From NCBI GenBank assembly GCA_010909725.1, contig JAACMV010000002.1, forward strand, positions 558,001 to 622,000: 64,000 nucleotides of DNA. Direction: 5' to 3'. Shown piece after piece: positions 1-64,000 of the stretch (positions within the stretch are counted from its first letter, which is position 1; every line of letters begins with the position of its first letter). The stretch is from Picochlorum sp. 'celeri' (taxonomy: Eukaryota; Chlorophyta; Trebouxiophyceae). The translations under genes were made by a program, and so were the position numbers. Under the pieces are notes generated by a model. The model was not told where the DNA came from, searched no databases, and saw nothing but the letters and a program-made list of their open reading frames with translations.

Positions 1-490
1 ATGCTCTGACATAACCAACAGGGACAAACGATTGTCTTGAGCGTTTCTTCGTCATTCCTCATGTCTCTACATGGCACTTGTGAAATCCGAATGATTTGGT
101 GTCACATTCTCTATCTATCAGTCATGTGCAGATGCATAGACATGTTTTTGACATATGTTTTCATACTTGAGAGAAAAGAACCATGAGTTTATGATGAGAA
201 AACGAGGTGGTTCTTTCGAAAGGGTTCAATTCTCCTTATTTCAATATATAAAATAATCGTTCTCCTGGCTGCAGCGACATCCATCACTGCCCTTGTACAG
301 AGTCTTTGAGCGGCATGGCGGCTCCTCACTCCTCTCTCCCAGAGCCCAAAGCACCCAAAGCACATCTATCACTCCCATCCTCCCTTGTGAAATTTATAAT
401 ATCGACATATTAATAGGAAGAAACATCCTGTTAGTGCTTAGGCTTAAATATCTTTCAGGAGTACTTCAATTCACGACTTGACTAAGAACA
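1..490. other. upstream region of RPLP1
   Basis: No credible coding sequence is seen in this 490-base stretch. A TATA-like element, TATATAAAA, lies at 245-253, roughly 240 bases before the RPLP1 start codon, so a long leader or an unseen leader intron is possible. The short open frame around 293-481 has no recognisable protein features and is treated as leader. Confidence 0.5.
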
Positions 491-981
491 ATGTCCAACT
501 CTGAACTCGCCTGCGTCTATGCCGCTTTGATCCTCCACGACGATGGTGTGGATATCACTGTACGTTTATTTATTTGTATACGCTAAAGTAGCAGGGGCTG
601 CATGCATGTTTTCCGAGTCTGCTGCCGTCGGCGCCGTGGAGGCTTGGTTTGTGTACAGCGCTGTGTTCTCCTATATAATCTGCGGAATTGAATTTCATAA
701 TATCTATCATGTGATATATGCAGGCTGATAACATCTCTACCATTGTCAAGGCTGCTGGAGTCGAGGTTGAGAGCTACTGGCCAATTCTTTTCGCAAGACT
801 CGCCGAGAAGAAGAACCTTGATGACTTGATCACCAATGTTGGAGCTGGAGGAGGAGTTGTGGTTGCTGGTGGAGCCGGAGGTGCTGGTGCCGCCGCTGGA
901 GGAGATGCCGGTGCTGCAGCTGCTGAGGAGCCAGTGGAGGAAGAGGAGGATGAGGACATGGGATTCTCTTTGTTCGACTAA
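491..981 (+). CDS. RPLP1: 60S acidic ribosomal protein P1
   Basis: Stalk protein of the large cytosolic ribosomal subunit, which with P0 and P2 recruits and activates translation GTPases. Two exons, 491-559 and 724-981, are joined in phase 0 across a 164-nt intron (GTACGT donor, TGCAG acceptor), giving 108 residues. Exon 1 encodes the first helix of the P1 fold, ending VDIT, and exon 2 continues with [20 protein letters not shown] glycine/alanine hinge is followed by an acidic stretch and the invariant C-terminal tail ending DMGFSLFD, the motif that contacts elongation factors. The [10 protein letters not shown] start matches P1 rather than P2. Length is typical of the family. Certainty is high; only the exact transcript start is unknown. 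Confidence 0.95.
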
Positions 982-1038
982 ATGCGAGAATATTGTATAG
1001 GAAGAAATTCTTGTATGTCAATATAAAATATATTCTGG

Positions 1039-1043
1039 TGTAA
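1039..1043 (+). terminator. TGTAA poly(A) signal of RPLP1
   Basis: The pentamer TGTAA lies 58 bases after the RPLP1 stop codon. TGTAA is the usual polyadenylation signal of chlorophyte green algae; its use here is inferred from position only. Confidence 0.4.
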
Positions 1044-1065
1044 GAAGAACAAACAAAGGAAAAGA

Positions 1066-2190
1066 TCAGTTTGGTTTGGCACCAAACACACGCTGCTTGA
1101 CTTGTTCCAAGGTCACAAACATGACAACGTTCCACGTTCCTAATCGGGCAAAATTTGGGCCGAACCCATTGTAAAAGGCCATGATACCGTCCTTCTTTGC
1201 TGTCTGTACAAAAGCATCCATCATTCCTGAATACATTCCTGCTGGAGCACCCATCATTCGACTCTTCACGACATCTACAGGGGAGCCAACGCATACAGCG
1301 ACAAAACCAGCACCCAAAGAAGATGCAATATGACAATACAGATTATCTTTGAAAGCTCCGCTGCCCAGCAATGTTTGCTTGATTTGATCATAGGATGCCA
1401 ACTCGGCAGCATTGATCAATGCATTTCTGGCAATATTTGGGCCAAGCCCGGTCCACAATGCTCCCAACCCTTCCTCTTTGATAATGATAGAGTATGCTGA
1501 TACAGCAGATGGATACTTTTTGGGCACTTGTTTTCCCTGGGACTGCATCCGTACCTTGACCAGATCAGTTGGACTTGCTATAGTAATGCCAATAGCCCCT
1601 GAAAGGAGACCAGAGGCAATTTTCACACCGAGCGAATCACCTCCTGCAATACTAGTACAGAATGATTTCACAGGATCGTATAATCCAATGCGGAGTCCTC
1701 CATAGATCACTTGTCGCTGCAATCCAGGGCCCAGTCCTTTCCACAGTGCCCCAGACCCCTCCTCTCGTGCAACAGTCATACATGTCCCGATCAAACCTTT
1801 ATATTTTGGAGCCGCATCCTTCTTTTGTAACTGCAACAGCACCTTGGCAGTGTCCAGAGGAAGACTGATAATCTGAAAACAATTCCATGATGATGATGAG
1901 GGTGAATAGTGGTAGTATGGTCGTAGTAGTAAGACGAGTGTGCCACGAGCGATCGATTTGATCGATACGCTGATGATATTATTCAATCATGTTTGCTTAT
2001 ATTCCATCTAAGATGTATCAGATCCCGCGATCAGCCATAGTAGGGTAGGTTTGTTGTTCGCGAGACGAGCACTTGTCAATCTGGTAGACATGTGTGATAT
2101 GCTACGACGCACCTCAGCTGTACATGCTGCGATCGCACTGCTGGCAAAGGTTTGAGGAAATGGTAGACTACTGCTTCCAGATGGCGCCAT
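1066..2190 (-). CDS. mitochondrial carrier, UCP/dicarboxylate carrier type
   Basis: Inner mitochondrial membrane carrier of the plant uncoupling-protein/dicarboxylate-carrier branch. Exon 1 (2113-2190, 26 codons) ends at CTAE and exon 2 (1066-1872) resumes at IISLPLDTAK. The 240-nt intron has a GTGCGT donor and TTTTCAG acceptor, in phase 0. The product is 294 residues with three Mito_carr repeats. Their signatures are LPLDTAKV (about residue 30), SPTDLVKVRMQSQG (about 130) and SPVDVVKSRMMG (about 225). The last is typical of UCPs, as is the AACTAE helix before the first signature. A longer open frame running into the intron was rejected because it disrupts the first transmembrane helix. The transported substrate cannot be read from sequence. 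It is divergently arranged with the UBX gene on its right. Confidence 0.9.
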
Positions 2191-2545
2191 TGTGCTGGAA
2201 AAGAAACGAGAATTTACTGTGTCTAAACGATCCAGGTCGTCAGGGGTTTTGATTCCGCGGGGGCGCCCAAAATATCATAGGCCATTCCGTAATAAAATAG
2301 CGGGGCATGCATTCTCAGTGTCACGTCCTCGCATCCTAAGACCCAGTGTCCGTATTTTACATATTTTTGCATTAGAAGGTCTACTGTAGATTCCATTCAA
2401 CGTTCGTCAGAGCCTTGGTGTGGACGATATTAGACAGGAGTGGTTGTTGTGGTGTTTCAAATTTCAATCACCGACGACTGGTGAGTCTAGGCACGCGCCA
2501 TTGTGTCATTGAAGGTCTTTTAAAATAAAAGTAGCTCACAAAACT
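2191..2545. other. divergent promoter region
   Basis: This 355-base spacer lies between the start codons of the carrier (minus) and the UBX protein (plus), so it presumably holds both promoters. No RNA gene, repeat or convincing open frame was seen in it. Confidence 0.5.
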
Positions 2546-4038
2546 ATGCCCAAGTCTTCGGGACGGCAGCGTCGGGGGACGACCAATAATACCACCACTA
2601 TGAATACTAGACCAGGACAGGCTGATGATGGCGACGCTGTCAAGTCTATCGCTGTGGGGGATTTTGTGGATGTGACGAATGCTGAGCCAGAGGTAGCAAG
2701 ACATATATTGGAGGCTCATGGGTGGGATGTGGATGAGGCAGTGTCGTTTTACTTGGAGACTGGAGGGGTGGGGTATCAACAACACACTGAGGAGCTGGCA
2801 GGGGAGGAGAATGGAAACCAGATGGAGGTGGATGGGAGGCAACAGAGAAGGAATGGTACACGGCGTAGTCGAGGAGCGTCTCATCCGATTGTGGTACGAT
2901 TTTTTCTTTTTTCAATGGTTTTCTCGTCTCTGTGTATATGGCATTCTTGCTGGTATGAATCTCTTCTTCATGCATCTCACATTCATGGGTCACATGCAGA
3001 TTGAGGAGGACGATGAGGAGGTTGTGGACCTCCAAGATGAAGACGAGGATGATATCGAAGAAGAAGAAGAAGAAAATGATGACGACTGGGAAGAGGACGA
3101 GGAGGAGGATGAAGAAGAGAACCTGAGAACCTTGGCATCCCTCCGTTCCAGAAGAAGATCAGCTGCCGACGTGAATTATCAAGAAGACACTGATGAGGAG
3201 GAGGAGGATGAGGATGGTATGGACGTCGAAGATGATGCATATGGGGACGAAGAAGAGCGGTTCAAGTACGGAAGGCGGAGTAGAAGAGGACATCGGCGCA
3301 GTCTGAGACGGGTGCAGCAACCATCACAGCCCATTGCCACTATGGACGCCCAGGTCCCTGACGATATTTTGCGCATGCCGGATGTGAACGTCGAAGAACA
3401 AAAGATGCTTTTAGCAGCGCTCACAGGACAAGCGTATGAGGGTGATCTACCGACACAGTTTACCACATCATCAGCCCGCCCCTTGTCCCCTGGAGCAATA
3501 GAACGCCGCATGTTGCGAGAGGAGCAAGATCTAGCTCTCAAAGAATCCTTGGAGAGAGATAAAGAAAAACAAAGGCAGCAAGAAATAGAAAAGATCAGAG
3601 AAATGGAGCGAGAGGAATCCGAACGATTGGAAAAAGAGGCACAGGAGCGCCAACTGAATGAAACCTTGGAGACGAAAAAAATGCGTCTACCCAAAGAACC
3701 CCAAGAAGACCAGGATGGATGTTTCGTTCTAGTCATACGAATGCCTAATGGATCGAGATTAAAACGAAGATTTTCAAAGAAGGATAGTATCCAGTCAGCA
3801 TTCGACTTTGTCGATGTCGAAGGAGGTGCCACAGATGTTCTTCCAGGAACATATAATCTTGTATCTCAGGTACGCAATTCGATCACATACCGTATCCACA
3901 TCTGACACACATTTTTATACATGCTCTGTATCATTGCAGTTCCCAAGGAAAGTGTATGGCCATACCCATCAAGGTACTTTTGAAGATTCTGACTTTACCC
4001 ACAAGCAAGAGGCTCTATTCGTGGAACGTGTACATTAA
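2546..4038 (+). CDS. UBA-UBX domain protein, p97/Cdc48 adaptor
   Basis: Predicted ubiquitin-binding adaptor of the AAA ATPase Cdc48/p97, in the plant PUX or FAF family. Three exons, 2546-2893, 3000-3869 and 3940-4038, all join in phase 0 (donors GTACGA and GTACGC) and give 438 residues. A UBA-like segment with VARHILEAHGWDVDEAV lies near residues 50-70. A very acidic low-complexity region spans about 117-200. Near residue 320 is the REEQDLALKESLERDKEK pattern, which precedes UBX domains in FAF2-like proteins, followed by a charged helix. The UBX domain fills the C terminus. It is split by intron 2, and exon 3 restores FPRKVYGHTHQGTFED. No UAS thioredoxin-like domain is visible, so it is simpler than FAF1/FAF2. 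Confidence 0.85.
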
Positions 4039-4351
4039 AGATCAGAACAGCCTTCGATTTTGATATCGTCAAATTACTATTTCAATCATTTGAAATACAT
4101 ATATGTAGTAATTATTCATAACTCAACGACACACTTGCACGCTTTTGTAGCCAATCACGTGCGTGAATTCAATTTTCAAACTGAAAACCTGAAACCCTTG
4201 ATGGGATACTTTATGATCATCTTGGACAGTGTTCCATGCATTAGATGACAAATATATACATGTTATATGCGCAGGGAAGCAGAAGCCCTTCAAAACTCGG
4301 TGATTTCAGGGACTGATAGGCAAAAAGCCTCTTTTTTCTTTTTCGAAGCGC
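4039..4351. other. intergenic, no gene seen
   Basis: This AT-rich spacer of 313 bases between two co-directional genes should contain the 3' end of the UBX transcript and the promoter of the Mpv17-type gene. No repeat or RNA gene is apparent. Confidence 0.45.
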
Positions 4352-5415
4352 ATGTTTCGATCCTCTATAGCTCGCCTTGGAAAGAATTCTTTTTCACAAA
4401 TTGAAAGAGCCGTCTGCGATATCGGATCACTGTCCAGTATGAGTTCGGTTTCGGTCGTGACAGCCCAAGCCAGGAATGGATTGAGCAGAAAAGGTGGTCT
4501 CGCACCCACGCGGTTGTGCATGATGCGATACACAAAACCCAGAGAGGCTGGATGCTGTAGTTTTGTTTCATCGTATTATTCAGGACATGGCATGCAGACT
4601 CCTGCCGGAGCAACATTTGGAAGAATGCCACCTCGAGATGTCAGGGGTTTCAATGATTCCAATGGTGGTGGGAGTACTGGAGGTGGAGGTGGTGGTGGTG
4701 GTGGTGGCAAGGGTGATGGCGGAGATGAATCTTCTGGCAAAGGATTTTTCGGGATGCTCTGGGTCATGTATCTGGCATCCCTGAATAAGAATCCAGTACG
4801 TTTGTGCTTTGTCATGTGTATATGATTGAAATAATGTATTGATGCGTGTTTACGCGTGCAGGTGAGTACAAAGGCATTGACATCTGGATTTTTGAATGCT
4901 TTTGGAGATGTTCTTGCTCAGTTTGCGTTTAATGAAGAGGGGCAAGCATTTGACTGGAAGAGGCTCGGTATTTTCACCTTTTTGGTACGATTTTACTACA
5001 TGCCAGTGCATGCATGTATCAATACATATGATGATGAGACGCATATTGTTTCTTATTACAGGGTGTTGCATTTATCGGACCATCTCTGCATGTATGGTAT
5101 GGATTCATCGCAAGGCTCTTCTCCAATCCTGGCACAGCGAGCGCTCTGAGCCGCCTCGTCTTGGACCAAGTCTTCTTTGCTCCAATCTTCATTGGCGGTA
5201 TCGTGTCTGCAGTCATGTTTTTGGAAGGTCAGGGGCATCATGTACCAGCAAAACTCAAGTCAGATTTGTTTACGATCGTCAAATCGAATTGGGTCCTGTG
5301 GGTCCCATTTCAGTTTATCAACTTTAGGTTTGTTCCACAGCATTTGCAAGTTTTGGCATCAAACGTGGTTGCTCTTGGCTGGAACACATATATGTCATGT
5401 ATGAGTCACAAATAA
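4352..5415 (+). CDS. Mpv17/PMP22 family membrane protein
   Basis: Small integral membrane protein of the Mpv17/PMP22/SYM1 family, found in mitochondria, peroxisomes or plastids; its transport role is poorly defined. Exons 4352-4795, 4862-4984 and 5062-5415 join in phase 0 (introns 66 and 77 nt, donors GTACGT and GTACGA) and give 306 residues. The first 130 residues are a basic, serine-rich leader plus a polyglycine linker, which suggests an organelle-targeting extension. The family core starts at SLNKNPVSTKALTSGFLNAFGD, passes through LDQVFFAPIFIGG, and ends with VPFQFINFRFVPQHLQVLASN and WNTYMSCMSHK, the usual C-terminal block. The leader cannot distinguish plastid from mitochondrion. Confidence 0.87.
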
Positions 5416-5504
5416 TCATAAAAATATCGGTTGATTGAATGTAACGAGGAGATTTCGCTAGGGTTTTCTGACAACTGGGACGAGCTCATTGACGTTGCGT
5501 CGAA

Positions 5505-6596
5505 ATGGCGGCACCATTGTCTAGGCGAATGCATTCCGGGAGAATGGTCTCTAATGGAATATATAGGAAATATGAATCTGGTCCGTTGAGGTCCAGAGTG
5601 GCCCAGATGCCTCTGCGGAGAAGAGCAGTCCAAGGACCGACGGCACGAAAGCTGCTGCCACTGCCCCAAGCTACTCCTACCGATTCTGAAGAATCGGTGG
5701 AGGATCTATGGCAATATGAAGACCGAAAGTCATGGTATGAGGCCAAGTTTGCCGCAGATGATCAGCCCGACTGGCAACCAGCGACATTTGTGTCCTCTGT
5801 GGAGATTGGTCCTTCCATCAAGCTGGTGACATTCGATATTGAATCCAGTCGAGAGCTTGTTCCCCTTCGGAACGCATACAAGCATATTGGACAGTATGCA
5901 AGTATTCGGGTGAATGGTGGTGAGGAGATTCACGTGCCGCCCAGCAGCCCTCCTCTTTCTCCAGAGGCAATTCGAACATCTCTCTTGCGTGTACGCAATG
6001 ATTTACCTGCAGGAGACCAAAAGTTACAAACTGACCCGATCAGCGAAAGACAACGAATCACACTCGTTGTGACTCTAGAAGGAGCTCCAGAGTTGTACAA
6101 GAGCACTATATCTGATTTATTCGAGGTTGGGCCCTTTCAAGGCACTGGGTTGGATTTGCTGAAAATTCAAGCAATATTCAGGTATCCAACAATCGTTATC
6201 TTTGTCGATAATGCTGGAATTGCGACAGCTCGATCATTGATTACATCAAAAACAAGTGGGTTGCACACACATATGAGAAGCAACGTTCACGTGTATTATA
6301 GAGCGCCAAACAAGGCATCCACATGCTTTGCTGATGAATTTGAGTCCTGGGCTGAGGAGTACGGTGTGAGCGTGATGGTTTCTACTCGAGATACATTCCA
6401 AGAGATGTTTGATGACGACGATACTCTCGTCTATGACCCAGAAGGAACAGCAGCAATCATTTTGACAGGAAACGATGCAAATGAGATGGAGGAGGAAGCA
6501 TTGGAAGCATGTAAAGCTGCTGAGATTGAGACAGTAGTCAGACAAACAGTACCTCGAGAAGCTACAACATATCTTTCCAGTATATCTCTCATGTAA
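5505..6596 (+). CDS. FAD/NAD(P)-binding oxidoreductase-like protein
   Basis: Single-exon gene for 363 residues. Residues 1-60 are basic and look like a plastid transit sequence. The rest resembles the plant ferredoxin-reductase-like family, in which an FAD-binding beta barrel is followed by an NAD(P)-binding fold. The barrel covers about residues 85-205, with the IGQYASIRVN flavin-binding stretch. The nucleotide fold starts near residue 225 (TIVIFVDNAGIATARSLI) and includes NVHVYYRAPNK. In the usual proteins the loop after the first strand is a glycine-rich G-x-G-I-S/T motif; here it reads DNAGIATA. Cofactor use is therefore uncertain. No partner or substrate can be named. Confidence 0.65.
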   Translation: MAAPLSRRMHSGRMVSNGIYRKYESGPLRSRVAQMPLRRRAVQGPTARKLLPLPQATPTDSEESVEDLWQYEDRKSWYEAKFAADDQPDWQPATFVSSVEIGPSIKLVTFDIESSRELVPLRNAYKHIGQYASIRVNGGEEIHVPPSSPPLSPEAIRTSLLRVRNDLPAGDQKLQTDPISERQRITLVVTLEGAPELYKSTISDLFEVGPFQGTGLDLLKIQAIFRYPTIVIFVDNAGIATARSLITSKTSGLHTHMRSNVHVYYRAPNKASTCFADEFESWAEEYGVSVMVSTRDTFQEMFDDDDTLVYDPEGTAAIILTGNDANEMEEEALEACKAAEIETVVRQTVPREATTYLSSISLM

Positions 6597-6747
6597 ACAC
6601 TGATTTGCCGCCCTTCATATCATTTGTATCACGAGGATGATCATGCACCATCATGGGACTTGCCAAAAAAATGGTCTTCTTCCTGATTGAGAGCAAGAGA
6701 CGTTTCAATGAGAATTACAATATCACAAAGACTATAATCGATTACTA

Positions 6748-7905
6748 TCAATACCCCCCATCAAACTCTGCATCTTCCAACTCAGGGAGAGGAAACCGCA
6801 GAATCGCAGCTATACCAGACAGCTGATTCAACTGCTCACCTGACGTATGCGCGCCTGAGAAAACAAACGCCTCTCCACCACCATGCCTCACATCATCTAC
6901 CAATTGCGTATATTTTGTCCTTAATATCGGATCTGCCGTTCTAAATAAGGAATCAGACAGCAACAACGACTGAATAGCACCCAGCTCATGCGCTGCCAAC
7001 ACATGTCCAGGTCCATAAAACGCCCTTGCTGGATCCGTCCCCATCATATGCATGAATTCCCCAAGTTTTTGTACTTCTTTCGCTGCCTTCGTATCTTTTA
7101 TTCGACTCGCCACCTCTGGCGATGCCAAAACTTCCTTGATAGCATGCTTGTATGGAGATGATGCATGCGCTATAATCATCTTGGGTCTATTCAGCAACAA
7201 ACTCTTCTCCTGCTGCCGCTGAGCCTCTGCATCAATATATCCCAGCAATGACTCTTTCACAAACCCAGGCCCAGCAATCACGAGACATTTAATCACATCC
7301 CAATCAATATGCTTGACAATCGATGCATAAATACGATTATAAAAATTAGTCATAGCCTTATCATACCCCGCCAATGCTGCCCCTCTCTTCTTCGGAATAC
7401 TTGCTTCGATTTTAGACTTGACTACAGTGCAACTCGCTCCAACCAAGCACACTATTGCATACCCTTCCGTCACCATGACAACTGCCACGTCAGCAGATGC
7501 ACCAGGATCCGTACTCTGCTTCACCCTATCCACATCCAACGCATCCCACGCCTCTTTCGTCAATGTCAACGCCCTATGCGGCTCCAACTCCAGTGTATGG
7601 TACGCTCCTAGTTTCACATGTTCATTCTCCGTCAGATTCTTTCCCTTGAGACGAATTTCCTGACCCTCACCATCATAATCAATATCCTCCACCCCCAACG
7701 TCAGCGTTATTCGTATCTTTTCCGTCTCTGTACTCGTCCCTCTATCCCTTGTAACTTTTCTATATGTATTCGCAGTCACTCGATCCCCTGTACGAATCAG
7801 ATTATACAGCTGCCACATGTCTTCAGAATCCTCCGGTATTAATTTCACACTCCCTTCTCCACCGACCTCCAATGTCGGCGTTTTCTTCGATGAAACCAAT
7901 TTCAT
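6748..7905 (-). CDS. PELO: Pelota/Dom34 ribosome rescue factor
   Basis: Cytosolic eRF1-like factor that works with the GTPase Hbs1 and ABCE1 to split ribosomes stalled in no-go and nonstop decay. It is one exon of 385 residues, matching the usual family length. All three eRF1-type domains are visible. The N-terminal Sm-like domain has EDMWQLYNLIRTGDRV and the basic KVTRD segment. The central domain has DVIKCLVIAGPGFVKE, and lacks the GGQ hydrolysis motif, as expected for Pelota. The C-terminal domain includes TDPARAFYGPGHVLAAHELGA and ends in an acidic tail. The ATG at 7905 gives the canonical MKLVS beginning. Confidence 0.95.
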   Translation of the reverse strand: MKLVSSKKTPTLEVGGEGSVKLIPEDSEDMWQLYNLIRTGDRVTANTYRKVTRDRGTSTETEKIRITLTLGVEDIDYDGEGQEIRLKGKNLTENEHVKLGAYHTLELEPHRALTLTKEAWDALDVDRVKQSTDPGASADVAVVMVTEGYAIVCLVGASCTVVKSKIEASIPKKRGAALAGYDKAMTNFYNRIYASIVKHIDWDVIKCLVIAGPGFVKESLLGYIDAEAQRQQEKSLLLNRPKMIIAHASSPYKHAIKEVLASPEVASRIKDTKAAKEVQKLGEFMHMMGTDPARAFYGPGHVLAAHELGAIQSLLLSDSLFRTADPILRTKYTQLVDDVRHGGGEAFVFSGAHTSGEQLNQLSGIAAILRFPLPELEDAEFDGGY

Positions 7906-8132
7906 GCTGTATGAAAATCTTCTTAATATGCTCAGATGCGCAACATGGACAATTCTGTGTCACTATTTGCACCGCATGCCCTGTGGTATCCAAAAAAAAC
8001 AACCTTTAATTTACAAATGTAATAATTACAACCGAATACGGCTATATATTACATACTATGCGGGTACTATTTTTAATTCAAAATTAATCGATTGCTGTGG
8101 GGTGGTACATCAAACTTGGCCTTGATGTGATC

Positions 8133-8155
8133 CAATTGTGGTATTACCACAATTG
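8133..8155. repeat. 11-1-11 inverted repeat next to a stop codon
   Basis: A perfect inverted repeat with 11-base arms around one T lies two bases beyond the stop codon of the minus-strand methyltransferase gene (stop at 8158-8160). In RNA it would form a hairpin at the very start of the 3' untranslated region. Confidence 0.75.
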
Positions 8156-8157
8156 CA

Positions 8158-9336
8158 TCATAAATCATGGGTGGTTGGCATTTTATGTCTTGAACATCTT
8201 GAAGACAGTCGTTCAATATACTCTGGTCCAATACCACAACATCCACCCAAGATTGTCACGTGATACTGCTCCACCCATTCCATACAAAGCTGAACAAATG
8301 CCTCTTCATCCAAATCCTGACGCATTGCCTGAGGCTCAGGATTCGATGCAAGCTCCCATGTGTCACTAATTTCTGTCAATTTATTTGGATACGCTCCCAA
8401 CGCCACACCCATATCATCCATCATACCCCGTACGGATCCCATATCACGCAACGCCAATGTAACATCTTCTGGACGGGAGCAGTTAAACAGTATCCCACAC
8501 AGCTGTATTCCCCATGCCCGCGCCTTTTCTAATATCTTTGCTGATGCTTCAGACGCAGTCTCTCCACTCCGTACACATCCTCCTCTCTTGACACACATGG
8601 ACACATATACCGGCTTTGTTGCATTGCCTTGTCTCCTCTTCCCACCAGTCTGTTCTTCTTCCATCTTCTGATAATACGAGTCATGGATGGCATGCAATGC
8701 CATGATGACTTCGTCAGAACTCGACAACGTCTCCGCCAACCACCCATCCACATACTCATCCATCACATCCACAATGCATTCCTTGTACACCCTGCGCCCT
8801 TCATCATGCCCCATCACCTTATCAGGACGATAACTCTCCACCAACGGCGGCAAACTCCCCAACACCTCTCTCTCCACACCATACACATCAGCAAACGTAG
8901 AAACAGCATCCCGCGCAATCCGTCCAGCAATCTGATTCAACTCCTTGATCGAATCCTCTGAAAACCCAACCCCAGGTGTGATGCCGAAATTGTTGCACGT
9001 CACATACATACTCCCAGCCTTTAGAAAAGACAGATGAACCTGCTTCAATGCCTCATGATATCGCTCCTCCTTCACCGCGATCGCAGACCAGATCATTCGA
9101 TCGTCAGGAACATGCCAGTTTTTAAACAACTCCTCTCCAGTTCCTCCGTCTAAAATCCGAACATGCTGAGCAGCATTCATTGCCCCCATCACTGATACTC
9201 CACAACAACGACTAGACGAGGAAGAAAAAAGCGAAGAAGAAGACGGCAACACGCCGAGGCGAGTACGTGCTTGGTACAACCCCAACACAATCCCGCAACG
9301 ACCTCTCTTCTCTCCCACTAAAAACCGAGAAAACAT
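8158..9336 (-). CDS. homocysteine S-methyltransferase family protein
   Basis: Zinc-dependent methyltransferase of the S-methylmethionine/homocysteine family, which transfers a methyl group to a thiol such as homocysteine. It is an open frame of 392 residues. The catalytic barrel begins near residue 60 with VRILDGGTGEELF. Zinc-ligand cysteines are visible in GILFNCSRPEDV and in the C-terminal GGCCGIGPEYI motif. VTCNNFGITPG matches the usual TNTF-type loop. The start is uncertain. The ATG at 9336 lies only 3 bases from the stop of the next upstream gene and gives a serine/arginine-rich extension that could be a transit peptide. The ATG at 9189 would leave a 150-base leader and a 343-residue protein of normal size. 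Confidence 0.85.
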   Translation of the reverse strand: MFSRFLVGEKRGRCGIVLGLYQARTRLGVLPSSSSLFSSSSSRCCGVSVMGAMNAAQHVRILDGGTGEELFKNWHVPDDRMIWSAIAVKEERYHEALKQVHLSFLKAGSMYVTCNNFGITPGVGFSEDSIKELNQIAGRIARDAVSTFADVYGVEREVLGSLPPLVESYRPDKVMGHDEGRRVYKECIVDVMDEYVDGWLAETLSSSDEVIMALHAIHDSYYQKMEEEQTGGKRRQGNATKPVYVSMCVKRGGCVRSGETASEASAKILEKARAWGIQLCGILFNCSRPEDVTLALRDMGSVRGMMDDMGVALGAYPNKLTEISDTWELASNPEPQAMRQDLDEEAFVQLCMEWVEQYHVTILGGCCGIGPEYIERLSSRCSRHKMPTTHDL

Positions 9337-9339
9337 GTA

Positions 9340-9834
9340 TTATTGTCGAAATACATCTGGTATATCAGCCCAGGTATACCCTTCGACATCCTTGTACGCG
9401 TAATACGCAATCCGAGAAACATACACCCCCGGAATAAGAACCAAGATCCCACACACCCACACACCAATCAAAGCAGACAGCCCCTCTGTCTGCCATAACA
9501 CCAACCCTGCAATCAGCATGGACACACCCAAAAGCATGAGTCCCATCGCAGAGAGCACAGGAGCCCTTGCCGATGCAGGAATCCTGGTGGTGTACCATGA
9601 CCACCACCTCGAGGTGGTGGTTCCATCATCATCAGGCATTGTCATCTCTTTTCTCACAGGAGTCGTCCCATTCAGGTATCTATTCTTTTTTACAGTGGTA
9701 TTCCGGCGTACTATAGTGTCTGAAAGAGTCGAGGACCTCCAGTCACCCTGAAACGCCTTCTCTTCGACTGTGTCTTCTCGGGTCGTATTCTTCTTCTCTT
9801 CCTGTTGTTGTTGATCAGGTATGAATGCTGACAT
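9340..9834 (-). CDS. TMEM230-like membrane protein
   Basis: Small two-helix membrane protein of the TMEM230/TMEM134 (DUF872) family, which in animals is associated with vesicle trafficking. It has 164 residues in one exon. The N-terminal 90 residues are polar with a glutamine run. Two hydrophobic helices follow at about 95-117 and 121-140. The family signature PGVYVSRIAYYAYKDVEGYTWADIPDV closes the protein. It is transcribed in the same direction as the methyltransferase and ends 3 bases before that gene's longest open frame. The assignment rests on the C-terminal signature and topology. Confidence 0.8.
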   Translation of the reverse strand: MSAFIPDQQQQEEKKNTTREDTVEEKAFQGDWRSSTLSDTIVRRNTTVKKNRYLNGTTPVRKEMTMPDDDGTTTSRWWSWYTTRIPASARAPVLSAMGLMLLGVSMLIAGLVLWQTEGLSALIGVWVCGILVLIPGVYVSRIAYYAYKDVEGYTWADIPDVFRQ

Positions 9835-9932
9835 GGGTCAACAGAATGTCATAATACTAGTAAGTCTTTTTTTACAGTAGTGTGGGGGTAGTGAATGAAT
9901 GTATTACCAAGCCTACACCTTGACATCTCTGC

Positions 9933-10070
9933 ATGGTCATATGACCATCCCAACTGGGATGATCATCATCATGACTCTTTTTTTATTATATACATATATA
10001 GTGGTATATAATATATTGTTACACAAACCCTCAAGGGTTTGATGGATCTATGCTACGTTCTGGAGCTCCA
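9933..10070. repeat. cluster of short palindromes
   Basis: Successive unrelated inverted repeats: ATGGTCATATGACCAT (perfect, 9933-9948), CATCCCA-AC-TGGGATG (9946-9961), GATGATCATC (perfect, 9958-9967), CAAACCCT-CA-AGGGTTTG (10024-10041) and TGGAGCTCCA (perfect, 10061-10070). The arms share no common sequence. Confidence 0.8.
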
Positions 10071-10213
10071 TCCAGGACATTTTTTTAATCATCAATTGCA
10101 ATGCGCTCAGGGCCCATACCCTTCTTCTTCAAGGGCTTCTTCACGGGTCCATTCTGTTTTTATTGTGCCAAGAACCAACTTTTCTCTCCGATTCATCCTA
10201 TGCACTTTTCATA

Positions 10214-10229
10214 TTGGTAATGTTACCAA
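10214..10229. repeat. 7-2-7 inverted repeat touching a stop codon
   Basis: TTGGTAA-TG-TTACCAA ends at the base before the stop codon (10230-10232) of the minus-strand ParB-like gene. This is the same arrangement as the hairpin at 8133-8155. Confidence 0.7.
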
Positions 10230-10825
10230 CTATATACCAGGTCGGGCCTGATCTAGCGAGGTGCTTGCATCATCATCACTGCGACACACGCTCACCTTGT
10301 CAGGACAATCATGATCGGCTTGCGGCTTCTTCTCTCGCAAGAATTTCGCTTCAACCGCACAATTCTCAACCGTATATCGCTCAACTTCACCCAAACTTTT
10401 AGGTTGTCTCACCCGCACAGCGATGGTATTGTCGGGAAGCAAACCCTCTTCTCGACACTGCTTGAAAACCCACAGTCGACGATTATTCAATGAGAAATAC
10501 CACGGACCTTTGCCATCAATTTCATCAGGACCGACAAGAACCTGCAGCACATTGCACTTAATTTCATGTTCATAGACAATGGACTTACCCTACTGAGCAA
10601 TTGCAACCATACCTGTATGGGTGGCAAGTCACTGGGTGACAGCTCCCCCCGTCGTATAGAGTCGAGCGTTGACACCACACTCCTCCCACAACCACTGAAA
10701 TATGGTCGTATCTTGGAATGCTGGAACCGAATCCTCCTTGGATCCACGTGTTTCAAGTCGTTTTTGTTGTTTGTAGAGGAAGCTCGCCCCCCACTTTTGT
10801 TGCTCTTCTTTTGATTTTTCTTCAT
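10230..10825 (-). CDS. ParB/sulfiredoxin-like fold protein, uncharacterised
   Basis: Two exons, 10613-10825 and 10230-10541, joined in phase 0 across a 71-nt intron (GTATGG donor, CTGCAG acceptor), give 174 residues. The first 25 residues are lysine-rich. The core runs from DPRRIRFQHSKIRPYFSGCGR through LPPIQ, and continues in exon 2 as VLVGPDEIDGKGPWYFSLNNRRLW. A region specifying parameters to query, then a short linker, then a strand with YFSLNNRRLWVFKQ resembles the ParB/sulfiredoxin fold, where the residues after the strand bind a nucleotide. The fold assignment is inference from pattern, and no function is claimed. Similar proteins are, to my knowledge, uncharacterised in plants and protists. 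It shares a divergent promoter with CPSF100. Confidence 0.65.
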
Positions 10826-11243
10826 CTCATTGTTACCTTACCTTAGGTACATTGTTTTTCCTGTTTACATAGGGATCGATGAACATTGAACAAACAAATG
10901 TGTTGAGTTCATGTACATGGTCTGCACATCAGTGTGCATTGCAATTAGTAATACCGCCCAGTTGACGATGTGGGTATTTCTTTCTTGATATCCGACAGTT
11001 CTAAAGTTAAAAAAAACTCATGTTTCCTCTCCAAACTGCATCGCATATATGAGCGAAGGGTGAGATAATTTGATTTCTTAAAAATGGTATATATACCCGA
11101 TGGGCGTCCGCGCCCAGATGCAATCCAAGTACTGCCATGCATATCCATATATGCCTGCTCAAAGATGCTGCATCCATATCAATATAGTACTTGTATATCA
11201 TCGATGGTTGAGTCATGTCTGATACGGATAGAAACACATAGAC
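10826..11243. other. divergent promoter with several short inverted repeats
   Basis: This 418-base spacer separates the starts of the ParB-like gene and CPSF100. It contains CATGTACATG (10910-10919), TGCACA-TCAG-TGTGCA (10923-10938) and TGGGCG-TCCG-CGCCCA (11101-11116). No coding sequence is evident. Confidence 0.5.
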
Positions 11244-13694
11244 ATGGCTGAACAGAGCACAACCGTTCTGGTATCCTGCACTCCTCTGACTGATGGACAG
11301 AACCGCGACCAGAGTTGTCTGTTGGAAATAGTAGGAAAAGATTGTGGAACGATTCGATTGCTTTTGGATTGTGGATGGACAGCGCCGTATGATGTTCATG
11401 TGCTGGAAGAGCGGTATGGAGATGTATGCACGGAGGGGGCAGAGGGTTGTCGGATTGATGGGATTCTAATATCTCATCCTGATCAGGAGCATATGGGTGG
11501 GCTGGCGTATCTGATTCATAAGAAGAAGTGGCAGGTGCCAGTGTATGTGACTGGGGCTGGGCATAAGATGGGTCAAATGGTGGCGTATGATGCGTATTTG
11601 AATGCGTATCAGTCGAGTGCAAGGGTGACGCCTTTTGATTTGGATGATGTGGATGCTGCGTTTCGGGAGATGACGCAGCTGCGGTACAGACAGGAGGTGT
11701 CTCTGTGTGAGGATAGAGTGCATGTGACACCATACCCTGCGGGGAGGCTTGTTGGTGGGGCGATATGGAAGATTCATGTGGGAGAGCATGATATAGTGTA
11801 TGCAGTGGATTATAACCATAAAAGGGAGCTGCATTTGATGGGGAGTGCGATGATGGATGTGTCGTCAATGCTGACTGTGTCGTGTACAAGGCCAGCCATG
11901 CTGATTACTGATGCATGCAGTGTGGATAGGGTTCCGGTTCCGGTTCAGTATTCGAAGAATCAGCAAGAGTTGATTAATTTATGCATGACGTGTTTGCGGT
12001 CTGAGGGGAATGTGTTGATTCCTGTGGATGCGGCTGGGAGGGTGCTGGAGATTTTGTTGCTGCTGAATACGTATTGGCGGGAGAAGAATTTGACCTATCC
12101 GTTGGCTGCGGTGGGGCCTATGATTCATACTACGTTAGAGTTTGCTCGTAGTCAATTGGAATGGATGAATGAGGAATTGACAAAGGGGTTGGGGCATAGT
12201 AGGATGGACAACCCTTTGGCGCTCAAGTGTGTGACACCGTGTGCATCGATAAAGGAGGTGAAGCAGCTTTCTAGAGGCCCGAAAGTGGTGTTGGCAACGA
12301 CGAGTTCTATGGATGATGGTGCATCGCGGACGCTGTTTAGCTGGTGGGCGTCGCAGAGGAATTCGGCTATTGTGATTGCGTTGGATCCAGAGAAGGGGAC
12401 ATTTGCTGATGAGGTGTTGCGGGCTTCAAGAGCACCGCGTGGGGCGCCTCCTGCGGTGTTGCGTATGTCAGTGTGCAAGCGTGTTCCATTGAAAGGTGAA
12501 GAGTTGGAGGAATATAAGAAGCAACAGGCGTCAAAGGAGGATGCAGAGCAGATGGATGTGCCCATGGAGGAGGTGGAGGAGGAGGACAACAAGGCTAGTG
12601 ATGATCATGCCAAGAAGAATACGAGAGAGAGGAAGAGTTTGCATACACCACAAGCTCCTACTCGGGAAAGTGTTACAGTGATAGAGCACGCTGCTCGGGA
12701 TGGTGCCGAAGTTGGGCATGTGGATGCGTTTCCTGCAATGCCAGGTGATGAAGATGATGATTTGCATGGGGATGACAATGTGTGCCTCGTTGAAGGATTT
12801 GAGGTCCCCATTGGTGTTGCGGCTGCCATGTTTCCGGATGAGGATGAGATGGAAAAGATTGAATATGATGATTATGGAGCTGTTGTCAATCTTGAGGAAT
12901 TCGATAAAGACACCTCTGGTGGTGGTGTATTGAGCAGAGCACTTAAGTCAGAGGCTGCAGCAGAGCGATATGCGGTAGAAGAAGGAGACGAAATGGATGA
13001 TATAGTGGAACCAGAAGTTCCAACCAAGATTGAGTCGAAAGATGTGGCAATTCAGTTGCTTGCTCAAGTCGTCCGATTGGACTTTGATGGTAGATCAGAT
13101 GGTGCCAGTGTGCAAACAATGCTATCCAAAATAGCTCCCAGGACGTGTGTGATTGTACATGGATCTGAGACGGCGACATCGAAATTAGCTTCTAGTTTGG
13201 TTAAGGATTTAGAAGGGTTGAATGCTCATGTTTTTGCTCCACACAAGGGTGAATCAATTAGCATCGATTTGGGCCCAGCTCGATCATCAATCATGTCAGA
13301 TAGCCTTTATAAATCGATACAGATGCACCCCATGCTTGATGTGGATCTCGGATGGGTGGATGCAGAGATGAAATTTGAATCACGGCCTGCCGGTGTGGAT
13401 GGAAGCGATGAAGGAAAAGGCGAGTACTCTATTGTTCTTGAGGAGCGACAAGGGAATACGAATGATTCTGGCCACGGAGGCGTATTCATCGGTGATGTCA
13501 AGCTCTCGCAATTGAAGAGAGCGCTCGCGAGGATTAATATTGGGTCTGAATTCCATGCGGGAGGATTGTATTGTGAAGGAGATGTGCTCGTGAAGAGACA
13601 GCCAGAGGGTGGAGGCTTGGTCATTGAGGGCTCATTGTGTGATGAGTACTTTAGAATTAGAGATATTGTGTATTCCCAGTATCATATATGCTGA
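11244..13694 (+). CDS. CPSF2: cleavage and polyadenylation specificity factor subunit 2 (CPSF100)
   Basis: Nuclear pre-mRNA 3'-end processing factor, the inactive partner of the endonuclease CPSF73. Single exon, 816 residues. An N-terminal metallo-beta-lactamase-like fold carries HPDQEHMGG at residues 78-86, where the active paralogue has HxHxDH, so most zinc ligands are absent as expected for CPSF100. A beta-CASP region follows, with an AGRVLEILLLLNTYW helix near residue 265. The middle (about 410-600) is acidic and low in complexity. The C-terminal region resumes conserved CPSF100-type sequence, including PRTCVIVHGSETATSKLA, and ends shortly after an ARINIGSEFHAGGLYCEGDVLV block. A long antisense open frame over 11179-11889 is a composition artefact. 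Confidence 0.93.
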   Translation: MAEQSTTVLVSCTPLTDGQNRDQSCLLEIVGKDCGTIRLLLDCGWTAPYDVHVLEERYGDVCTEGAEGCRIDGILISHPDQEHMGGLAYLIHKKKWQVPVYVTGAGHKMGQMVAYDAYLNAYQSSARVTPFDLDDVDAAFREMTQLRYRQEVSLCEDRVHVTPYPAGRLVGGAIWKIHVGEHDIVYAVDYNHKRELHLMGSAMMDVSSMLTVSCTRPAMLITDACSVDRVPVPVQYSKNQQELINLCMTCLRSEGNVLIPVDAAGRVLEILLLLNTYWREKNLTYPLAAVGPMIHTTLEFARSQLEWMNEELTKGLGHSRMDNPLALKCVTPCASIKEVKQLSRGPKVVLATTSSMDDGASRTLFSWWASQRNSAIVIALDPEKGTFADEVLRASRAPRGAPPAVLRMSVCKRVPLKGEELEEYKKQQASKEDAEQMDVPMEEVEEEDNKASDDHAKKNTRERKSLHTPQAPTRESVTVIEHAARDGAEVGHVDAFPAMPGDEDDDLHGDDNVCLVEGFEVPIGVAAAMFPDEDEMEKIEYDDYGAVVNLEEFDKDTSGGGVLSRALKSEAAAERYAVEEGDEMDDIVEPEVPTKIESKDVAIQLLAQVVRLDFDGRSDGASVQTMLSKIAPRTCVIVHGSETATSKLASSLVKDLEGLNAHVFAPHKGESISIDLGPARSSIMSDSLYKSIQMHPMLDVDLGWVDAEMKFESRPAGVDGSDEGKGEYSIVLEERQGNTNDSGHGGVFIGDVKLSQLKRALARINIGSEFHAGGLYCEGDVLVKRQPEGGGLVIEGSLCDEYFRIRDIVYSQYHIC

Positions 13695-13734
13695 TTTGTG
13701 TGTATTTATTTCCTTGTCAGTATGTATCAATAAC

Positions 13735-15809
13735 TCATGCAAACATGGAGGTCAAGGTGAGTGATGGCTGGGCCAAGAGAGAGGAGCCGCCTAGCACAAT
13801 TTGAGGCATCTTCTTTTCCTGTGCATGATACTCCGCCACCATATGGTCACAATATGACCGTACGTGGGATATCTCATGAGGAGTTATTCCACCGAGGACA
13901 AACAGTACCACTGTCTCGTACTCTCCCGGATGATGATGTTGCAACCCTATTCTTCCTAGCCCGGATTTCAAAAGTCCTGCGATCGAGGTACCAATATGTT
14001 TCATGCTTGGCACATGACTTCCTGACATGACATCGTCCAGGAGCCTCAAGATGAGAGATTTCTCGCGTGGCCCTCTCTCTTGTGCGTTCAGGTCGTACTG
14101 AGCAGGTAAACTACATATTGTACCGATGACTTTTTGAGAGACTGGTTGCAAAAGAGTCTGCAGTGCGTCACCTTCCTCAGCACTCTCGACAATTTGATTG
14201 ATGAGATCATCCGACAACCAAGGGAGTTCCTTCTTGATCTTTTGAGATACATTGTCACAATTCTGTTTCCACCGAAAAATACACGCTGCAGACGACTCTG
14301 AGAGGGCTTCCCCCAGAATACTCTGCTGTGCTGCTGACAACACATCACTTTGTTGAACAGAGTAGTACGACGGGTTCGTTTTAATCCAATAACAACCAAT
14401 TATCAGGTGTTGCATGGATGCAAAAATACCATGTGGAGGGGGAGCTCCTCTGCCCGCTGCCATCAGTTCGTCCGTGATCAAGGCTACAAGCCCATCTGGA
14501 CCGTCTTCAGCACTGAGCTTTGCCACTTCTTCTGCCTTCTGCAATTCGACCCAATTTCCCTGCGCATCACTAGTTTCCATGAGGCATGCACATGCAATTT
14601 CCGCAATCTGAAGAATAGAAGCATGCTTTAAGCTCGCATCAGGATCCTGGTAAAGGACTGCAGATAAAGCCTGCAAATCCTCTGCAGAAACAGCTCCAGG
14701 TCTCATTCTACCTGAGAATTTGAGTTTCGACTCGCGTATAGCTTCTTTCAGCCACTTTCTAATAAATAATAAAGCTTCTTTGTGCGTTTTAGACATCAAA
14801 AAGTCGAGGTACGATTGTGATGATGGATCACTGGGATGGAACAGTGATGGACAGACATGTGAGGATGTTTCCAGGCAGGTTTTAGACTGAGACAACATCC
14901 TATGTATAAAATAGTCTGAATATTCACTAGCTGTAGCTGTATCCAAAGATCTATCTACAATGACGAAGGCCGCCCTTCTTCCATGAGAACTATCATGGGC
15001 TGGAATAAACGACATGGCCCTACCAACACTCTCAGCAAGGGGACCCACACAAAAGGCCTCCGGCTGCACATCTAAAATCCTAGACACAGATGCCAAAGAG
15101 TGAGCATTGACAGTCACTTTGACATGGACATCATCATCCGTATTATCGCTGTATTCATCTACTAGAAACGAAGCTGCACCATCTCTTGGAAACACAAACG
15201 CATGACTCCCAACCATCATGCAGGGAATATCCACGAATTTCACACGCACAACAAGCTCCTCTTGCACAGACTGTCCAATATTCTGACACGCCTCAATCAC
15301 ATTGACAAGAATGTTGCGTTCGATATCACCAAAACAATGCTCACCATACTCCCTGGGGCATGCTTCATGGTGAGCTGCTTCTGATATGTTCGAAATCACC
15401 GTGACATGCTTTGTATAGGGCGACACTATTCGAGCCACCTCGACAATATATCGCATCACGTTTTTTAATACATTCGAGCAGCACACGACAACCTGACTAA
15501 ATGACCCATGCCCAACAGCTGCTAGGGTGGGAATGGCCACCTCCTTCTCAGTATCCTCGAGCGCCACCACTCCCACAGCACCAAAATCTGCAACCCGTAA
15601 ATCACACCATCATCGACAGACACACAGAAGGGACACACATCGGGAAAAGTAGACGCACCAAGCAAGGCCTGCATACCAACACTAGCTTCCAACAACTCCC
15701 CAAAACCACGATCCACAACCAACAAGGTGCCCTCTGACAGCTCCCTCCCAATTCTTAAAATCACATCATCAAATTCCATCCCAGAAGAGACGCCATCAGC
15801 GCTATTCAT
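13735..15809 (-). CDS. Sec1/Munc18-like protein, SCFD2 type
   Basis: Divergent Sec1-family protein resembling Sec1 family domain-containing protein 2, a putative regulator of SNARE-mediated vesicle fusion. Exon 1 (15659-15809) and exon 2 (13735-15587) are joined across a 71-nt intron (GTGCGT donor, TTGCAG acceptor, phase 1). The junction reads MQALLDFGAVGVVALED, and the product is 667 residues. The N-terminal LLVVDRGFGELLE stretch, the central RAAFVIVDRSLDTATASE stretch (the Sec1 domain 2 strand) and the C-terminal VVLFVLGGITPHEISHVRS stretch are family hallmarks. It shares a 311-base divergent promoter with Nup88 and is convergent with CPSF100, with 40 bases between stops. Confidence 0.8.
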
Positions 15810-16120
15810 CGTTCTGAAGAGGTAGTCAGACCACAACTGAACTGTGTTTCATACGACATGAGCGTACAAGAACCAACATCCTGAGCATAACTGTACTCCC
15901 TTCTATATATAGTGAAATTTTGTTGACACAGCATCCCGGTGGAATAAAGATTTCTGCAATGGAAGAATTCAAACCAATTCTGACTATTTAAGGAATCTAT
16001 GTGGACAAGAGATCAAGGAATGGGATAGCTGCTGACGATTTCATACTATTTATTCATTATTGCAATACTCTAGTAAAACGATTGACTAACAACACAAAGA
16101 AAAGACCCGCTCCTGTGTCA
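15810..16120. other. divergent promoter region
   Basis: The 311 bases between the Sec1-like and Nup88 start codons include a TATATATAG stretch near 15904. No other element is recognised. Confidence 0.45.
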
Positions 16121-18522
16121 ATGGCTGGAGAATTAGAGTCTCTCTTGGGCGGGATTTTCTGGAACGACGACGGAGATGATATCCCTTCTGATTCTAGAGA
16201 GATTTTAAAATATAACTATTTGACAGGGAAGCTGTACGTTGACTTGAATGCCAAGGAGATTTTTATTTTTGGTTTTTCACCTTCCTTGCTGTGTGTGCGC
16301 ACAGGTTTGTTGTATGCGATGAAGGCACAATACGATATGCGAATGCTCGAGAAGGTATATTGAAAGATACATGGCCTTTGGGCGAGCGGCGTCGTGCAGA
16401 GGAGACGACAGGATCAATGTCTGTCGGCACTCTGCAGCCTGTTCCGGACGTTGAAATCAACGTCGAGAAATGCGTGATGAACAAGAGTGGGACGATTGCT
16501 GTGGTGGCTGGTACAACAATGAGGGATCCTGAGATAAGCGGAGCAATGTTGATTGATGTCGGAGCTCCTGGTGGGAGATTGGGGAATGAGGTGTCTGCAA
16601 CAGAGATTGACAGCAAGTTGTTCGAATCTCGTCCTGGTTTGCATGTGACTCACATGGAATGGCATCCAGACAGTGAGCACCATGTTGTTATATTGATATC
16701 GGATAATGTACTGAGGCTGTATGACTTGGAGCAGCCAGATTTTGCAGAACAGATATTTGAGTTGAAATCTCAGAGGCTTAGTTTGAAGATTGAGGAAGAG
16801 GATACCGATTGGAATGACCCTGTACCGATTTCTTTTGGATTTGGTAGAGGGAGTGGTTGGAGTCGAGTATCGATCGTGATTCTCATGTCTGACGGGAATC
16901 TAAAGACCCTGTGCCCAGTGATTCCCTTTGGTGCAAGGTATTCTGGCAGATGGATTGCTGGCGTTATTGATACATGCGGCTCGGTAGGGGAGAGAAAATA
17001 TGATGAGAGTATGATGTGGATTCATAAGGCTTTTGACATAGAGGCGAATGATCTTGATGAGAAGACAATGTACAGGGTTGTACCCCATGCTCTGGAATCT
17101 CATGTCCCAAGATTATCACCATCCTTGAGAATAGAGTCGAATGTGGCAGAGAAGGATAAAGATTCTGCTTTAGGTTTTCAGGTCTCAGCATTTCATACAT
17201 GGCATATTGGAGCGAGCTTGCTTGGAGTGGCAATGGCATCAGAGACTGGAATGCTGAGAACTGGTGTCGTGACAACTAGTATTTCACCGCTGTGGGCATG
17301 TAATCCTCCTCAGTGTATTTTTAGAGGAGGCTCTATTGCAGCTGTACGATCTCAATGTGTAGATCAAAGGTTATTGGATGCAGAACATAGATATTCTAGT
17401 GCAAGTTTTGTTGTGATTGATGACATTGTCTTGCCGGATGGGTCTCGTGCAGAGTCAACATCATATGGTGAAGGAGCCCCGTATGATATTCCCAAACTTC
17501 GATCGGATAACATATCAATCTTAAGAGATACAGCTTCTCCAGCAACATTACTCGTCTGTCAGCAGCATCTAGTCCACAGTGTGACTCTGGCATGGGCACC
17601 TCTTTTGGGAGATCATGTGTCCCATTGGGTGGATGATGTAGAACGAAAACCATTGCCAGATGTCTTACCATTCCCATCTGTAGTTGAAATACATCATGTA
17701 GATAAGAATGCTAGTCCCATGGTGAGCCATGCAGTGATAGGGGACAAATTGAGCGGGTCTGCTATGTTGAGTGTCATGTCGGATGGTACATACATGTTGA
17801 ACAAAATTGCCCCAAAGCCCTCAACGACTACACCCATTACTCAGGGTAGCTTGGTCGATTTTGAAAGCAGGAGAAAGGAGATTGAGGACCATGTACAAGC
17901 CATGTATGCACCAATTACAGCAATGCCATCTCCAGGCCAGTCACTCCAATTTGACAGGTCTGCACCAGTAGATTCGCCTCAAAACTACAGGGCATTAGTG
18001 GAAAGTATTGCTTCGCTGAGATCAAGCTATATAGAATTCTGTCACAAGGCTGAATGCACGACAGCAGATAGACTGGATTTCCTCAAGGATGAAGTGTCAC
18101 AGCAATTTGAAAAAGTAGAAAAAATTGCCAATGTGTTGGAGCAGATAGAGAAAAAACAAAAGACTCTGCGCTATCGCCAGGATAAAGTGCAGTTTATGGC
18201 ATCTAATATAAATGACAGAGTGAAATTATTGGCAGAACTGCATTGGGCAGTTCCTCAACCAGCATCTGAAGCCGAGAAGCACTTCCAACACCATGACCTG
18301 CCCATGCTGGAGTCAAACACGGCATCATTAGCTCAAGAGGTAGCTATGCTCCGATCCCAGGCGCAAGCAATAAAACAATCAGGGAAAGTACAACAGACAC
18401 ATGGCACTGCTTCCAAAGCCTCACCAAGTGATTTGCGAAGAATCAGGGAAATGCTATCAGAACACGACACCATCATTAGAGATATGTGCCGAAAGGTGCG
18501 AGCCATCGAGTCCAGTGTATAG
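16121..18522 (+). CDS. NUP88: nucleoporin Nup88 (MOS7)
   Basis: Component of the cytoplasmic Nup214 complex of the nuclear pore; in plants known as MOS7. Exon 1 (16121-16233) ends in codon phase 2 and exon 2 (16305-18522) completes a leucine codon, giving GKLFVVCDEGTIRYA. The intron is 71 nt (GTACGT donor, CACAG acceptor), and the product has 776 residues. Residues up to about 480 form a beta-propeller-like region with HVTHMEWHPDSEHHVVILISDNVLRLYDL, a WD-like pattern. The C-terminal third is predicted coiled coil, starting near VDFESRRKEIEDHV and rich in E/K/Q heptads up to the end. Domain order and length match the family. Start choice: MAGELESLL is the first ATG in frame after a stop. Confidence 0.9.
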
Positions 18523-18938
18523 TGTTGTGTCTTCCTGCCGTGTATGAAGAGGATGTAAAAAAAATGCCCTGATTTTTATATATCTTATCTAACAAGACCG
18601 AGGAGATCCCCGACTGTAGCTTGCAGCCCTTTTTGTAAAGGTGAAAGTACTGCGAAGAACACCAGATAGAATTCTATATCTGGCATCTTTCGATCGAATG
18701 TAACTTTGTTACGGAGACGTTTGGGGGATCAGTTGCAAGTATTGGCGCCATGATCGACCGAAAGTAATCAACATAAAAGATTGCTTACACTATACGCATG
18801 TAAGATATGCAGGCAATCAAGAAAAAAAAAATTTTTTTGCAGTGGCCTCTTCAACTTTGGCAACTTCTTCTTTCCGTCAATGCGAAAATATGACGTGCAC
18901 ATCCGTATATTCCAAACCAGGCCACTCCATTCTGTGTC
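18523..18938. other. convergent 3' region
   Basis: This 416-base spacer lies between the stop codons of Nup88 and the secreted protein. A TGTAA pentamer (18554-18558) lies 32 bases after the Nup88 stop. A near-perfect palindrome, CCAGATA-GAATTCTA-TATCTGG, spans 18662-18683, with an inner perfect TAGAATTCTA. No gene is seen. Confidence 0.5.
18554..18558 (+). terminator. TGTAA poly(A) signal of NUP88
   Basis: The chlorophyte-type pentamer TGTAA lies 32 bases past the stop codon. Assigned by position only. Confidence 0.4.
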
Positions 18939-19625
18939 TCACAGGGAGAGCATGGCAACAAGAGTGCAGCCAACCACTGCCCACAGGCTGCCAACAAAAG
19001 CCCCCGCAGATGCCTCTGTTGCTGCAGTTCCCATGGATCCATCCATATCTCCATGATCGTGCCCATCATCTGCACTGTGATCCATATCCCCATCCATGGA
19101 GCCGCCCATGGCCATCCTCATGGACTCGGTCCCAGTGCCTTCATAGCAATCTCCATCTTCAGCAAAGGTCAAAGGTCCATATGCGCTGACTCCATCAGTC
19201 GTGTTTACCACAGCAAAGATGTGTCCCATACACATGTGACCAGCCAATTGCAACGCATTCGTCATGTTCCTCTCTTCTTTGAACAAAGTTGGCATATTCT
19301 CAGCCTTGATGGCGCTGTCGGCAAAGGTACCATTATACGTGAGAATGGCCCCACCATCAACCTCCACTGGCTCCTTTTGCAGATCCAAATCCACCAGATT
19401 GGTGAGCACAGGGTTCAAAGCATCACCTCTGCGGTCGGCAATTTCTGCCGTCAACAGCGACTCGGTCGAATTCAGCGTCCAGGTCCACTCTCCGTCGTGA
19501 ATGTACGCTTGTACTTCACCGATGGAATCTCCATCATTCGTCTTCAATTCAGTGACGAAATACGTGTGAGCGGACGCATATCCAGCCAAGCAGGCGAAAA
19601 GAAGTGAAATGATAACGCTCTTCAT
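18939..19625 (-). CDS. secreted or surface-anchored acidic Met/His-rich protein
   Basis: Not recognised as a known family. The protein has 228 residues in one exon. A clear signal peptide covers residues 1-19 (MKSVIISLLFACLAGYASA), followed by His-Thr at the mature end. The extracellular part has several N-glycosylation sequons (NST, NGT, NMT, NTT). Near residues 130-160 lie HMCMGHIF and CYEGTG. From about residue 165 a segment rich in Met, His, Asp and Gly (MRMAMGGSMDGDMDHSADDG, HDHGDMDG) resembles metal-binding tails of copper-handling proteins. The last 20 residues are hydrophobic after a small-residue stretch, which fits a GPI-anchor signal or a transmembrane anchor. Metal binding is inference from composition only. 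Its promoter side faces the hairpin-tiled spacer. Confidence 0.7.
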   Translation of the reverse strand: MKSVIISLLFACLAGYASAHTYFVTELKTNDGDSIGEVQAYIHDGEWTWTLNSTESLLTAEIADRRGDALNPVLTNLVDLDLQKEPVEVDGGAILTYNGTFADSAIKAENMPTLFKEERNMTNALQLAGHMCMGHIFAVVNTTDGVSAYGPLTFAEDGDCYEGTGTESMRMAMGGSMDGDMDHSADDGHDHGDMDGSMGTAATEASAGAFVGSLWAVVGCTLVAMLSL

Positions 19626-20391
19626 GTCCGTCGCGCAAAATCTGTCTCTGTTCTAAAGGTTCTGTTTGTTACTCGTGCAAAACGAATCAATAAAAAAAAT
19701 ATCAAACCATACACTGTACTTGCCAACGTGATGGGATGAAATAACCGATCGAGCGTCGTCCAGATCTACGAGATCTGACCAGATTATCTGGTCCAGATAT
19801 CCGCGGATATGTCCGTAGCGCCGGCGCCGGCGCCATGCGCATGGCCTATCCATATGGATCCTATATAGATATATAGGATCGATCGATCGCGATCGCGATC
19901 TCCAGATGCAGAGATCGGATGGACTCCGTCATGTGGAGTCAACATTGTGGACCGCCCATAGCGGTAGTGCGCACCAAATCATATGATTTGGCCATGCATG
20001 GCGCCATAGCACAGTGAACTAGCATGTACAACTGTACATGCATGCAGTATATGTACTGCCACTCGTGGCGATACCGTTATCGCCATATCGATCGATGTAT
20101 GTGATATAGTATACCTATATATTACTCCACATTTCGGATCGGACATGTCCAAGTTCCTAAACTTGCCAATTGTCACATGACATTAATGTCGACGGTGGCA
20201 ATTCTGCCGTTCTAGAACGTTCACTCGATGGAGTGAACTCTTCGATCGGAGAATTCGGCCGTGGCCGACGTTCTTCCATGCATCAACGGAGCATGCCCAT
20301 TATCCTGATAAACACGTGAGGCATGCGCCTCACCTGCACAATATAATTCAGTTTTTTATCTTTGAAAACTTACTACAAACAAATTAACAAA
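19626..20391. other. hairpin-tiled spacer between secreted-protein gene and rbcS
   Basis: The 766-base divergent spacer has no coding sequence. Its central 570 bases consist of back-to-back short inverted repeats (next entry). The last 50 bases before rbcS are AT-rich, with an ATATAATT stretch at about 20341-20348, plausibly the core promoter and leader of rbcS. Confidence 0.7.
19761..20333. repeat. tiled array of unrelated palindromes upstream of rbcS
   Basis: At least twenty short inverted repeats follow each other with almost no gap or with shared ends. Examples (arm-loop-arm): 19761-19777 (7-3-7), 19777-19793 (7-3-7), 19797-19810 (perfect 14), 19818-19833 (perfect 16, GC only), 19832-19845 (perfect 14), 19848-19859 (perfect 12), 19857-19880 (10-4-10), 19897-19916 (6-8-6), 19922-19940 (6-7-6), 19951-19965 (5-5-5), 19974-19991 (perfect 18), 19991-20002 (perfect 12), 20022-20041 (9-2-9), 20044-20059 (6-4-6), 20058-20069 (5-2-5), 20067-20084 (7-4-7), 20104-20120 (6-5-6), 20141-20150 (perfect 10), 20151-20164 (5-4-5), 20179-20190 (perfect 12), 20208-20219 (perfect 12), 20219-20238 (8-4-8), 20255-20268 (6-2-6), 20316-20333 (7-4-7). 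Arms differ from unit to unit, so structure rather than sequence is repeated. Confidence 0.9.
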
Positions 20392-21083
20392 ATGGCTTCT
20401 ACTATCGCTGCTTCATCTGTCGTTATCGCTCCAAGAGCTGCTGCTTCTTTCAAGCCAGCCGGAAAGACTGCCGCCAAGGCCAGCATTGTCAACAACCGCG
20501 TTGCTGCCAAGACCAATGCTTTCCAGGTATGATTTACATGTTTATTGAAGCACAGTTTATGACACGCGTGAGCTCCAATGCGCGACGTTCCAAGTCAGCG
20601 CCTCGGTGCACTCCGCCAATGTGAACAAGGCGCTAACCCTCTTTGTTTTTCATCATGCAGGTGTGGAACCCAATTGACAACAAGTTCTTCGAGACTTTCT
20701 CTTATCTCCCACCACTCTCTGAGGAGGAGATCATCAAGCAGGTCGACTACATTGTCCGCAACGGATATACTCCATGCTTGGAGTTCTCTTCCCCAGAGAC
20801 TGCCTACGTCAAGTCCACCAACACTGGACGTATGTCTGGAGGAGTGACATGCAACTACTTCGATAACCGTTACTGGTCTATGTGGAAGTTGCCAATGTTC
20901 GGATGCACTGATGGAGCCCAGGTTGTGACTGAGATCAAGGCTTGCACCAAGGCCTTCCCAGATGCTTACATCAGACTTGTTGCTTTCGACAACGTTAAGC
21001 AGGTGCAGTGCTCTCTCCTCTTGGTCCACCGCCCAACTGGTGCCAAGGACCACCAGTCTCCAGAGAAGCGCTCTGTTGCATAA
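20392..21083 (+). CDS. rbcS: RuBisCO small subunit, plastid-targeted
   Basis: Nuclear-encoded small subunit of ribulose-1,5-bisphosphate carboxylase/oxygenase, imported into the plastid stroma or pyrenoid. Exon 1 (20392-20526, 45 codons) encodes an alanine/serine/lysine-rich transit peptide, and exon 2 starts at 20661. The 134-nt intron (GTATGA donor, ATGCAG acceptor, phase 0) falls just at the mature start, giving [22 protein letters not shown]. The product has 185 residues. The hallmark stretches [33 protein letters not shown] and [11 protein letters not shown] are present. Codon choice is strongly biased (CCA, GGA, AAG, and C-ending two-fold codons), unlike its neighbours, as expected for very high expression. 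It is the best marker of the green lineage in this window. Confidence 0.97.
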
Positions 21084-21187
21084 GTGATCCAGGTATAAAC
21101 AAGGGATGAAAAAATATCAAATCTAATCAAAATTTTACAATGTATATGATACTCTGACATGTACTCCATTCGATATGACAAATGGCA

Positions 21188-21192
21188 TGTAA
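21188..21192 (+). terminator. TGTAA poly(A) signal of rbcS
   Basis: TGTAA lies about 105 bases after the rbcS stop codon, in the short convergent spacer before the thioredoxin gene. Positional assignment only. Confidence 0.35.
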
Positions 21193-21245
21193 AATATGTA
21201 TGATTGTTACAGTTGTTCTTATTCATAGTGTACATGGAGTCGGAA

Positions 21246-22011
21246 TCACTGACTCATTACAGTTGATGGTGCATCATCTGCACTGTCCTCTACTTTGGAG
21301 GACAAAGAGGGATGAATATCTGGATATTCGTTCAAATATATATCCTCGTTCCCTTTCAAATAACATCTTGGAGACTTGTGCAGCTCGATACCATCCTTCA
21401 GTCTCGCAATCTTACTAATGGAAGCTGTCATTTCTCCAACCCGTCCGCTTGGTCCTCTGTAAAAGTGGAAATATGGCAGGACTTTCACCCCTAATCCCTT
21501 TGCCATTTTTCTATTATCCTCAAAATTTAACATGAGAAATTTGACATCTTCATGAAATAGACACAGCTTTTTCAACTTGTGGAATAACGCTTTGCAAGCT
21601 CCACACCAAGGAGCAAACACTTCAAGCACCACGAGCTGATCATTTCTAGATGCCTCTGCCAGCTCATCAACAAGTTCTTGTACGGTGGAGATATGAGTCA
21701 CGTTCTCTGGTACATCTTTTGTCCACCAGCCTCCTCCCTCTTCACCTTGGGCCGAGGTCGCCGCGGTCGTTGTCCCTCCGCATCGTCTCAAAAGCTGCTG
21801 CTGCTGCTGCCTGTGGAGTTGACTACAGAGAAAGTCAGGGTTACAGCGGTCAACAATGGTTTTCCCCCACTATGAATAGACAATAAAATTTGTATAAAAT
21901 CACACACCGCGGCAGTTGGGTCAAAAGACGCTGTGGCCTCGTCTGAACGAATCGCTGCCCTACGATGCAACTACTCTGCCCCAAGGGCGCTGATACACGG
22001 GTTGGCTGCAT
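21246..22011 (-). CDS. atypical thioredoxin (ACHT-like), probably plastid
   Basis: Thioredoxin-fold protein of the plant atypical Cys/His-rich type, which transfers oxidising equivalents in chloroplasts. Exon 1 (21908-22011) and exon 2 (21246-21810) are joined across a 97-nt intron (GTGTGT donor, CCACAG acceptor, phase 2, CG+G = Arg), giving 222 residues. Residues 1-65 are basic with a five-glutamine run, as in a transit peptide. The thioredoxin domain starts near residue 75 with the redox motif FAPWCGACKALFHKL, followed by VKFLMLNFEDNRKMAKGLGVKVLPYFHFYRG with the conserved cis-proline. The WCGAC site differs from the canonical WCGPC and is closer to ACHT proteins. It is convergent with rbcS. 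Confidence 0.8.
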
Positions 22012-22180
22012 GGAGCGACAGGGTGTCTCAATATCAAATATTTCAACTATTTTTATACGATATATGATTTCAGAAGAGGAACATTCAACACCTTCAACTC
22101 TGTCTGAACTTTTCTTTTTCTTCCTATTTAAGGTTTTATCATCTGAAATAAAACCTCGAGACCATGAATGACACTGTATT

Positions 22181-23719
22181 CTACAACTCCAGAGCTAACG
22201 CAAGGATACTACATCCCACTCCGAGCAGCAGGACTGTCAGCGGAACACAAACAAATGTCACAATGTCCATGACCTTGGCAAACACATTGGGTCTCTCAGC
22301 AAGGTGGCTCACATGAGGATACCTATTCAAATGATCCATCTTTCCCTGTTGTTGTTTCCGCGTCGTGAGATGATTTCTGATTCTGTCTTCCTGAATGTAC
22401 ACTGAGCTTGTATTTCTTTGAATAGCACCGTGGGATTCCTCATGGTCATCATCTTCCTGCTCTTCCAACTGGGCAGCATCTTCCAAGAGCCAAATCTGTG
22501 CCTCGTGGTTGGATACCTCTCGTCGTACGGATCCGAAAAAATAAAGCCTTAGATGCACATATATAGGTAATATATACCCGATAATACATACTGCTGTCGC
22601 CCCTGTTATTGAAAAGAACATTGCAGACTCTTTTGGATATGTACCTGCAACCATGGTTGGGACTCCAATGCAACAGACTGTGGTTATGACATGCCTACGT
22701 GTTGAAACATCAAGCATGGATGTGCTATCCTCATCACCCTGACTGATAGAGTAGACAAGATAACGCATGGCAAGTACAATGGGTGCCATGCTGACTGAGA
22801 GATATATTGCTACAGCCACATCCAAGAAGGGTGCATATGCATCAGGCAGCCAATCATTCATAATAATATCTCCTTGCACCTTGTGACCATATCTCATTCC
22901 AGAAAAAAGCCCCAAAGATGTATATGTAAACATACCAACACCAAGGGTAACAATGCGTAGGGCTGAGCAGGTGACAACAAGACCTGTAGGATTCTGGGGC
23001 ATTTCAGAGAGGAGAGGCAATAACACTGGGTGCAGATAGAACGCAAAGCTCAATATAGCGATTGATTGAGGAATCTGAGATCTGTACTCCACTGGAATAG
23101 AAAATAGAGGGAAATCCCCATTCATGAGGGCTGGGAACCCAGACGAGATGCAATTATATGCAACGATGCAGACGAGGGAGATGACGAGAAGGATGCCAGC
23201 AGCAGCAGCTCTTTCTAAAGATCTCATCTGCCGTTTCAGAGACAATGGGAACACAAAGGCTAGTATTAAAAGAATCATGGGCCAGCGAGAATCCTTCACA
23301 AATACTTCTGGAACATAATCTGCAACAAACTGCATTGACATGGATCCACAGTCTGCCAGCAGGGCTGCATCACCAGTAAGTGTTCCAAATAATAATAAAA
23401 ACATGGCCGCCTGGGCGATCAACTTCATGCTAGAGCCTTTTCCAGGACCAACCATGGCACACATGCCTTCATACGTGTATGGAGGACCTTTATCCAATAC
23501 ATACGATGCTACGAGTACAATATTACCAGTATAATTATTTGCCAGTGCCACGAAGAAGGCAAAGCTTACACCCCAGAAAAGCCCCAGATTTGAAAAGGCA
23601 AACCCAACAGGCAAACAGCTGGACCCAAGTATCCCAAGAGACAAGGTCAAAACGCTTGCCCAATACGCTGACGACTCACTCGTAGAACAAGGTGAGGGCA
23701 AGGGTGGTGTCTCAGCCAT
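22181..23719 (-). CDS. amino acid/auxin permease family transporter
   Basis: Polytopic membrane transporter of the AAAP/SLC38-like superfamily, probably moving neutral amino acids with protons. Single exon of 512 residues from the ATG at 23719. An N-terminal cytosolic stretch is followed by the first membrane helix with LSLGILGSSCLPVGFAFSNLG, the unwound glycine-containing helix typical of the fold. Eleven hydrophobic segments can be counted. A long acidic cytosolic loop (about residues 395-465, containing EEQEDDDHEE) separates the tenth and last helices. Substrate and membrane (plasma, vacuole) cannot be decided from sequence. Confidence 0.8.
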   Translation of the reverse strand: MAETPPLPSPCSTSESSAYWASVLTLSLGILGSSCLPVGFAFSNLGLFWGVSFAFFVALANNYTGNIVLVASYVLDKGPPYTYEGMCAMVGPGKGSSMKLIAQAAMFLLLFGTLTGDAALLADCGSMSMQFVADYVPEVFVKDSRWPMILLILAFVFPLSLKRQMRSLERAAAAGILLVISLVCIVAYNCISSGFPALMNGDFPLFSIPVEYRSQIPQSIAILSFAFYLHPVLLPLLSEMPQNPTGLVVTCSALRIVTLGVGMFTYTSLGLFSGMRYGHKVQGDIIMNDWLPDAYAPFLDVAVAIYLSVSMAPIVLAMRYLVYSISQGDEDSTSMLDVSTRRHVITTVCCIGVPTMVAGTYPKESAMFFSITGATAVCIIGYILPIYVHLRLYFFGSVRREVSNHEAQIWLLEDAAQLEEQEDDDHEESHGAIQRNTSSVYIQEDRIRNHLTTRKQQQGKMDHLNRYPHVSHLAERPNVFAKVMDIVTFVCVPLTVLLLGVGCSILALALEL

Positions 23720-24157
23720 GGCTATCAAAAAGGAGCACTTGGGCTGTCAAGCAACCTAAACCTGCAATGCAGTCACTGGTCCATATCCCGTATCAATATT
23801 GATTTTTAATCAACAGTGTCCGATTGTATCCGTGGCATCCATGTCGGAATGATTGGAACCTAGGCAGCATGGAGACGTTAAATGTTCTTTTTACGGAGGG
23901 ATTGCGACGCTGCCGGAGATAGAGAGTCGAGCTTTTCTTTTCACATATTAAAATTTAAATGTAATTTACACGTAGGAGTAGCCTCCAGATGAGAAGAGAC
24001 TAAGCAACGTTGACTAAAACATGGGATGTTCGGCGTAGAAAATAATTTTTAAACTCTTGCGTGCTCCAGAGAATTATTTGCAGGCGTTTGCCCATTGTAA
24101 AAATAACATATTTTTATAGTGGTGATTCCCTGTATAAAACTGGTCGCAAAGAATCCG
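23720..24157. other. divergent promoter region
   Basis: The 438 bases between the permease and SET-protein start codons are AT-rich around 23940-24120. No inverted-repeat cluster of the kind seen elsewhere was found here, and no gene. Confidence 0.45.
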
Positions 24158-26947
24158 ATGGGAGAGTTGGTTATGACGCAGCAGCAGGAACAGGGTGGTC
24201 GGGAACGTGGTCGGGAGGATTGGGTCTGCTGCGATGGATGTGGAAAATGGAGACGGGTTCCAGAGGAATTCGTTGCATCTCTAGATGACGATGCGCCGTG
24301 GTTCTGTTGGGATAATCCTGATGTTGCCTTCAACTCTTGTGAAACTCCTCAGGAGTTTACAGATGAAGAAATAGATGCTATTCAGAACAGAGAACATGCC
24401 CAAGCCACGAATGGATATGTTCGAGGTAAAAAGAGACCAGCAGTGTGGCAGTTGATCAAGACGAATTTGTATCCCCACAGGAGTAAGAAGCAGCAGGACG
24501 AAGATGAGATTATGGTGTGCCAGTGTAAGGATTCAGATGAGGATCCTTGCGGGGAACATTGCTTGAATCGAATGTTGAACATCGAATGTGTAGAGAAGTA
24601 TTGTCCAAATGGTTCCAGGTGCCTCAATAGAGCTTTTTCTCAAAGAAGATATGCATCTCTGGAGGTTCGGCGGGCTGGGAAGAAGGGATTTGGGCTATAT
24701 GCCAAAGAGGATTTGAAAGCTGGGCAATTTATCGTAGAATACGTTGGTGAGGTTCTAGATGAAGAAGAATATATGCGAAGAAAACAATTTTATGAAGCGT
24801 CACACCAGCGCCATTATTATTTCATGAACATTGGGAATGGAGAAGTTGTGGATGCAACAAGGAAGGGTGGTTTTGGAAGATTTATCAACCACTCGTGCTC
24901 ACCGAACTGTGAGACTCAGAAATGGGTGGTTCAAGGAGAGCTTTGCATTGGATTGTTCACGCTTGTGGATGTGCCAGCTGGCACCGAGTTGACATTTGAT
25001 TATAATTTTGAGAGGTATGGAGATAAGCCTGTCAAATGTCTGTGTGGATCCGCTCAATGTAGAGGGTTGATTGGTGGAGAGAAGGAGACGAGTGAATCTG
25101 TTGGCGTAACAATCACAGCGACTGAGGAAGAGGAGGATTTGGAACCAATCATGGTGACAGAAAATGAGGAAGATGACACGCTTGGTGATATTCTTGATAG
25201 AGTGATTGGGCTTGGTTGGGAGGATGGATGGACACCTTCTCTTCAGAAAAAGCTTGAGAATCTAGCAGAGAGTCGTGGTCTTACATTGCCCGCATACAAG
25301 GGACCTGCTAATGGGCCTTCTGTCGATGATGAATCCTTCCTGAGAGCCGCTGCCGAGTCTGCTTTTTCTGCCGTTCCTGAAAGCGCAAGGAGAGCGAAGA
25401 GCAGATTTTCATCAAAGACGCAAAGAAGCAATATGCATGATCCAGACTGGAAAGATCCTGGGGATGTTGAACAACAGGTAAAGAAGGGTGCACGAAAGAG
25501 GCAGCCAGCAACGAGTACTGTTACCAAGGGTGCAGGAACAGTTGTGCAGAATCGAACCTTTGTGCCCAGGTCTGAAGTGCAGCGAAGACTTGAATCCATG
25601 ATTGGTAAATCTGGAAGATTGAAAGAAACTGGCAGCAAGAGTGTGGTTCAATTTTTACGGCTTTTTAATCTGTGTGATTTAGGTACCACAGTAATGGAGG
25701 GCAAAACAGAGGGTGAGACACTCAATGGAGATTTCAAAGGCAAAGACGGGGCTACACATAAGAATCCTGAGAGAGAAATAACGCGCCAGAGAGCTAGAAT
25801 TGTTGATATATCATTGTTGATTGATGTGATCATCAGGACGGATGGGTTGACTGCAAAACACAAGTTTGTTGAATTGGGCCTGCTCCGTCAATTAGTTCCG
25901 ATCATGATACACAAGACGGGATCTTTGGAAGGCGAGCACGTTGTCATTATCAGAAAAGCCTTGAAAGCAATAGAAATGCTCCCTTTCAGTGCTGACGTAG
26001 TCACTCGAACAAGATCTGCCCATGGCACGTTTGAAGACATCCTGAAGGCGTTGGCAAGTCATACAGATTACGAAATTAGAAACAAGTCATGGGTCCTTTT
26101 GAAAAAGTGGTCTTTGTCGCTTGATTCGGTAAAATCCAATAGATCGTACAATGATGCTCAAGGACGAGCTGGCAGGTACAGGTCACATGGGTCTTCCACA
26201 TTTTCCCCATTGCACAGCAATAGAACCCCATCAATGAACAGGGAACAATATGGAGGATATAGACAGCAATCAAATGATTCCATGCGCTCTCATGAATTTT
26301 CCAGCTATTCCACGGAGAGATCCAGATCTAATGGACACAGGGGATACCATGAGGGAAAAAAGCGTGAGCGTCCAGAAACTGAGTCTCTGGGCAAGAAACG
26401 AAGTAGATGGGACGAGAAGAAAGAAGAACAAATTTTACCTCCTCCTGCTCCTGAACTATCTCCTATGACAGACGAGGAAGAACCAGAAGAAGGCATTCTG
26501 ACCGAAGAGAAGAAGGAGGTGCAGGGGACAATCAAAAAGGTTGACGAAACAAAGAAACCTGATATCCTAGCATCTGCCGCGCTGGAATTGATCAGCGATC
26601 CATTTGATGGCGCATCAGCAAAATCTGCGCTCCAAATGAAAGTTGTCGGAACTGAGAAAAAGACCTGGAAGTACCCTAATGAAGACTTTGAGAAATTTGT
26701 CATCAATGTGATTCGAAGCAGACTAAGCAAGTATGAGAAACCTGGACATCCGCTACAATTGAAGAGAGATCAAGCAGCAACATTGTTCAGCAAAATACGA
26801 AAAGACATCATGATACGGGAAAAAGCGGCCTACAAAGAACGTGAGTCTACAGGAATGAGAAAGCCAATTGAGAAGGAGAAAACAGAAGCAAGGATAAAGT
26901 CCTACGTGAAAGACAGAGTTCAACGATTCTTGGCACAAGAAAAGTAA
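24158..26947 (+). CDS. CW-type zinc finger SET domain histone H3K36 methyltransferase
   Basis: Nuclear histone methyltransferase of the SETD2/SDG8 (ASHH2) class. Single exon, 929 residues from the first ATG. Residues about 20-65 form a CW zinc finger (DWVCCDGCGKWRRV...WFCWDN...CETP), which reads methylated H3K4. An AWS domain with spaced cysteines follows (CQCKDSDEDPCGEHCLNR), then the SET domain with NHSCSPNCE and the catalytic tyrosine in FDYNFERYG, and a post-SET CLCGSAQC. Around residues 530-650 is a helical segment (HKFVELGLLRQLVPIMIHKT, NKSWVLLKKWS) that resembles the TFIIS N-terminal/LW domain. The C-terminal 120 residues are charged helix, including a KDRVQRFLAQEK end. Together these suggest coupling to elongating RNA polymerase II. 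Confidence 0.9.
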   Translation: MGELVMTQQQEQGGRERGREDWVCCDGCGKWRRVPEEFVASLDDDAPWFCWDNPDVAFNSCETPQEFTDEEIDAIQNREHAQATNGYVRGKKRPAVWQLIKTNLYPHRSKKQQDEDEIMVCQCKDSDEDPCGEHCLNRMLNIECVEKYCPNGSRCLNRAFSQRRYASLEVRRAGKKGFGLYAKEDLKAGQFIVEYVGEVLDEEEYMRRKQFYEASHQRHYYFMNIGNGEVVDATRKGGFGRFINHSCSPNCETQKWVVQGELCIGLFTLVDVPAGTELTFDYNFERYGDKPVKCLCGSAQCRGLIGGEKETSESVGVTITATEEEEDLEPIMVTENEEDDTLGDILDRVIGLGWEDGWTPSLQKKLENLAESRGLTLPAYKGPANGPSVDDESFLRAAAESAFSAVPESARRAKSRFSSKTQRSNMHDPDWKDPGDVEQQVKKGARKRQPATSTVTKGAGTVVQNRTFVPRSEVQRRLESMIGKSGRLKETGSKSVVQFLRLFNLCDLGTTVMEGKTEGETLNGDFKGKDGATHKNPEREITRQRARIVDISLLIDVIIRTDGLTAKHKFVELGLLRQLVPIMIHKTGSLEGEHVVIIRKALKAIEMLPFSADVVTRTRSAHGTFEDILKALASHTDYEIRNKSWVLLKKWSLSLDSVKSNRSYNDAQGRAGRYRSHGSSTFSPLHSNRTPSMNREQYGGYRQQSNDSMRSHEFSSYSTERSRSNGHRGYHEGKKRERPETESLGKKRSRWDEKKEEQILPPPAPELSPMTDEEEPEEGILTEEKKEVQGTIKKVDETKKPDILASAALELISDPFDGASAKSALQMKVVGTEKKTWKYPNEDFEKFVINVIRSRLSKYEKPGHPLQLKRDQAATLFSKIRKDIMIREKAAYKERESTGMRKPIEKEKTEARIKSYVKDRVQRFLAQEK

Positions 26948-26969
26948 AATTTATTCATATGATTCACAT

Positions 26970-28415
26970 TTATGATGTAAATGGCAATTTCGTCATGACA
27001 TCTTCGCATGCATTCCACAAAATTCCAACGTCAACTGCCAAGCATTTTAAGGCAAAGGAAAAAGATAGCAGCTCTTGAGAGTACTCTCTTTCTGCACCAA
27101 ACCGTGGGCGACAGGACTGATCTTCTTCAATAGAAGTAACCGAATCCGAATCTTCAAGTAGCGAGGCATCAAACGTATCACGCAAGACAAGTGATGCTCG
27201 TCTCTCCAATCCATCCAGTGTATTTGAAAACTCCCTATACTTTTGCAACGACTCAAGGCTCGTCAACTGACCCTTACTTTCCCATTCTTTGACCACACGA
27301 ATCAGCTCAAGAAGCAACAGTGGATTCAAATTGCGATCCAACGGAAACTTTGACCGAATCTCAAACAGCACATCCCTCATAGCCAAAGTGATGCTTTTCA
27401 ACACACCAGACTCTGCCTGTCTACTCATTTTTTCTTCACCCAACACCTCGAACCAATCATTCAAAGCTTGTTCAATCGTAAAAAACCCACGAGATACCCG
27501 CCTCACAGAATTTGCCATCTCATGTAAACTCTGTATTGGAAGTGGAGATGAGACTCCACCTGCTGAACCACACCATACAAACACATTTGGCACGAGAATC
27601 AGATGGTTATTTGATGTACACCACAGTAGTAGCTCGGATCGAGAAACCTCCAAATGGTTCTCCATATCAAATAAATGGCCATACAACTGAGTCACTGAAT
27701 CCTCCATATGTCTATGGTGCACCTCCCGATGAGTCACTCTCCGTGACGAGAGCAAAGACGCTTCTAAATCGTCACCATCATGAATATCGTCATCCGCATC
27801 CAAAAATCCACAAGGTTTCCACACACAAGCATGAAGATGGCACAGGTACTTGAGTGCTTCATCCATATCATGAAGTGATTCCACTGTTGCACTCTTTGGA
27901 AAAAGAACCACAGATAAAAAAAGCGTCATTACAACCCCCAACAATATACCACAAATCCTCGCAATCCCATAATATTGCATCTTCTGCTCTTGTCCAGTGT
28001 CCACAGGAAACGCAGACAAGAGGACAGTCACAATAAATATATTTGTCAAGCTCACCCTCTTCACCCCGAGAGAAACGCTGAATCCAGCCAACAATGCTGC
28101 TATCGATGCTAAGAAGAATCCGTCTTCAGCCTCTCCTAGGAATTCTTGACCAACCCTATGCAAAAGATACCCAACTCCTCCTCCACAGGCAGTACCCACA
28201 ATTTGCTCACTTCCAATGGCACTCGCTCGTCCAATCAATGGATGCGTTACGATAGCCCCCGTAATTGCCATCCACTTACAAGCAGACTTTACAGCAGCAG
28301 TGTGCGCCACATGCCGAGGTCCTAGGATGGCAAAACCCAAGAAGGAGGGGACAAAAACACCAACTGCTAAGCGAAGGCTACGCCTAAAATGCTCTGGCTT
28401 TGAATTCGGAAGCAT
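26970..28415 (-). CDS. aluminium-activated malate transporter-like (ALMT/FUSC) channel
   Basis: Membrane protein of the ALMT/aromatic-acid-exporter (FUSC) superfamily; plant relatives are anion channels of the plasma membrane or vacuole. Single exon, 481 residues. The first 175 residues hold about six hydrophobic helices, with HPLIGRASAIGSEQIVGTACGGGVGYLL matching the conserved ALMT block around helix 3, and ending with LLGVVMTLFLSVVLFP. The remainder is a soluble helical cytosolic domain with many Leu/Glu/Arg residues. Its stop is 22 bases from that of the SET gene, so the 3' ends of the two transcripts must overlap. Substrate is unknown. Confidence 0.75.
   Translation of the reverse strand: MLPNSKPEHFRRSLRLAVGVFVPSFLGFAILGPRHVAHTAAVKSACKWMAITGAIVTHPLIGRASAIGSEQIVGTACGGGVGYLLHRVGQEFLGEAEDGFFLASIAALLAGFSVSLGVKRVSLTNIFIVTVLLSAFPVDTGQEQKMQYYGIARICGILLGVVMTLFLSVVLFPKSATVESLHDMDEALKYLCHLHACVWKPCGFLDADDDIHDGDDLEASLLSSRRVTHREVHHRHMEDSVTQLYGHLFDMENHLEVSRSELLLWCTSNNHLILVPNVFVWCGSAGGVSSPLPIQSLHEMANSVRRVSRGFFTIEQALNDWFEVLGEEKMSRQAESGVLKSITLAMRDVLFEIRSKFPLDRNLNPLLLLELIRVVKEWESKGQLTSLESLQKYREFSNTLDGLERRASLVLRDTFDASLLEDSDSVTSIEEDQSCRPRFGAEREYSQELLSFSFALKCLAVDVGILWNACEDVMTKLPFTS
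26976..26980 (+). terminator. TGTAA poly(A) signal of the SET gene
   Basis: TGTAA lies 29 bases past the SET gene stop codon, and inside the 3' end of the oppositely oriented channel gene. If used, the two mRNAs overlap. Positional assignment only. Confidence 0.35.
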
Positions 28416-28748
28416 CTATGGAGCATATCAGGCCATATGTATTTCATGAAGAAGATTACTATTCAGTCTGGCGTCGAGGTTTGCCTTGTGAGAAAATATT
28501 CGGTTCAAACACCGGGGCCATGGCAACGGATGGTCATGCTCATCGGTCAAATACATCTGTTGACCGAACGCATGGCGAATTAACACACTCCTTGTTCAAA
28601 ATAGAAAAACAGATCAATACCTTTTATTCTGTATCGTGACATTGCACACTTTCACAAATTAGCATGTTGAACATGAGTTGATATCGCAAGGGACCGTCTG
28701 AGCTGCGAGGAACCCAGGAATACGAGAAAATTGCTGTGCTGTACAACC
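28416..28748. other. divergent promoter with inverted TTGACC pair
   Basis: This 333-base spacer separates the ALMT-like and CD2BP2-like start codons. It holds the inverted repeat CGGTCAA-ATACATCTG-TTGACCG (28544-28566). The arms contain TTGACC, which resembles a plant WRKY W-box core; a regulatory role is speculation. No gene is seen. Confidence 0.45.
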
Positions 28749-30128
28749 ATGGGCGTTGAAACTTTCGATACAGAGGGCAAGAGGGACGTCAACGATGAGA
28801 CTGATAAAATTATTCAGGCAGCAATGGAAGAGGAGCGGCGTGAGAAACGGAAGAAGGCTCTCGAGTACCAACAACAGGGAGGTGTAGGGAAAGCAGCTTT
28901 GCTGACAGATAGCGATGATGACGACGACGACGATACATTGCGTGGGAGAAGGAGAAAGGCTGCTCGAGTTGAAGATGATTCTGATGATTCTGAAGGAGAG
29001 GAAGGCAGGCCTCGTCTCGATGAGGAGACAACACATGAACAGGACACTGGTACTCAAATTCAAGAGGGACTCGTTGCGATTGCACAGAAGAAGAGAGCTG
29101 CTCAGCGGAGAGGCAATGTGTCAAACGTAGAGGACACGGGTCTTGTTGGGAATATCGAGCAAGCTGAGGAACAGTATGATGCTAATCAGATGAGAAAAGA
29201 AGACATGGAGAAGGAACATGGGATTGAGCTAGAAGCGTTTAATCTGGTAGAAGAGAGGAAGCGAGGGTATTTTGATAAAGATGGAAATTATGTGGAGGAG
29301 GAGGAAGAGAAGGAAGACGATGAGGAAGCTGATGCATGGCTAGATGCAGAGGAAGAGAAGCAGGTGGTGGATGAGGCCACGAGAAGAAGGATTGAGGAGA
29401 GGATGATGGAGCAGCAAGATGAGCCTAAAAAGATGACAGCGATAGATATAGCTAGAGTCCAGTACAAGGTAGCAAAGATTTTGAGGCCAGAAGAAACTGT
29501 GGCATCAGCACTAAAGAGATTGGGTGGGGGACCACGGCGAGGTCATGGACGCAAAGCTGTCACCACAATGGACGACGAGAACAGGGCATTATTTGATAGT
29601 TTGACAGAATGCGCAACCATTTTAATGGATGCAGGAGAGATTGATGTATATAGCAAAGATAAGCGGTACTTTCAGAGTGCAGCCTCCGTGTATATTGATG
29701 TTGATGAACCTGGAGGCATCATGACACAATCCAACGCAGCCTATGCGGATGCTGACGAGGATATGTTTGCTGAGAATAGCGAAGGAGAAGATAAAGAAGA
29801 TGATAAGACTCAACTAGATTCGAGCGCAAAGTTCATGGAGTGGCCTGTGAAGGAATTGAAACGCTTCTGCTCAGAGCATGGGAAATCCTGTGATGGAATC
29901 ACAGAGAAGAGTGACCTTGTCGCCCTTGCAGTCGAGATCTCTGAAGAAATTAATGCTCAAAAGGGGATGGATCCGCCAGCGGGGTATGTCTACGATCCTA
30001 CATCAGGATACTATTGGTCACAAGAGTCAAAGCTGTATTTTGATCCTGCATCGGCCGGCTATTTTAATCCAATCAGTAGAGAATGGTATAGATGGAATGG
30101 GACCACGTGGATCCCATGGAAACATTAA
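28749..30128 (+). CDS. CD2BP2/Lin1-like U5 snRNP protein with OCRE-type C terminus
   Basis: Predicted homologue of CD2BP2 (yeast Lin1/Snu40), a U5 snRNP assembly factor. Single exon, 459 residues from the ATG at 28749. The N-terminal half is highly charged with aspartate and glutamate runs. The family core lies in the middle, VQYKVAKILRPEETVASALKRLGGG, followed by FDSLTECATILMDAGEIDVYS. The C terminus does not show an evident GYF domain. Instead, GYVYDPTSGYYWSQESKLYF is followed by DPASAGYFNP, a repeated aromatic octamer pattern of the OCRE type found in RNA-processing proteins. The stop is only 39 bases from the next start codon. Certainty is good for the family, moderate for the C-terminal label. 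Confidence 0.78.
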   Translation: MGVETFDTEGKRDVNDETDKIIQAAMEEERREKRKKALEYQQQGGVGKAALLTDSDDDDDDDTLRGRRRKAARVEDDSDDSEGEEGRPRLDEETTHEQDTGTQIQEGLVAIAQKKRAAQRRGNVSNVEDTGLVGNIEQAEEQYDANQMRKEDMEKEHGIELEAFNLVEERKRGYFDKDGNYVEEEEEKEDDEEADAWLDAEEEKQVVDEATRRRIEERMMEQQDEPKKMTAIDIARVQYKVAKILRPEETVASALKRLGGGPRRGHGRKAVTTMDDENRALFDSLTECATILMDAGEIDVYSKDKRYFQSAASVYIDVDEPGGIMTQSNAAYADADEDMFAENSEGEDKEDDKTQLDSSAKFMEWPVKELKRFCSEHGKSCDGITEKSDLVALAVEISEEINAQKGMDPPAGYVYDPTSGYYWSQESKLYFDPASAGYFNPISREWYRWNGTTWIPWKH

Positions 30129-30146
30129 TTATTTATTAAAATTACC

Positions 30147-30151
30147 TGTAA
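30147..30151 (+). terminator. TGTAA poly(A) signal in a 39-base spacer
   Basis: TGTAA lies 19 bases after the CD2BP2-like stop and 17 bases before the CLC start codon. If used, the upstream transcript ends within the promoter or leader of the next gene. Confidence 0.35.
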
Positions 30152-30167
30152 GAGTACAATTTCATCG

Positions 30168-32041
30168 ATGAGTCTGTCCCCTGAGCGGTCGGAGGAGGAG
30201 GTGGGGGAACTGACGAGCGAACTCAGCAGTCGACAGAATCGCTCAGATAATGCCGCTGTTCAGTCATTCAATATTGCTATCGATCCATTTGATCAGGATG
30301 ATATGGAAAAGAGCCATACAGAAATGAGTGTTCGCATGTCGCCTCGTCCAAGTTCGGTGGTTGCGAGGGAAGGGACTTGGCCATTTTTGTCACCTCGTGC
30401 TTCTATAAACACCGTGATTGATCCCGAGGAGGCGTATATGAACTTGAAGGATGCGAATATGATTGTTCAGATGGAGAATGCTGAACTCATTAAACAGGAA
30501 GATGCGAAACATGGGTCGAAGAAGACACTTGGCTCATTAAAAAAAAAGGGAGGTCCAGAGTTTCCTCCATGGGTAATCAATCCATACTTTGCAACGCTGA
30601 AGCAGCCGAATGCTTTTTGGGTGGACTCTCTCATTCTGATACTGATGGGTGGGTTGATTGGGCTCGTCAATCTTGGGTATAAGTATGCCATCACGTCTGC
30701 TCCAAAGGCATACCTCACAATAGGAGATGACAATGACTATCCAAATTCAAAAGCAACTGTTGGCTTTGCCACCGGAAGGCTTTGGTGGATCGGGCTAGGA
30801 GCGGGTACTGGTTTTGTCAATGCCGTTGCCAAGATTATTTTGAAATTAGGAAACCACGTAGGCTTTATGGGAGCCATTCAGATGCAAAAGTCTGATCCAG
30901 TGGAGTCGCTCAAGGTGGTTATTTGCACCATCATCTCCCTGGTCGGCGGGAGTTCTATCGGCCCAGAAGCTGGATTGGCGGCAATTGGCGGAGGCGTTGC
31001 CTCTTTTCTGTATACTAGAGTTTTAAAATTTACGTATGACGAGGATCGGCGGTACAAATACTATGTTCTTGCTGGGATGAGTGCAGGGTTCACTGGGTTC
31101 CTACCGTCTCCGATCTTGGCAGTGATGATGACGTGGGAATTAGGCATACCACCCGCATTCTGGGGAATAAATCAATTGCATGCTCTTACACTATTTGCCA
31201 TGGCTGCTGTGCCAGCAGCAGCAGTTTTCTTTGCAATAGAAGAGACCACGCTGTATGACCCATTGAACATACAAGTTCCCAATGCAGATGACTACAACCC
31301 TACAAAATATGCCTTTGCAATTGGCATTCTTTTCGGTATTATGGGAGCCCTTCTAGCTATTGTATACTATTTGATTTGCAACTTTGTACGGCTTGCGTTT
31401 GTATACCCTAAAAGGTATGCCAGCAAGTACTTTGGTCCAAAGATTGGATCCATTGTCATCAACACACTTGGAGGTGTCCTCTATGGAACCTTAGGCTATG
31501 TGATGCCTCTCACCATGGGAGATGGAGCTTTTCAAATCCAGGGTATTATTTCTAGCTCAGGTGTGTTTTCATTTGAACGTGTACCATTCTTCTCTGAGCT
31601 GTTGAATGAACCTCCCATGCAGAACAAATTGGATCAAGTATTCTCGCCGCCTCCTGCTTTACAAACATTTTAACCTTCTGGATTTGCATGGAGACTGGAT
31701 TTGTCGGCGGCATCTTCACCCCAATGCTTGCCACGGGCAATTTGCTTGGAGCAGTCTTTGCCAACATCAGTGGTGTCCTGCCAAGCGTGGCGGTAGGATG
31801 TTCATTCATCTCTCTTGCCGCAGCAGTGATACCCGCACCGCTCTTTCTAGTGTTTTTTAGCTCTTCTCTCTTTCAATTGGGAGCCAGAGGCATCATACCA
31901 ATAACAACGTGTGCATTCACGAGTCAATTACTGATAGGGGGAATCGGTTTGTTGCCTCTCTTGAGCAACAATTGGGCATCTGTGCTCACGTCCAAAAATA
32001 AAGCACGATTTCGATGGGCTAAAAAGCCTGGGTCAGCATAA
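30168..32041 (+). CDS. CLC-type chloride channel/transporter
   Basis: Membrane chloride channel or anion/proton exchanger of the CLC superfamily. Exon 1 (30168-31560) and exon 2 (31623-32041) join across a 62-nt intron (GTGTGT donor, ATGCAG acceptor, phase 1), giving ISSSEQIGSSILAASCFTN and 603 residues. Reading straight through the intron would hit a stop at 31673. A 135-residue hydrophilic N-terminal extension precedes the membrane core. The ion-pathway motif GGSSIGPEAGLAAIGG carries the gating-type glutamate (GPE), and GFVGGIFTPML is the second conserved loop. No CBS pair follows the membrane domain; the protein ends in a short basic tail. This makes it closer to bacterial-type CLCs than to typical eukaryotic ones. 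Confidence 0.87.
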
Positions 32042-32220
32042 AAAATTAAATATACAGTTGAGAGTACTTTCTGGGTAAAATATGTACACTATGAACAACG
32101 CTTTTTCACAACAGAAACGTCTTCTTTTTCTCATATTACTCTCTCTGGGGGTAATAATAGCCAACCATGCCGGATCCAAAACAGAAATTAATAATATATA
32201 GATAATTTATCCCATTCGGA

Positions 32221-34404
32221 ATGCCGTGGCAGAGTATATGGGGTCAGATACGACTCATCGAATCCCAACTGTCAAACCCTTGGTTTGTCGGTCTACTGGC
32301 TGTATGCTTGATATATTACCTGGTTGGAATTTTAAATAGAGCTCGGCATGTTTTGCAAGGGAGTAAAGTGGCAAAAGTGGCAGCGGCGACCTTGGACGCT
32401 CTCAGGTCAGTGGAGAGTTCAGAGTATCCCCCAAGGAGACATGTATGGGGTACAGTAGCAAGGAAGAATGGGACGAAGGCTCCTATTTTATGTGTCGAGT
32501 GTACTGATAACATTAGACCATACATTGTTGCGTCAACTGTTCGTAGATGTGTTTGTTGTGGAGTAGCAGCACATGATGGATGTCTCAAGCACGTAAAAGA
32601 TACTTGTAGGCCAATTGCGACACCGGTGCACCCTCAGCCACATTTTTGGGTGGTATTTGGAACTACGTTTGATTATGAAGAGGAAAATAGATCTTTAAGT
32701 CAAGAAAAGCGATGCATTTATTGTCATCATGCCATACCTGGTGGGGTCCTGACGGTGGAGCCAACCTGGGTTTGTGCACACTGCCATTCGTATGCACATG
32801 TATCGTGTTTCGTTGCTCGGCACCCAGGATTACATTCCGTAGCTAAAGCTCATAGAAAGGCCCTTAGGAGTCAGGAGCAGGGTTTATTCGGTAATTTGTA
32901 CGGAACCATGCGACATGATTCTCAACATCATTCTCGCAGCAACAGTTGGGATGATGTGCCAATGATGGGGAATTCATGCGGTCCTGATGAATGCCAGATG
33001 GGTGCTATTCGGTATGTGATTTTCTTATTTTGGGTGGTGAACCAAATGAAGTGCTAATTCAATCTTGAATGCAGGAGCTTTGCTTTGCCAACATCCACTG
33101 TGCGATATGGAATGCAGAAACAACGGATGGATGCTCAAGAATCAAAAGTCGTGAACTACAATGGATCAAAAGGGAAATCTACAAAGCGCAATAAAGGCTC
33201 GAGGCGTAAGAGGGCGTGGTGGCGAAGAGTGTTTGCCTCACAGTCTCTTGACTGGTCACAATGGGACATTTTGGGTGCAGCCTTGCCCCGCCAGTGTCAC
33301 CCCATCCTTGTGTTTATCAATACAAAGAGTGGTCCCCAGGTGGGCCATATCTTGCGTAATAGGTTTTCCAGAATCTTAAATCCATTGCAAGTTGTTACGT
33401 TGCCGAGGCATGATCCAAAGGCCCCGTTGAGAACATTTGCTCATGTTCCACACTTGAGAATAGCTATTGTAGGGGGAGATGGCACCATCGGATGGATCAT
33501 ATCATGCGTCGAAGAACTCAGAATGGATTTTCAATCGCTTGGGAAAGCTTGGATTCCTCCCCCGATTGCAGTGATGCCTGTTGGCACTGGGAATGACCTT
33601 GCTCGATGCCTTGGCTGGGGCTCTGGATATTCAGCATGGAAGTCAAAGGGCGTTTGTAACGCATTGAATGAAATAAACCATGCAGTTCCTGTCACAATAG
33701 ATAGATGGAAGATTTGCTTCACGCATCAGATGAGGAGAAAGGGTTCTATTGTGGACAAGGCACTCCACATGATTTCTCCAAGGCATCAGCAGCGCACGGC
33801 ACACTTTGAGGAGGAGGAGCAGGAGGACGAGGAAGATATGTACATGAATAATTATCTTGGTGTCGGTGTTGATGCCAAAGTAGCATTAGAATTTCATGGA
33901 ATTCGAGAATCTCACCCACAGTGGTTCCAGTCACAGATTGGCAACAAGATTGTGTACACTGGCATGGGAGCATTGGATGTGGTTGGTGCCATTGGAGACC
34001 AGCTCGATTTATCATCAAAAGTCAGCCTTGTATGTGATGGTGAACATATTGAACTACCCAAAGGGTCACAAGGAGTACTTATTGTGAACATAGCTTCATA
34101 CATGGGAGGGATCAACATTTGGGAACAGAGCGATGGCAAAATTGAAAAGAAGAAGCAATCAATGAATGATGGCAAATTGGAAGTTCTCGCAGTATATGGC
34201 AGTTTCCACCTGGGTAAACTCACTGTTGGGTTATCTAGAGCAACAAGAATCGCCCAAGCATCCAGGATTGAAATCAAAACGATGGAGAAAATTCCTATGC
34301 AAATAGATGGAGAACCATTCAGACAGGATCCATGTGATATTGACATTACATGGTCCTCACAAACAAAAATGCTGTCACCCAAACATAAAAGTATTGCTAA
34401 TTGA
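32221..34404 (+). CDS. diacylglycerol kinase, membrane-anchored plant cluster I type
   Basis: Converts diacylglycerol to phosphatidic acid in lipid signalling. Exon 1 (32221-33011) and exon 2 (33075-34404) join across a 63-nt intron (GTATGT donor, ATGCAG acceptor; CG+G = Arg), giving GAIRSFALPTS and 706 residues. An N-terminal hydrophobic anchor lies at about 20-40. Two C1-type cysteine/histidine domains follow at about 75-135 and 150-205 (HVWGTV...CVECTD...CVCCGVAAHDGCLKH; CIYCHHAIPGG...CAHCHSYAHVSCF). The catalytic domain starts at PILVFINTKSGPQVG, with the ATP-binding VGGDGTIGWI and PVGTGNDLARCLGWG. The accessory domain starts at NNYLGVGVDAKVALEFH. This architecture matches plant DGK1/DGK2. 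Confidence 0.93.
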
Positions 34405-34469
34405 CATATCATAATGATTTCAGTATTCGGTTAAATAAATACACGTATATTATAATGGCGAGAACAATC

Positions 34470-35579
34470 CTACTGTATCCTCTTGCTCAAATTGGTGACT
34501 CCAGCTCCAATACATGACAAGAAAATTGTCCCCGACGTATTTTCTGGCCTAATATTAAATTGCACTCCTAAAAACTCTTTGATATGACGAAGGGTTTTAA
34601 CCGTATATGGAGTCAATGGTCCCAATCTCACTTCATTAATCTCCTCTGGACCAAATGCACACATGAGCAAGATGAGTGCCTGATGCGATGTATCCACCAC
34701 ACCTCCCTTTGACACTTCCTCTAGCAACATATATGAGGCTCTCTTTCCTACGTCTTCCGGAATCAATTGATCATCACGCTGCATATCCCCCGCCATGGCA
34801 ACTTCTGCTCCCAACATGCGCCCTGAATTAGTCTCTGCAACAAGCAACACACCATACCCAGGAGACTCCCCAGCCTCTCTCCCACTCATATGATCCGTAA
34901 ATATATACACATCTGGCAAGAGATTATTCAAAACCCCTCGAGCCCCATCTACTACTCTATTCGTTGTCTGCGGAGATACCTTTGTCGCAAACGCAATGCC
35001 TCTCACCCGCTTCACCAGCCCTTCCTCAACCAACGACACAGGAGGCAGCTTACGCTTCATCATCGGCACCTTGAACAAAATTTCACCTCCCCCGTTCGGA
35101 GCAGATCCTCTCTTGATAATTTTCAGCTCAAAATTCCCCTCAACACCTTCCTGTCCCACAAGTTGACGCATCAAAGGACACGTTACAGTCCTCCACATAT
35201 CCACACTGACGTCCGTCGAGTCATTTGTGATCCCATACAGCCGTATCGACAATGGATACTTCCCAAATATTGATATAAGACATAAGGGTTCTAAAAAATA
35301 CCCAATGCCTCGCGATAGCCCACAGTCATGCTCCAAATCAAATCCTCCATGCACAAACCCAGGTCTGTATCGAAGCCGAGTACCTGTTTCATTGATTTCT
35401 ACCTTGCATCCATTTGTCACTTTCTCAAACAATCTCAATAGAGAAGCCTCATAGTCTCGAAGCCCTGGATTCTCATCGTCTGCCCGAATATTATCAATCT
35501 GCATGGCTTTGCCAGAGATGGTCGACAACACCAGTCTCTGTCGGAAGTGCTGACTTCCATCCAGTTTTAGCATGACCAT
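34470..35579 (-). CDS. RCL1: RNA 3'-terminal phosphate cyclase-like protein (RCL1)
   Basis: Nucleolar 18S rRNA processing factor that acts with Bms1 in the small-subunit processome. Single exon of 369 residues from the ATG at 35579; a second in-frame ATG lies two codons on. The cyclase fold is recognisable in LDGSQHFRQRLVLSTISGKAMQI, CGLSRGIGYFLEP, APNGGGEILFKVP and RGIAFATKVSPQ. The catalytic histidine of true cyclases, which lies in a C-terminal H-x-x-D/T-Q type motif, is not evident; the region reads GGVVDTSHQALILLM. This agrees with RCL1 rather than an active RtcA enzyme. Confidence 0.9.
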   Translation of the reverse strand: MVMLKLDGSQHFRQRLVLSTISGKAMQIDNIRADDENPGLRDYEASLLRLFEKVTNGCKVEINETGTRLRYRPGFVHGGFDLEHDCGLSRGIGYFLEPLCLISIFGKYPLSIRLYGITNDSTDVSVDMWRTVTCPLMRQLVGQEGVEGNFELKIIKRGSAPNGGGEILFKVPMMKRKLPPVSLVEEGLVKRVRGIAFATKVSPQTTNRVVDGARGVLNNLLPDVYIFTDHMSGREAGESPGYGVLLVAETNSGRMLGAEVAMAGDMQRDDQLIPEDVGKRASYMLLEEVSKGGVVDTSHQALILLMCAFGPEEINEVRLGPLTPYTVKTLRHIKEFLGVQFNIRPENTSGTIFLSCIGAGVTNLSKRIQ

Positions 35580-36357
35580 TTTTTTCAAAATAGTTTTGCA
35601 TCATAAGAATGGAACTCAAAGAGGAGAGGTGGGTCATCGTATGAGCACATCTCTAGAGATCTGTAGAGATCGCGCTACCGACTGGCGAGTCGTCGGTATC
35701 GATCACCAATGGCCGCGATTCTTCTTCAGGGAAACACAATGAGACACTCGAAAGAGTAAAGAAATGTCATTCAGATCATCATGAGCGTTGCTCCATCGTC
35801 TCTGTTGGAAAAACTAGTGATGCGTTGCAATGTTGGGCGAGTTGTACGCAGAATCACGTCATGATCGGTCCGAGGTATACTTTGATGGGTACACTTGTAT
35901 CCATTGCAGAACAGTCATCCAACCGACAATCCGAGAATTTGAAATTGGTGGCACATGCAATGCCCTCTCTCATACATAATTTATACAAAATTACCTTTTC
36001 AAAACATTCAAAAACGTTTTGACGCCCGTGATTCGTTGCACATTGGTGACAGCGATACAAACACAGCATATAGACCACCCACGTCAAATCTCATTCGATT
36101 CGACTTGAACGCAAGTTTCACGCCACGCTCATATTTCTGCATCCAGGCCTACAAGTACGTTTCTTTTGTCTTTTTTGAATATTTTGTGCACATGGATGGG
36201 TGTTTTTTGATGGGTGACTCGGACCTTGCTTGCTGCTACAAAGCAAGGCAACGGTTTCCTTGCTATTGCTTTGGGGACACGGTGTTGTGTCATGCATTCT
36301 TTGTTTTCGCCGCGTTCGAGTCTTCATGTGATTTTGATACTCTTTTTACGTTCAGGT
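35580..36357. other. long spacer or 5' leader with inverted repeats
   Basis: This 778-base region lies between RCL1 and the unrecognised gene that follows. It contains a perfect palindrome ATCTCTAGAGAT (35649-35660) and the nested inverted repeat TACCGAC...GTCGGTA (35676-35698). A short open frame at 35781-35843 ends at a good GTACGC donor, and another GTACGT donor lies near 36155, with a TTCAG acceptor at about 36355. These may be leader exons of the downstream gene, but no phase-consistent coding path was found, so none is called. Confidence 0.4.
35649..35698. repeat. two adjacent short inverted repeats
   Basis: ATCTCTAGAGAT (perfect, 35649-35660) is followed by TACCGAC-loop-GTCGGTA (35676-35698), whose loop itself holds GACT-GGCG-AGTC. 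This is the same type of structure as the array before rbcS. Confidence 0.65.
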
Positions 36358-37752
36358 ATGCAGCAAACGATGGTTTTATCCCGCAAGGGAAGAAGGATGG
36401 CGGCCAAGGCAGAGGCCAAGGCGAGGAAGGCTGCTGCCCAGGAGGCTGCAGAAGAGGCTGCCGTGCAGGCCGCTGTTGAGGCTGCTCATGAGGCTGCTCT
36501 GCTGAGGAGCAAGGAAAGGAATAATGACCGTACCTCAACATGCGTTGATACAATCAGCGCAGTATTTGGGAGCATCAAGACTGAACTAAAGACTGTTGAG
36601 ATGCCAGGACAGAGCCCTGAAGACGCAGAGGCGGATTGTGTCCAAAAGCCAGTGGTTGCCAAGAGCATGTCCCGGAATGCAATCAGAAATCGCAGAAAGC
36701 GTGCTTCGAGACGCGCAAAGAAAGCAATGCAGAAAACCGCTGCAAAAGAAGACGGTGCAGAAGATACACCACGCATTGCAAAAGAAGACGGTGCAGAAGA
36801 TACACCACGCATTGCTGCAAGTACATGCTCCAAACCTCTTGTCACACCCAAGGATGAGCACGTGAAAGACACTGTCAAGCAAAAGGAAAACACGTCTATA
36901 ACATCTCACGATAGAAATGTGACAGATGACGATAATGAAGATGTTGATCAACCAAAATGGCTCAGAAGCACAGCCTACCTCTTTGGAGTAGAATCTTGGC
37001 AGAACAAGACGCATGAGTTCTATCTTGGAGATCAGTTGGACGCTCACGAGAAGATCCATTGCGTTCTGAATTCCATTAGAAACGAGTATCTTTCACACGA
37101 TGGCTGCCAGAGGCAGGTAGATTTGAAACACTGGCGCGACTGGCAAAAGCTTTCTGGACCATGCACAGGACTCTCGAATGATTCTGCAACATACATTCAC
37201 GAGCTTCCATGCAGCCCCATGGATACGGGAGTAGTCACACTGTATCAAACCAAGGACACACAAAAGAATTATCACACGTTTACCAGCGAAGGTGTCCCAC
37301 TCCATGCCGCGCAAATCTTTGAATGCTATGAAAAAGGATGCAATCAACAATGCCACACTACGCAAGACTTTGAAGCATTGATGATCCATCACAAGATGGC
37401 AATCGCACAGTCCTCCAGTATTGTGTTTGATTCTTATGGAAACCCATACGCACAGAGTCTATCAAACTTGGAATGCGGTGGAGTCGTCTACAGAGGTGCC
37501 CCTCGCTGTGTTCGAATTCACATCATGGTTGTTGCAGGACACAATGAAAAGGGAGAACCCATCTACGTCGAACAGTACACCAAGAGAATGCTCGCATACA
37601 AATCATTCTACAGGGTCATGTCCACAGAGGATAGGGACATGTACCATTATGGAGGTGAGCACCTGTTTTATCCATCTGGGTATCCCTCAATGCATCTCTG
37701 TGAGAATCTTGAGCCAGAATTCGACGCCAATGACAAATTCATCTTTGTCTAA
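36358..37752 (+). CDS. unrecognised protein with basic/alanine-rich N terminus
   Basis: I do not recognise this protein. It has about 464 residues from the ATG at 36358; an in-frame ATG at 36292 is an alternative start. The first 60 residues are a lysine/alanine/glutamate helix. Residues about 115-145 are a strongly basic stretch (RNAIRNRRKRASRRAKK), a possible nuclear localisation signal. A perfect 36-bp tandem duplication then encodes KEDGAEDTPRIA twice. From about residue 200 the protein becomes well ordered, with many aromatic residues and several Cys/His pairs (CYEKGCNQQCHTTQDFEALMIHH), and ends in EFDANDKFIFV. The Cys/His cluster C-x4-C-x3-C-x11-H-H hints at a metal site, but this is inference only. 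Confidence 0.6.
   Translation: MQQTMVLSRKGRRMAAKAEAKARKAAAQEAAEEAAVQAAVEAAHEAALLRSKERNNDRTSTCVDTISAVFGSIKTELKTVEMPGQSPEDAEADCVQKPVVAKSMSRNAIRNRRKRASRRAKKAMQKTAAKEDGAEDTPRIAKEDGAEDTPRIAASTCSKPLVTPKDEHVKDTVKQKENTSITSHDRNVTDDDNEDVDQPKWLRSTAYLFGVESWQNKTHEFYLGDQLDAHEKIHCVLNSIRNEYLSHDGCQRQVDLKHWRDWQKLSGPCTGLSNDSATYIHELPCSPMDTGVVTLYQTKDTQKNYHTFTSEGVPLHAAQIFECYEKGCNQQCHTTQDFEALMIHHKMAIAQSSSIVFDSYGNPYAQSLSNLECGGVVYRGAPRCVRIHIMVVAGHNEKGEPIYVEQYTKRMLAYKSFYRVMSTEDRDMYHYGGEHLFYPSGYPSMHLCENLEPEFDANDKFIFV
36742..36813 (+). repeat. perfect 36-bp tandem duplication in coding sequence
   Basis: Two identical 36-base units (36742-36777 and 36778-36813) lie head to tail and in frame, adding a second copy of a 12-residue acidic segment. 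Identity at all positions, including third codon positions, suggests a recent duplication. Confidence 0.9.
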
Positions 37753-37848
37753 TGCCACAATAGCAGGACTGCACATATATATGTATTGATTTATTCGTGT
37801 AATTACTGGGGTACAGAACCTGGACGAGGCGAATACTTGTTGATCAAT

Positions 37849-39427
37849 ATGACTACAGGTGAAGGAAACTCTGCCCTTCTCAAGGAGGTTTTCCCTGAGG
37901 GAGTAATGTCCCTGAAGGAGGCTGATCCTGAATTATATGCTATTATTAAGGATGAAAAGCACAGGCAACGGTACGGAATGGGAAGTTGTCACTGTGTGGT
38001 CATTGCGGCTTACTGATTTGACGCGATTTAAACTCTTGCAGGCATGGAATTGAGCTGATTGCGTCTGAAAATTTCACAAGTTTGCCTGTGATGGAGTCTC
38101 TTGGCTCCTGTTTGACAAACAAGTACAGTGAAGGGCAGCCAGGGGCAAGATATTATGGAGGAAACGAGCATATTGACAGGGTTGAGCTCTTGTGTAAGAA
38201 GAGGGCACTTGAGGCGTATCGATTGGATCCTGAAAAGTGGGGAGTCAATGTTCAGCCATATTCTGGTTCTCCAGCGAATTTTGCGGTGTATACAGCTCTG
38301 TTGCAGCCACATGATAGAATTATGGGGTTGGACCTACCAAGTGGTGGGCATTTGACACATGGATATTACACTGCAGGAGGAAAGAAGATATCTGCGACGT
38401 CAATTTTCTTCGAATCTCTCCCATACAAATTAAATCCAGAAACTGGGTATATTGATTATGAGAAACTGGAGGAGAAGGCCATGGACTTTAGGCCAAAGCT
38501 CATCATTTGTGGAGGTTCTGCATATCCAAGAGAGTGGGATTATGCCAGATTGAGAGGCATTGCTGACAAGGTTGGGGCATATTTGATGATGGATATGGCT
38601 CATATTTCTGGGCTTGTTGCGGCAAATATTGTGGATCAGCCATTTGAGTACTGTGATGTGGTGACGACAACAACACACAAATCTCTGAGAGGGCCTCGTG
38701 CTGGAATGATCTTCTTCAGAAGGGTACGGCACTTTCTTTTCATGTTCTGTATTGAATATGTTCATGACCGCCTATGAATTCCTTGCAGGGAGTGAAGCCA
38801 GCAGATAGACTTGCACGAGGAGAAGCTGAGGGGTCTATGTACGACTTTGAGGACAAGATCAACTTTGCCGTGTTCCCATCTCTTCAGGGAGGACCACACA
38901 ATCATCAAATTGGAGCTCTTGCATGTGCTCTGCGTTGGGCAGCAACAGAAGATTTTAAAAAGTACCAAGAGCAGGTTGTGTCAAACTCTCGTGCTCTTGG
39001 AGCTGCGCTTGTGAAGAAGGGATACAAACTTGTGACTGGAGGAACAGACAATCACCTGGTTCTTTGGGATCTTCGCCCAGAGGGGGTGACTGGCTCCAAG
39101 ATGGAGAAGGCATGTGATCTCTGTCATATTACTTTGAATAAAAATGCTGTGGTCGGAGATGTCAGCGCCATGACCCCAGGAGGTGTCCGTATTGGTGCCC
39201 CTGCTATGACATCCCGTGGGCTCAAGGAGGCAGACTTTGAGCAGATTGCAGAGTTCTTGCACGAGGTGCTTGAGGAATGCAAGAGGGTTCAGGAAACAAG
39301 TGGTAAGCTGTTGAAAGACTTTACTGTCGGTATTGAGAACAGTGCAACAATTGCTGCCATCAAGGCACGAGTGGAGGAATGGGCTGGCTCATTCCCAATG
39401 CCAGGACATGACGAATCTGGACTGTAA
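37849..39427 (+). CDS. SHMT: serine hydroxymethyltransferase
   Basis: Pyridoxal-phosphate enzyme interconverting serine and glycine with tetrahydrofolate; it supplies one-carbon units and, in mitochondria, photorespiration. Exons 37849-37970, 38042-38723 and 38789-39427 (introns 71 and 65 nt, both GTACGG donors) give 480 residues. The first junction gives [25 protein letters not shown] and the second GMIFFRRGVKPADR. Lys254 in [16 protein letters not shown] is the PLP lysine; [15 protein letters not shown] and [10 protein letters not shown] are also conserved. The N terminus is short and not presequence-like, suggesting a cytosolic form, unless an upstream exon was missed. A second start just upstream (37786) is not supported by family alignment. 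Confidence 0.95.
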
Positions 39428-39493
39428 TTGAGCGATTTCTTTCATCCTCTCTCCATATGAATGTGCATTTATACATATTTAAACATATATATA

Positions 39494-41635
39494 CTATTCA
39501 TCGACCCATTTTTGCTCTCTTCCACGTGCCAACATGTTTTCCCGGCATGCAACACCATCAGTCAACATGGCCTCAACTGCCTTGGGGACGTCCCGTTTCA
39601 TGCTCTGACTTTCAAAGTGCGATTGCTTTGACCCACATTTAACGCATGCATCAGTTGGATATTTCACCCCGAGTGTCGAAAACGTCTTGTTGCAATCACT
39701 GCATTTCCACCATCTCTTCTCTGTCACAACCTTTTTCAGAGCCCCTGGATGTTCTTTCATGCACTGTGGGTGTTTACTGGCCAGTGTGACATTGCAAACA
39801 GAGCACTTCCATCCAGAGACTTTTAACTTCTTTACAGAGTCCATTTTCTCAGCCATGTCGTCTTTTTTCTCCAAAATCTCCAATGTTTGCATGAGCTCAT
39901 GATCATGCCCTGCATCCACAACTTCCTTGTATTTGCTGTGAACATGATTGTCCACGACTTTATCCTGCATTTCCTGTATAACATCTCCAAAGAGCTTTTC
40001 AAACGAACTTTTTTCGTGTACATCTAGCTTTTTCTGTACATTCTTCTGTACATTCTCGTGACGAGGATCATGTTTCTGCGTTTTCTTTCCAATGACCACC
40101 TCCTTCCCATCTGATGGTACCACAGGCGAATCGCTCACATTGTCCATCATTTTTTTCCGTGCCTGCGCTTCCAGCCCATATGTCAAGAAAGGAGCCTTTT
40201 GAGAACATGTTTCTGCAGCAGGGTCCTTCGACTGGTTGGATTTCTTCAACATAGCTGCCACTTGTGCCCGGGGAGGCAATGCAGAGGACAGTTCTGCAGC
40301 AAATGCACTCCCATCACTGCTCTCCAATCGAACTAAATTTGAATCATCTCGTGAAACAAGACTTTTACCGGCAAATGAGGTTATTCTTGGTCGCTTGGAT
40401 TGCTCTGCTCTGTGCTGAGCTATAGGGTCTCTACAAACCACACGAGGCATGTGCTTTTGTGGAATGGGTGCCGCTGACGTATTCTTCCCACTACTAGCAT
40501 TTCTCTTCCTCATATCTTCTTCTCGTGCGACTTCCCAAGCTTTCCTTGGATCGGCGCAAGTCACAAGATATTTCGAACCCATTGATCCAGGCTTGGTTGA
40601 CTTTTCTGCCACACGAGATAACTCCTTTGAAGAAGGCTTTGATTCATTTTTCAATGATGATGCTGCACTGAAATCGCCCACGTTCCATTTCAAAGCAGTT
40701 CCTCGCTTAAACGCAGTCCTCAAGTTACCACCCTGGATTTCAAGCCGCTTGGAGCTAATCTTGTTGTAGGCCTTCTTCACATGATGAGAACAGTACGCAC
40801 ACTTGTTCACATTCACTGGAACCCTACATGGCTTGCCTTCCTTTGTTATCTCGGAACAATACCCAAAGTCTGCTGATTCACCCAAGATAAGAAGCTGTCT
40901 ATAAGAATCCACGCTCAACGTGAAGGAACCTCCTGTAGACCTCTTCCTCGGAGACACAAGTGCAACAAGAGAACCAGGCCGAACATCATCCTTGAAGTCA
41001 AGATATGCATCCCCAAAAACATACAATAAAACCAGAGATTCATTCAAATCTGTCAATTTCCATACCACATATGGAGTATTCTGTGACGACGTTCTCACAA
41101 CGGACACCTCCCCAACAACACAAATAGTACACCATTTGTGTGGAATTGTGTCCTGTGTCGCTCTACCCTTCAACTGATTCAACTTGACAAAGGCCGTATT
41201 CTCAAAAAATCCTTCCAATTGAGAGCTTGATACCAATGCATCTCTAATTTTCAGTCCAGAGTACTTGAACACCAAGGCACCCTGCCCAACGTCTTTGAAT
41301 TTTCGAGGAGCATTCTTGGACTCATACCCCTCCTTGCGCGCCTTCTTCGCCGCCATCGCAGCCTTTCGCATTGCTAAACTCCCAATCCCATTAGAACCTG
41401 ATCGTGACCCCAACACGCGCTCGATATCGTCGCGTGAGACCCTGTGTCCAACCCGTTCGTTGTCATTCTGGTTGTGGCGTGGAATGACATTTTCCTTCCT
41501 TGGCTCTGAGACCAATCGAGGAATCATTCCAGGCATTTCTTTTTCTTTGCATCGAGTATCATCTTCATTCGGGGCTCGATCATGCTCTTCCCTGTCGAGT
41601 GCGAAACACAAGGCATCCAGTGAATCGCCCTCCAT
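39494..41635 (-). CDS. MCM10: replication initiation factor MCM10
   Basis: Nuclear DNA replication factor that activates the CMG helicase and binds DNA polymerase alpha. Single exon, 713 residues. The conserved core covers about residues 125-310, with an OB fold (HKWCTICVVGEVSVVRTS, LYVFGDAYLDF, PGSLVALVSPR) followed by the diagnostic CCCH-type zinc finger ADFGYCSEITKEGKPCRVPVN and CAYCSHHV. The disordered middle is rich in Ser/Lys. The C-terminal region has paired CxxC motifs (WKCSVCNVTLASKH, WWKCSDCNKTF, CVKCGSK), as in the C-terminal zinc ribbon of metazoan MCM10. Few plant-lineage proteins keep all parts as clearly. Confidence 0.93.
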   Translation of the reverse strand: MEGDSLDALCFALDREEHDRAPNEDDTRCKEKEMPGMIPRLVSEPRKENVIPRHNQNDNERVGHRVSRDDIERVLGSRSGSNGIGSLAMRKAAMAAKKARKEGYESKNAPRKFKDVGQGALVFKYSGLKIRDALVSSSQLEGFFENTAFVKLNQLKGRATQDTIPHKWCTICVVGEVSVVRTSSQNTPYVVWKLTDLNESLVLLYVFGDAYLDFKDDVRPGSLVALVSPRKRSTGGSFTLSVDSYRQLLILGESADFGYCSEITKEGKPCRVPVNVNKCAYCSHHVKKAYNKISSKRLEIQGGNLRTAFKRGTALKWNVGDFSAASSLKNESKPSSKELSRVAEKSTKPGSMGSKYLVTCADPRKAWEVAREEDMRKRNASSGKNTSAAPIPQKHMPRVVCRDPIAQHRAEQSKRPRITSFAGKSLVSRDDSNLVRLESSDGSAFAAELSSALPPRAQVAAMLKKSNQSKDPAAETCSQKAPFLTYGLEAQARKKMMDNVSDSPVVPSDGKEVVIGKKTQKHDPRHENVQKNVQKKLDVHEKSSFEKLFGDVIQEMQDKVVDNHVHSKYKEVVDAGHDHELMQTLEILEKKDDMAEKMDSVKKLKVSGWKCSVCNVTLASKHPQCMKEHPGALKKVVTEKRWWKCSDCNKTFSTLGVKYPTDACVKCGSKQSHFESQSMKRDVPKAVEAMLTDGVACRENMLARGREQKWVDE

Positions 41636-41833
41636 TCCACGAGTATTATTATCTATCTACCGAATTATCTATATATATTCCTATTACATACTTTATATTT
41701 GTGTGAATATTGAATTAGAAACTGACTTTTTGACAGGACGGTGGTTGTTGATATTTGAATTCTTCAAGCATCATCCTGGTGGTCTTTTTCTGCTACATTC
41801 AATATTCTCACGATGCAATCACGGATACTTGGT

Positions 41834-42888
41834 TTAGATGAAGAATTGTGTCATCATCATGAAACTTACTGCTACGAATGGCAGGGTCCTGTATCCAGAG
41901 GAGGAAGAAGGAGAAGAAGAACTAGTATCAACAATGGTGATATCACCAGGACTGGTGCTAGCAGGCGTGGATGTTGCAGGGCTAGAAGGAGCTGCACCAC
42001 CCTTGGCACAAATAGCTACTGAATTGCGAACAGATTCAGAGGATGATGGCCTTGGAAGCGATATGAAATCTGGCTCTTCATCGTCTTCCCTCTGACACGT
42101 GTCCTCTGCAAACTCACTTTGCACAGAACACGTTCCGCCGCCAGAGTACTCCAATTCTCCATTGCCTGTTTGGCTCCCAGAAATCACAGTCTGGGCAGAG
42201 CCACCAATGAATGCATCACCATTGCCTTCAAGCTACACATTCGCATTTCCAGTGAGACCAAATATGTCAAAATCCCCGTTTCCACTCAGAGTCAAATCCA
42301 GAGATCCAAAAGATCCCACCAACTCGACATCTCCATTGTCTTCCACTCGCACTGTGATTGTATCTGAAACAGCCAAGTCAGCTTCAACATCCCCATTACC
42401 TGAATTGACTATCTGGAACGAAGGACTGGTGAATCCGTCGACCAGATACACATCTCCATTTCCTGAAAGTGTTAGATCCTTGATAGCGTCCTTTGGGGCC
42501 GAGATGATGGCCACCACGTCTCCGTTATCTGACTGGGCAGCTTTCGGCGACTGCACATACAGCACCCCATCTTCCACCACTACATACACACGTATTATGT
42601 ATTGAGAATCACTCATATAGATGATATAAGAGTCCAAAAGATGCAATCTTTATGGAGATTGGTGCGACTCTCAAGGGGTCACGTGTGCCCCGTACCTGCT
42701 TCGACAGTATCAAACAGCTCTTGGTTCCCTTGCACAACCATGGAATAACTGGAATCTGATGATGGCTGAAAACCGACATCACTGTTGGCACAAACAACAA
42801 CAGATGTGAAGGGTTCGAGGGTTTGTTGGCAGTGCCCGAAAGCAACCAATAGGCACACTACGAGTGCACGAAGAGCGAGGGAAATCAT
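41834..42888 (-). CDS. secreted GIN-like beta-repeat protein, interrupted by in-frame TAG
   Basis: Exon 1 (42696-42888) carries a signal peptide (MISLALRALVVCLLVAFGHC). Exon 2 starts at 42579 after a 116-nt intron (GTACGG donor, TATGTAG acceptor, phase 1). The chain then shows repeats with S/E-G/D-NGDV spacing (LTLSGNGDVYLVDGF, NSGNGDVEADLAV, VEDNGDVELVGSF, LSGNGDFDIFG), which resemble the parallel beta solenoid of head-GIN (DUF2807) proteins. A TAG codon at 42233-42235 ends this frame at 179 residues. Downstream the same frame stays open to 41834 and continues the repeat (LEGNGDAFIGG, SQTGNGELEYSGGG). It then runs through a Ser/Pro/Thr-rich stretch to a hydrophobic tail typical of GPI-anchor signals. 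The intact product would have 312 codons. A 48-nt stop-skipping intron is possible but shorter than any other intron here. Confidence 0.65.
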
Positions 42889-43163
42889 CTTATTGTTGCA
42901 AGCAAGATGGCATGAAATTCTTTCAATGATATCTATATATATTTTGAATGAGAATGGGTGACATTTTTACGACATCATCTCTTGCCATGACAGATGACAG
43001 GAAATCTCTGTTTTTTTCGAATTCGAAGAAGGGAAATCTTTCCCATCGACCCCATCGCGTGACAGGAAGAGAGAGAGAGAGAAAAGCAATTCTATTCGCC
43101 ATCACCAGCATTCGCCCATCGTATGGTGTGTTCAGAACCAAAACTGATACTAATGTCACATTG

Positions 43164-43784
43164 ATGAGTGAGAAGCTGTCAGAGCGAGAAGAGCAGGACA
43201 TTTTGAATGCCATTGTGGAATTCATTCAAGCAGCTGTGCACTCGGTTCTCTATTACAGGTCTATATATCCGAGAGAATCCTTTGAACGATGTCAATTGTA
43301 TGGTATTGTGGTGTTTAGGAACAGACACCCGGATGTGGTTCGATATGTAGAAGAATCAGTGCAACACATCCTTGGTCCTCTACGGGAAAAGAGGCTGGTG
43401 GAGTTTCAAATCCCAGTACTGTACCTCCACAATGATGAGCGCATTGTGGAGCAGAGAGTTCGAGAGAGGTTTAGAATTATGTTTCAGGATCCACGTGGTG
43501 GTGATGGCGGTGATATGACACGCGATGATTGGTATAGAGTGTTTGATGACTGCAAAGCAACACTGATGCGGTTGCAAGCATTGTCATCTTCTGACATGAT
43601 GCCAGAGGCGGTTGTAGGGCAGTCAAGCTTCCGATTGAACCTTATAGTACGAGGAAGGGAGGGCATGGAGGAGTTGATGTGTGTTGATGGTGAATCGACA
43701 GAGGATGGGAGCATCACGCTGCCTCTGAGAACTGTGCAGCTCCCCATGTGCAGCATGGTGTGTATGATTGATATTACATCCTAG
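43164..43784 (+). CDS. REV7: HORMA domain protein REV7/MAD2B
   Basis: HORMA-domain adaptor of DNA polymerase zeta and of related DNA-repair complexes. From the ATG at 43164 the protein is 206 residues, close to the 211 of vertebrate MAD2L2. The frame is open further upstream, with an ATG at 42948, but that extension has no family features. The HORMA core begins at ILNAIVEFIQAAVHSVLYYRSIYPRESFERCQLYGIVVFRNRHPDVVRYVEESV, very typical of REV7. The C-terminal safety-belt region ends with LPLRTVQLPMCSMVCMIDI. It shares a short divergent promoter with the secreted GIN-like gene. Confidence 0.88.
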   Translation: MSEKLSEREEQDILNAIVEFIQAAVHSVLYYRSIYPRESFERCQLYGIVVFRNRHPDVVRYVEESVQHILGPLREKRLVEFQIPVLYLHNDERIVEQRVRERFRIMFQDPRGGDGGDMTRDDWYRVFDDCKATLMRLQALSSSDMMPEAVVGQSSFRLNLIVRGREGMEELMCVDGESTEDGSITLPLRTVQLPMCSMVCMIDITS

Positions 43785-43881
43785 AATTGTATTTGTATCA
43801 CACATGAAAAACTCAATAAAAAAAGTACTTTTGAAACCACAGAATAACTTCATACGAAAGCATATACGGTATTATTTTATT

Positions 43882-44793
43882 CTAAAACAATAACAGACAC
43901 ATGATGACAAAAGAGCCCAGCATCAATAGCAATCTGGACAGAAAGGCCTGATGCTGCTGCTCTGGTGTCAAGTGATCCTGATAGGTCGCCCCAGAACTGA
44001 ATCCGAAAATCGAAGGAAACACGCCAGACTGAGCCCCACCGACAATCAGACCATTCCTATTATCCACTGGCTGTGGCCGTTGCCCAGTTGGACGAGACGG
44101 CACAACAGTCTCCATCTTTTTGGCCCTGGGATCTTCATTCCCACCTCTTCCATAGACTGGAATCACTTTATCTCGGTCCACGCCTGCTTTGCACACAGGA
44201 CATGTCCTATAATTATTCTGCACCTGAAGCCATTTGTATAAACACGGCCAGCAATACAAGTGGCCACACAGTGTCACCACTGGTTCTGAAGCAAGCTCGT
44301 AACAAATGTTGCAGCTAAACATAACCTGCTCCTCTGTCTCTCCCTCATTCTTACTCTTCTGCGTTGCTTCCACACCATCTGCAACTTGCTCCACTGATGC
44401 ATCCCTCTGAAGCCTTTTATGAACCTGCATCCTTCGATCCTCCCCGCTGGGCTGCTGAATGATACCCCGCCCTGACGGTTTTCTACCACCACGCGTGGTC
44501 GCCATCTCCCTCCTCATACTACTGCCCGGCGACCGCACCATATCATTTCCTTCTTCTTCCCTTCCATTATGAACACACTCACAACGCTGATTGATGTCCA
44601 CATCAGTAGCGAAGCAGTCGCCCTCGAAAGATACATCGCCTTCTTCACTCTCAGTACCACTAGCGCCTTGGTACTCCAAGCTCATCTCTTCTTGGTTTCC
44701 AGTAAAATGACGAAGTAGGGCACCCCTCCTCCTACCCTGTCGTCGGGAAGGAACGTCGACGACGTTGCTGTTGTCTTGAGTGACCGACGACAT
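43882..44793 (-). CDS. membrane-anchored RING E3 ubiquitin ligase, RMA/RNF5-like
   Basis: Endoplasmic-reticulum-type E3 ligase of the RMA1/RNF5/RNF185 class. Single exon, 303 residues. An unusually long, polar N-terminal region (about 155 residues, arginine-rich then acidic) precedes the RING. The C3HC4 RING reads CNICYELASEPVVTLCGHLYCWPCLYKWLQ...CPVCKAGV, with WPCLYKWL typical of this class. The downstream KVIPVYGRGG is a conserved RMA motif. A hydrophobic helix (LLLMLGSFVIMCLLLF) forms the C-terminal tail anchor. The N-terminal extension is much longer than in animal RNF5. Confidence 0.9.
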   Translation of the reverse strand: MSSVTQDNSNVVDVPSRRQGRRRGALLRHFTGNQEEMSLEYQGASGTESEEGDVSFEGDCFATDVDINQRCECVHNGREEEGNDMVRSPGSSMRREMATTRGGRKPSGRGIIQQPSGEDRRMQVHKRLQRDASVEQVADGVEATQKSKNEGETEEQVMFSCNICYELASEPVVTLCGHLYCWPCLYKWLQVQNNYRTCPVCKAGVDRDKVIPVYGRGGNEDPRAKKMETVVPSRPTGQRPQPVDNRNGLIVGGAQSGVFPSIFGFSSGATYQDHLTPEQQHQAFLSRLLLMLGSFVIMCLLLF

Positions 44794-45057
44794 GTGTCCT
44801 ATTCTTTGAATACGAACACGGTTACTACCTTTTTACGACTCTTGAATACACAAATAGTACTGAAAAGATGGTATACATGTCAGGTGGGATGGGGTATGAG
44901 TGATTCGGTTCATGTGCGAGCATACCCGCGCTTAGTTTCTTATATATCTATTTACAGAGCAAGGTGTGACCCGAGGACTCTTGTCTTCGCATATTCGACG
45001 CTCTTTCATCCAAAAGAAATATATTTCATGTAACTGGGGATCCTGTGACTGCATCCA

Positions 45058-45648
45058 ATGATGAGAAACGCGTGTTTGGGTGCACCTGTCAACAAGAGTG
45101 GTCTGCAGAGAAGAGTTTCTCCAAAGCAACACACATTTTCTTACATAAACACACATGGATATAGAAATAGACAGCAGCATATATTGAATGCGACGAGGAG
45201 GACCACTGGTGTGGTGGTGGTAGATCATGGCTCCAAGAGGGCACTAGCAAATGACATGTTGGATGGGGTCGTTGATCTGTACAAAACATTGATAGAAGAG
45301 GACATGATGGAGGAGGGTTCGACAGAGAGGGATATTGTTGCTGTACAGAAGGCTCATATGGAAATTGCTCGGCCTTCCATCCTGGATGCTGTGCGTGTGT
45401 GTGTGCAAGAGTATGGGGCACAGGACATTGTTGTGGCGCCATATTTTCTATCAAAGGGGAGGCATATACAGGAGGATATTCCTTATTTAGTGAAGGAGGC
45501 TGAGGCAATTGTCAGAGAGGAAAGTGGGCTGGATGTGGTGTGTGTTGTGGCGGAGCCTCTTGGGGTTGATAGGGATGTTGTCGAGGTTGTCAAGCGACGG
45601 GTAGATTCGTGTCTTGATAACAAAAGAGATTATCAGAAACTACTCTGA
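45058..45648 (+). CDS. SIRB: sirohydrochlorin ferrochelatase SirB/CbiX, plastid
   Basis: Small class II chelatase inserting iron into sirohydrochlorin to form siroheme for nitrite and sulfite reductases. 196 residues in one exon. The first 45 residues are basic and polar, as in a plastid transit peptide. The chelatase core begins TTGVVVVDHGSKRALAND, with the metal-binding His in DHGS, followed by VQKAHMEIARPSILDAV, DIVVAPYFLSKGRHIQEDIP and VAEPLGVDRDVVEVV. Length matches the single-domain CbiX/SirB form of plants. Divergent from the RING E3 gene. Confidence 0.9.
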   Translation: MMRNACLGAPVNKSGLQRRVSPKQHTFSYINTHGYRNRQQHILNATRRTTGVVVVDHGSKRALANDMLDGVVDLYKTLIEEDMMEEGSTERDIVAVQKAHMEIARPSILDAVRVCVQEYGAQDIVVAPYFLSKGRHIQEDIPYLVKEAEAIVREESGLDVVCVVAEPLGVDRDVVEVVKRRVDSCLDNKRDYQKLL

Positions 45649-45997
45649 TGATCACATTATATCTAATATATATTGTTGTGAAAGGGAGGAGATTTTCCAT
45701 CTCCATGCCGGCGTTTGGTAGCATACAAACACCAAGAGCAGCCTTTTCTTGGAGCAACAATTTTTCTGCTGCCACTGCTGCTCTTTTTTCCTTTTGACCT
45801 GTTTCATCTCTCTCTCCAAATTCAATGTGAGAAGGAGATTCACTGAGACTGTGTATAGTATATTGACGTTCATAGTAGTAGTAACCACTGTCATGAAACT
45901 AGTAGTACGAGTGTGTGCCAATGCAAAATTATCTGGAAATGAATTGAAAGCTCTGCCATCTGCTAAGAAAAAATTAATACCTCTCTTCCGAATTTAC
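45649..45997. other. convergent 3' region
   Basis: This 349-base spacer lies between the stops of SirB (plus) and the secreted Ser-rich protein (minus). A GTAAGT-like donor overlaps the end of the latter's last exon (46001-45996), and pyrimidine-rich acceptors follow at 45963 and 45933. A terminal intron there would leave the protein end unchanged. Open frames on the minus strand here show no recognisable protein. Confidence 0.4.
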
Positions 45998-46712
45998 TTA
46001 CGGCTTTGTCTCTGAAACAACAACTTTATGCACGCCATCTGATGTTGTGAATGTGCCCTGCGCACTTGCGGCGTGTGATGACGTCCCTGTTGGTCCTTTG
46101 GAATTAGCTTTTCCGTCCACAGTTGTTGTTGCTGACCCCGGCGTGTCAGTCTCCAGGGAAGCTGTCGCTGATGCCGAGTGCACCACGTATGATGTTGTCC
46201 CATCATCATTTAATTTCAGTGCAGAATACCCAGAGGTACTCGACGAGCTGGATGCGGAGCCCTCTTCTACCTCTGCAATGACCAAAACTGGCATGAGTGG
46301 GTCTGATCAGTTTATAATCATGGTCACATCATGTCATACCTGATGATGCTGAGGCCTCGCCGGTGACCACAGTATTACCATCTCCATCCGACACTATTTT
46401 AGAAAAGGAAATTGCTGATACGCTCGAAGCTCCTTGCGCTTGCACATCTGCATTGGATGTCTGTGCAGCGTCACTCTGCAGACCTCTCGTACCATGGGCA
46501 TGCATGCCCAGTGGGCGTGCAATAGAGCCTTGTGCCCTGCAACCGTAAAGTGCGCTGGTTAGATACGCCATAAAATTGTAAAATAATTATAAAGAGGAAC
46601 TAGTATGTCCAATTCCTGTCGCTTTCATCCAACGACTTGAAGAAGCTTCTCTGCTCAAGCAGACATACCCTAGAAAGACACAGAGCAGTGCGAGTATGAG
46701 ATGGAGCATCAT
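45998..46712 (-). CDS. secreted Ser/Ala/Thr-rich low-complexity protein
   Basis: Not recognised. Exons 46669-46712, 46340-46536 and 45998-46272 are joined with introns of 132 and 67 nt (GTATGT and GTATGA donors), giving 171 residues. Exon 1 is a compact signal peptide, MMLHLILALLCVFLG. The mature part is rich in Ser, Ala, Thr, Gly and Asp, with DGDGNTVVTGEASAS and VVHSASATASLETD, alternating in a way that suggests short beta strands. Cysteines are almost absent. No anchor is visible. The composition and multi-exon layout recall the GIN-like secreted protein 3 kb to the left, on the same strand, so a surface or matrix role is possible. The start and the first splice are the best supported parts. 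Confidence 0.5.
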
Positions 46713-46980
46713 TTGAACTATTTACAAAGCATTGATAAATGAAGAGAGACGTAAGTAATTATACAATCTAATGAAATTTGATTATTGTGCTGACGAACTG
46801 CGCGGAAGATTTCATCGGGGCACCAAAATCGCTGAATTTCTTGGATCGCTATTCTTGGAATGTTCCAGCGAGTCGGACGGTTGTCAGACTGAAGGCGCGG
46901 GTAGCCTCGAGTCGCACAGAGACGTATGATCTTCTCATGCTGTGCATTACATATTGATGTATGGGTAACAATATATCGGA
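46713..46980. other. intergenic, no gene seen
   Basis: This 268-base spacer lies between the secreted protein (upstream side) and the 3' end of FANCM. Nothing recognisable was found. Confidence 0.4.
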
Positions 46981-49900
46981 TCATGCACGATCAATAATTT
47001 CCTCTGACTCATAATCCAAACTACCATCATCAATGAAGGAGTCGTGCAGGTCGTACTCGTCAGGAGTGTTTCTAAAGGTTTCCTGTGTACCCTGTGCGAT
47101 GCCTTGCTTCCTCGCTCGGAGCAAATCCATGAGTTTATTGGGAGTTGGGCTCTGCGTTTCTTTGTTGACGTGCCACTGTGGAAGCGAGGATGGTCTGGCT
47201 CCCTGTGGTGTACTGTCATTGATGAAATCCGAGTCCCACTGGTCCATGCCATCATCATCCCCTGAGAGAGCGTCGCTCTCGCGGCCCGAATGCTCAGCTT
47301 CGTTATCAATAAGACCCGCAGCAAACTTTTTCGGTTTTTTTTCATCTTGAAATGGCGATCCAGCGACCTTCTTCTTTTTCTTCCTCCTTGGTTTCTTCTC
47401 CTCGGGGAGACCATCTCGTGCCCTCTGAAGCCTCCCCAGCTTTGAAGGCTTTACCTTGCACGCAGACATGGGAGATTTTCCAATCTTTTCTACAAGGCTG
47501 AGAGCTTCCAATGATAATGGGGATGATTCTCTATTATTCTGCGGAGACTGGCTGTCTAGTAAATAGTTGTTCCTTTTTCTTGCTCCCATCACCATGGGTG
47601 ATGTATGGCTGCAGGAGACTGTTTCAGGCTTTTGGGCACTGATACCATGCGACGCCGGTGATATTAGATTCACAACACTTTCTGCAGAGCGAATGTCTTT
47701 CTTTCCGGTCTTGTCTTGACCAGCCGAGGACATTGCTTTCCGGATTTGTTCTAGTTGTACAGCCAATGGAGTATTCTCATCTGTGTTGACTGTCCGAGTA
47801 GAAGCTTTCCCTGGTGTCACATGCATATCATCGATTTCGATATGCGCTAATTTGGGGGTGAATTCTCTGGGAAGCATGCGTGAAACATTTGTATTCAATG
47901 AAAAGTATCTGTCAGCTTCTTTCAGTTGTGCATGCAACTTTTTCATTGCTTGGGCAGACTTGTTGAACCGCTCCTCTTCTTGCCCAGCCGTGACCAAATA
48001 AATTACTTTACCGTCACCGTGTCTTCCGGTTCTTCCCTGCCGTTGAAGCGCCCTTGTAGGGGATGAGATTGCATCAAAACAAATGATAAGATCCACATTT
48101 GGAATATCCAAGCCTTCTTCTCCAATGCATGTTGCCACAAGAACGTTGCACTCTCCCGAAGAAAAGTCGGCAAGTACTTGCTTTTGTTCTTTTTGCTTCA
48201 TGCCTGGAGCTCCTTTTCGACTCCCACCTCCTTGTCCAATAAAACTTTTTGCTCGAACTCTTGGTGCCATGGATGCGAGGGCATCCGTTATTGCTGCCAC
48301 GCCATCTCTCAGTGTGGCGAATATAATTGCTCTTTCGATTTTTTGACCATTCTTGGAAGTAAAACTTGAGTCCAAGATTTGCTTTAATTTCTGAATCTTT
48401 GGGTTTGGTCCTCCCTGCCGAACAGCTTTTTCCAAGCTCGTCACAAAATTTGAGAACTGTGGATCCTTTGAATACAGAGCCTTGAGAGATTTTTCCTCGC
48501 GCAATTTACTCTGTAGGAAATCCAATGCAGCCTTGGGACCGTAGCCGTCTAACTGATCCCGTACATCTGCCAAGATTGAGGCCTGGGTAAACTGCTGGAT
48601 CACGTGCCAGGATCCTCCTTTGTAACTCTTGCGAGCCTGCTGCATACCAAACCTCGTTATTCGCTCGGCATCTGCTACTCCATAATAGTGCCCTTTTCCT
48701 GATAAATCTCCCACAATGAGTTGTAAGGATGCCATGAGCGTACTTCTGCAGGCATTTCCAACATACTCTGGATTGACAACATGAGTCTCCGATTCCTTCT
48801 TGTGGACGTATGGAGCAACATCCCTGTCAGTTTCATCCTTGAACACCACAGTATTTATACCAAGAGAATTGATGACTTCTTGAACTTGCTCTTGGGAACT
48901 ACCAGGAGTCGCTGATAACCCTAGAACTCTAAATTTGGACTTTTTTACTTGTCTCATGTGTTTGAGTGCCTGTACGACATCAGCTTGACCTGTAGCCCTA
49001 TGGCATTCGTCAACAACAATGCAAGATACAAGCTCATATGGGCATATACCCCTTTTGACATCATTCCAAAATGTTTGAGGAGTACAAAAATAGGCTTTGA
49101 CATTTGGGTCGACCCATGAGCCCCTTCTTTCTTCACCTTTTGCTTTTCCAGTCATTTCAGATGTCAAAGACTTGCGAAGACCCATGAAAGCCTGGCACGC
49201 TTTCATTTGCTGTGACACCAATGGTTTTGTAGGAGCGATAAATACTACTTTACTCTGCACAGCGTGACCAAAAAACATGTGAGAGACAAACACGAAAGAA
49301 GAGCCCTGTATGTTGGTACGCACCTTTGGGAACCATCTGACAAAATTATGCATAACAACTGCAGCTATTAATGTTTTCCCCAATCCAGTTGGATAACAGA
49401 CAAGTGTATTCGATAAGAGCGCTCTAGATATTGCGTGAAGCTGATATCTGCGCTCAGGAATATGAGAAGGGTAAATCCAATGCTGTGCTGCGTTTCTACA
49501 AACTTGGAGCCCTCCTGTTGTCGTGCTACATGCCATTAGATTCTGCTCGATATCAGAAGGAATCACTTCTCTCTTTTCATAATACCAATCCTCATATAGC
49601 TCGACTTCTTCATCGCTATCAGATGTCTCATACCATGGACGACAGGATTGTCCATTATCCTCAACCATATTTTGGACCTGTGCAGTCTCCCGTCGAGCAT
49701 CCTCCGCAGGACAAGTATTCCTCACAGGTAATACTGGATTTTCCTGTAAATACCGATCACAGTGGTCGACAGCCCTCGAAGAATTGTCCTGCAATGCCAT
49801 ACTGATAGCACCAGTGTTCAACACATTCTCAGCCTCGGGAGCACTTGTCTCGGGCTTTTCCCATAAAGATCCACTTGCTGGCCTCCACATTGGCTGATGC

Positions 49901-50364
49901 GCTGGTTTCCATGAGTTCTTAGGCTGTACAACACCGATAGCCTGCTGCACAGGCTGATGGACATGATGTGCCGTCTGAAACTTCTCCTGAGGTGGCCCAT
50001 CACACCCGCGTACATGCTTCACATGTCCCTCAAGACATTTCTCATCACTCTTTGCGCGAGCAATATTGCTTGTATCCGCCAAGCCCCCATTCTGAAACAA
50101 GTGACCCCACAGGGACCCTGAACTGTTCTGGTTACCAACAACTCCCTTGGAGATAATGGGGTGCACCCCGTCCCGCCCAGACACTGTACATTCACGAGCG
50201 CATATGTTTTCTTTGTTCTGATTAGTACTGTGCTCGGTCTGTATCCTCCTCTCAGACAGAGCCTTTTGCTCGAGCATGTCGATCTCCGCGAGATCAAAGT
50301 CCTGCGTCATACAAACCCTCTGTGACTGTTCTTGAACGACATTTATTGCTACAATAGCGCCCAT
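46981..50364 (-). CDS. FANCM: FANCM/Mph1-type DNA helicase
   Basis: SF2 helicase/translocase that remodels stalled forks and limits crossovers. From the first ATG (50364; 50310 is an alternative) the product is 1104 residues after removal of a 69-nt intron (49255-49323, GTGCGT donor, TGTGCAG acceptor). Splicing restores FVRWFPKSKVVFIAPTKPLVSQQ. Helicase motif I is PTGLGKT, motif II DECH, motif III LSATPG, and motif VI QRQGRTGRHGDG. WIYPSHIPERRYQLHAISRALLSNTLVCYPTGLGKT is characteristic of FANCM. Between the lobes lies the long FANCM helical insert. The C-terminal 300 residues are disordered. No ERCC4 nuclease domain is present, as in land plants. It is followed by RAD50 in tandem. Confidence 0.93.
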   Translation of the reverse strand: MGAIVAINVVQEQSQRVCMTQDFDLAEIDMLEQKALSERRIQTEHSTNQNKENICARECTVSGRDGVHPIISKGVVGNQNSSGSLWGHLFQNGGLADTSNIARAKSDEKCLEGHVKHVRGCDGPPQEKFQTAHHVHQPVQQAIGVVQPKNSWKPAHQPMWRPASGSLWEKPETSAPEAENVLNTGAISMALQDNSSRAVDHCDRYLQENPVLPVRNTCPAEDARRETAQVQNMVEDNGQSCRPWYETSDSDEEVELYEDWYYEKREVIPSDIEQNLMACSTTTGGLQVCRNAAQHWIYPSHIPERRYQLHAISRALLSNTLVCYPTGLGKTLIAAVVMHNFVRWFPKVRTNIQGSSFVFVSHMFFGHAVQSKVVFIAPTKPLVSQQMKACQAFMGLRKSLTSEMTGKAKGEERRGSWVDPNVKAYFCTPQTFWNDVKRGICPYELVSCIVVDECHRATGQADVVQALKHMRQVKKSKFRVLGLSATPGSSQEQVQEVINSLGINTVVFKDETDRDVAPYVHKKESETHVVNPEYVGNACRSTLMASLQLIVGDLSGKGHYYGVADAERITRFGMQQARKSYKGGSWHVIQQFTQASILADVRDQLDGYGPKAALDFLQSKLREEKSLKALYSKDPQFSNFVTSLEKAVRQGGPNPKIQKLKQILDSSFTSKNGQKIERAIIFATLRDGVAAITDALASMAPRVRAKSFIGQGGGSRKGAPGMKQKEQKQVLADFSSGECNVLVATCIGEEGLDIPNVDLIICFDAISSPTRALQRQGRTGRHGDGKVIYLVTAGQEEERFNKSAQAMKKLHAQLKEADRYFSLNTNVSRMLPREFTPKLAHIEIDDMHVTPGKASTRTVNTDENTPLAVQLEQIRKAMSSAGQDKTGKKDIRSAESVVNLISPASHGISAQKPETVSCSHTSPMVMGARKRNNYLLDSQSPQNNRESSPLSLEALSLVEKIGKSPMSACKVKPSKLGRLQRARDGLPEEKKPRRKKKKKVAGSPFQDEKKPKKFAAGLIDNEAEHSGRESDALSGDDDGMDQWDSDFINDSTPQGARPSSLPQWHVNKETQSPTPNKLMDLLRARKQGIAQGTQETFRNTPDEYDLHDSFIDDGSLDYESEEIIDRA

Positions 50365-50552
50365 GAATGCAAAATACGTACGAAATCGTCGTCCATTCGA
50401 TGTATAGTGTGTCTCAACTGACGAATGTTGTTGAAGGCTTACGAGTCCATACGTGGATACACTGTGACCCAATTATCCACGTATTATACTACTAAATGGA
50501 AACATTTTAATAACAAGTGAATTATTTAACAAGATTATCTAGAGGAGAGGGG

Positions 50553-53500
50553 CTAATCTATTGGCTCTCGATGGATTCGAGAGTGCTGATTTTCATCCTT
50601 GGTGACTCTCCACAGATACTCAATGTATTCCCTTGATCCAAGTCTTCTTGCGAATTCTTCGTCATGTGTGATGACAATGAGCTGGAAAGAATCAAAATCT
50701 TTGCGGGCAATCATCAGCGACTTGAGAGCTTCGGCAAGGGAAGCTGAGTTCTCAGCATCCAAGTTGGTGGTTGGCTCATCCAGAGCCAAGACACCGCAGT
50801 TGAGGCAAAAATTCTCTGCAAGAGCAAGACGTATAATGAGACATGCTAAGACTTTCTGTCCAGCGCTGCATCGGCCTCGCATGTCCAGCTCTGCGCCTCC
50901 AACATACATGACGACCCTGTAATTGTATGCTGCCCTCTGGGATGTAGTTTCTGTGTCTGCTTTGATCTGGATGTAATCGATATCAACGCCACGATACGTT
51001 TTCTGCCAGAGTTCTTTGATTGTTTTGTTTATTTCGGACATTTTAGAGGCGTGAAATGCGAGAAGAGCACGTTCAAGGGCCTTATAATACTTTTCCAGGT
51101 CTGCTGTTGCCATTTCTATTGACTCTGCCTCAGTGAGGTGAGAAAAATACCTACTGTCAATATCCGAGAATTCCGCACTATGCAATCGATCCTTTGCATT
51201 TTTGATATTTTCTGTGATGGCAGCATAGGATCCTGCTGCCATATCTGCCTCACTCTGCTTGGCAGACCGAATTTGTTGAAGATTTTGTGCCTTTTCTGCA
51301 ATGATTGCTTCGCGTTCAAAGACAGAGTCGTCGACACCCATTTGCTCCATCTCTGTTCTCACTTTTTGCAACTCAGACTCTTTCCTCTTATAATTAAGTA
51401 TATCACTCAATTGCTGTGTAAATTCTTGTGCATCTGCGAATTCCTCGGATTTCCCAGCCATCTCAGCTTGAAGTCCTCGCAAGCTATCATCCAACGCAGT
51501 CTTTTCGTCTTCCATCTGTTTCAAAGATCGCTCCATATCCCTAGCTGCTTGATCCGGATCTCCTTCACCGAACTGAGGCTCAATTGATTTTATCTGGGTG
51601 GAGAACGTCTGAAATAACTGCAAGGATGTTTGCAATTTTCCAAGGGTCTCTTCAAATGCTATGCTGGAATTTTCCTTGTTAGTCACCAGGGATACTTTTT
51701 TCTCCTCCATTGACTTTAATTCGATTGATAACTCAGCAACCTCTGTCGCAAAAATTTCATTTTCCTCGATCAATGAGTTCAGCTCCCTTTCAAAGGAAAT
51801 TTTGGACTCATAACCCTCATTCATGGTCCGAATTTCTTCCTGGAGCTTATGCACTTGGTTCCTCGATTTTGATACATTTTTTTCCATTTCAGAGACATGG
51901 AAAGATAATTTATCACGTTCTTCTTGCTTGGAAGCGCGTGAAGATTCCACCATGGTCAGTTCGTTGTCAATATCCTCAATGGTTCTTGACCCCCCTGATC
52001 CACCAAGTAAGTCCATGTGATGCTTACAGGCCACTTCGTCTTCTTCTATTTGTGCCATCATCTGACACCAAGGCAAGACTATAGATTGAAACAGTTCAGA
52101 AGACGCTGCAAGAGAAGACCTGGATGTTTCCATTTCTTTTTCTGCAGCTTGCACCTCCAATGTTACTTTTGTGAATTCATCAGATGCATCCTGTACCTCC
52201 TGAACAAGCCTGGGTATGACGGAATTCTTCAATCTTTTATATCTTTGAGCATCCGGTTCTATTATTTGCAATGCCCTTAGTTTGGATTCCAGGATCTCAA
52301 TTTCCCCTTGAGCTTTTGAGACCTGTGCTGGAGATTCGAGAATCATCTTTTCTGTTTTTGTTATGAAATCAGACTTTTCCGAATCATTCGCAAATTCTCT
52401 GCTGCAAGTCCAGCATGTGGATGTACACGAGGCATGTTCTTTCTGTTTGGTCCAAATTTCAACATATGCATCACAGTAATTGACCTTTTTCACATTTTCT
52501 TCCTTTTGGCCTTGCAGACTTGCAATCTCTTCACTCAGATTGTCCACATTCCCATCAAATTTACTGTGTATGCTATTTTGCAGTGCATTCAGTTCTTCCT
52601 CAGCCTGTGATAGAGCTTTTTGCTTTGAATCGAGTAAAAATTTTGCTTCTGCATGTCTCGCTTTTGCGGCATTGAAGACCTCTTTGACCTTTGCATCAGC
52701 CTTCTCCTTATTGTGAAGAAATTCTTTGACGTTGCTTTTCAGAGATGAACCATCATGTGGAATTGATGCTGGTGCAATGCCCATATCTATTGCAAGTCTG
52801 CTTGCATTGATTGCTCTGAAACTTTGCTCCTTTTGCTTTAACTTCTGAAGCTCTTGCGACCTGATCTTCATTCTCAAGGAGGATTCTCCTGCTGATGCGA
52901 CTTTGCTTCTCTCCTGCCGAAGCTTTTGAATATCTCCATTAGACTGCTGGATAGCAGCATCCAGATCCTGGATCCTTTTCCCGTGATTGCTTTGCTCAAA
53001 TTCCTCCTCCATCTGTTTCAGTTCCCTCTCAGCTGCTCTCAACTGCTCGACTAAAAAACTGTGCCGACTTTCTACATCTACAGCGATGCTGCTCTGAAGA
53101 TCAGATAGCTTTTGCTGAATTTCAGTGATTCTGGCACCATTGCTTTCTACTGCTTCCTTCTTCAATCGTGATTTTTCCTTCGCTGCACTGATCCTGTCAT
53201 TCAAGGAATCTATTGTTGACTGTAGGGAGTTCTGGTCGCTCCTTTGTTTCGACTTGATTTGCTCTATTTGGCTCTTCATTTCATTCTCTTTGGCATACAA
53301 AGTATCCAAGGTTACTAAAGCCTCTTGTCTGCCGACATTTGAATTCCCATGGAATGGTAAATCTATCTCCAGTCTAATCTTGCCTAACAGGGTCACCAAG
53401 GAGCCCTTGGCACTCCTAAACGCCTCCGCTTTACCAATAGCCTGACCATACGATTTCATGAGAATGTCTTTTCGTCTCAGTACATCCCGAATGTTTTCCT

Positions 53501-54678
53501 CCGCATCTGCTATATAACCTCGCACTTGTTGCATAGACTCTTCCAGTTCAACAAGGCGTGGACCAAATTCTGCCTGAAATCCCTCCACCTCTTGTATTGA
53601 AACGTCGAAATCTTCAGGTTTATATTTCTCTCGTAGATCTGCTACTAATTGGTGGAGTTCAGCCTGGAGAATGTCGTATCGAGCCTTTATTGATGACACT
53701 TGACCCTTTTTGTTTGAAATATCCTTCATTTCTGCTTGCAAGACTTCCAAATCTAGGTCAATCTGTGCTATTTCGGACCTCAGACTAGAGATTGTATTAT
53801 TATGAGCCTCAATAGAATGCTCTCCATCGCTAATTGTCACGCGCAAACGCTGTGCTTCGTTTCTATAGCTTCTGAGCGTTTCCAGCTGCAACCTTTTTTC
53901 TCTGGCTTCTGTCTGTTCTTTATTCCTGAGTTTCTTCAACTCATCTAGTGCTTTGGTATACTTGGTTGCAGCAAAAATATCATCAAAACGCTTCTTGACG
54001 GTGCTGGCATCTGAAAGAGGCCAATTAGACTCTTCCTGATGGACAAATATAACATTCTCTAGGATGGCCTTTGTCACTCCCATTGAGTATGGAACTTCCT
54101 GATTAATATTACTACATCGCTGTGGCAGAGCACAATAATCCTGGATCTCTGGATCCCAAATCGTCAATGCGTTATCCACAGCTTTGAACTTGAGAGTCTT
54201 CTGCTTCTGAGAGAGAGAGAAATTCCGAATTGCCATGAAAGAACCTCTTCGTGGTCCATTAAAACAGAGTTTGATCTGTGCCTTTACCTCCACTTCTCCA
54301 GCAACCTTTGGATCATGAATGAAATTTTGCCCTGACTTTACATTGGGAGGCAAATCGCCTGTACAAGCCATTTTCAGGCATTCAATGATTGTCTGCAAGG
54401 AAAAAAAAACGCCTGTAAGACACACCCCCTCCAACGGAAAAAGAGCACACAAACCTACCGTCTTTCCAGCCCCGTTATGACCAACTATAAGCGTTAATGG
54501 CTTATAAAACGTTATTTTTTCATCATTATCCGGGCTAAAGGCACGTATGCCCTTGATCGACATCTGCAAGAACAAATCAACAAATCGTCATTTCAAACAC
54601 GTGTCCACATATCGGCGACATGCGCATCGTTAAATGCTCAGGAAATATAAATATACGCACAACTTCTATCGTGCTCAT
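50553..54678 (-). CDS. RAD50: DNA double-strand break repair ATPase RAD50
   Basis: SMC-like ATPase of the MRE11-RAD50-NBS1 complex. Three exons: 54661-54678 (18 nt), 54459-54563 and 50553-54392. The first donor is GTGCGT, with a TTGCAG acceptor just before a second ATG. The 18-nt exon encodes MSTIEV, and the spliced start MSTIEVMSIKGIRAFSPDN mirrors plant RAD50. The second intron (66 nt, GTAGGT donor) splits NGAGKT|TIIECLK. The product is 1320 residues. Walker A is GHNGAGKT; the zinc hook CWTC is encoded at 52404-52415 (about residue 700) amid coiled coils; the ABC signature is RCSAGQKVLACLIIRLALAE; Walker B is VLALDEPTTNLD, with ITHDEEFARRLG after it. Domain order is complete. Confidence 0.95.
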
Positions 54679-54838
54679 TGTGAAATGGCATGTAATTTCC
54701 CGCCTGGTGCCCCAGCTGAATTCGTGCCCAACAGAATTCTTTTCAAATGCTTTTCCTGTAACTTTCTTCTTTCATGACGTTTTTACAATATCTATGTCAA
54801 TATAATATAAATATGTTGAATTCTAATTACCGCTGGAG

Positions 54839-57606
54839 TTATTGGACCTGTGCAGGCTGTCCGGAATGGGGGCTCTTTGGAGGGATGGGGAAATCATCCA
54901 AAGAGGACCTAGAAGCGAAGTCTTGCAGAGTTTCCAATCGTTTCCGTTCCTCGGGATTCAGAAGTTGTTCTTTTACTTGCTCAGCCTTTCGTTTCAGAAT
55001 TCGCGTCGGCACCACATCCCAATCTGAGACTCTTCCCATGACAAGCTCTGCAAGAGACTGTACATCTGCCTCACCAACATCCTCCAAGATGTCTTCAACA
55101 TCCACTTGCACATCTGAATCCATCTCAAAGCTCTCATACGGAGTATTCTTCAATAAATATACTAATCGCTCCCCTGACACCGTTTCATCAGTGTTCGTGC
55201 ACAATTCTTCGGCAACAGTCTCAATGACGTGCCGTCTTTCATGCACCAACTTCCATGCCTTGTTGTACGCACGTCTCTGAAGCGCCATGATGCATTCATC
55301 GTGTTTGGTATCTTGCCATGCCGTTGTAGGGTCTTCTTTATCACCCATATACATATTCGTCATGACTGGAGAAGACCTATTAGAAGGATGCAACTTTGAA
55401 TCGATAACAAGCCACTTGGCAAGCGATCCAGCTTTTGAGATCTCTTTGCCAGTCAACAGTGTCACTCCGTCTTCCCCATACATCATCTCTTCACAGCATC
55501 TAGGAACGTATAGAGGCGTCATCAATTCGCAGCATAAATCAAATTGGCTCAGCGGCTCTGATATGTGCACAGCATTTGTAGTGCTTCCTTCCTGCGCAAG
55601 AAGATGCCATGTTCCTCCATCAGATCGTGGCTCTTGTGGCACGAAAAGTATACGAGCCTGAACACCGCCTCTAGGTTTGATAGTCACATATTGAATATCT
55701 GGCAACCCTGGAGTTAAAGCGAAAGCAACGGCTCTCGCGGCTTCAACGAGTGCAAACCGCTTCTTCGCAGGGGAATCTGGAATGCTTGATTGTGGCAGAC
55801 CTACCCGAATCTTCGACATGGCATCTTTCATAATGTCCATATCAATGATGGGCGAATCTTTCCTAACGGCTAAAATAGCTGCCTCATTCAACAGGTTTGC
55901 TAACTCCGCGCCACTATATCCAATAGTTAAATCAGCCACCTTTTCCAGCATTGCATTATCATCTGAGCGATCTATTGGCTTTCCTTTTGCATGGACTTCC
56001 AGAATCTTCAACCTATTCCTAGGGGTGGGCCTTCCCATATGAATAATTCTATCAAATCGACCCGGTCGTAACAACGCATCGTCTAATGCTGATGCAAGAT
56101 TTGTGGCTCCAATTATAAGAACCTGGTCATCTCGAAAGAATCCATCCATCTCAGTCAACAACTGAAGCAACCCTTGCTCTCGTTCTGCTGAACCTGAATC
56201 GGCAATAGTATCATCCCTTGCTTTCCCTATCGCATCAATCTCGTCAATAAATATGATAGCTGGAGCATTCTTACGAGCTGCGCTGAACAGTGACCGTATC
56301 CTTGCCGCAGCCACACCCTGGAACATCTCCACAAACTCCGCTCCATTCGCAGAATAAAAAGGAATCCCTGCTTCTCCAGCCATTGCTTTTGCCAACAGCG
56401 TCTTTCCTGTTCCAGGAGGACCCTCGAGCAAAACCCCCTTGATCGGGTGTGCCCCCATCTCTCTGAATCTCTCCCCTCCCAACAGGATATCCAACACAAC
56501 CTTGATATCATCCTTCACTGCATCGATACCAGCGACATCCTCATACCGTACTCCAGTATCTCTTTTCGTGGCTTTTTTCTTTCCTCCATCCTTCACATCC
56601 TCCTCCACATTAAACGCTGTCGCACGATGCCTTCCCAACTCCTCCGCCATCTCTTCCTGAGCACTCTTCTTCTTCTTCCCAAACTTTTTCAGAACCCAAT
56701 CCCCACCTCCAACTACTAAGCGAAGCACCAATAGTCCAATGATTGGAAGGAATTGCGTACTATACTGGTTCAAAAACACATACGAATCCCCTGGGTCCAC
56801 AACCTGCAATTCTGGCCTCACTTCATTCAACCGAAGCAAATTCTCATACGGCACTCGCAATTGCCCATTCATCATAACTCTCTTCTCCTGATTATCTTTA
56901 ATCAGCCTCATCAGCGTGCCTTCCTCCCACACATCCCCAGGAAGCTCACAATAATACCTATTCTTCTCCATTTTCCACTCTGGAACCTCCTCAGCATACT
57001 GAATAGTCAAATCCTTCCGATCATAGCATACGGTACTAAAGTCAGATTCCGTATTCTCCACCGGAATCTCCACAATAGCAGATTTACCATCCGATAAGAG
57101 CACTAGACGCTTCACCTTTCGTTTATACAGCAACTCCAACAACCTTGCATACGACAACTGAAAGGATCCCGTAGGGGCAAACAAGTCCCCATAGTACACT
57201 TTATCATACAATCTCTTTGCTGAAGACTTGATAGCCCCTGCAACCTCGCGAACAGAGTCTTTGTCCTGGGGAGGTGTCGTCTCCTTCGCCGCCACTGCCA
57301 ATTCAGAATACTACACAGGCGACCATACATTGTCATATACATGTATATAAAAGTACATCCATCATACCCAATCCAACGTACCACTTCCGCAGTCGAAGCC
57401 TCGCATTCCACCACTGGAGAATTCTCCTCAAACGGATTCTTCGATGCTTGCATTCTCAGACTCCGTCTAATTAATATTTTATTACAGATCATTCGAGAAC
57501 AGGGTACCGGCATGTTCCGTGTGTATTGTCTAGAAAGAGCAGCATTGTTCCCGATTCTCGTCTGTGTAGACGGGAGAATTCGAGTACCACGCCGAGCAGT
57601 ATTCAT
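54839..57606 (-). CDS. FtsH-like AAA protein without protease motif (FtsHi)
   Basis: Plastid membrane AAA+ protein of the FtsHi type. Exon 1 (57382-57606, 75 codons) is an arginine/serine-rich transit peptide. Exon 2 starts at 57265 after a 116-nt intron (GTACGT donor, CTCCCCAG acceptor, phase 0). The product is 883 residues. A membrane helix (LPIIGLLVLRLVVGG) precedes the AAA domain. Walker A is GPPGTGKT (about residue 357), Walker B is IIFIDEID, and the second region of homology includes LLRPGRFDR. The FtsH zinc-protease site HEAGH is absent; the matching position (about residue 582) reads LVEAARAVAF. It should therefore be an ATP-driven unfoldase or import motor subunit rather than a protease. 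The acceptor is inferred; alternatives shift about 12 residues. Confidence 0.87.
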
Positions 57607-57895
57607 GATTTCTATCAACCACCACCACCACTCTTATATCTATTTTACAACTGGGTATCTCTGCGATGCTCCCAATGGGATATACCACAGAGCTGGCTCT
57701 GGCATCATGATGCTGCCTCTCTCATGATGAGAGATTGATAGTTGCAAGACAACTCTCCATGTGAAGAGAGAGAGAGAGAGAGGCTCAATCATGAGGCATG
57801 CAGTATCATTCCATGTTACAGTGAGGAGACATGCATTTCATCCACATTCACACACTCACGGAGAAGATCAACCAAACAAATGGCAAGAGGAATCC
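57607..57895. other. spacer with inverted-repeat cluster and GA repeat
   Basis: The 289 bases between the FtsHi start and the stop of the next minus-strand gene hold about six consecutive inverted repeats (57670-57770) and a GA-dinucleotide run (57765-57782). No gene is seen. Confidence 0.5.
57670..57770. repeat. cluster of consecutive short inverted repeats
   Basis: TCCC-AAT-GGGA (57670-57680), CAGAGC-TG-GCTCTG (57688-57701), GCATCATGATGC (perfect, 57702-57713), TCTCTCA-TGA-TGAGAGA (57718-57734), AGTTG-CAAGA-CAACT (57740-57754) and CTCTC-loop-GAGAG (57753-57770) lie almost end to end. Unit sequences are unrelated. Confidence 0.75.
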
Positions 57896-58816
57896 TTATG
57901 CAAGGCAGGATGGGGCACCGAGGCAGGAAAACAGACCAAAGAATTTTGACAATGCGCGCTTTGATCTGCCCATCTTCTTTGCGAAACGCCTCAATCGTGG
58001 CTTTTGCTCGGAGGCAGTGTCAAAGACACTTGCCTTTGTTTGCCCCTCGGAGGCAGCGACACATGGGCCATTGTCTTTGTTTCCATGTTGATGGAAAGAG
58101 TCAGGATCTGCCTTTTCACTGACGATATCGCATGGAACATTATTCTCCTGTCCATTGACAGACTCGTCGACAGATTCGTCGGCAGCAGCTGATGCGGGTC
58201 TGTATGCTCCAATCTTCTCGAGAGAAATAGCACTGATGTCACCCTCTGGCATCTCTGCTGGGCATTGCTCAATGCATGTTTCGCTTGCAAGCTCGTCAGG
58301 AAAAACGTCCAATCGAAGCATATCATCGTTCCATTCTTCTTGACTCAGTTCCTCGAGTCCTGCCAAAACTTCTTCCTGATACACCTTGTCATCCGACAGC
58401 TTGACCAGGAACTGGGCAACATCCTCTCCAAATTCCTCTTCAATATTGAGTGGTTCGAATGTCACAAACACATCCACTTTGTACATATCCTTGTTCACGA
58501 TACAAGAGTGCTTGCATGTCTGGAGCAGGTACGCCAAATCGTCTTCAGTCTCCATCTTTTTCAGATGAATAGGGTTCCCATTGAACCTCTTGCCGGGGAG
58601 TCTGGAAGATACTGATGTAATCTTACCCTTGTGGCCAGCAACGGGGGCAATCGTGTCCATCAAACGGAGATTGAGGTCAGAATAGGTGATATCTGTAGAT
58701 ATTTCAGTCTCCACGCAGAATTTCTGGTTATAGCGCCAGCATCCTTTCTCTTTGAAAAAGTCGCAATTGCAGTGAAGTGCAAGTCGTACAGTCCCTGGAA
58801 CTCGCTGCTCCATCAT
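57896..58816 (-). CDS. PB1-like domain protein, uncharacterised
   Basis: Not recognised at family level. 306 residues from the ATG at 58816. The first 100 residues look like a PB1/ubiquitin-like fold: GTVRLALHCNCDFF at the first strands, ISTDITYSDLNLRLMD as the helix region, a basic GHKGKITSVSSRLPGKRFNG segment, then PIHLKKMETEDDLAYLLQTCK, where the acidic METEDDL resembles a PB1 OPCA-type motif. A second strand-rich part (YKVDVFVTFEPLNI) and an acidic, Ser/Asp/Glu-rich region follow. The end is strongly basic (KPRLRRFAKKMGRSKRALSKFF) with three late cysteines, possibly a lipid-modified or membrane-binding tail. A splice acceptor-like CATGCAG lies before the start, so an upstream exon may exist. 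Confidence 0.55.
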   Translation of the reverse strand: MMEQRVPGTVRLALHCNCDFFKEKGCWRYNQKFCVETEISTDITYSDLNLRLMDTIAPVAGHKGKITSVSSRLPGKRFNGNPIHLKKMETEDDLAYLLQTCKHSCIVNKDMYKVDVFVTFEPLNIEEEFGEDVAQFLVKLSDDKVYQEEVLAGLEELSQEEWNDDMLRLDVFPDELASETCIEQCPAEMPEGDISAISLEKIGAYRPASAAADESVDESVNGQENNVPCDIVSEKADPDSFHQHGNKDNGPCVAASEGQTKASVFDTASEQKPRLRRFAKKMGRSKRALSKFFGLFSCLGAPSCLA

Positions 58817-59469
58817 TGTGAGAGTAGACTGAGTGAATTCACGAGTAAATCTGCATGGCACATACGGTGATATATGTTATTTACAGTGTATTACACAAGG
58901 TTTCGATGCATCTTGTCAAGATGACTCGGCCTTCCACGGTGGGTTTCAACGGTCTCGTCGCCACCAGACTCGTGACACCAAAACACACGCATTCGTCACA
59001 ATGAACATGTATACCGGGTATACATTTCAATTTAGGGATTATATATACCAAATGAGGACAACTATTGGTGAGAATATAGAGTAGATCGACGTGACGTATT
59101 CAAACGGTTGGAATGGATCTGGACTCGAACTTTACATACCTTTGTTACTTCGCGCAGCAATGTGCACTTTGGGTTGTAAATATTATTTACTGGTATTATA
59201 TAACTAACTTGTATTAGATAGAGTCGTCTGGGCGGGTGTTATTCACTCATATGCACATGCATCCATCGCTCAGCGCGCGACCGTTGAATTTGAAAACGGT
59301 AACAACATGCACACACGGATGAAACACGCATTCCACAATATATTGAGATTCAATCTCATCAAGAATTCAACTTTTTATTTGTAAATATAGATATTTGAGA
59401 GGAATTCGAGTCCTTGTTGACTTTTGACACATTCGCTCAACTGTTCACATTACGCATTACGTCAACAAC
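58817..59469. other. divergent spacer with one strong palindrome
   Basis: This 653-base region between two divergent genes has no coding sequence I can support. It contains ATGTATACC-G-GGTATACAT (9-1-9, 59007-59025). An unseen first exon of the left gene may lie here. Confidence 0.45.
59007..59025. repeat. 9-1-9 inverted repeat
   Basis: A perfect inverted repeat of nine-base arms around one G, in the spacer between two divergent genes. Confidence 0.75.
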
Positions 59470-60062
59470 ATGTCTTGTCGATGCAGAGGTATTCGCATAT
59501 GCATAGTATTACCCGATCCTTTTTTTTAATTTTTTCATCTCATGACCCATGACGGCTCGTGTGTGCAGGAAGGAAGGTCGTGACATATTTGAACAGACCT
59601 CAGGTTGCTGTCCAGCACCGTCCGAGTAGGAAGATGGGTGCTCCGCCAATGTATTTGCAGTCGTATGATCTCCATCCCGTGTCACTAGACCTTGCGTCCG
59701 AATCGTCATTGGATGGTGCGTACGAATCGTTCTCGGAACCAAGCGAATGGTGTTTGCCCCTGGAGCCTTGTCAACCGCTGTGGTCTGGAGAGATGGATGT
59801 TCGGGCATGTGTGGGCACTGTCCCTGTCTATGCGAATGAAAATGATTCCAAATCCATTTCTTCAGCTCATGTGATTGTTCTGCGTCGAAAAGACGATGAT
59901 GAAGGTAACGATATCAGCGAGGAGCAGGTGTTTGTTGTCCATGGTGGACACAAATATTCAGATGAGGAATCCGAGTTTTTTGATTTGGCGACGCATGGTT
60001 GGATGCATATTCGGAATGCCATGGCCATTTCTTTCTCCTCGACGTTTTGTCATGCATATTAA
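59470..60062 (+). CDS. unrecognised 170-residue protein
   Basis: I do not recognise this protein. Exon 1 (59470-59488, 19 nt) encodes MSCRCR plus one base and exon 2 (59569-60062) continues, joined across an 80-nt intron (GTATTC donor, GTGTGCAG acceptor, phase 1), giving MSCRCRGRKVVTYLNRPQVAV. Residues 35-80 are rich in Ser, Pro and Glu (SSLDGAYESFSEPSEWCLPLEPCQPLW). Then come DVRACVGTVPVYANEND and HVIVLRRKDDDEG, suggestive of short strands, and an acidic segment EEQVFVVHGGHKYSDEESEFFDL. No signal peptide or membrane helix is evident. The donor is weaker than others in the window, so the first exon is tentative. Confidence 0.5.
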
Positions 60063-60106
60063 TACCATATATAACATATAGAGTTCATTCATTGTAATTC
60101 AATACA

Positions 60107-61186
60107 TCAGGCAACAACAAGCCATTCAGAGTCAAAGACATCATCATCATCATTCATGCCATAGTCCAGAGGAGAATCGACGTCATCGATGCCGAGATAT
60201 CTATCTACGAGGCTTCGTACTCGCTTCATGAAACGCTGCACACCAGGTGCTGGATGCTCTTCTGGTGTTGCTTCAGGATCCAAGGAGGTAAGAGAGTAGG
60301 CCCGATTCAAGGATGTTTGAGAACCTAGAGGATGACTACACGGTTCTATATGCGCACTATAATCCATTTCTGCCCCTTCATCAGTGTCTATGGACAAAAA
60401 TCTGCTTTTTAATTTGCTAGAAATTGCTTCTGGGGTGTTCTGAGATGGTGCAGTCACTTTAATCTTCTCCTGCAACAGGGATTTAACTGATTCTATGGAT
60501 TCGTTTTCACACGTCGAATCCTCACAGTGTATCTCCTTCATTACTGAACTCATGTATGGAGGAAGCGTAGCTCTCCCAGTTCGTATTCGCCACGCTTCAG
60601 ACACAAGGTCCTCAAAGGTCCGCCTGATCTGACTCACTGCAGCCCGTTCCATGGGAGCCTGCAACACCTTTGGAATTGACTCCCGAAACACGAATCGTTG
60701 ATACAACGTCACCAGACACTTTTCTGCTAGAACAGTTTGTGCGTCACCCGCAGGAAAGAATTTCCTCAACTCTGGTTGGGAGAAGTTGTACACATGCCAA
60801 ATACCATATAAATCAGTCAGTATGCTGCTTGAATCTGGCACAGCGGTAAAGTGCATACACTGAGATGACATGCTCTGTTCTACGAGAAGCTTTGATACAA
60901 CCGTCCCATGAACGAGGCCAAGAACATTCCAATCACTTGCATTGTGAACTTGAAGCATCATGGTGCCTTTTCCATCATTGTGCAGAATGGTCCGCTTCAC
61001 GCAGCCAGAAACTGCCCTAAATATCTCATGATTGTCTGGATGGGTGATCAATTGGTAGAATTCCCAGTCGCAAATTGGGAATACGGCAGCAGCATTGACT
61101 TGGAGCGTCACACCTTGTCGATCCACATCAAAAATAACATTCTCTCGTACCCAATTTCTCGCGTCCTTGTCATTTTGGTTACACAT
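60107..61186 (-). CDS. START/SRPBCC-like lipid-binding domain protein
   Basis: Single exon of 359 residues. Residues about 20-190 resemble the plant polyketide-cyclase/START-like lipid transport proteins. The pattern is VTLQVNAAAVFPICDWEFYQLITHPDNHEIFRAVSGCVKRTILHNDGKGTMMLQVH, then DLYGIWHVYNF, and a final helix KVLQAPMERAAVSQIRRTFEDLVSEAW in which the arginine/phenylalanine helix closes the cavity. The C-terminal half is disordered and acidic (DDDDVFDSEWLVVA). Function is not known. It is convergent with the preceding gene and divergent from the PB1-like gene to its right. Confidence 0.55.
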   Translation of the reverse strand: MCNQNDKDARNWVRENVIFDVDRQGVTLQVNAAAVFPICDWEFYQLITHPDNHEIFRAVSGCVKRTILHNDGKGTMMLQVHNASDWNVLGLVHGTVVSKLLVEQSMSSQCMHFTAVPDSSSILTDLYGIWHVYNFSQPELRKFFPAGDAQTVLAEKCLVTLYQRFVFRESIPKVLQAPMERAAVSQIRRTFEDLVSEAWRIRTGRATLPPYMSSVMKEIHCEDSTCENESIESVKSLLQEKIKVTAPSQNTPEAISSKLKSRFLSIDTDEGAEMDYSAHIEPCSHPLGSQTSLNRAYSLTSLDPEATPEEHPAPGVQRFMKRVRSLVDRYLGIDDVDSPLDYGMNDDDDVFDSEWLVVA

Positions 61187-61542
61187 TCCACTTTTAATAC
61201 ACTAGTAGGAAACATTCGATGTACAATGATGCATTTTGGTGTTGTGGGTACGGTAGTTGCCACACGCAGATTCTTTAATATGAGTATATAAAAACACCGC
61301 GATGCTCGAGTCTTGCCCATGAATTCATTGGTGTGGGTTACAGAACCCATGAATGTGTGTAGAAACCCCTAAATCCATTTCCAACTTTGTCACTGTACTT
61401 TATTGACAAGGGTACAGACTAATCTTACGATAGTCTATCCTTATTGGCTACGCTTCTGTGAAAATTTCATTCATCATCAAACTCTGCCAGGACTTTTTTC
61501 ACGACGAGGTTAACCTCCAACGTTGGAGGCTAGTGAGCCAAC
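61187..61542. other. divergent promoter with TATA box and inverted repeats
   Basis: This 356-base spacer holds TATATAAAAA (61285-61294), the palindrome ATGAATTCAT (61319-61328), TGGGTT-ACAG-AACCCA (61334-61349) and, 14 bases before the next ATG, a perfect 16-base palindrome CCTCCAACGTTGGAGG (61514-61529). No gene is seen. Confidence 0.55.
61514..61529. repeat. perfect 16-base palindrome before a start codon
   Basis: CCTCCAACGTTGGAGG is fully self-complementary and ends 13 bases before the ATG of the PB1-like gene, so it would form a hairpin in the mRNA leader if transcribed. Confidence 0.75.
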
Positions 61543-62418
61543 ATGAAAATTGAAGAAGATTCCGTTTGTAAGATGGATGAATTGAAGGATCTTTTAATGA
61601 AACGTTCGAAAGTCTTGTTTGAACTGCATGTCCCCGAAGGCAAGCGAGAGATGGGGTCTTCCTCAGGATCACCAAAAGACAAACGTTCATGCACGCATCT
61701 GCGTTGGAATCGTGACAATTTCAAGGGTGTGATTGCTCACATTAGAAACATTGTTCGACAACTATACTTTCCTTATTGCGAAGATACAGACGAAATTATG
61801 ATACTCTATGATACCTTTCTTATCGTTAACGATGATGATGTACAATGTCTTGTACAAGATATGACATATCCTCACAACATAATGCGCCTCAAGTGCAAAT
61901 GTACCAAGCAGGATGACTCGGATAGGTACGCTAGATATAATGTCGTCTCAACCATAAGAATCAGAACATCAACCTGTCATCAAGCAGCATTTCTTTGTAG
62001 AAAAAGAAGTCGGAAAAAAACAAGGATGACCAGCTCCCGGAATCTTTAATCTCCCTTTGTATTGAGGATACTTTCCCCTATTGTAAGGGATATTTCAGGG
62101 AAAGTGTGGACAAACTGGAAGATTTCGAGCGTATTCCAGCGAAACACTTTGCAGTTATGATGCAAAATATCATGGAAGTGCTACATTTGGATGAGGAAGC
62201 AATTAACAATTTTTGCCAAAAAATCAATGAGTATGTTCTTTCATTTCTTGCACCGCTCGATCAATGTTAAATATTGCCATATATCTTGAAGTGTATATTT
62301 ATCTATGTCTATATGTGTATGCAGAAAAATAAGAGATCACAATGCATTAGTGCATCCTTCACCAATCAAGTTTCGTAATCCTGATACTACCACAAACATT
62401 CGATTTGTGCCGTACTAA
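61543..62418 (+). CDS. PB1-like domain protein with an apparent one-base frame break
   Basis: Exon 1 (61543-61925) encodes a PB1-like segment: KVLFELHVPEGKREM, LRWNRDNFKGVIAHIRNIV, then DEIMILYDTFLIVNDDDVQCLVQDM and IMRLKCKC. The acidic and LIVNDDDVQ portions are PB1-like. Exon 2 (62001-62230) has long coding-like sequence (LPESLISLCIEDTFPYCKGYF, VLHLDEEAINNFCQKINE). Exon 3 (62325-62418) ends NIRFVPY. Introns have GTACGC and GTATGT donors. Exon 1 ends in phase 2 but exon 2 reads in phase 0, so the frame is off by one. Adding one base to the seven-A run at 62014-62020 would restore it. Without that, the protein stops after RKTRMTSSRNL at 62049. Function unknown. Confidence 0.5.
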
Positions 62419-62863
62419 ATTGGAGGCAGAAATCCTTAATTAACGCATCGCAAATACATTTTGATGTCTTATGATCATTTCATCGGTATCTATGGCTCAA
62501 TTTATGATAGGATCTCTTTCTGATGCCAATACAAACCGGTATATTGCCAAACTTGGTTGCTGCTGCAGTTCTTGTTGTCTAAACAGATTCCAGCTTTTTT
62601 TATGATCCTCGTGATACTATACCTTGCTACCACAAGTGCCAATATAATCATGATGTGAGTACCTATGCAATGTATCAGCCGGCATTGCCCAATGTCCAAG
62701 GGATTTACATTTAAGGTTGTATTCAACGCTCTTTCGTCCCAAAGTCACAGGGTTTCCACACAATCCATTCTGTTGTAGAGAGCACATATGGTCCAGAGAA
62801 GAGAGGTGGAATTGCCTTGATTTACAAATTTCTTACATCTAAAACACCACAATTGTACAGAGG
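62419..62863. other. convergent 3' region
   Basis: These 445 bases lie between the stop of the PB1-like gene and the stop of RRP12. Neither a repeat nor a credible gene was seen. Confidence 0.4.
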
Positions 62864-64000
62864 TTAATGTCTTCTGCGCTTCGCCTTGCGGCCTTTCAAG
62901 GCACCATCCTTGGCAGCATTAACAACTTTGTCCAAGCCTTGTTTAGCAGACTTGGTCTTCTGCTCTCTCCTATTCAGCATCTTTCTATCCAAAGGCCAGT
63001 ACGCATATGGCTGTACGGACCCTTTTCCTTTGACATCGCCTCCTGTACCTTTCCTTTTGGCTTTGAATCGGTCACCAGAGTGATGAGATCCTTTCTCATT
63101 CTTTCGTCCCATGGATGATTTGCCTCCTGCAGAGCGGACGGTTCCAGCATATGAGCTTGCTTTTGCTATTGATTGAGCTCCTTTCAGGGCCAGGTGGGCC
63201 CCGTGGATACCCTTAATATCTTCGATATCAGAGTCATCAGAGTCAAAGCCGTCGAGAAATTCATCTCTGTCTCTCTTCTTCTCCTTCTTTTCTTCACTAA
63301 TGATGAGCTTTCCATGCTTGTCTTGGGCAAATACCACATCGTCTTCCTCCCTTCTTTCTTTTTCAACATACCCAGACCGTCTCACATTCATTCCTACCAT
63401 TCTTCGAGATGTGGACGCATCTAAAAGATTCAGGACATCTTGTGACTCTGAAATTGAGACATTTCTTGCCTTTGCTGGTTCACTCTTGAAGCTCACTTTC
63501 GAAGACTTCTTTTTCTCGACCCCCAGAAGGCTCTTTGCTCTATTTGTCTTCTTTCCAAAAGAATCGTCTGAGAATACATCACTCTGCCACGCACTAGGAC
63601 CATTTGAAGCATTGCCCTTGGAGCGACCTCCTCTACTGTGCAATGTGTCAGCAAAAGATTGCCCATCCCAGTCCATTTCGGATTGTGCACTCTTCAATCT
63701 ATCCTTTCTGCTCATTTGTTTTCGAATGTGGGTGAGCAATGATTTGTGAGATTCTGGTATACACGCTGCTAGTGGCTCAAATCCAACCTTCTTTGCCAGT
63801 CGCTCGAGGATTACTCTCACTTTCAATCTAAATTTATTCTTTGAATCTTCTGCCCAAAGAAGAGTTCCTTCTAAAATCTGAGGAGTATAATTCAGCAATG
63901 TCTGAGAATCTATCCTCATTACTGCAACTTTTAGAAAGCCAAGAACAGATTTGATAACTTCCCGAGCTTTTGATCTGAGAAGCATGATAACTGCTGGTAA
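62864..64000 (-). CDS. RRP12: ribosomal RNA processing protein 12, C-terminal part (runs off window)
   Basis: HEAT/ARM-repeat protein of 90S and pre-40S ribosome maturation and export. The visible 378 codons are the C-terminal part; the frame is open to the window edge at 64000, so the start lies beyond. The helical repeat end is LLRSKAREVIKSVLGFLKVAV, LEGTLLWAEDSKNKFRLKVRVILERLAKKVGFEP and SHKSLLTHIRKQ, a block that is diagnostic of RRP12. After this comes a disordered, Lys/Ser-rich tail, with FDSDDSDIEDIKG and a C terminus ending GRKAKRRRH, as expected for a nucleolar protein. No intron is seen in this part. Confidence 0.92.
   Translation of the reverse strand, partial: LPAVIMLLRSKAREVIKSVLGFLKVAVMRIDSQTLLNYTPQILEGTLLWAEDSKNKFRLKVRVILERLAKKVGFEPLAACIPESHKSLLTHIRKQMSRKDRLKSAQSEMDWDGQSFADTLHSRGGRSKGNASNGPSAWQSDVFSDDSFGKKTNRAKSLLGVEKKKSSKVSFKSEPAKARNVSISESQDVLNLLDASTSRRMVGMNVRRSGYVEKERREEDDVVFAQDKHGKLIISEEKKEKKRDRDEFLDGFDSDDSDIEDIKGIHGAHLALKGAQSIAKASSYAGTVRSAGGKSSMGRKNEKGSHHSGDRFKAKRKGTGGDVKGKGSVQPYAYWPLDRKMLNRREQKTKSAKQGLDKVVNAAKDGALKGRKAKRRRH

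What the first reader, a model, noticed from the sequence alone, without database searches (positions are those of the whole stretch)
19761..20333. A 570-base spacer made of tiled, unrelated palindromes in front of rbcS
More than twenty inverted repeats (perfect ones of 10-18 bases, hairpins with 5-10 base arms) follow each other with near-zero gaps, and some share end bases. Arm sequences differ from unit to unit, base composition ranges from pure GC to pure AT, and there is no consensus. That is not a satellite, a transposon terminal repeat or a normal promoter. It suggests selection or a mutational process acting on self-complementarity itself, for example a structured RNA, a cruciform-forming boundary element, a replication or recombination signal, or palindrome-creating template switching. 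It sits on the promoter side of both rbcS and a secreted-protein gene.
Basis: seen in the sequence. Interest (0 to 1): 0.9.

Follow-up and report, generated by a model that had tools for sequence, protein, structure and literature searches.

The report
Palindrome-packed spacer before algal rbcS
A stretch of about 570 bases in front of a green-alga Rubisco small-subunit gene is packed with unrelated short palindromes far beyond chance, and the two chromosome copies differ in ways that look more like a local DNA-rearranging habit than a structure being preserved.

Summary
In 19761-20333, 33 inverted repeats cover 67% of the bases; 500 dinucleotide shuffles gave a mean of 2.8 and a maximum of 9. 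Of 10,995 overlapping 250-bp windows outside the tract, none exceeds 0.36 coverage, against 0.776 here. The host is very probably Picochlorum celeri, whose assembly is a phased diploid, so contig C22 supplies the second allele. (1) A whole-genome DNA search finds only the tract and its allele; the four other rbcS contigs lack it. (2) Loop-free palindromes with arms of 5 or more outnumber one-base-loop ones 18 to 2; background 305 to 305. At arms of 6 or more it is 12 to 2 against 125 to 81, p 0.09. This leans against RNA hairpins or simple foldback copying. (3) Five arm substitutions between alleles all break pairs, none is compensated, and C22 lacks whole palindromes; power is low. (4) Other non-coding DNA shows a milder excess, 125 against 51.6 expected. 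I favour a local palindrome-making repair or replication process in a divergent promoter, with palindrome-provoked deletion eroding it. Without an outgroup the direction of change is unproven.

The parts
19761..20333 (.). palindrome-tiled spacer
   Evidence: 33 inverted repeats, 67% coverage, z 15-18 over dinucleotide shuffles; lists and tiling
19777..19793 (.). palindrome GACCAGATTATCTGGTC (arm 8, loop 1); lost in the C22 allele by a 14-bp length difference between CCAGAT direct repeats
19797..19810 (.). perfect palindrome, arm 7; one base shorter in C22
19818..19834 (.). GC-only palindromic run (GCGCCG unit, 2.8 copies); one 6-bp unit fewer in C22
19857..19880 (.). longest palindrome, arm 11, 2-base centre; three clustered allelic substitutions at 19865, 19871, 19875
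19877..19900 (.). overlapping GATC/CGATCG palindromes sharing ends
19974..20001 (.). abutting palindromes CCAAATCATATGATTTGG and CCATGCATGG; a 17-bp length difference in C22 removes one half of each
20022..20085 (.). run of close or end-sharing palindromes (20022-20041, 20044-20059, 20058-20069, 20066-20085)
20208..20238 (.). end-sharing palindromes CGTTCTAGAACG and GTTCACTCGATGGAGTGAAC
20307..20318 (+). GATAA followed by CACGTG, 85 to 74 bases before the rbcS ATG; resembles the I-box/G-box pair of plant rbcS promoters (motif names recalled)
20392..20529 (+). rbcS exon 1 (match to residues 1-46)
20649..21083 (+). stretch holding rbcS exon 2 (match to residues 42-185, 20649-21080, plus stop)
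   Evidence: joined protein hits PF00101 RuBisCO_small, E 1.4e-37
18939..19625 (-). divergent ORF of 228 aa with a signal-peptide-like start (by eye); no Pfam family at E 0.001

Best explanation
The tract is non-coding DNA between two divergent genes in which a local mutational process has repeatedly written short, loop-free inverted duplications of whatever sequence was there, and in which the palindromes then provoke deletions. Shown: extreme density, unrelated arms, an excess of dyad centres between bases rather than on them, no compensatory change between the two alleles, and whole palindromes present in one allele and missing in the other. Inferred: the writing step is two-fold symmetric and needs no loop, for example hairpin-capped break ends opened off-centre, so that the end is copied in reverse complement (as P nucleotides arise in antigen-receptor joining, recalled), or strand exchange between sister copies at short self-complementary words; and the individual palindromes have no function of their own. 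Strong transcription or breakage at the rbcS promoter may be why it is worst here; that step is a guess.
For: Density and uniqueness. Arms independent of one another: repeated 7-10-mers no more frequent than in 300 random palindrome strings. Even-centred symmetry: loop-0 arms of 5 or more number 18 (11 non-overlapping) against 2 (1) with a 1-base loop; rest of the window 81 to 77, Fisher p 0.0007 (0.0065 non-overlapping); about 243 kb of sampled DNA 305 to 305, p 0.0004 (0.006). Loops 0, 2, 4 against 1, 3, 5 with arms of 6 or more: 21 to 4 against 269 to 218, p 0.006. Alleles: 3 indels of 4 bp or more in 573 bp against 1 in about 9480 bp of flank, p 0.0007. The extra 17 bp of C2 equals the reverse complement of the 9 bases on its left, the reverse complement of the 5 on its right and a 3-base duplication, CAT. 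Arm bases are not clearly spared: 5 changes of 335 arm bases against 6 of 238 others, p 0.54. A weaker excess of the same kind exists in other non-coding DNA: arms of 6 or more, loops 0-4, 125 observed against 51.6 (mean of 10 shuffles); loops 5-6, 18 against 18.4. Template switching has been reported to create and maintain hairpins (PMC8794818, listing and passages) and to homogenise arms (PMC8604942, listing and passages).
Against: No outgroup for this locus, so the allelic differences may all be losses; then creation itself has not been seen. The even-centre excess depends on the cut: with arms of 6 or more it is 12 to 2 against 125 to 81 in sampled DNA, p 0.09, because sampled DNA itself leans to loop-free palindromes there. 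In C22 it is weaker (non-overlapping 9 to 2, p 0.06). Loop bases changed more than arm bases (3 of 49 against 5 of 335, p 0.07) and mismatches lean to dyad centres (6 of 11, p 0.034), as a folded structure would predict. In the template-switch study, instantaneous compensatory changes were enriched in hairpins with four-base loops (PMC8794818), which gives no reason for loop-free centres; the hairpin-opening route is recalled and untested here. Why one spacer should be filled and not all is unexplained. The tract is less diverged between alleles (1.9%) than the 135 bp to its left (6.7%), which could mean constraint. Not every change breaks symmetry: in C22 the change at 20008 lengthens a palindrome and the change at 19865 makes a new one, ATCTAGAT (by eye).
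Confidence: 0.42

Rival explanations
1. Selected DNA-structure element: the spacer is kept rich in cruciform- or hairpin-forming palindromes to absorb supercoiling, exclude nucleosomes or insulate two divergent promoters; any palindrome will do, so sequence drifts.
For: Exact placement between divergent genes, ending about 60 bp before the rbcS ATG; strong DNA folding z -8.3; mismatches lean to the central two pairs, the loop of a cruciform, 6 of 11 against 25% expected, p 0.034; loop bases changed more than arm bases, 3 of 49 against 5 of 335, p 0.07; tract less diverged than its left flank. [quoted passage not shown]
Against: Cruciform stability gives no reason for even centres (a 1- or 3-base centre should be as good, my inference), yet they are 18 to 2 with arms of 5 or more. 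Five of 5 arm substitutions break pairs without compensation and C22 lacks several palindromes. The other rbcS loci have nothing like it.
Confidence: 0.22
2. Dense array of sites for homodimeric transcription factors, each palindrome a different dimer site, making rbcS strongly light- and stress-responsive.
For: Two-fold symmetry without a loop is what many dimer sites have. GATAA and CACGTG occur 85 to 74 bp before the ATG. Palindromic hexamers frequent in the tract are weakly the commoner ones in other non-coding DNA (rank correlation 0.24-0.25, p about 0.05).
Against: No repeated motif; hexamers of the tract are hardly more enriched in other non-coding DNA (observed/expected 1.17) than those not in it (1.09); arms up to 11 bp exceed usual half sites (recalled); rbcS paralogues of the same genome do without such a tract.
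Confidence: 0.14
3. Dyad-rich point centromere or replication origin of this chromosome.
For: Dyad-rich DNA is said to mark centromeres (PMC7531349, passages). Picochlorum sp. SENEW3 has one Hi-C centromere per chromosome, of unknown type, in the section read (PMC11092101, section 16). One tract in about 273 kb sampled, allelic copies included, does not contradict one per chromosome. It lies 0.58 Mb into a 1.39-Mb contig.
Against: It sits inside the promoter region of a presumably very active gene, a poor place for a kinetochore (recalled). No second tract on another chromosome is in hand; sampling was far too thin to find one.
Confidence: 0.05
4. Structured non-coding RNA or long leader RNA.
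For: RNA folding z -7.4.
Against: No Rfam match at gathering threshold; loop-free palindromes predominate; few G-T mismatches (3 of 11); no compensatory change between alleles.
Confidence: 0.04
5. Assembly error, contamination or engineered DNA such as a polylinker.
For: The palindromic hexamers look like a list of restriction sites.
Against: Present in both haplotypes with 1.9% divergence and different indels; no match in the plasmid or phage collections at the sensitivity used; flanked by the same genes on both contigs.
Confidence: 0.02

Closest known systems
Template-switch hairpins (PMC8794818, listing and passages) and inverted-repeat arm homogenisation (PMC8604942, listing and passages)
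   Same: Local copying in reverse complement makes inverted repeats or perfects their arms and clusters substitutions; the three clustered changes at 19865-19875 could be such a cluster.
   Different: The passages I saw describe single hairpins, with four-base loops enriched among instantaneous compensatory changes; here some two dozen tile one spacer and many of the strong ones are loop-free and even-centred.
Short perfect inverted repeats enriched in intergenic DNA (census in PMC13155455, passages)
   Same: Non-coding, short loop, zero spacer favoured in eukaryotes.
   Different: Eukaryotic cases are described there as AT-rich and repetitive; here arms run from 17% to 100% GC, are unrelated, and the density is about 14 times that of the alga's own sampled non-coding DNA.
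Palindromic repeats of green-algal organelle DNA such as Volvox (PMC2670323, search listing only)
   Same: Green algae, non-coding DNA rich in palindromes.
   Different: Those are spoken of as repeats that appear to be selfish elements; here no two palindromes are related beyond chance and the DNA is nuclear.
Dyad-rich centromeres (PMC7531349, passages)
   Same: High dyad density in a short stretch.
   Different: No evidence of centromere function; it is in a promoter region.

Membership tests
Structured RNA with conserved base pairing | compensatory changes in stems | tested here: not met
   0 compensated among 5 arm substitutions between two alleles; low power
Structured RNA with conserved base pairing | match to a known RNA family | tested here: not met
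   no Rfam match in the window at gathering threshold
Transposon or dispersed palindromic repeat | related copies elsewhere in the genome | tested here: not met
   only the tract and its allele match in the whole genome; the search skips simple repeats and very common words
Satellite or tandem repeat | head-to-tail related units | tested here: not met
   only two 17-bp runs of 6-bp units
Template-switch hairpin | new inverted repeat explained as reverse complement of adjacent sequence | tested here: inconclusive
   the extra 17 bp in C2 fits, but deletion in C22 fits as well; no outgroup
Dyad-rich centromere | CENH3 occupancy or centromeric Hi-C contacts | not testable with these tools
   no ChIP or Hi-C data at hand
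Homodimer transcription-factor array | recurring motif shared with co-regulated promoters | tested here: inconclusive
   no recurring word inside the tract, little shared enrichment elsewhere (1.17 against 1.09; rank correlation about 0.25, p about 0.05); co-regulated promoters were not compared systematically
Cruciform-forming promoter element | extrusion in vivo | not testable with these tools
   only predicted folding

The most novel reading that the evidence does not exclude
A so far undescribed, loop-free, two-fold symmetric process writes short palindromes of arbitrary sequence into nuclear spacer DNA of this alga, weakly in many spacers and massively at one rbcS promoter, so that self-complementarity itself is the product.
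Probability: 0.22. Interest if true: 0.85.

Novelty: new variant of a known kind. Interest (0 to 1): 0.6.

Why it matters
If a mutational process makes loop-free palindromes without a consensus, this locus, with two sequenced alleles differing by whole palindromes in a transformable alga, is a natural laboratory for it. If instead self-complementarity is selected, it would be a sequence-free promoter or boundary element. Either way it warns that structure scores alone do not show a functional RNA.

Tried and rejected
Repeat family: rejected, only the allele matches. Vector or phage DNA: no match. Structured RNA: see rivals. Shared lexicon of dimer sites: little support. Long-range templated copying within the tract: not above a palindromic null. 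An outgroup: viral contigs gave none. The one scan of prokaryote genome contigs gave one algal contig filed in a bacterial MAG (L037), but it is the counterpart of the other rbcS locus (84% over 5.2 kb to C28), and a search of that MAG with window 18800-21200 found that contig alone. Four LHC-gene stretches (of 42 PF00504 matches; L033-L036), mostly upstream, partly intron, were read: one, L035, has several inverted repeats within about 105 bp, but it is not among the 23 places listed as densest. A covariance model of generic hairpins for a genome scan was considered and not built, because I expected sequence filters to lose it. Whole-genome density could not be measured; about 273 kb outside the tract was examined, including some allelic copies.

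Full report
What was checked. The spacer 19761-20333 was read and its inverted repeats listed. With arm at least 5 (loop 0) or at least 6 (loop 1-8) there are 33, covering 67% of 573 bases; 500 dinucleotide-preserving shuffles average 2.75 (sd 1.65, maximum 9), z = 18, and coverage z = 15. In the window and the sampled parts of the genome nothing comes near: the best 250-bp window outside the tract has 0.36 coverage (window 9926), against 0.776 in it; 10,995 overlapping windows were counted, those around the tract and its allele left out.

Where it is. The window lies in a 27.41-Mb, 30-contig assembly. The published phased diploid Picochlorum celeri assembly is 27.43 Mb in two sets of 15 scaffolds, 46% G+C, SNP heterozygosity 0.8% (PMC7225527, part 1 of 2 of the text); the window is 45.4% G+C. 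I infer the host is P. celeri or something very near. Contigs C2 and C22 are then homologous chromosomes: over window 15000-24865 they differ by 72 substitutions, about 0.7% (my sum of the twenty 500-bp bins). The genome search finds three pairs of rbcS places: C2/C22, C28/C6 and C8/C17. Only C2/C22 has the tract; 10-kb stretches of the four other contigs reach at most 0.196 in 500-bp windows. The gene is rbcS (PF00101), with a divergent 228-aa ORF on the other side that has no Pfam family.

What kind of symmetry. Loop-free palindromes with arms of at least 5 number 18 in C2 (11 non-overlapping); palindromes centred on a base number 2 (1). The rest of the window has 81 and 77: Fisher p = 0.0007 for all, 0.0065 for non-overlapping; in C22 13 to 2 (p 0.012), non-overlapping 9 to 2 (p 0.06). 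Against about 243 kb of sampled DNA (305 to 305, from the tables) p = 0.0004 and 0.006. With arms of at least 6 the tract has 12 to 2, but sampled DNA itself leans the same way, 125 to 81, so p is only 0.09; taking loops 0, 2, 4 against 1, 3, 5 with arms of at least 6 it is 21 to 4 against 269 to 218, p 0.006 (non-overlapping 16 to 3, p 0.016). With mismatch-tolerant scoring at least 5, even to odd is 24 to 3 in C2, 18 to 4 in C22, 120 to 124 in the rest of the window and, counted per centre without thinning, 522 to 568 in 272,678 bases. The even-centre excess is thus good but not overwhelming, and neighbouring palindromes are not independent. Hairpin-forming RNA, cruciform stability and simple strand foldback have no reason to prefer even centres (my inference). 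Mismatches inside even dyads: 3 of 11 are G-T, so no sign of G-U pairing; 6 of 11 lie in the central two pairs where about 25% is expected from simulated uniform decay, p 0.034, weak support for unpaired loops.

Independence of the units. Words of 7-10 bases shared across the tract, direct or inverted, are no more frequent than in 300 random strings of palindromes. 27 of 64 palindromic hexamers occur, 49 in all against 8.7 expected from background. Palindromic hexamers of the tract are scarcely more enriched in other non-coding DNA than the rest (1.17 against 1.09); the rank correlation is about 0.25, p about 0.05. I see no hidden motif.

The two alleles. The tract has 11 substitutions (1.9%) and 4 indels (14, 1, 6 and 17 bp), all four shorter in C22; the 135 bp to the left has 9 substitutions (6.7%) and the 59 bp to the right none. 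By C2 annotation 5 substitutions are in arms (335 bases), 3 in loops (49) and 3 outside (189). Arms against all else: p = 0.54; arms against loops: 1.5% against 6.1%, p = 0.07, which leans towards constrained arms or mutable loops and so against my reading. All five arm changes are paired in C2 and unpaired in C22 (by eye); three of them (19865, 19871, 19875) are in one palindrome and may be a single event. Against this trend, the change at 20008 lengthens a palindrome in C22 and that at 19865 makes a new 8-bp one there (by eye). No change is compensated. Indels of at least 4 bp are 3 in the tract against 1 in about 9480 bp of flank, p = 0.0007. The 17-bp difference can be read two ways: as insertion in C2 of the reverse complement of the 9 bases to the left, the reverse complement of the 5 bases to the right and a duplicated CAT; or as a deletion in C22 between CAT repeats near the centres of two abutting palindromes. 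The 14-bp difference is bounded by CCAGAT repeats and looks like slippage across a hairpin. Without an outgroup I cannot choose.

Is it only here? In 43.3 kb of non-coding segments (106 segments by a rough open-frame rule, tract left out), inverted repeats with arm at least 6 and loop 0-4 number 125 against 51.6 (mean of 10 shuffles); loops 5-6 number 18 against 18.4. So the alga's spacers carry a milder excess; the tract has 24 such repeats in 573 bp, about 14 times the non-coding density. Sequence under the open-frame mask also shows more loop-0 than loop-1 repeats with arms of 6 or more (91 to 54); no shuffles were made for it. Weaker clusters lie at window 9926 and 7901 and in L018 and L025.

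Search for relatives. The protein database was switched off. Viral contigs gave nothing. Among prokaryote genome contigs, one 603,575-bp contig filed under a Crocinitomicaceae MAG is algal and carries the counterpart of the C28 rbcS locus, 84% identical over 5.2 kb; the tract was not found in that MAG. In 250-bp windows L037 shows nothing above 0.24.

Interpretation. The facts that any account must meet are extreme density at one place, unrelated arms, an excess of even centres without loops, lack of compensation, and instability between alleles. A local process that writes loop-free inverted duplications, followed by palindrome-provoked deletion, meets most of them, and I put it at 0.42. (On checking, the weaker parity at arms of 6 or more and the loop-against-arm counts made me lower this from 0.45, raise the selected-structure rival from 0.20 to 0.22, lower the novel case from 0.25 to 0.22 and lower interest from 0.62 to 0.60.) Its writing step is inferred; hairpin-capped ends opened off-centre would give the right symmetry (recalled from P nucleotides; a review states that hairpin-capped ends at palindromes are opened by MRX-Sae2 in yeast or Artemis in human cells, PMC7999016, passages). 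Selection for DNA structure or for dimer sites remains possible; an endogenous RBCS2 promoter drives a marker gene in P. celeri (PMC8172913, passages), but I could not tell whether that is this locus. A centromere is a long shot, noted because SENEW3 centromeres are mapped by Hi-C with their type unknown (PMC11092101, section 16).

Print status. I found no paper on this tract: the searches in the open-access library listed none by title or abstract start, and in three P. celeri papers the word search found palindromes only in the name CRISPR. Subscription papers were not searched.

Noticed in passing
L037 (JAGYIR010000010.1, 603,575 bp): A contig filed in a bacterial MAG (Crocinitomicaceae bacterium M30B20) is, over the 5.15 kb read, nuclear DNA of a Picochlorum-like alga, 84% identical to contig C28 (561 kb); possibly most of a chromosome of a sister species.
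   Followed up: partly
window 9600-9621 and 9926-10175: A 22-bp perfect palindrome, ACCACCACCTCGAGGTGGTGGT, and a weaker cluster of palindromes, the densest place outside the tract in the sampled DNA (0.36 coverage).
   Followed up: partly
window 7901-8150: Next densest inverted-repeat cluster (0.336), just beyond the 3' end of a minus-strand ORF (8158-9336).
   Followed up: no
window 19865-19875: Three of the eleven allelic substitutions of the tract fall within 11 bases of one palindrome, suggesting one multi-base mutation.
   Followed up: partly
window 19626-19760: The 135 bp beside the tract differ by 6.7% between alleles, far above the local 0.7%.
   Followed up: no
L035 83-187 (near an LHC gene on C2): Several inverted repeats, some odd-centred, within about 105 bp of an upstream region.
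   Followed up: partly
window 20307-20318: GATAA followed by CACGTG close to the rbcS start, like the plant I-box/G-box pair (names recalled).
   Followed up: partly
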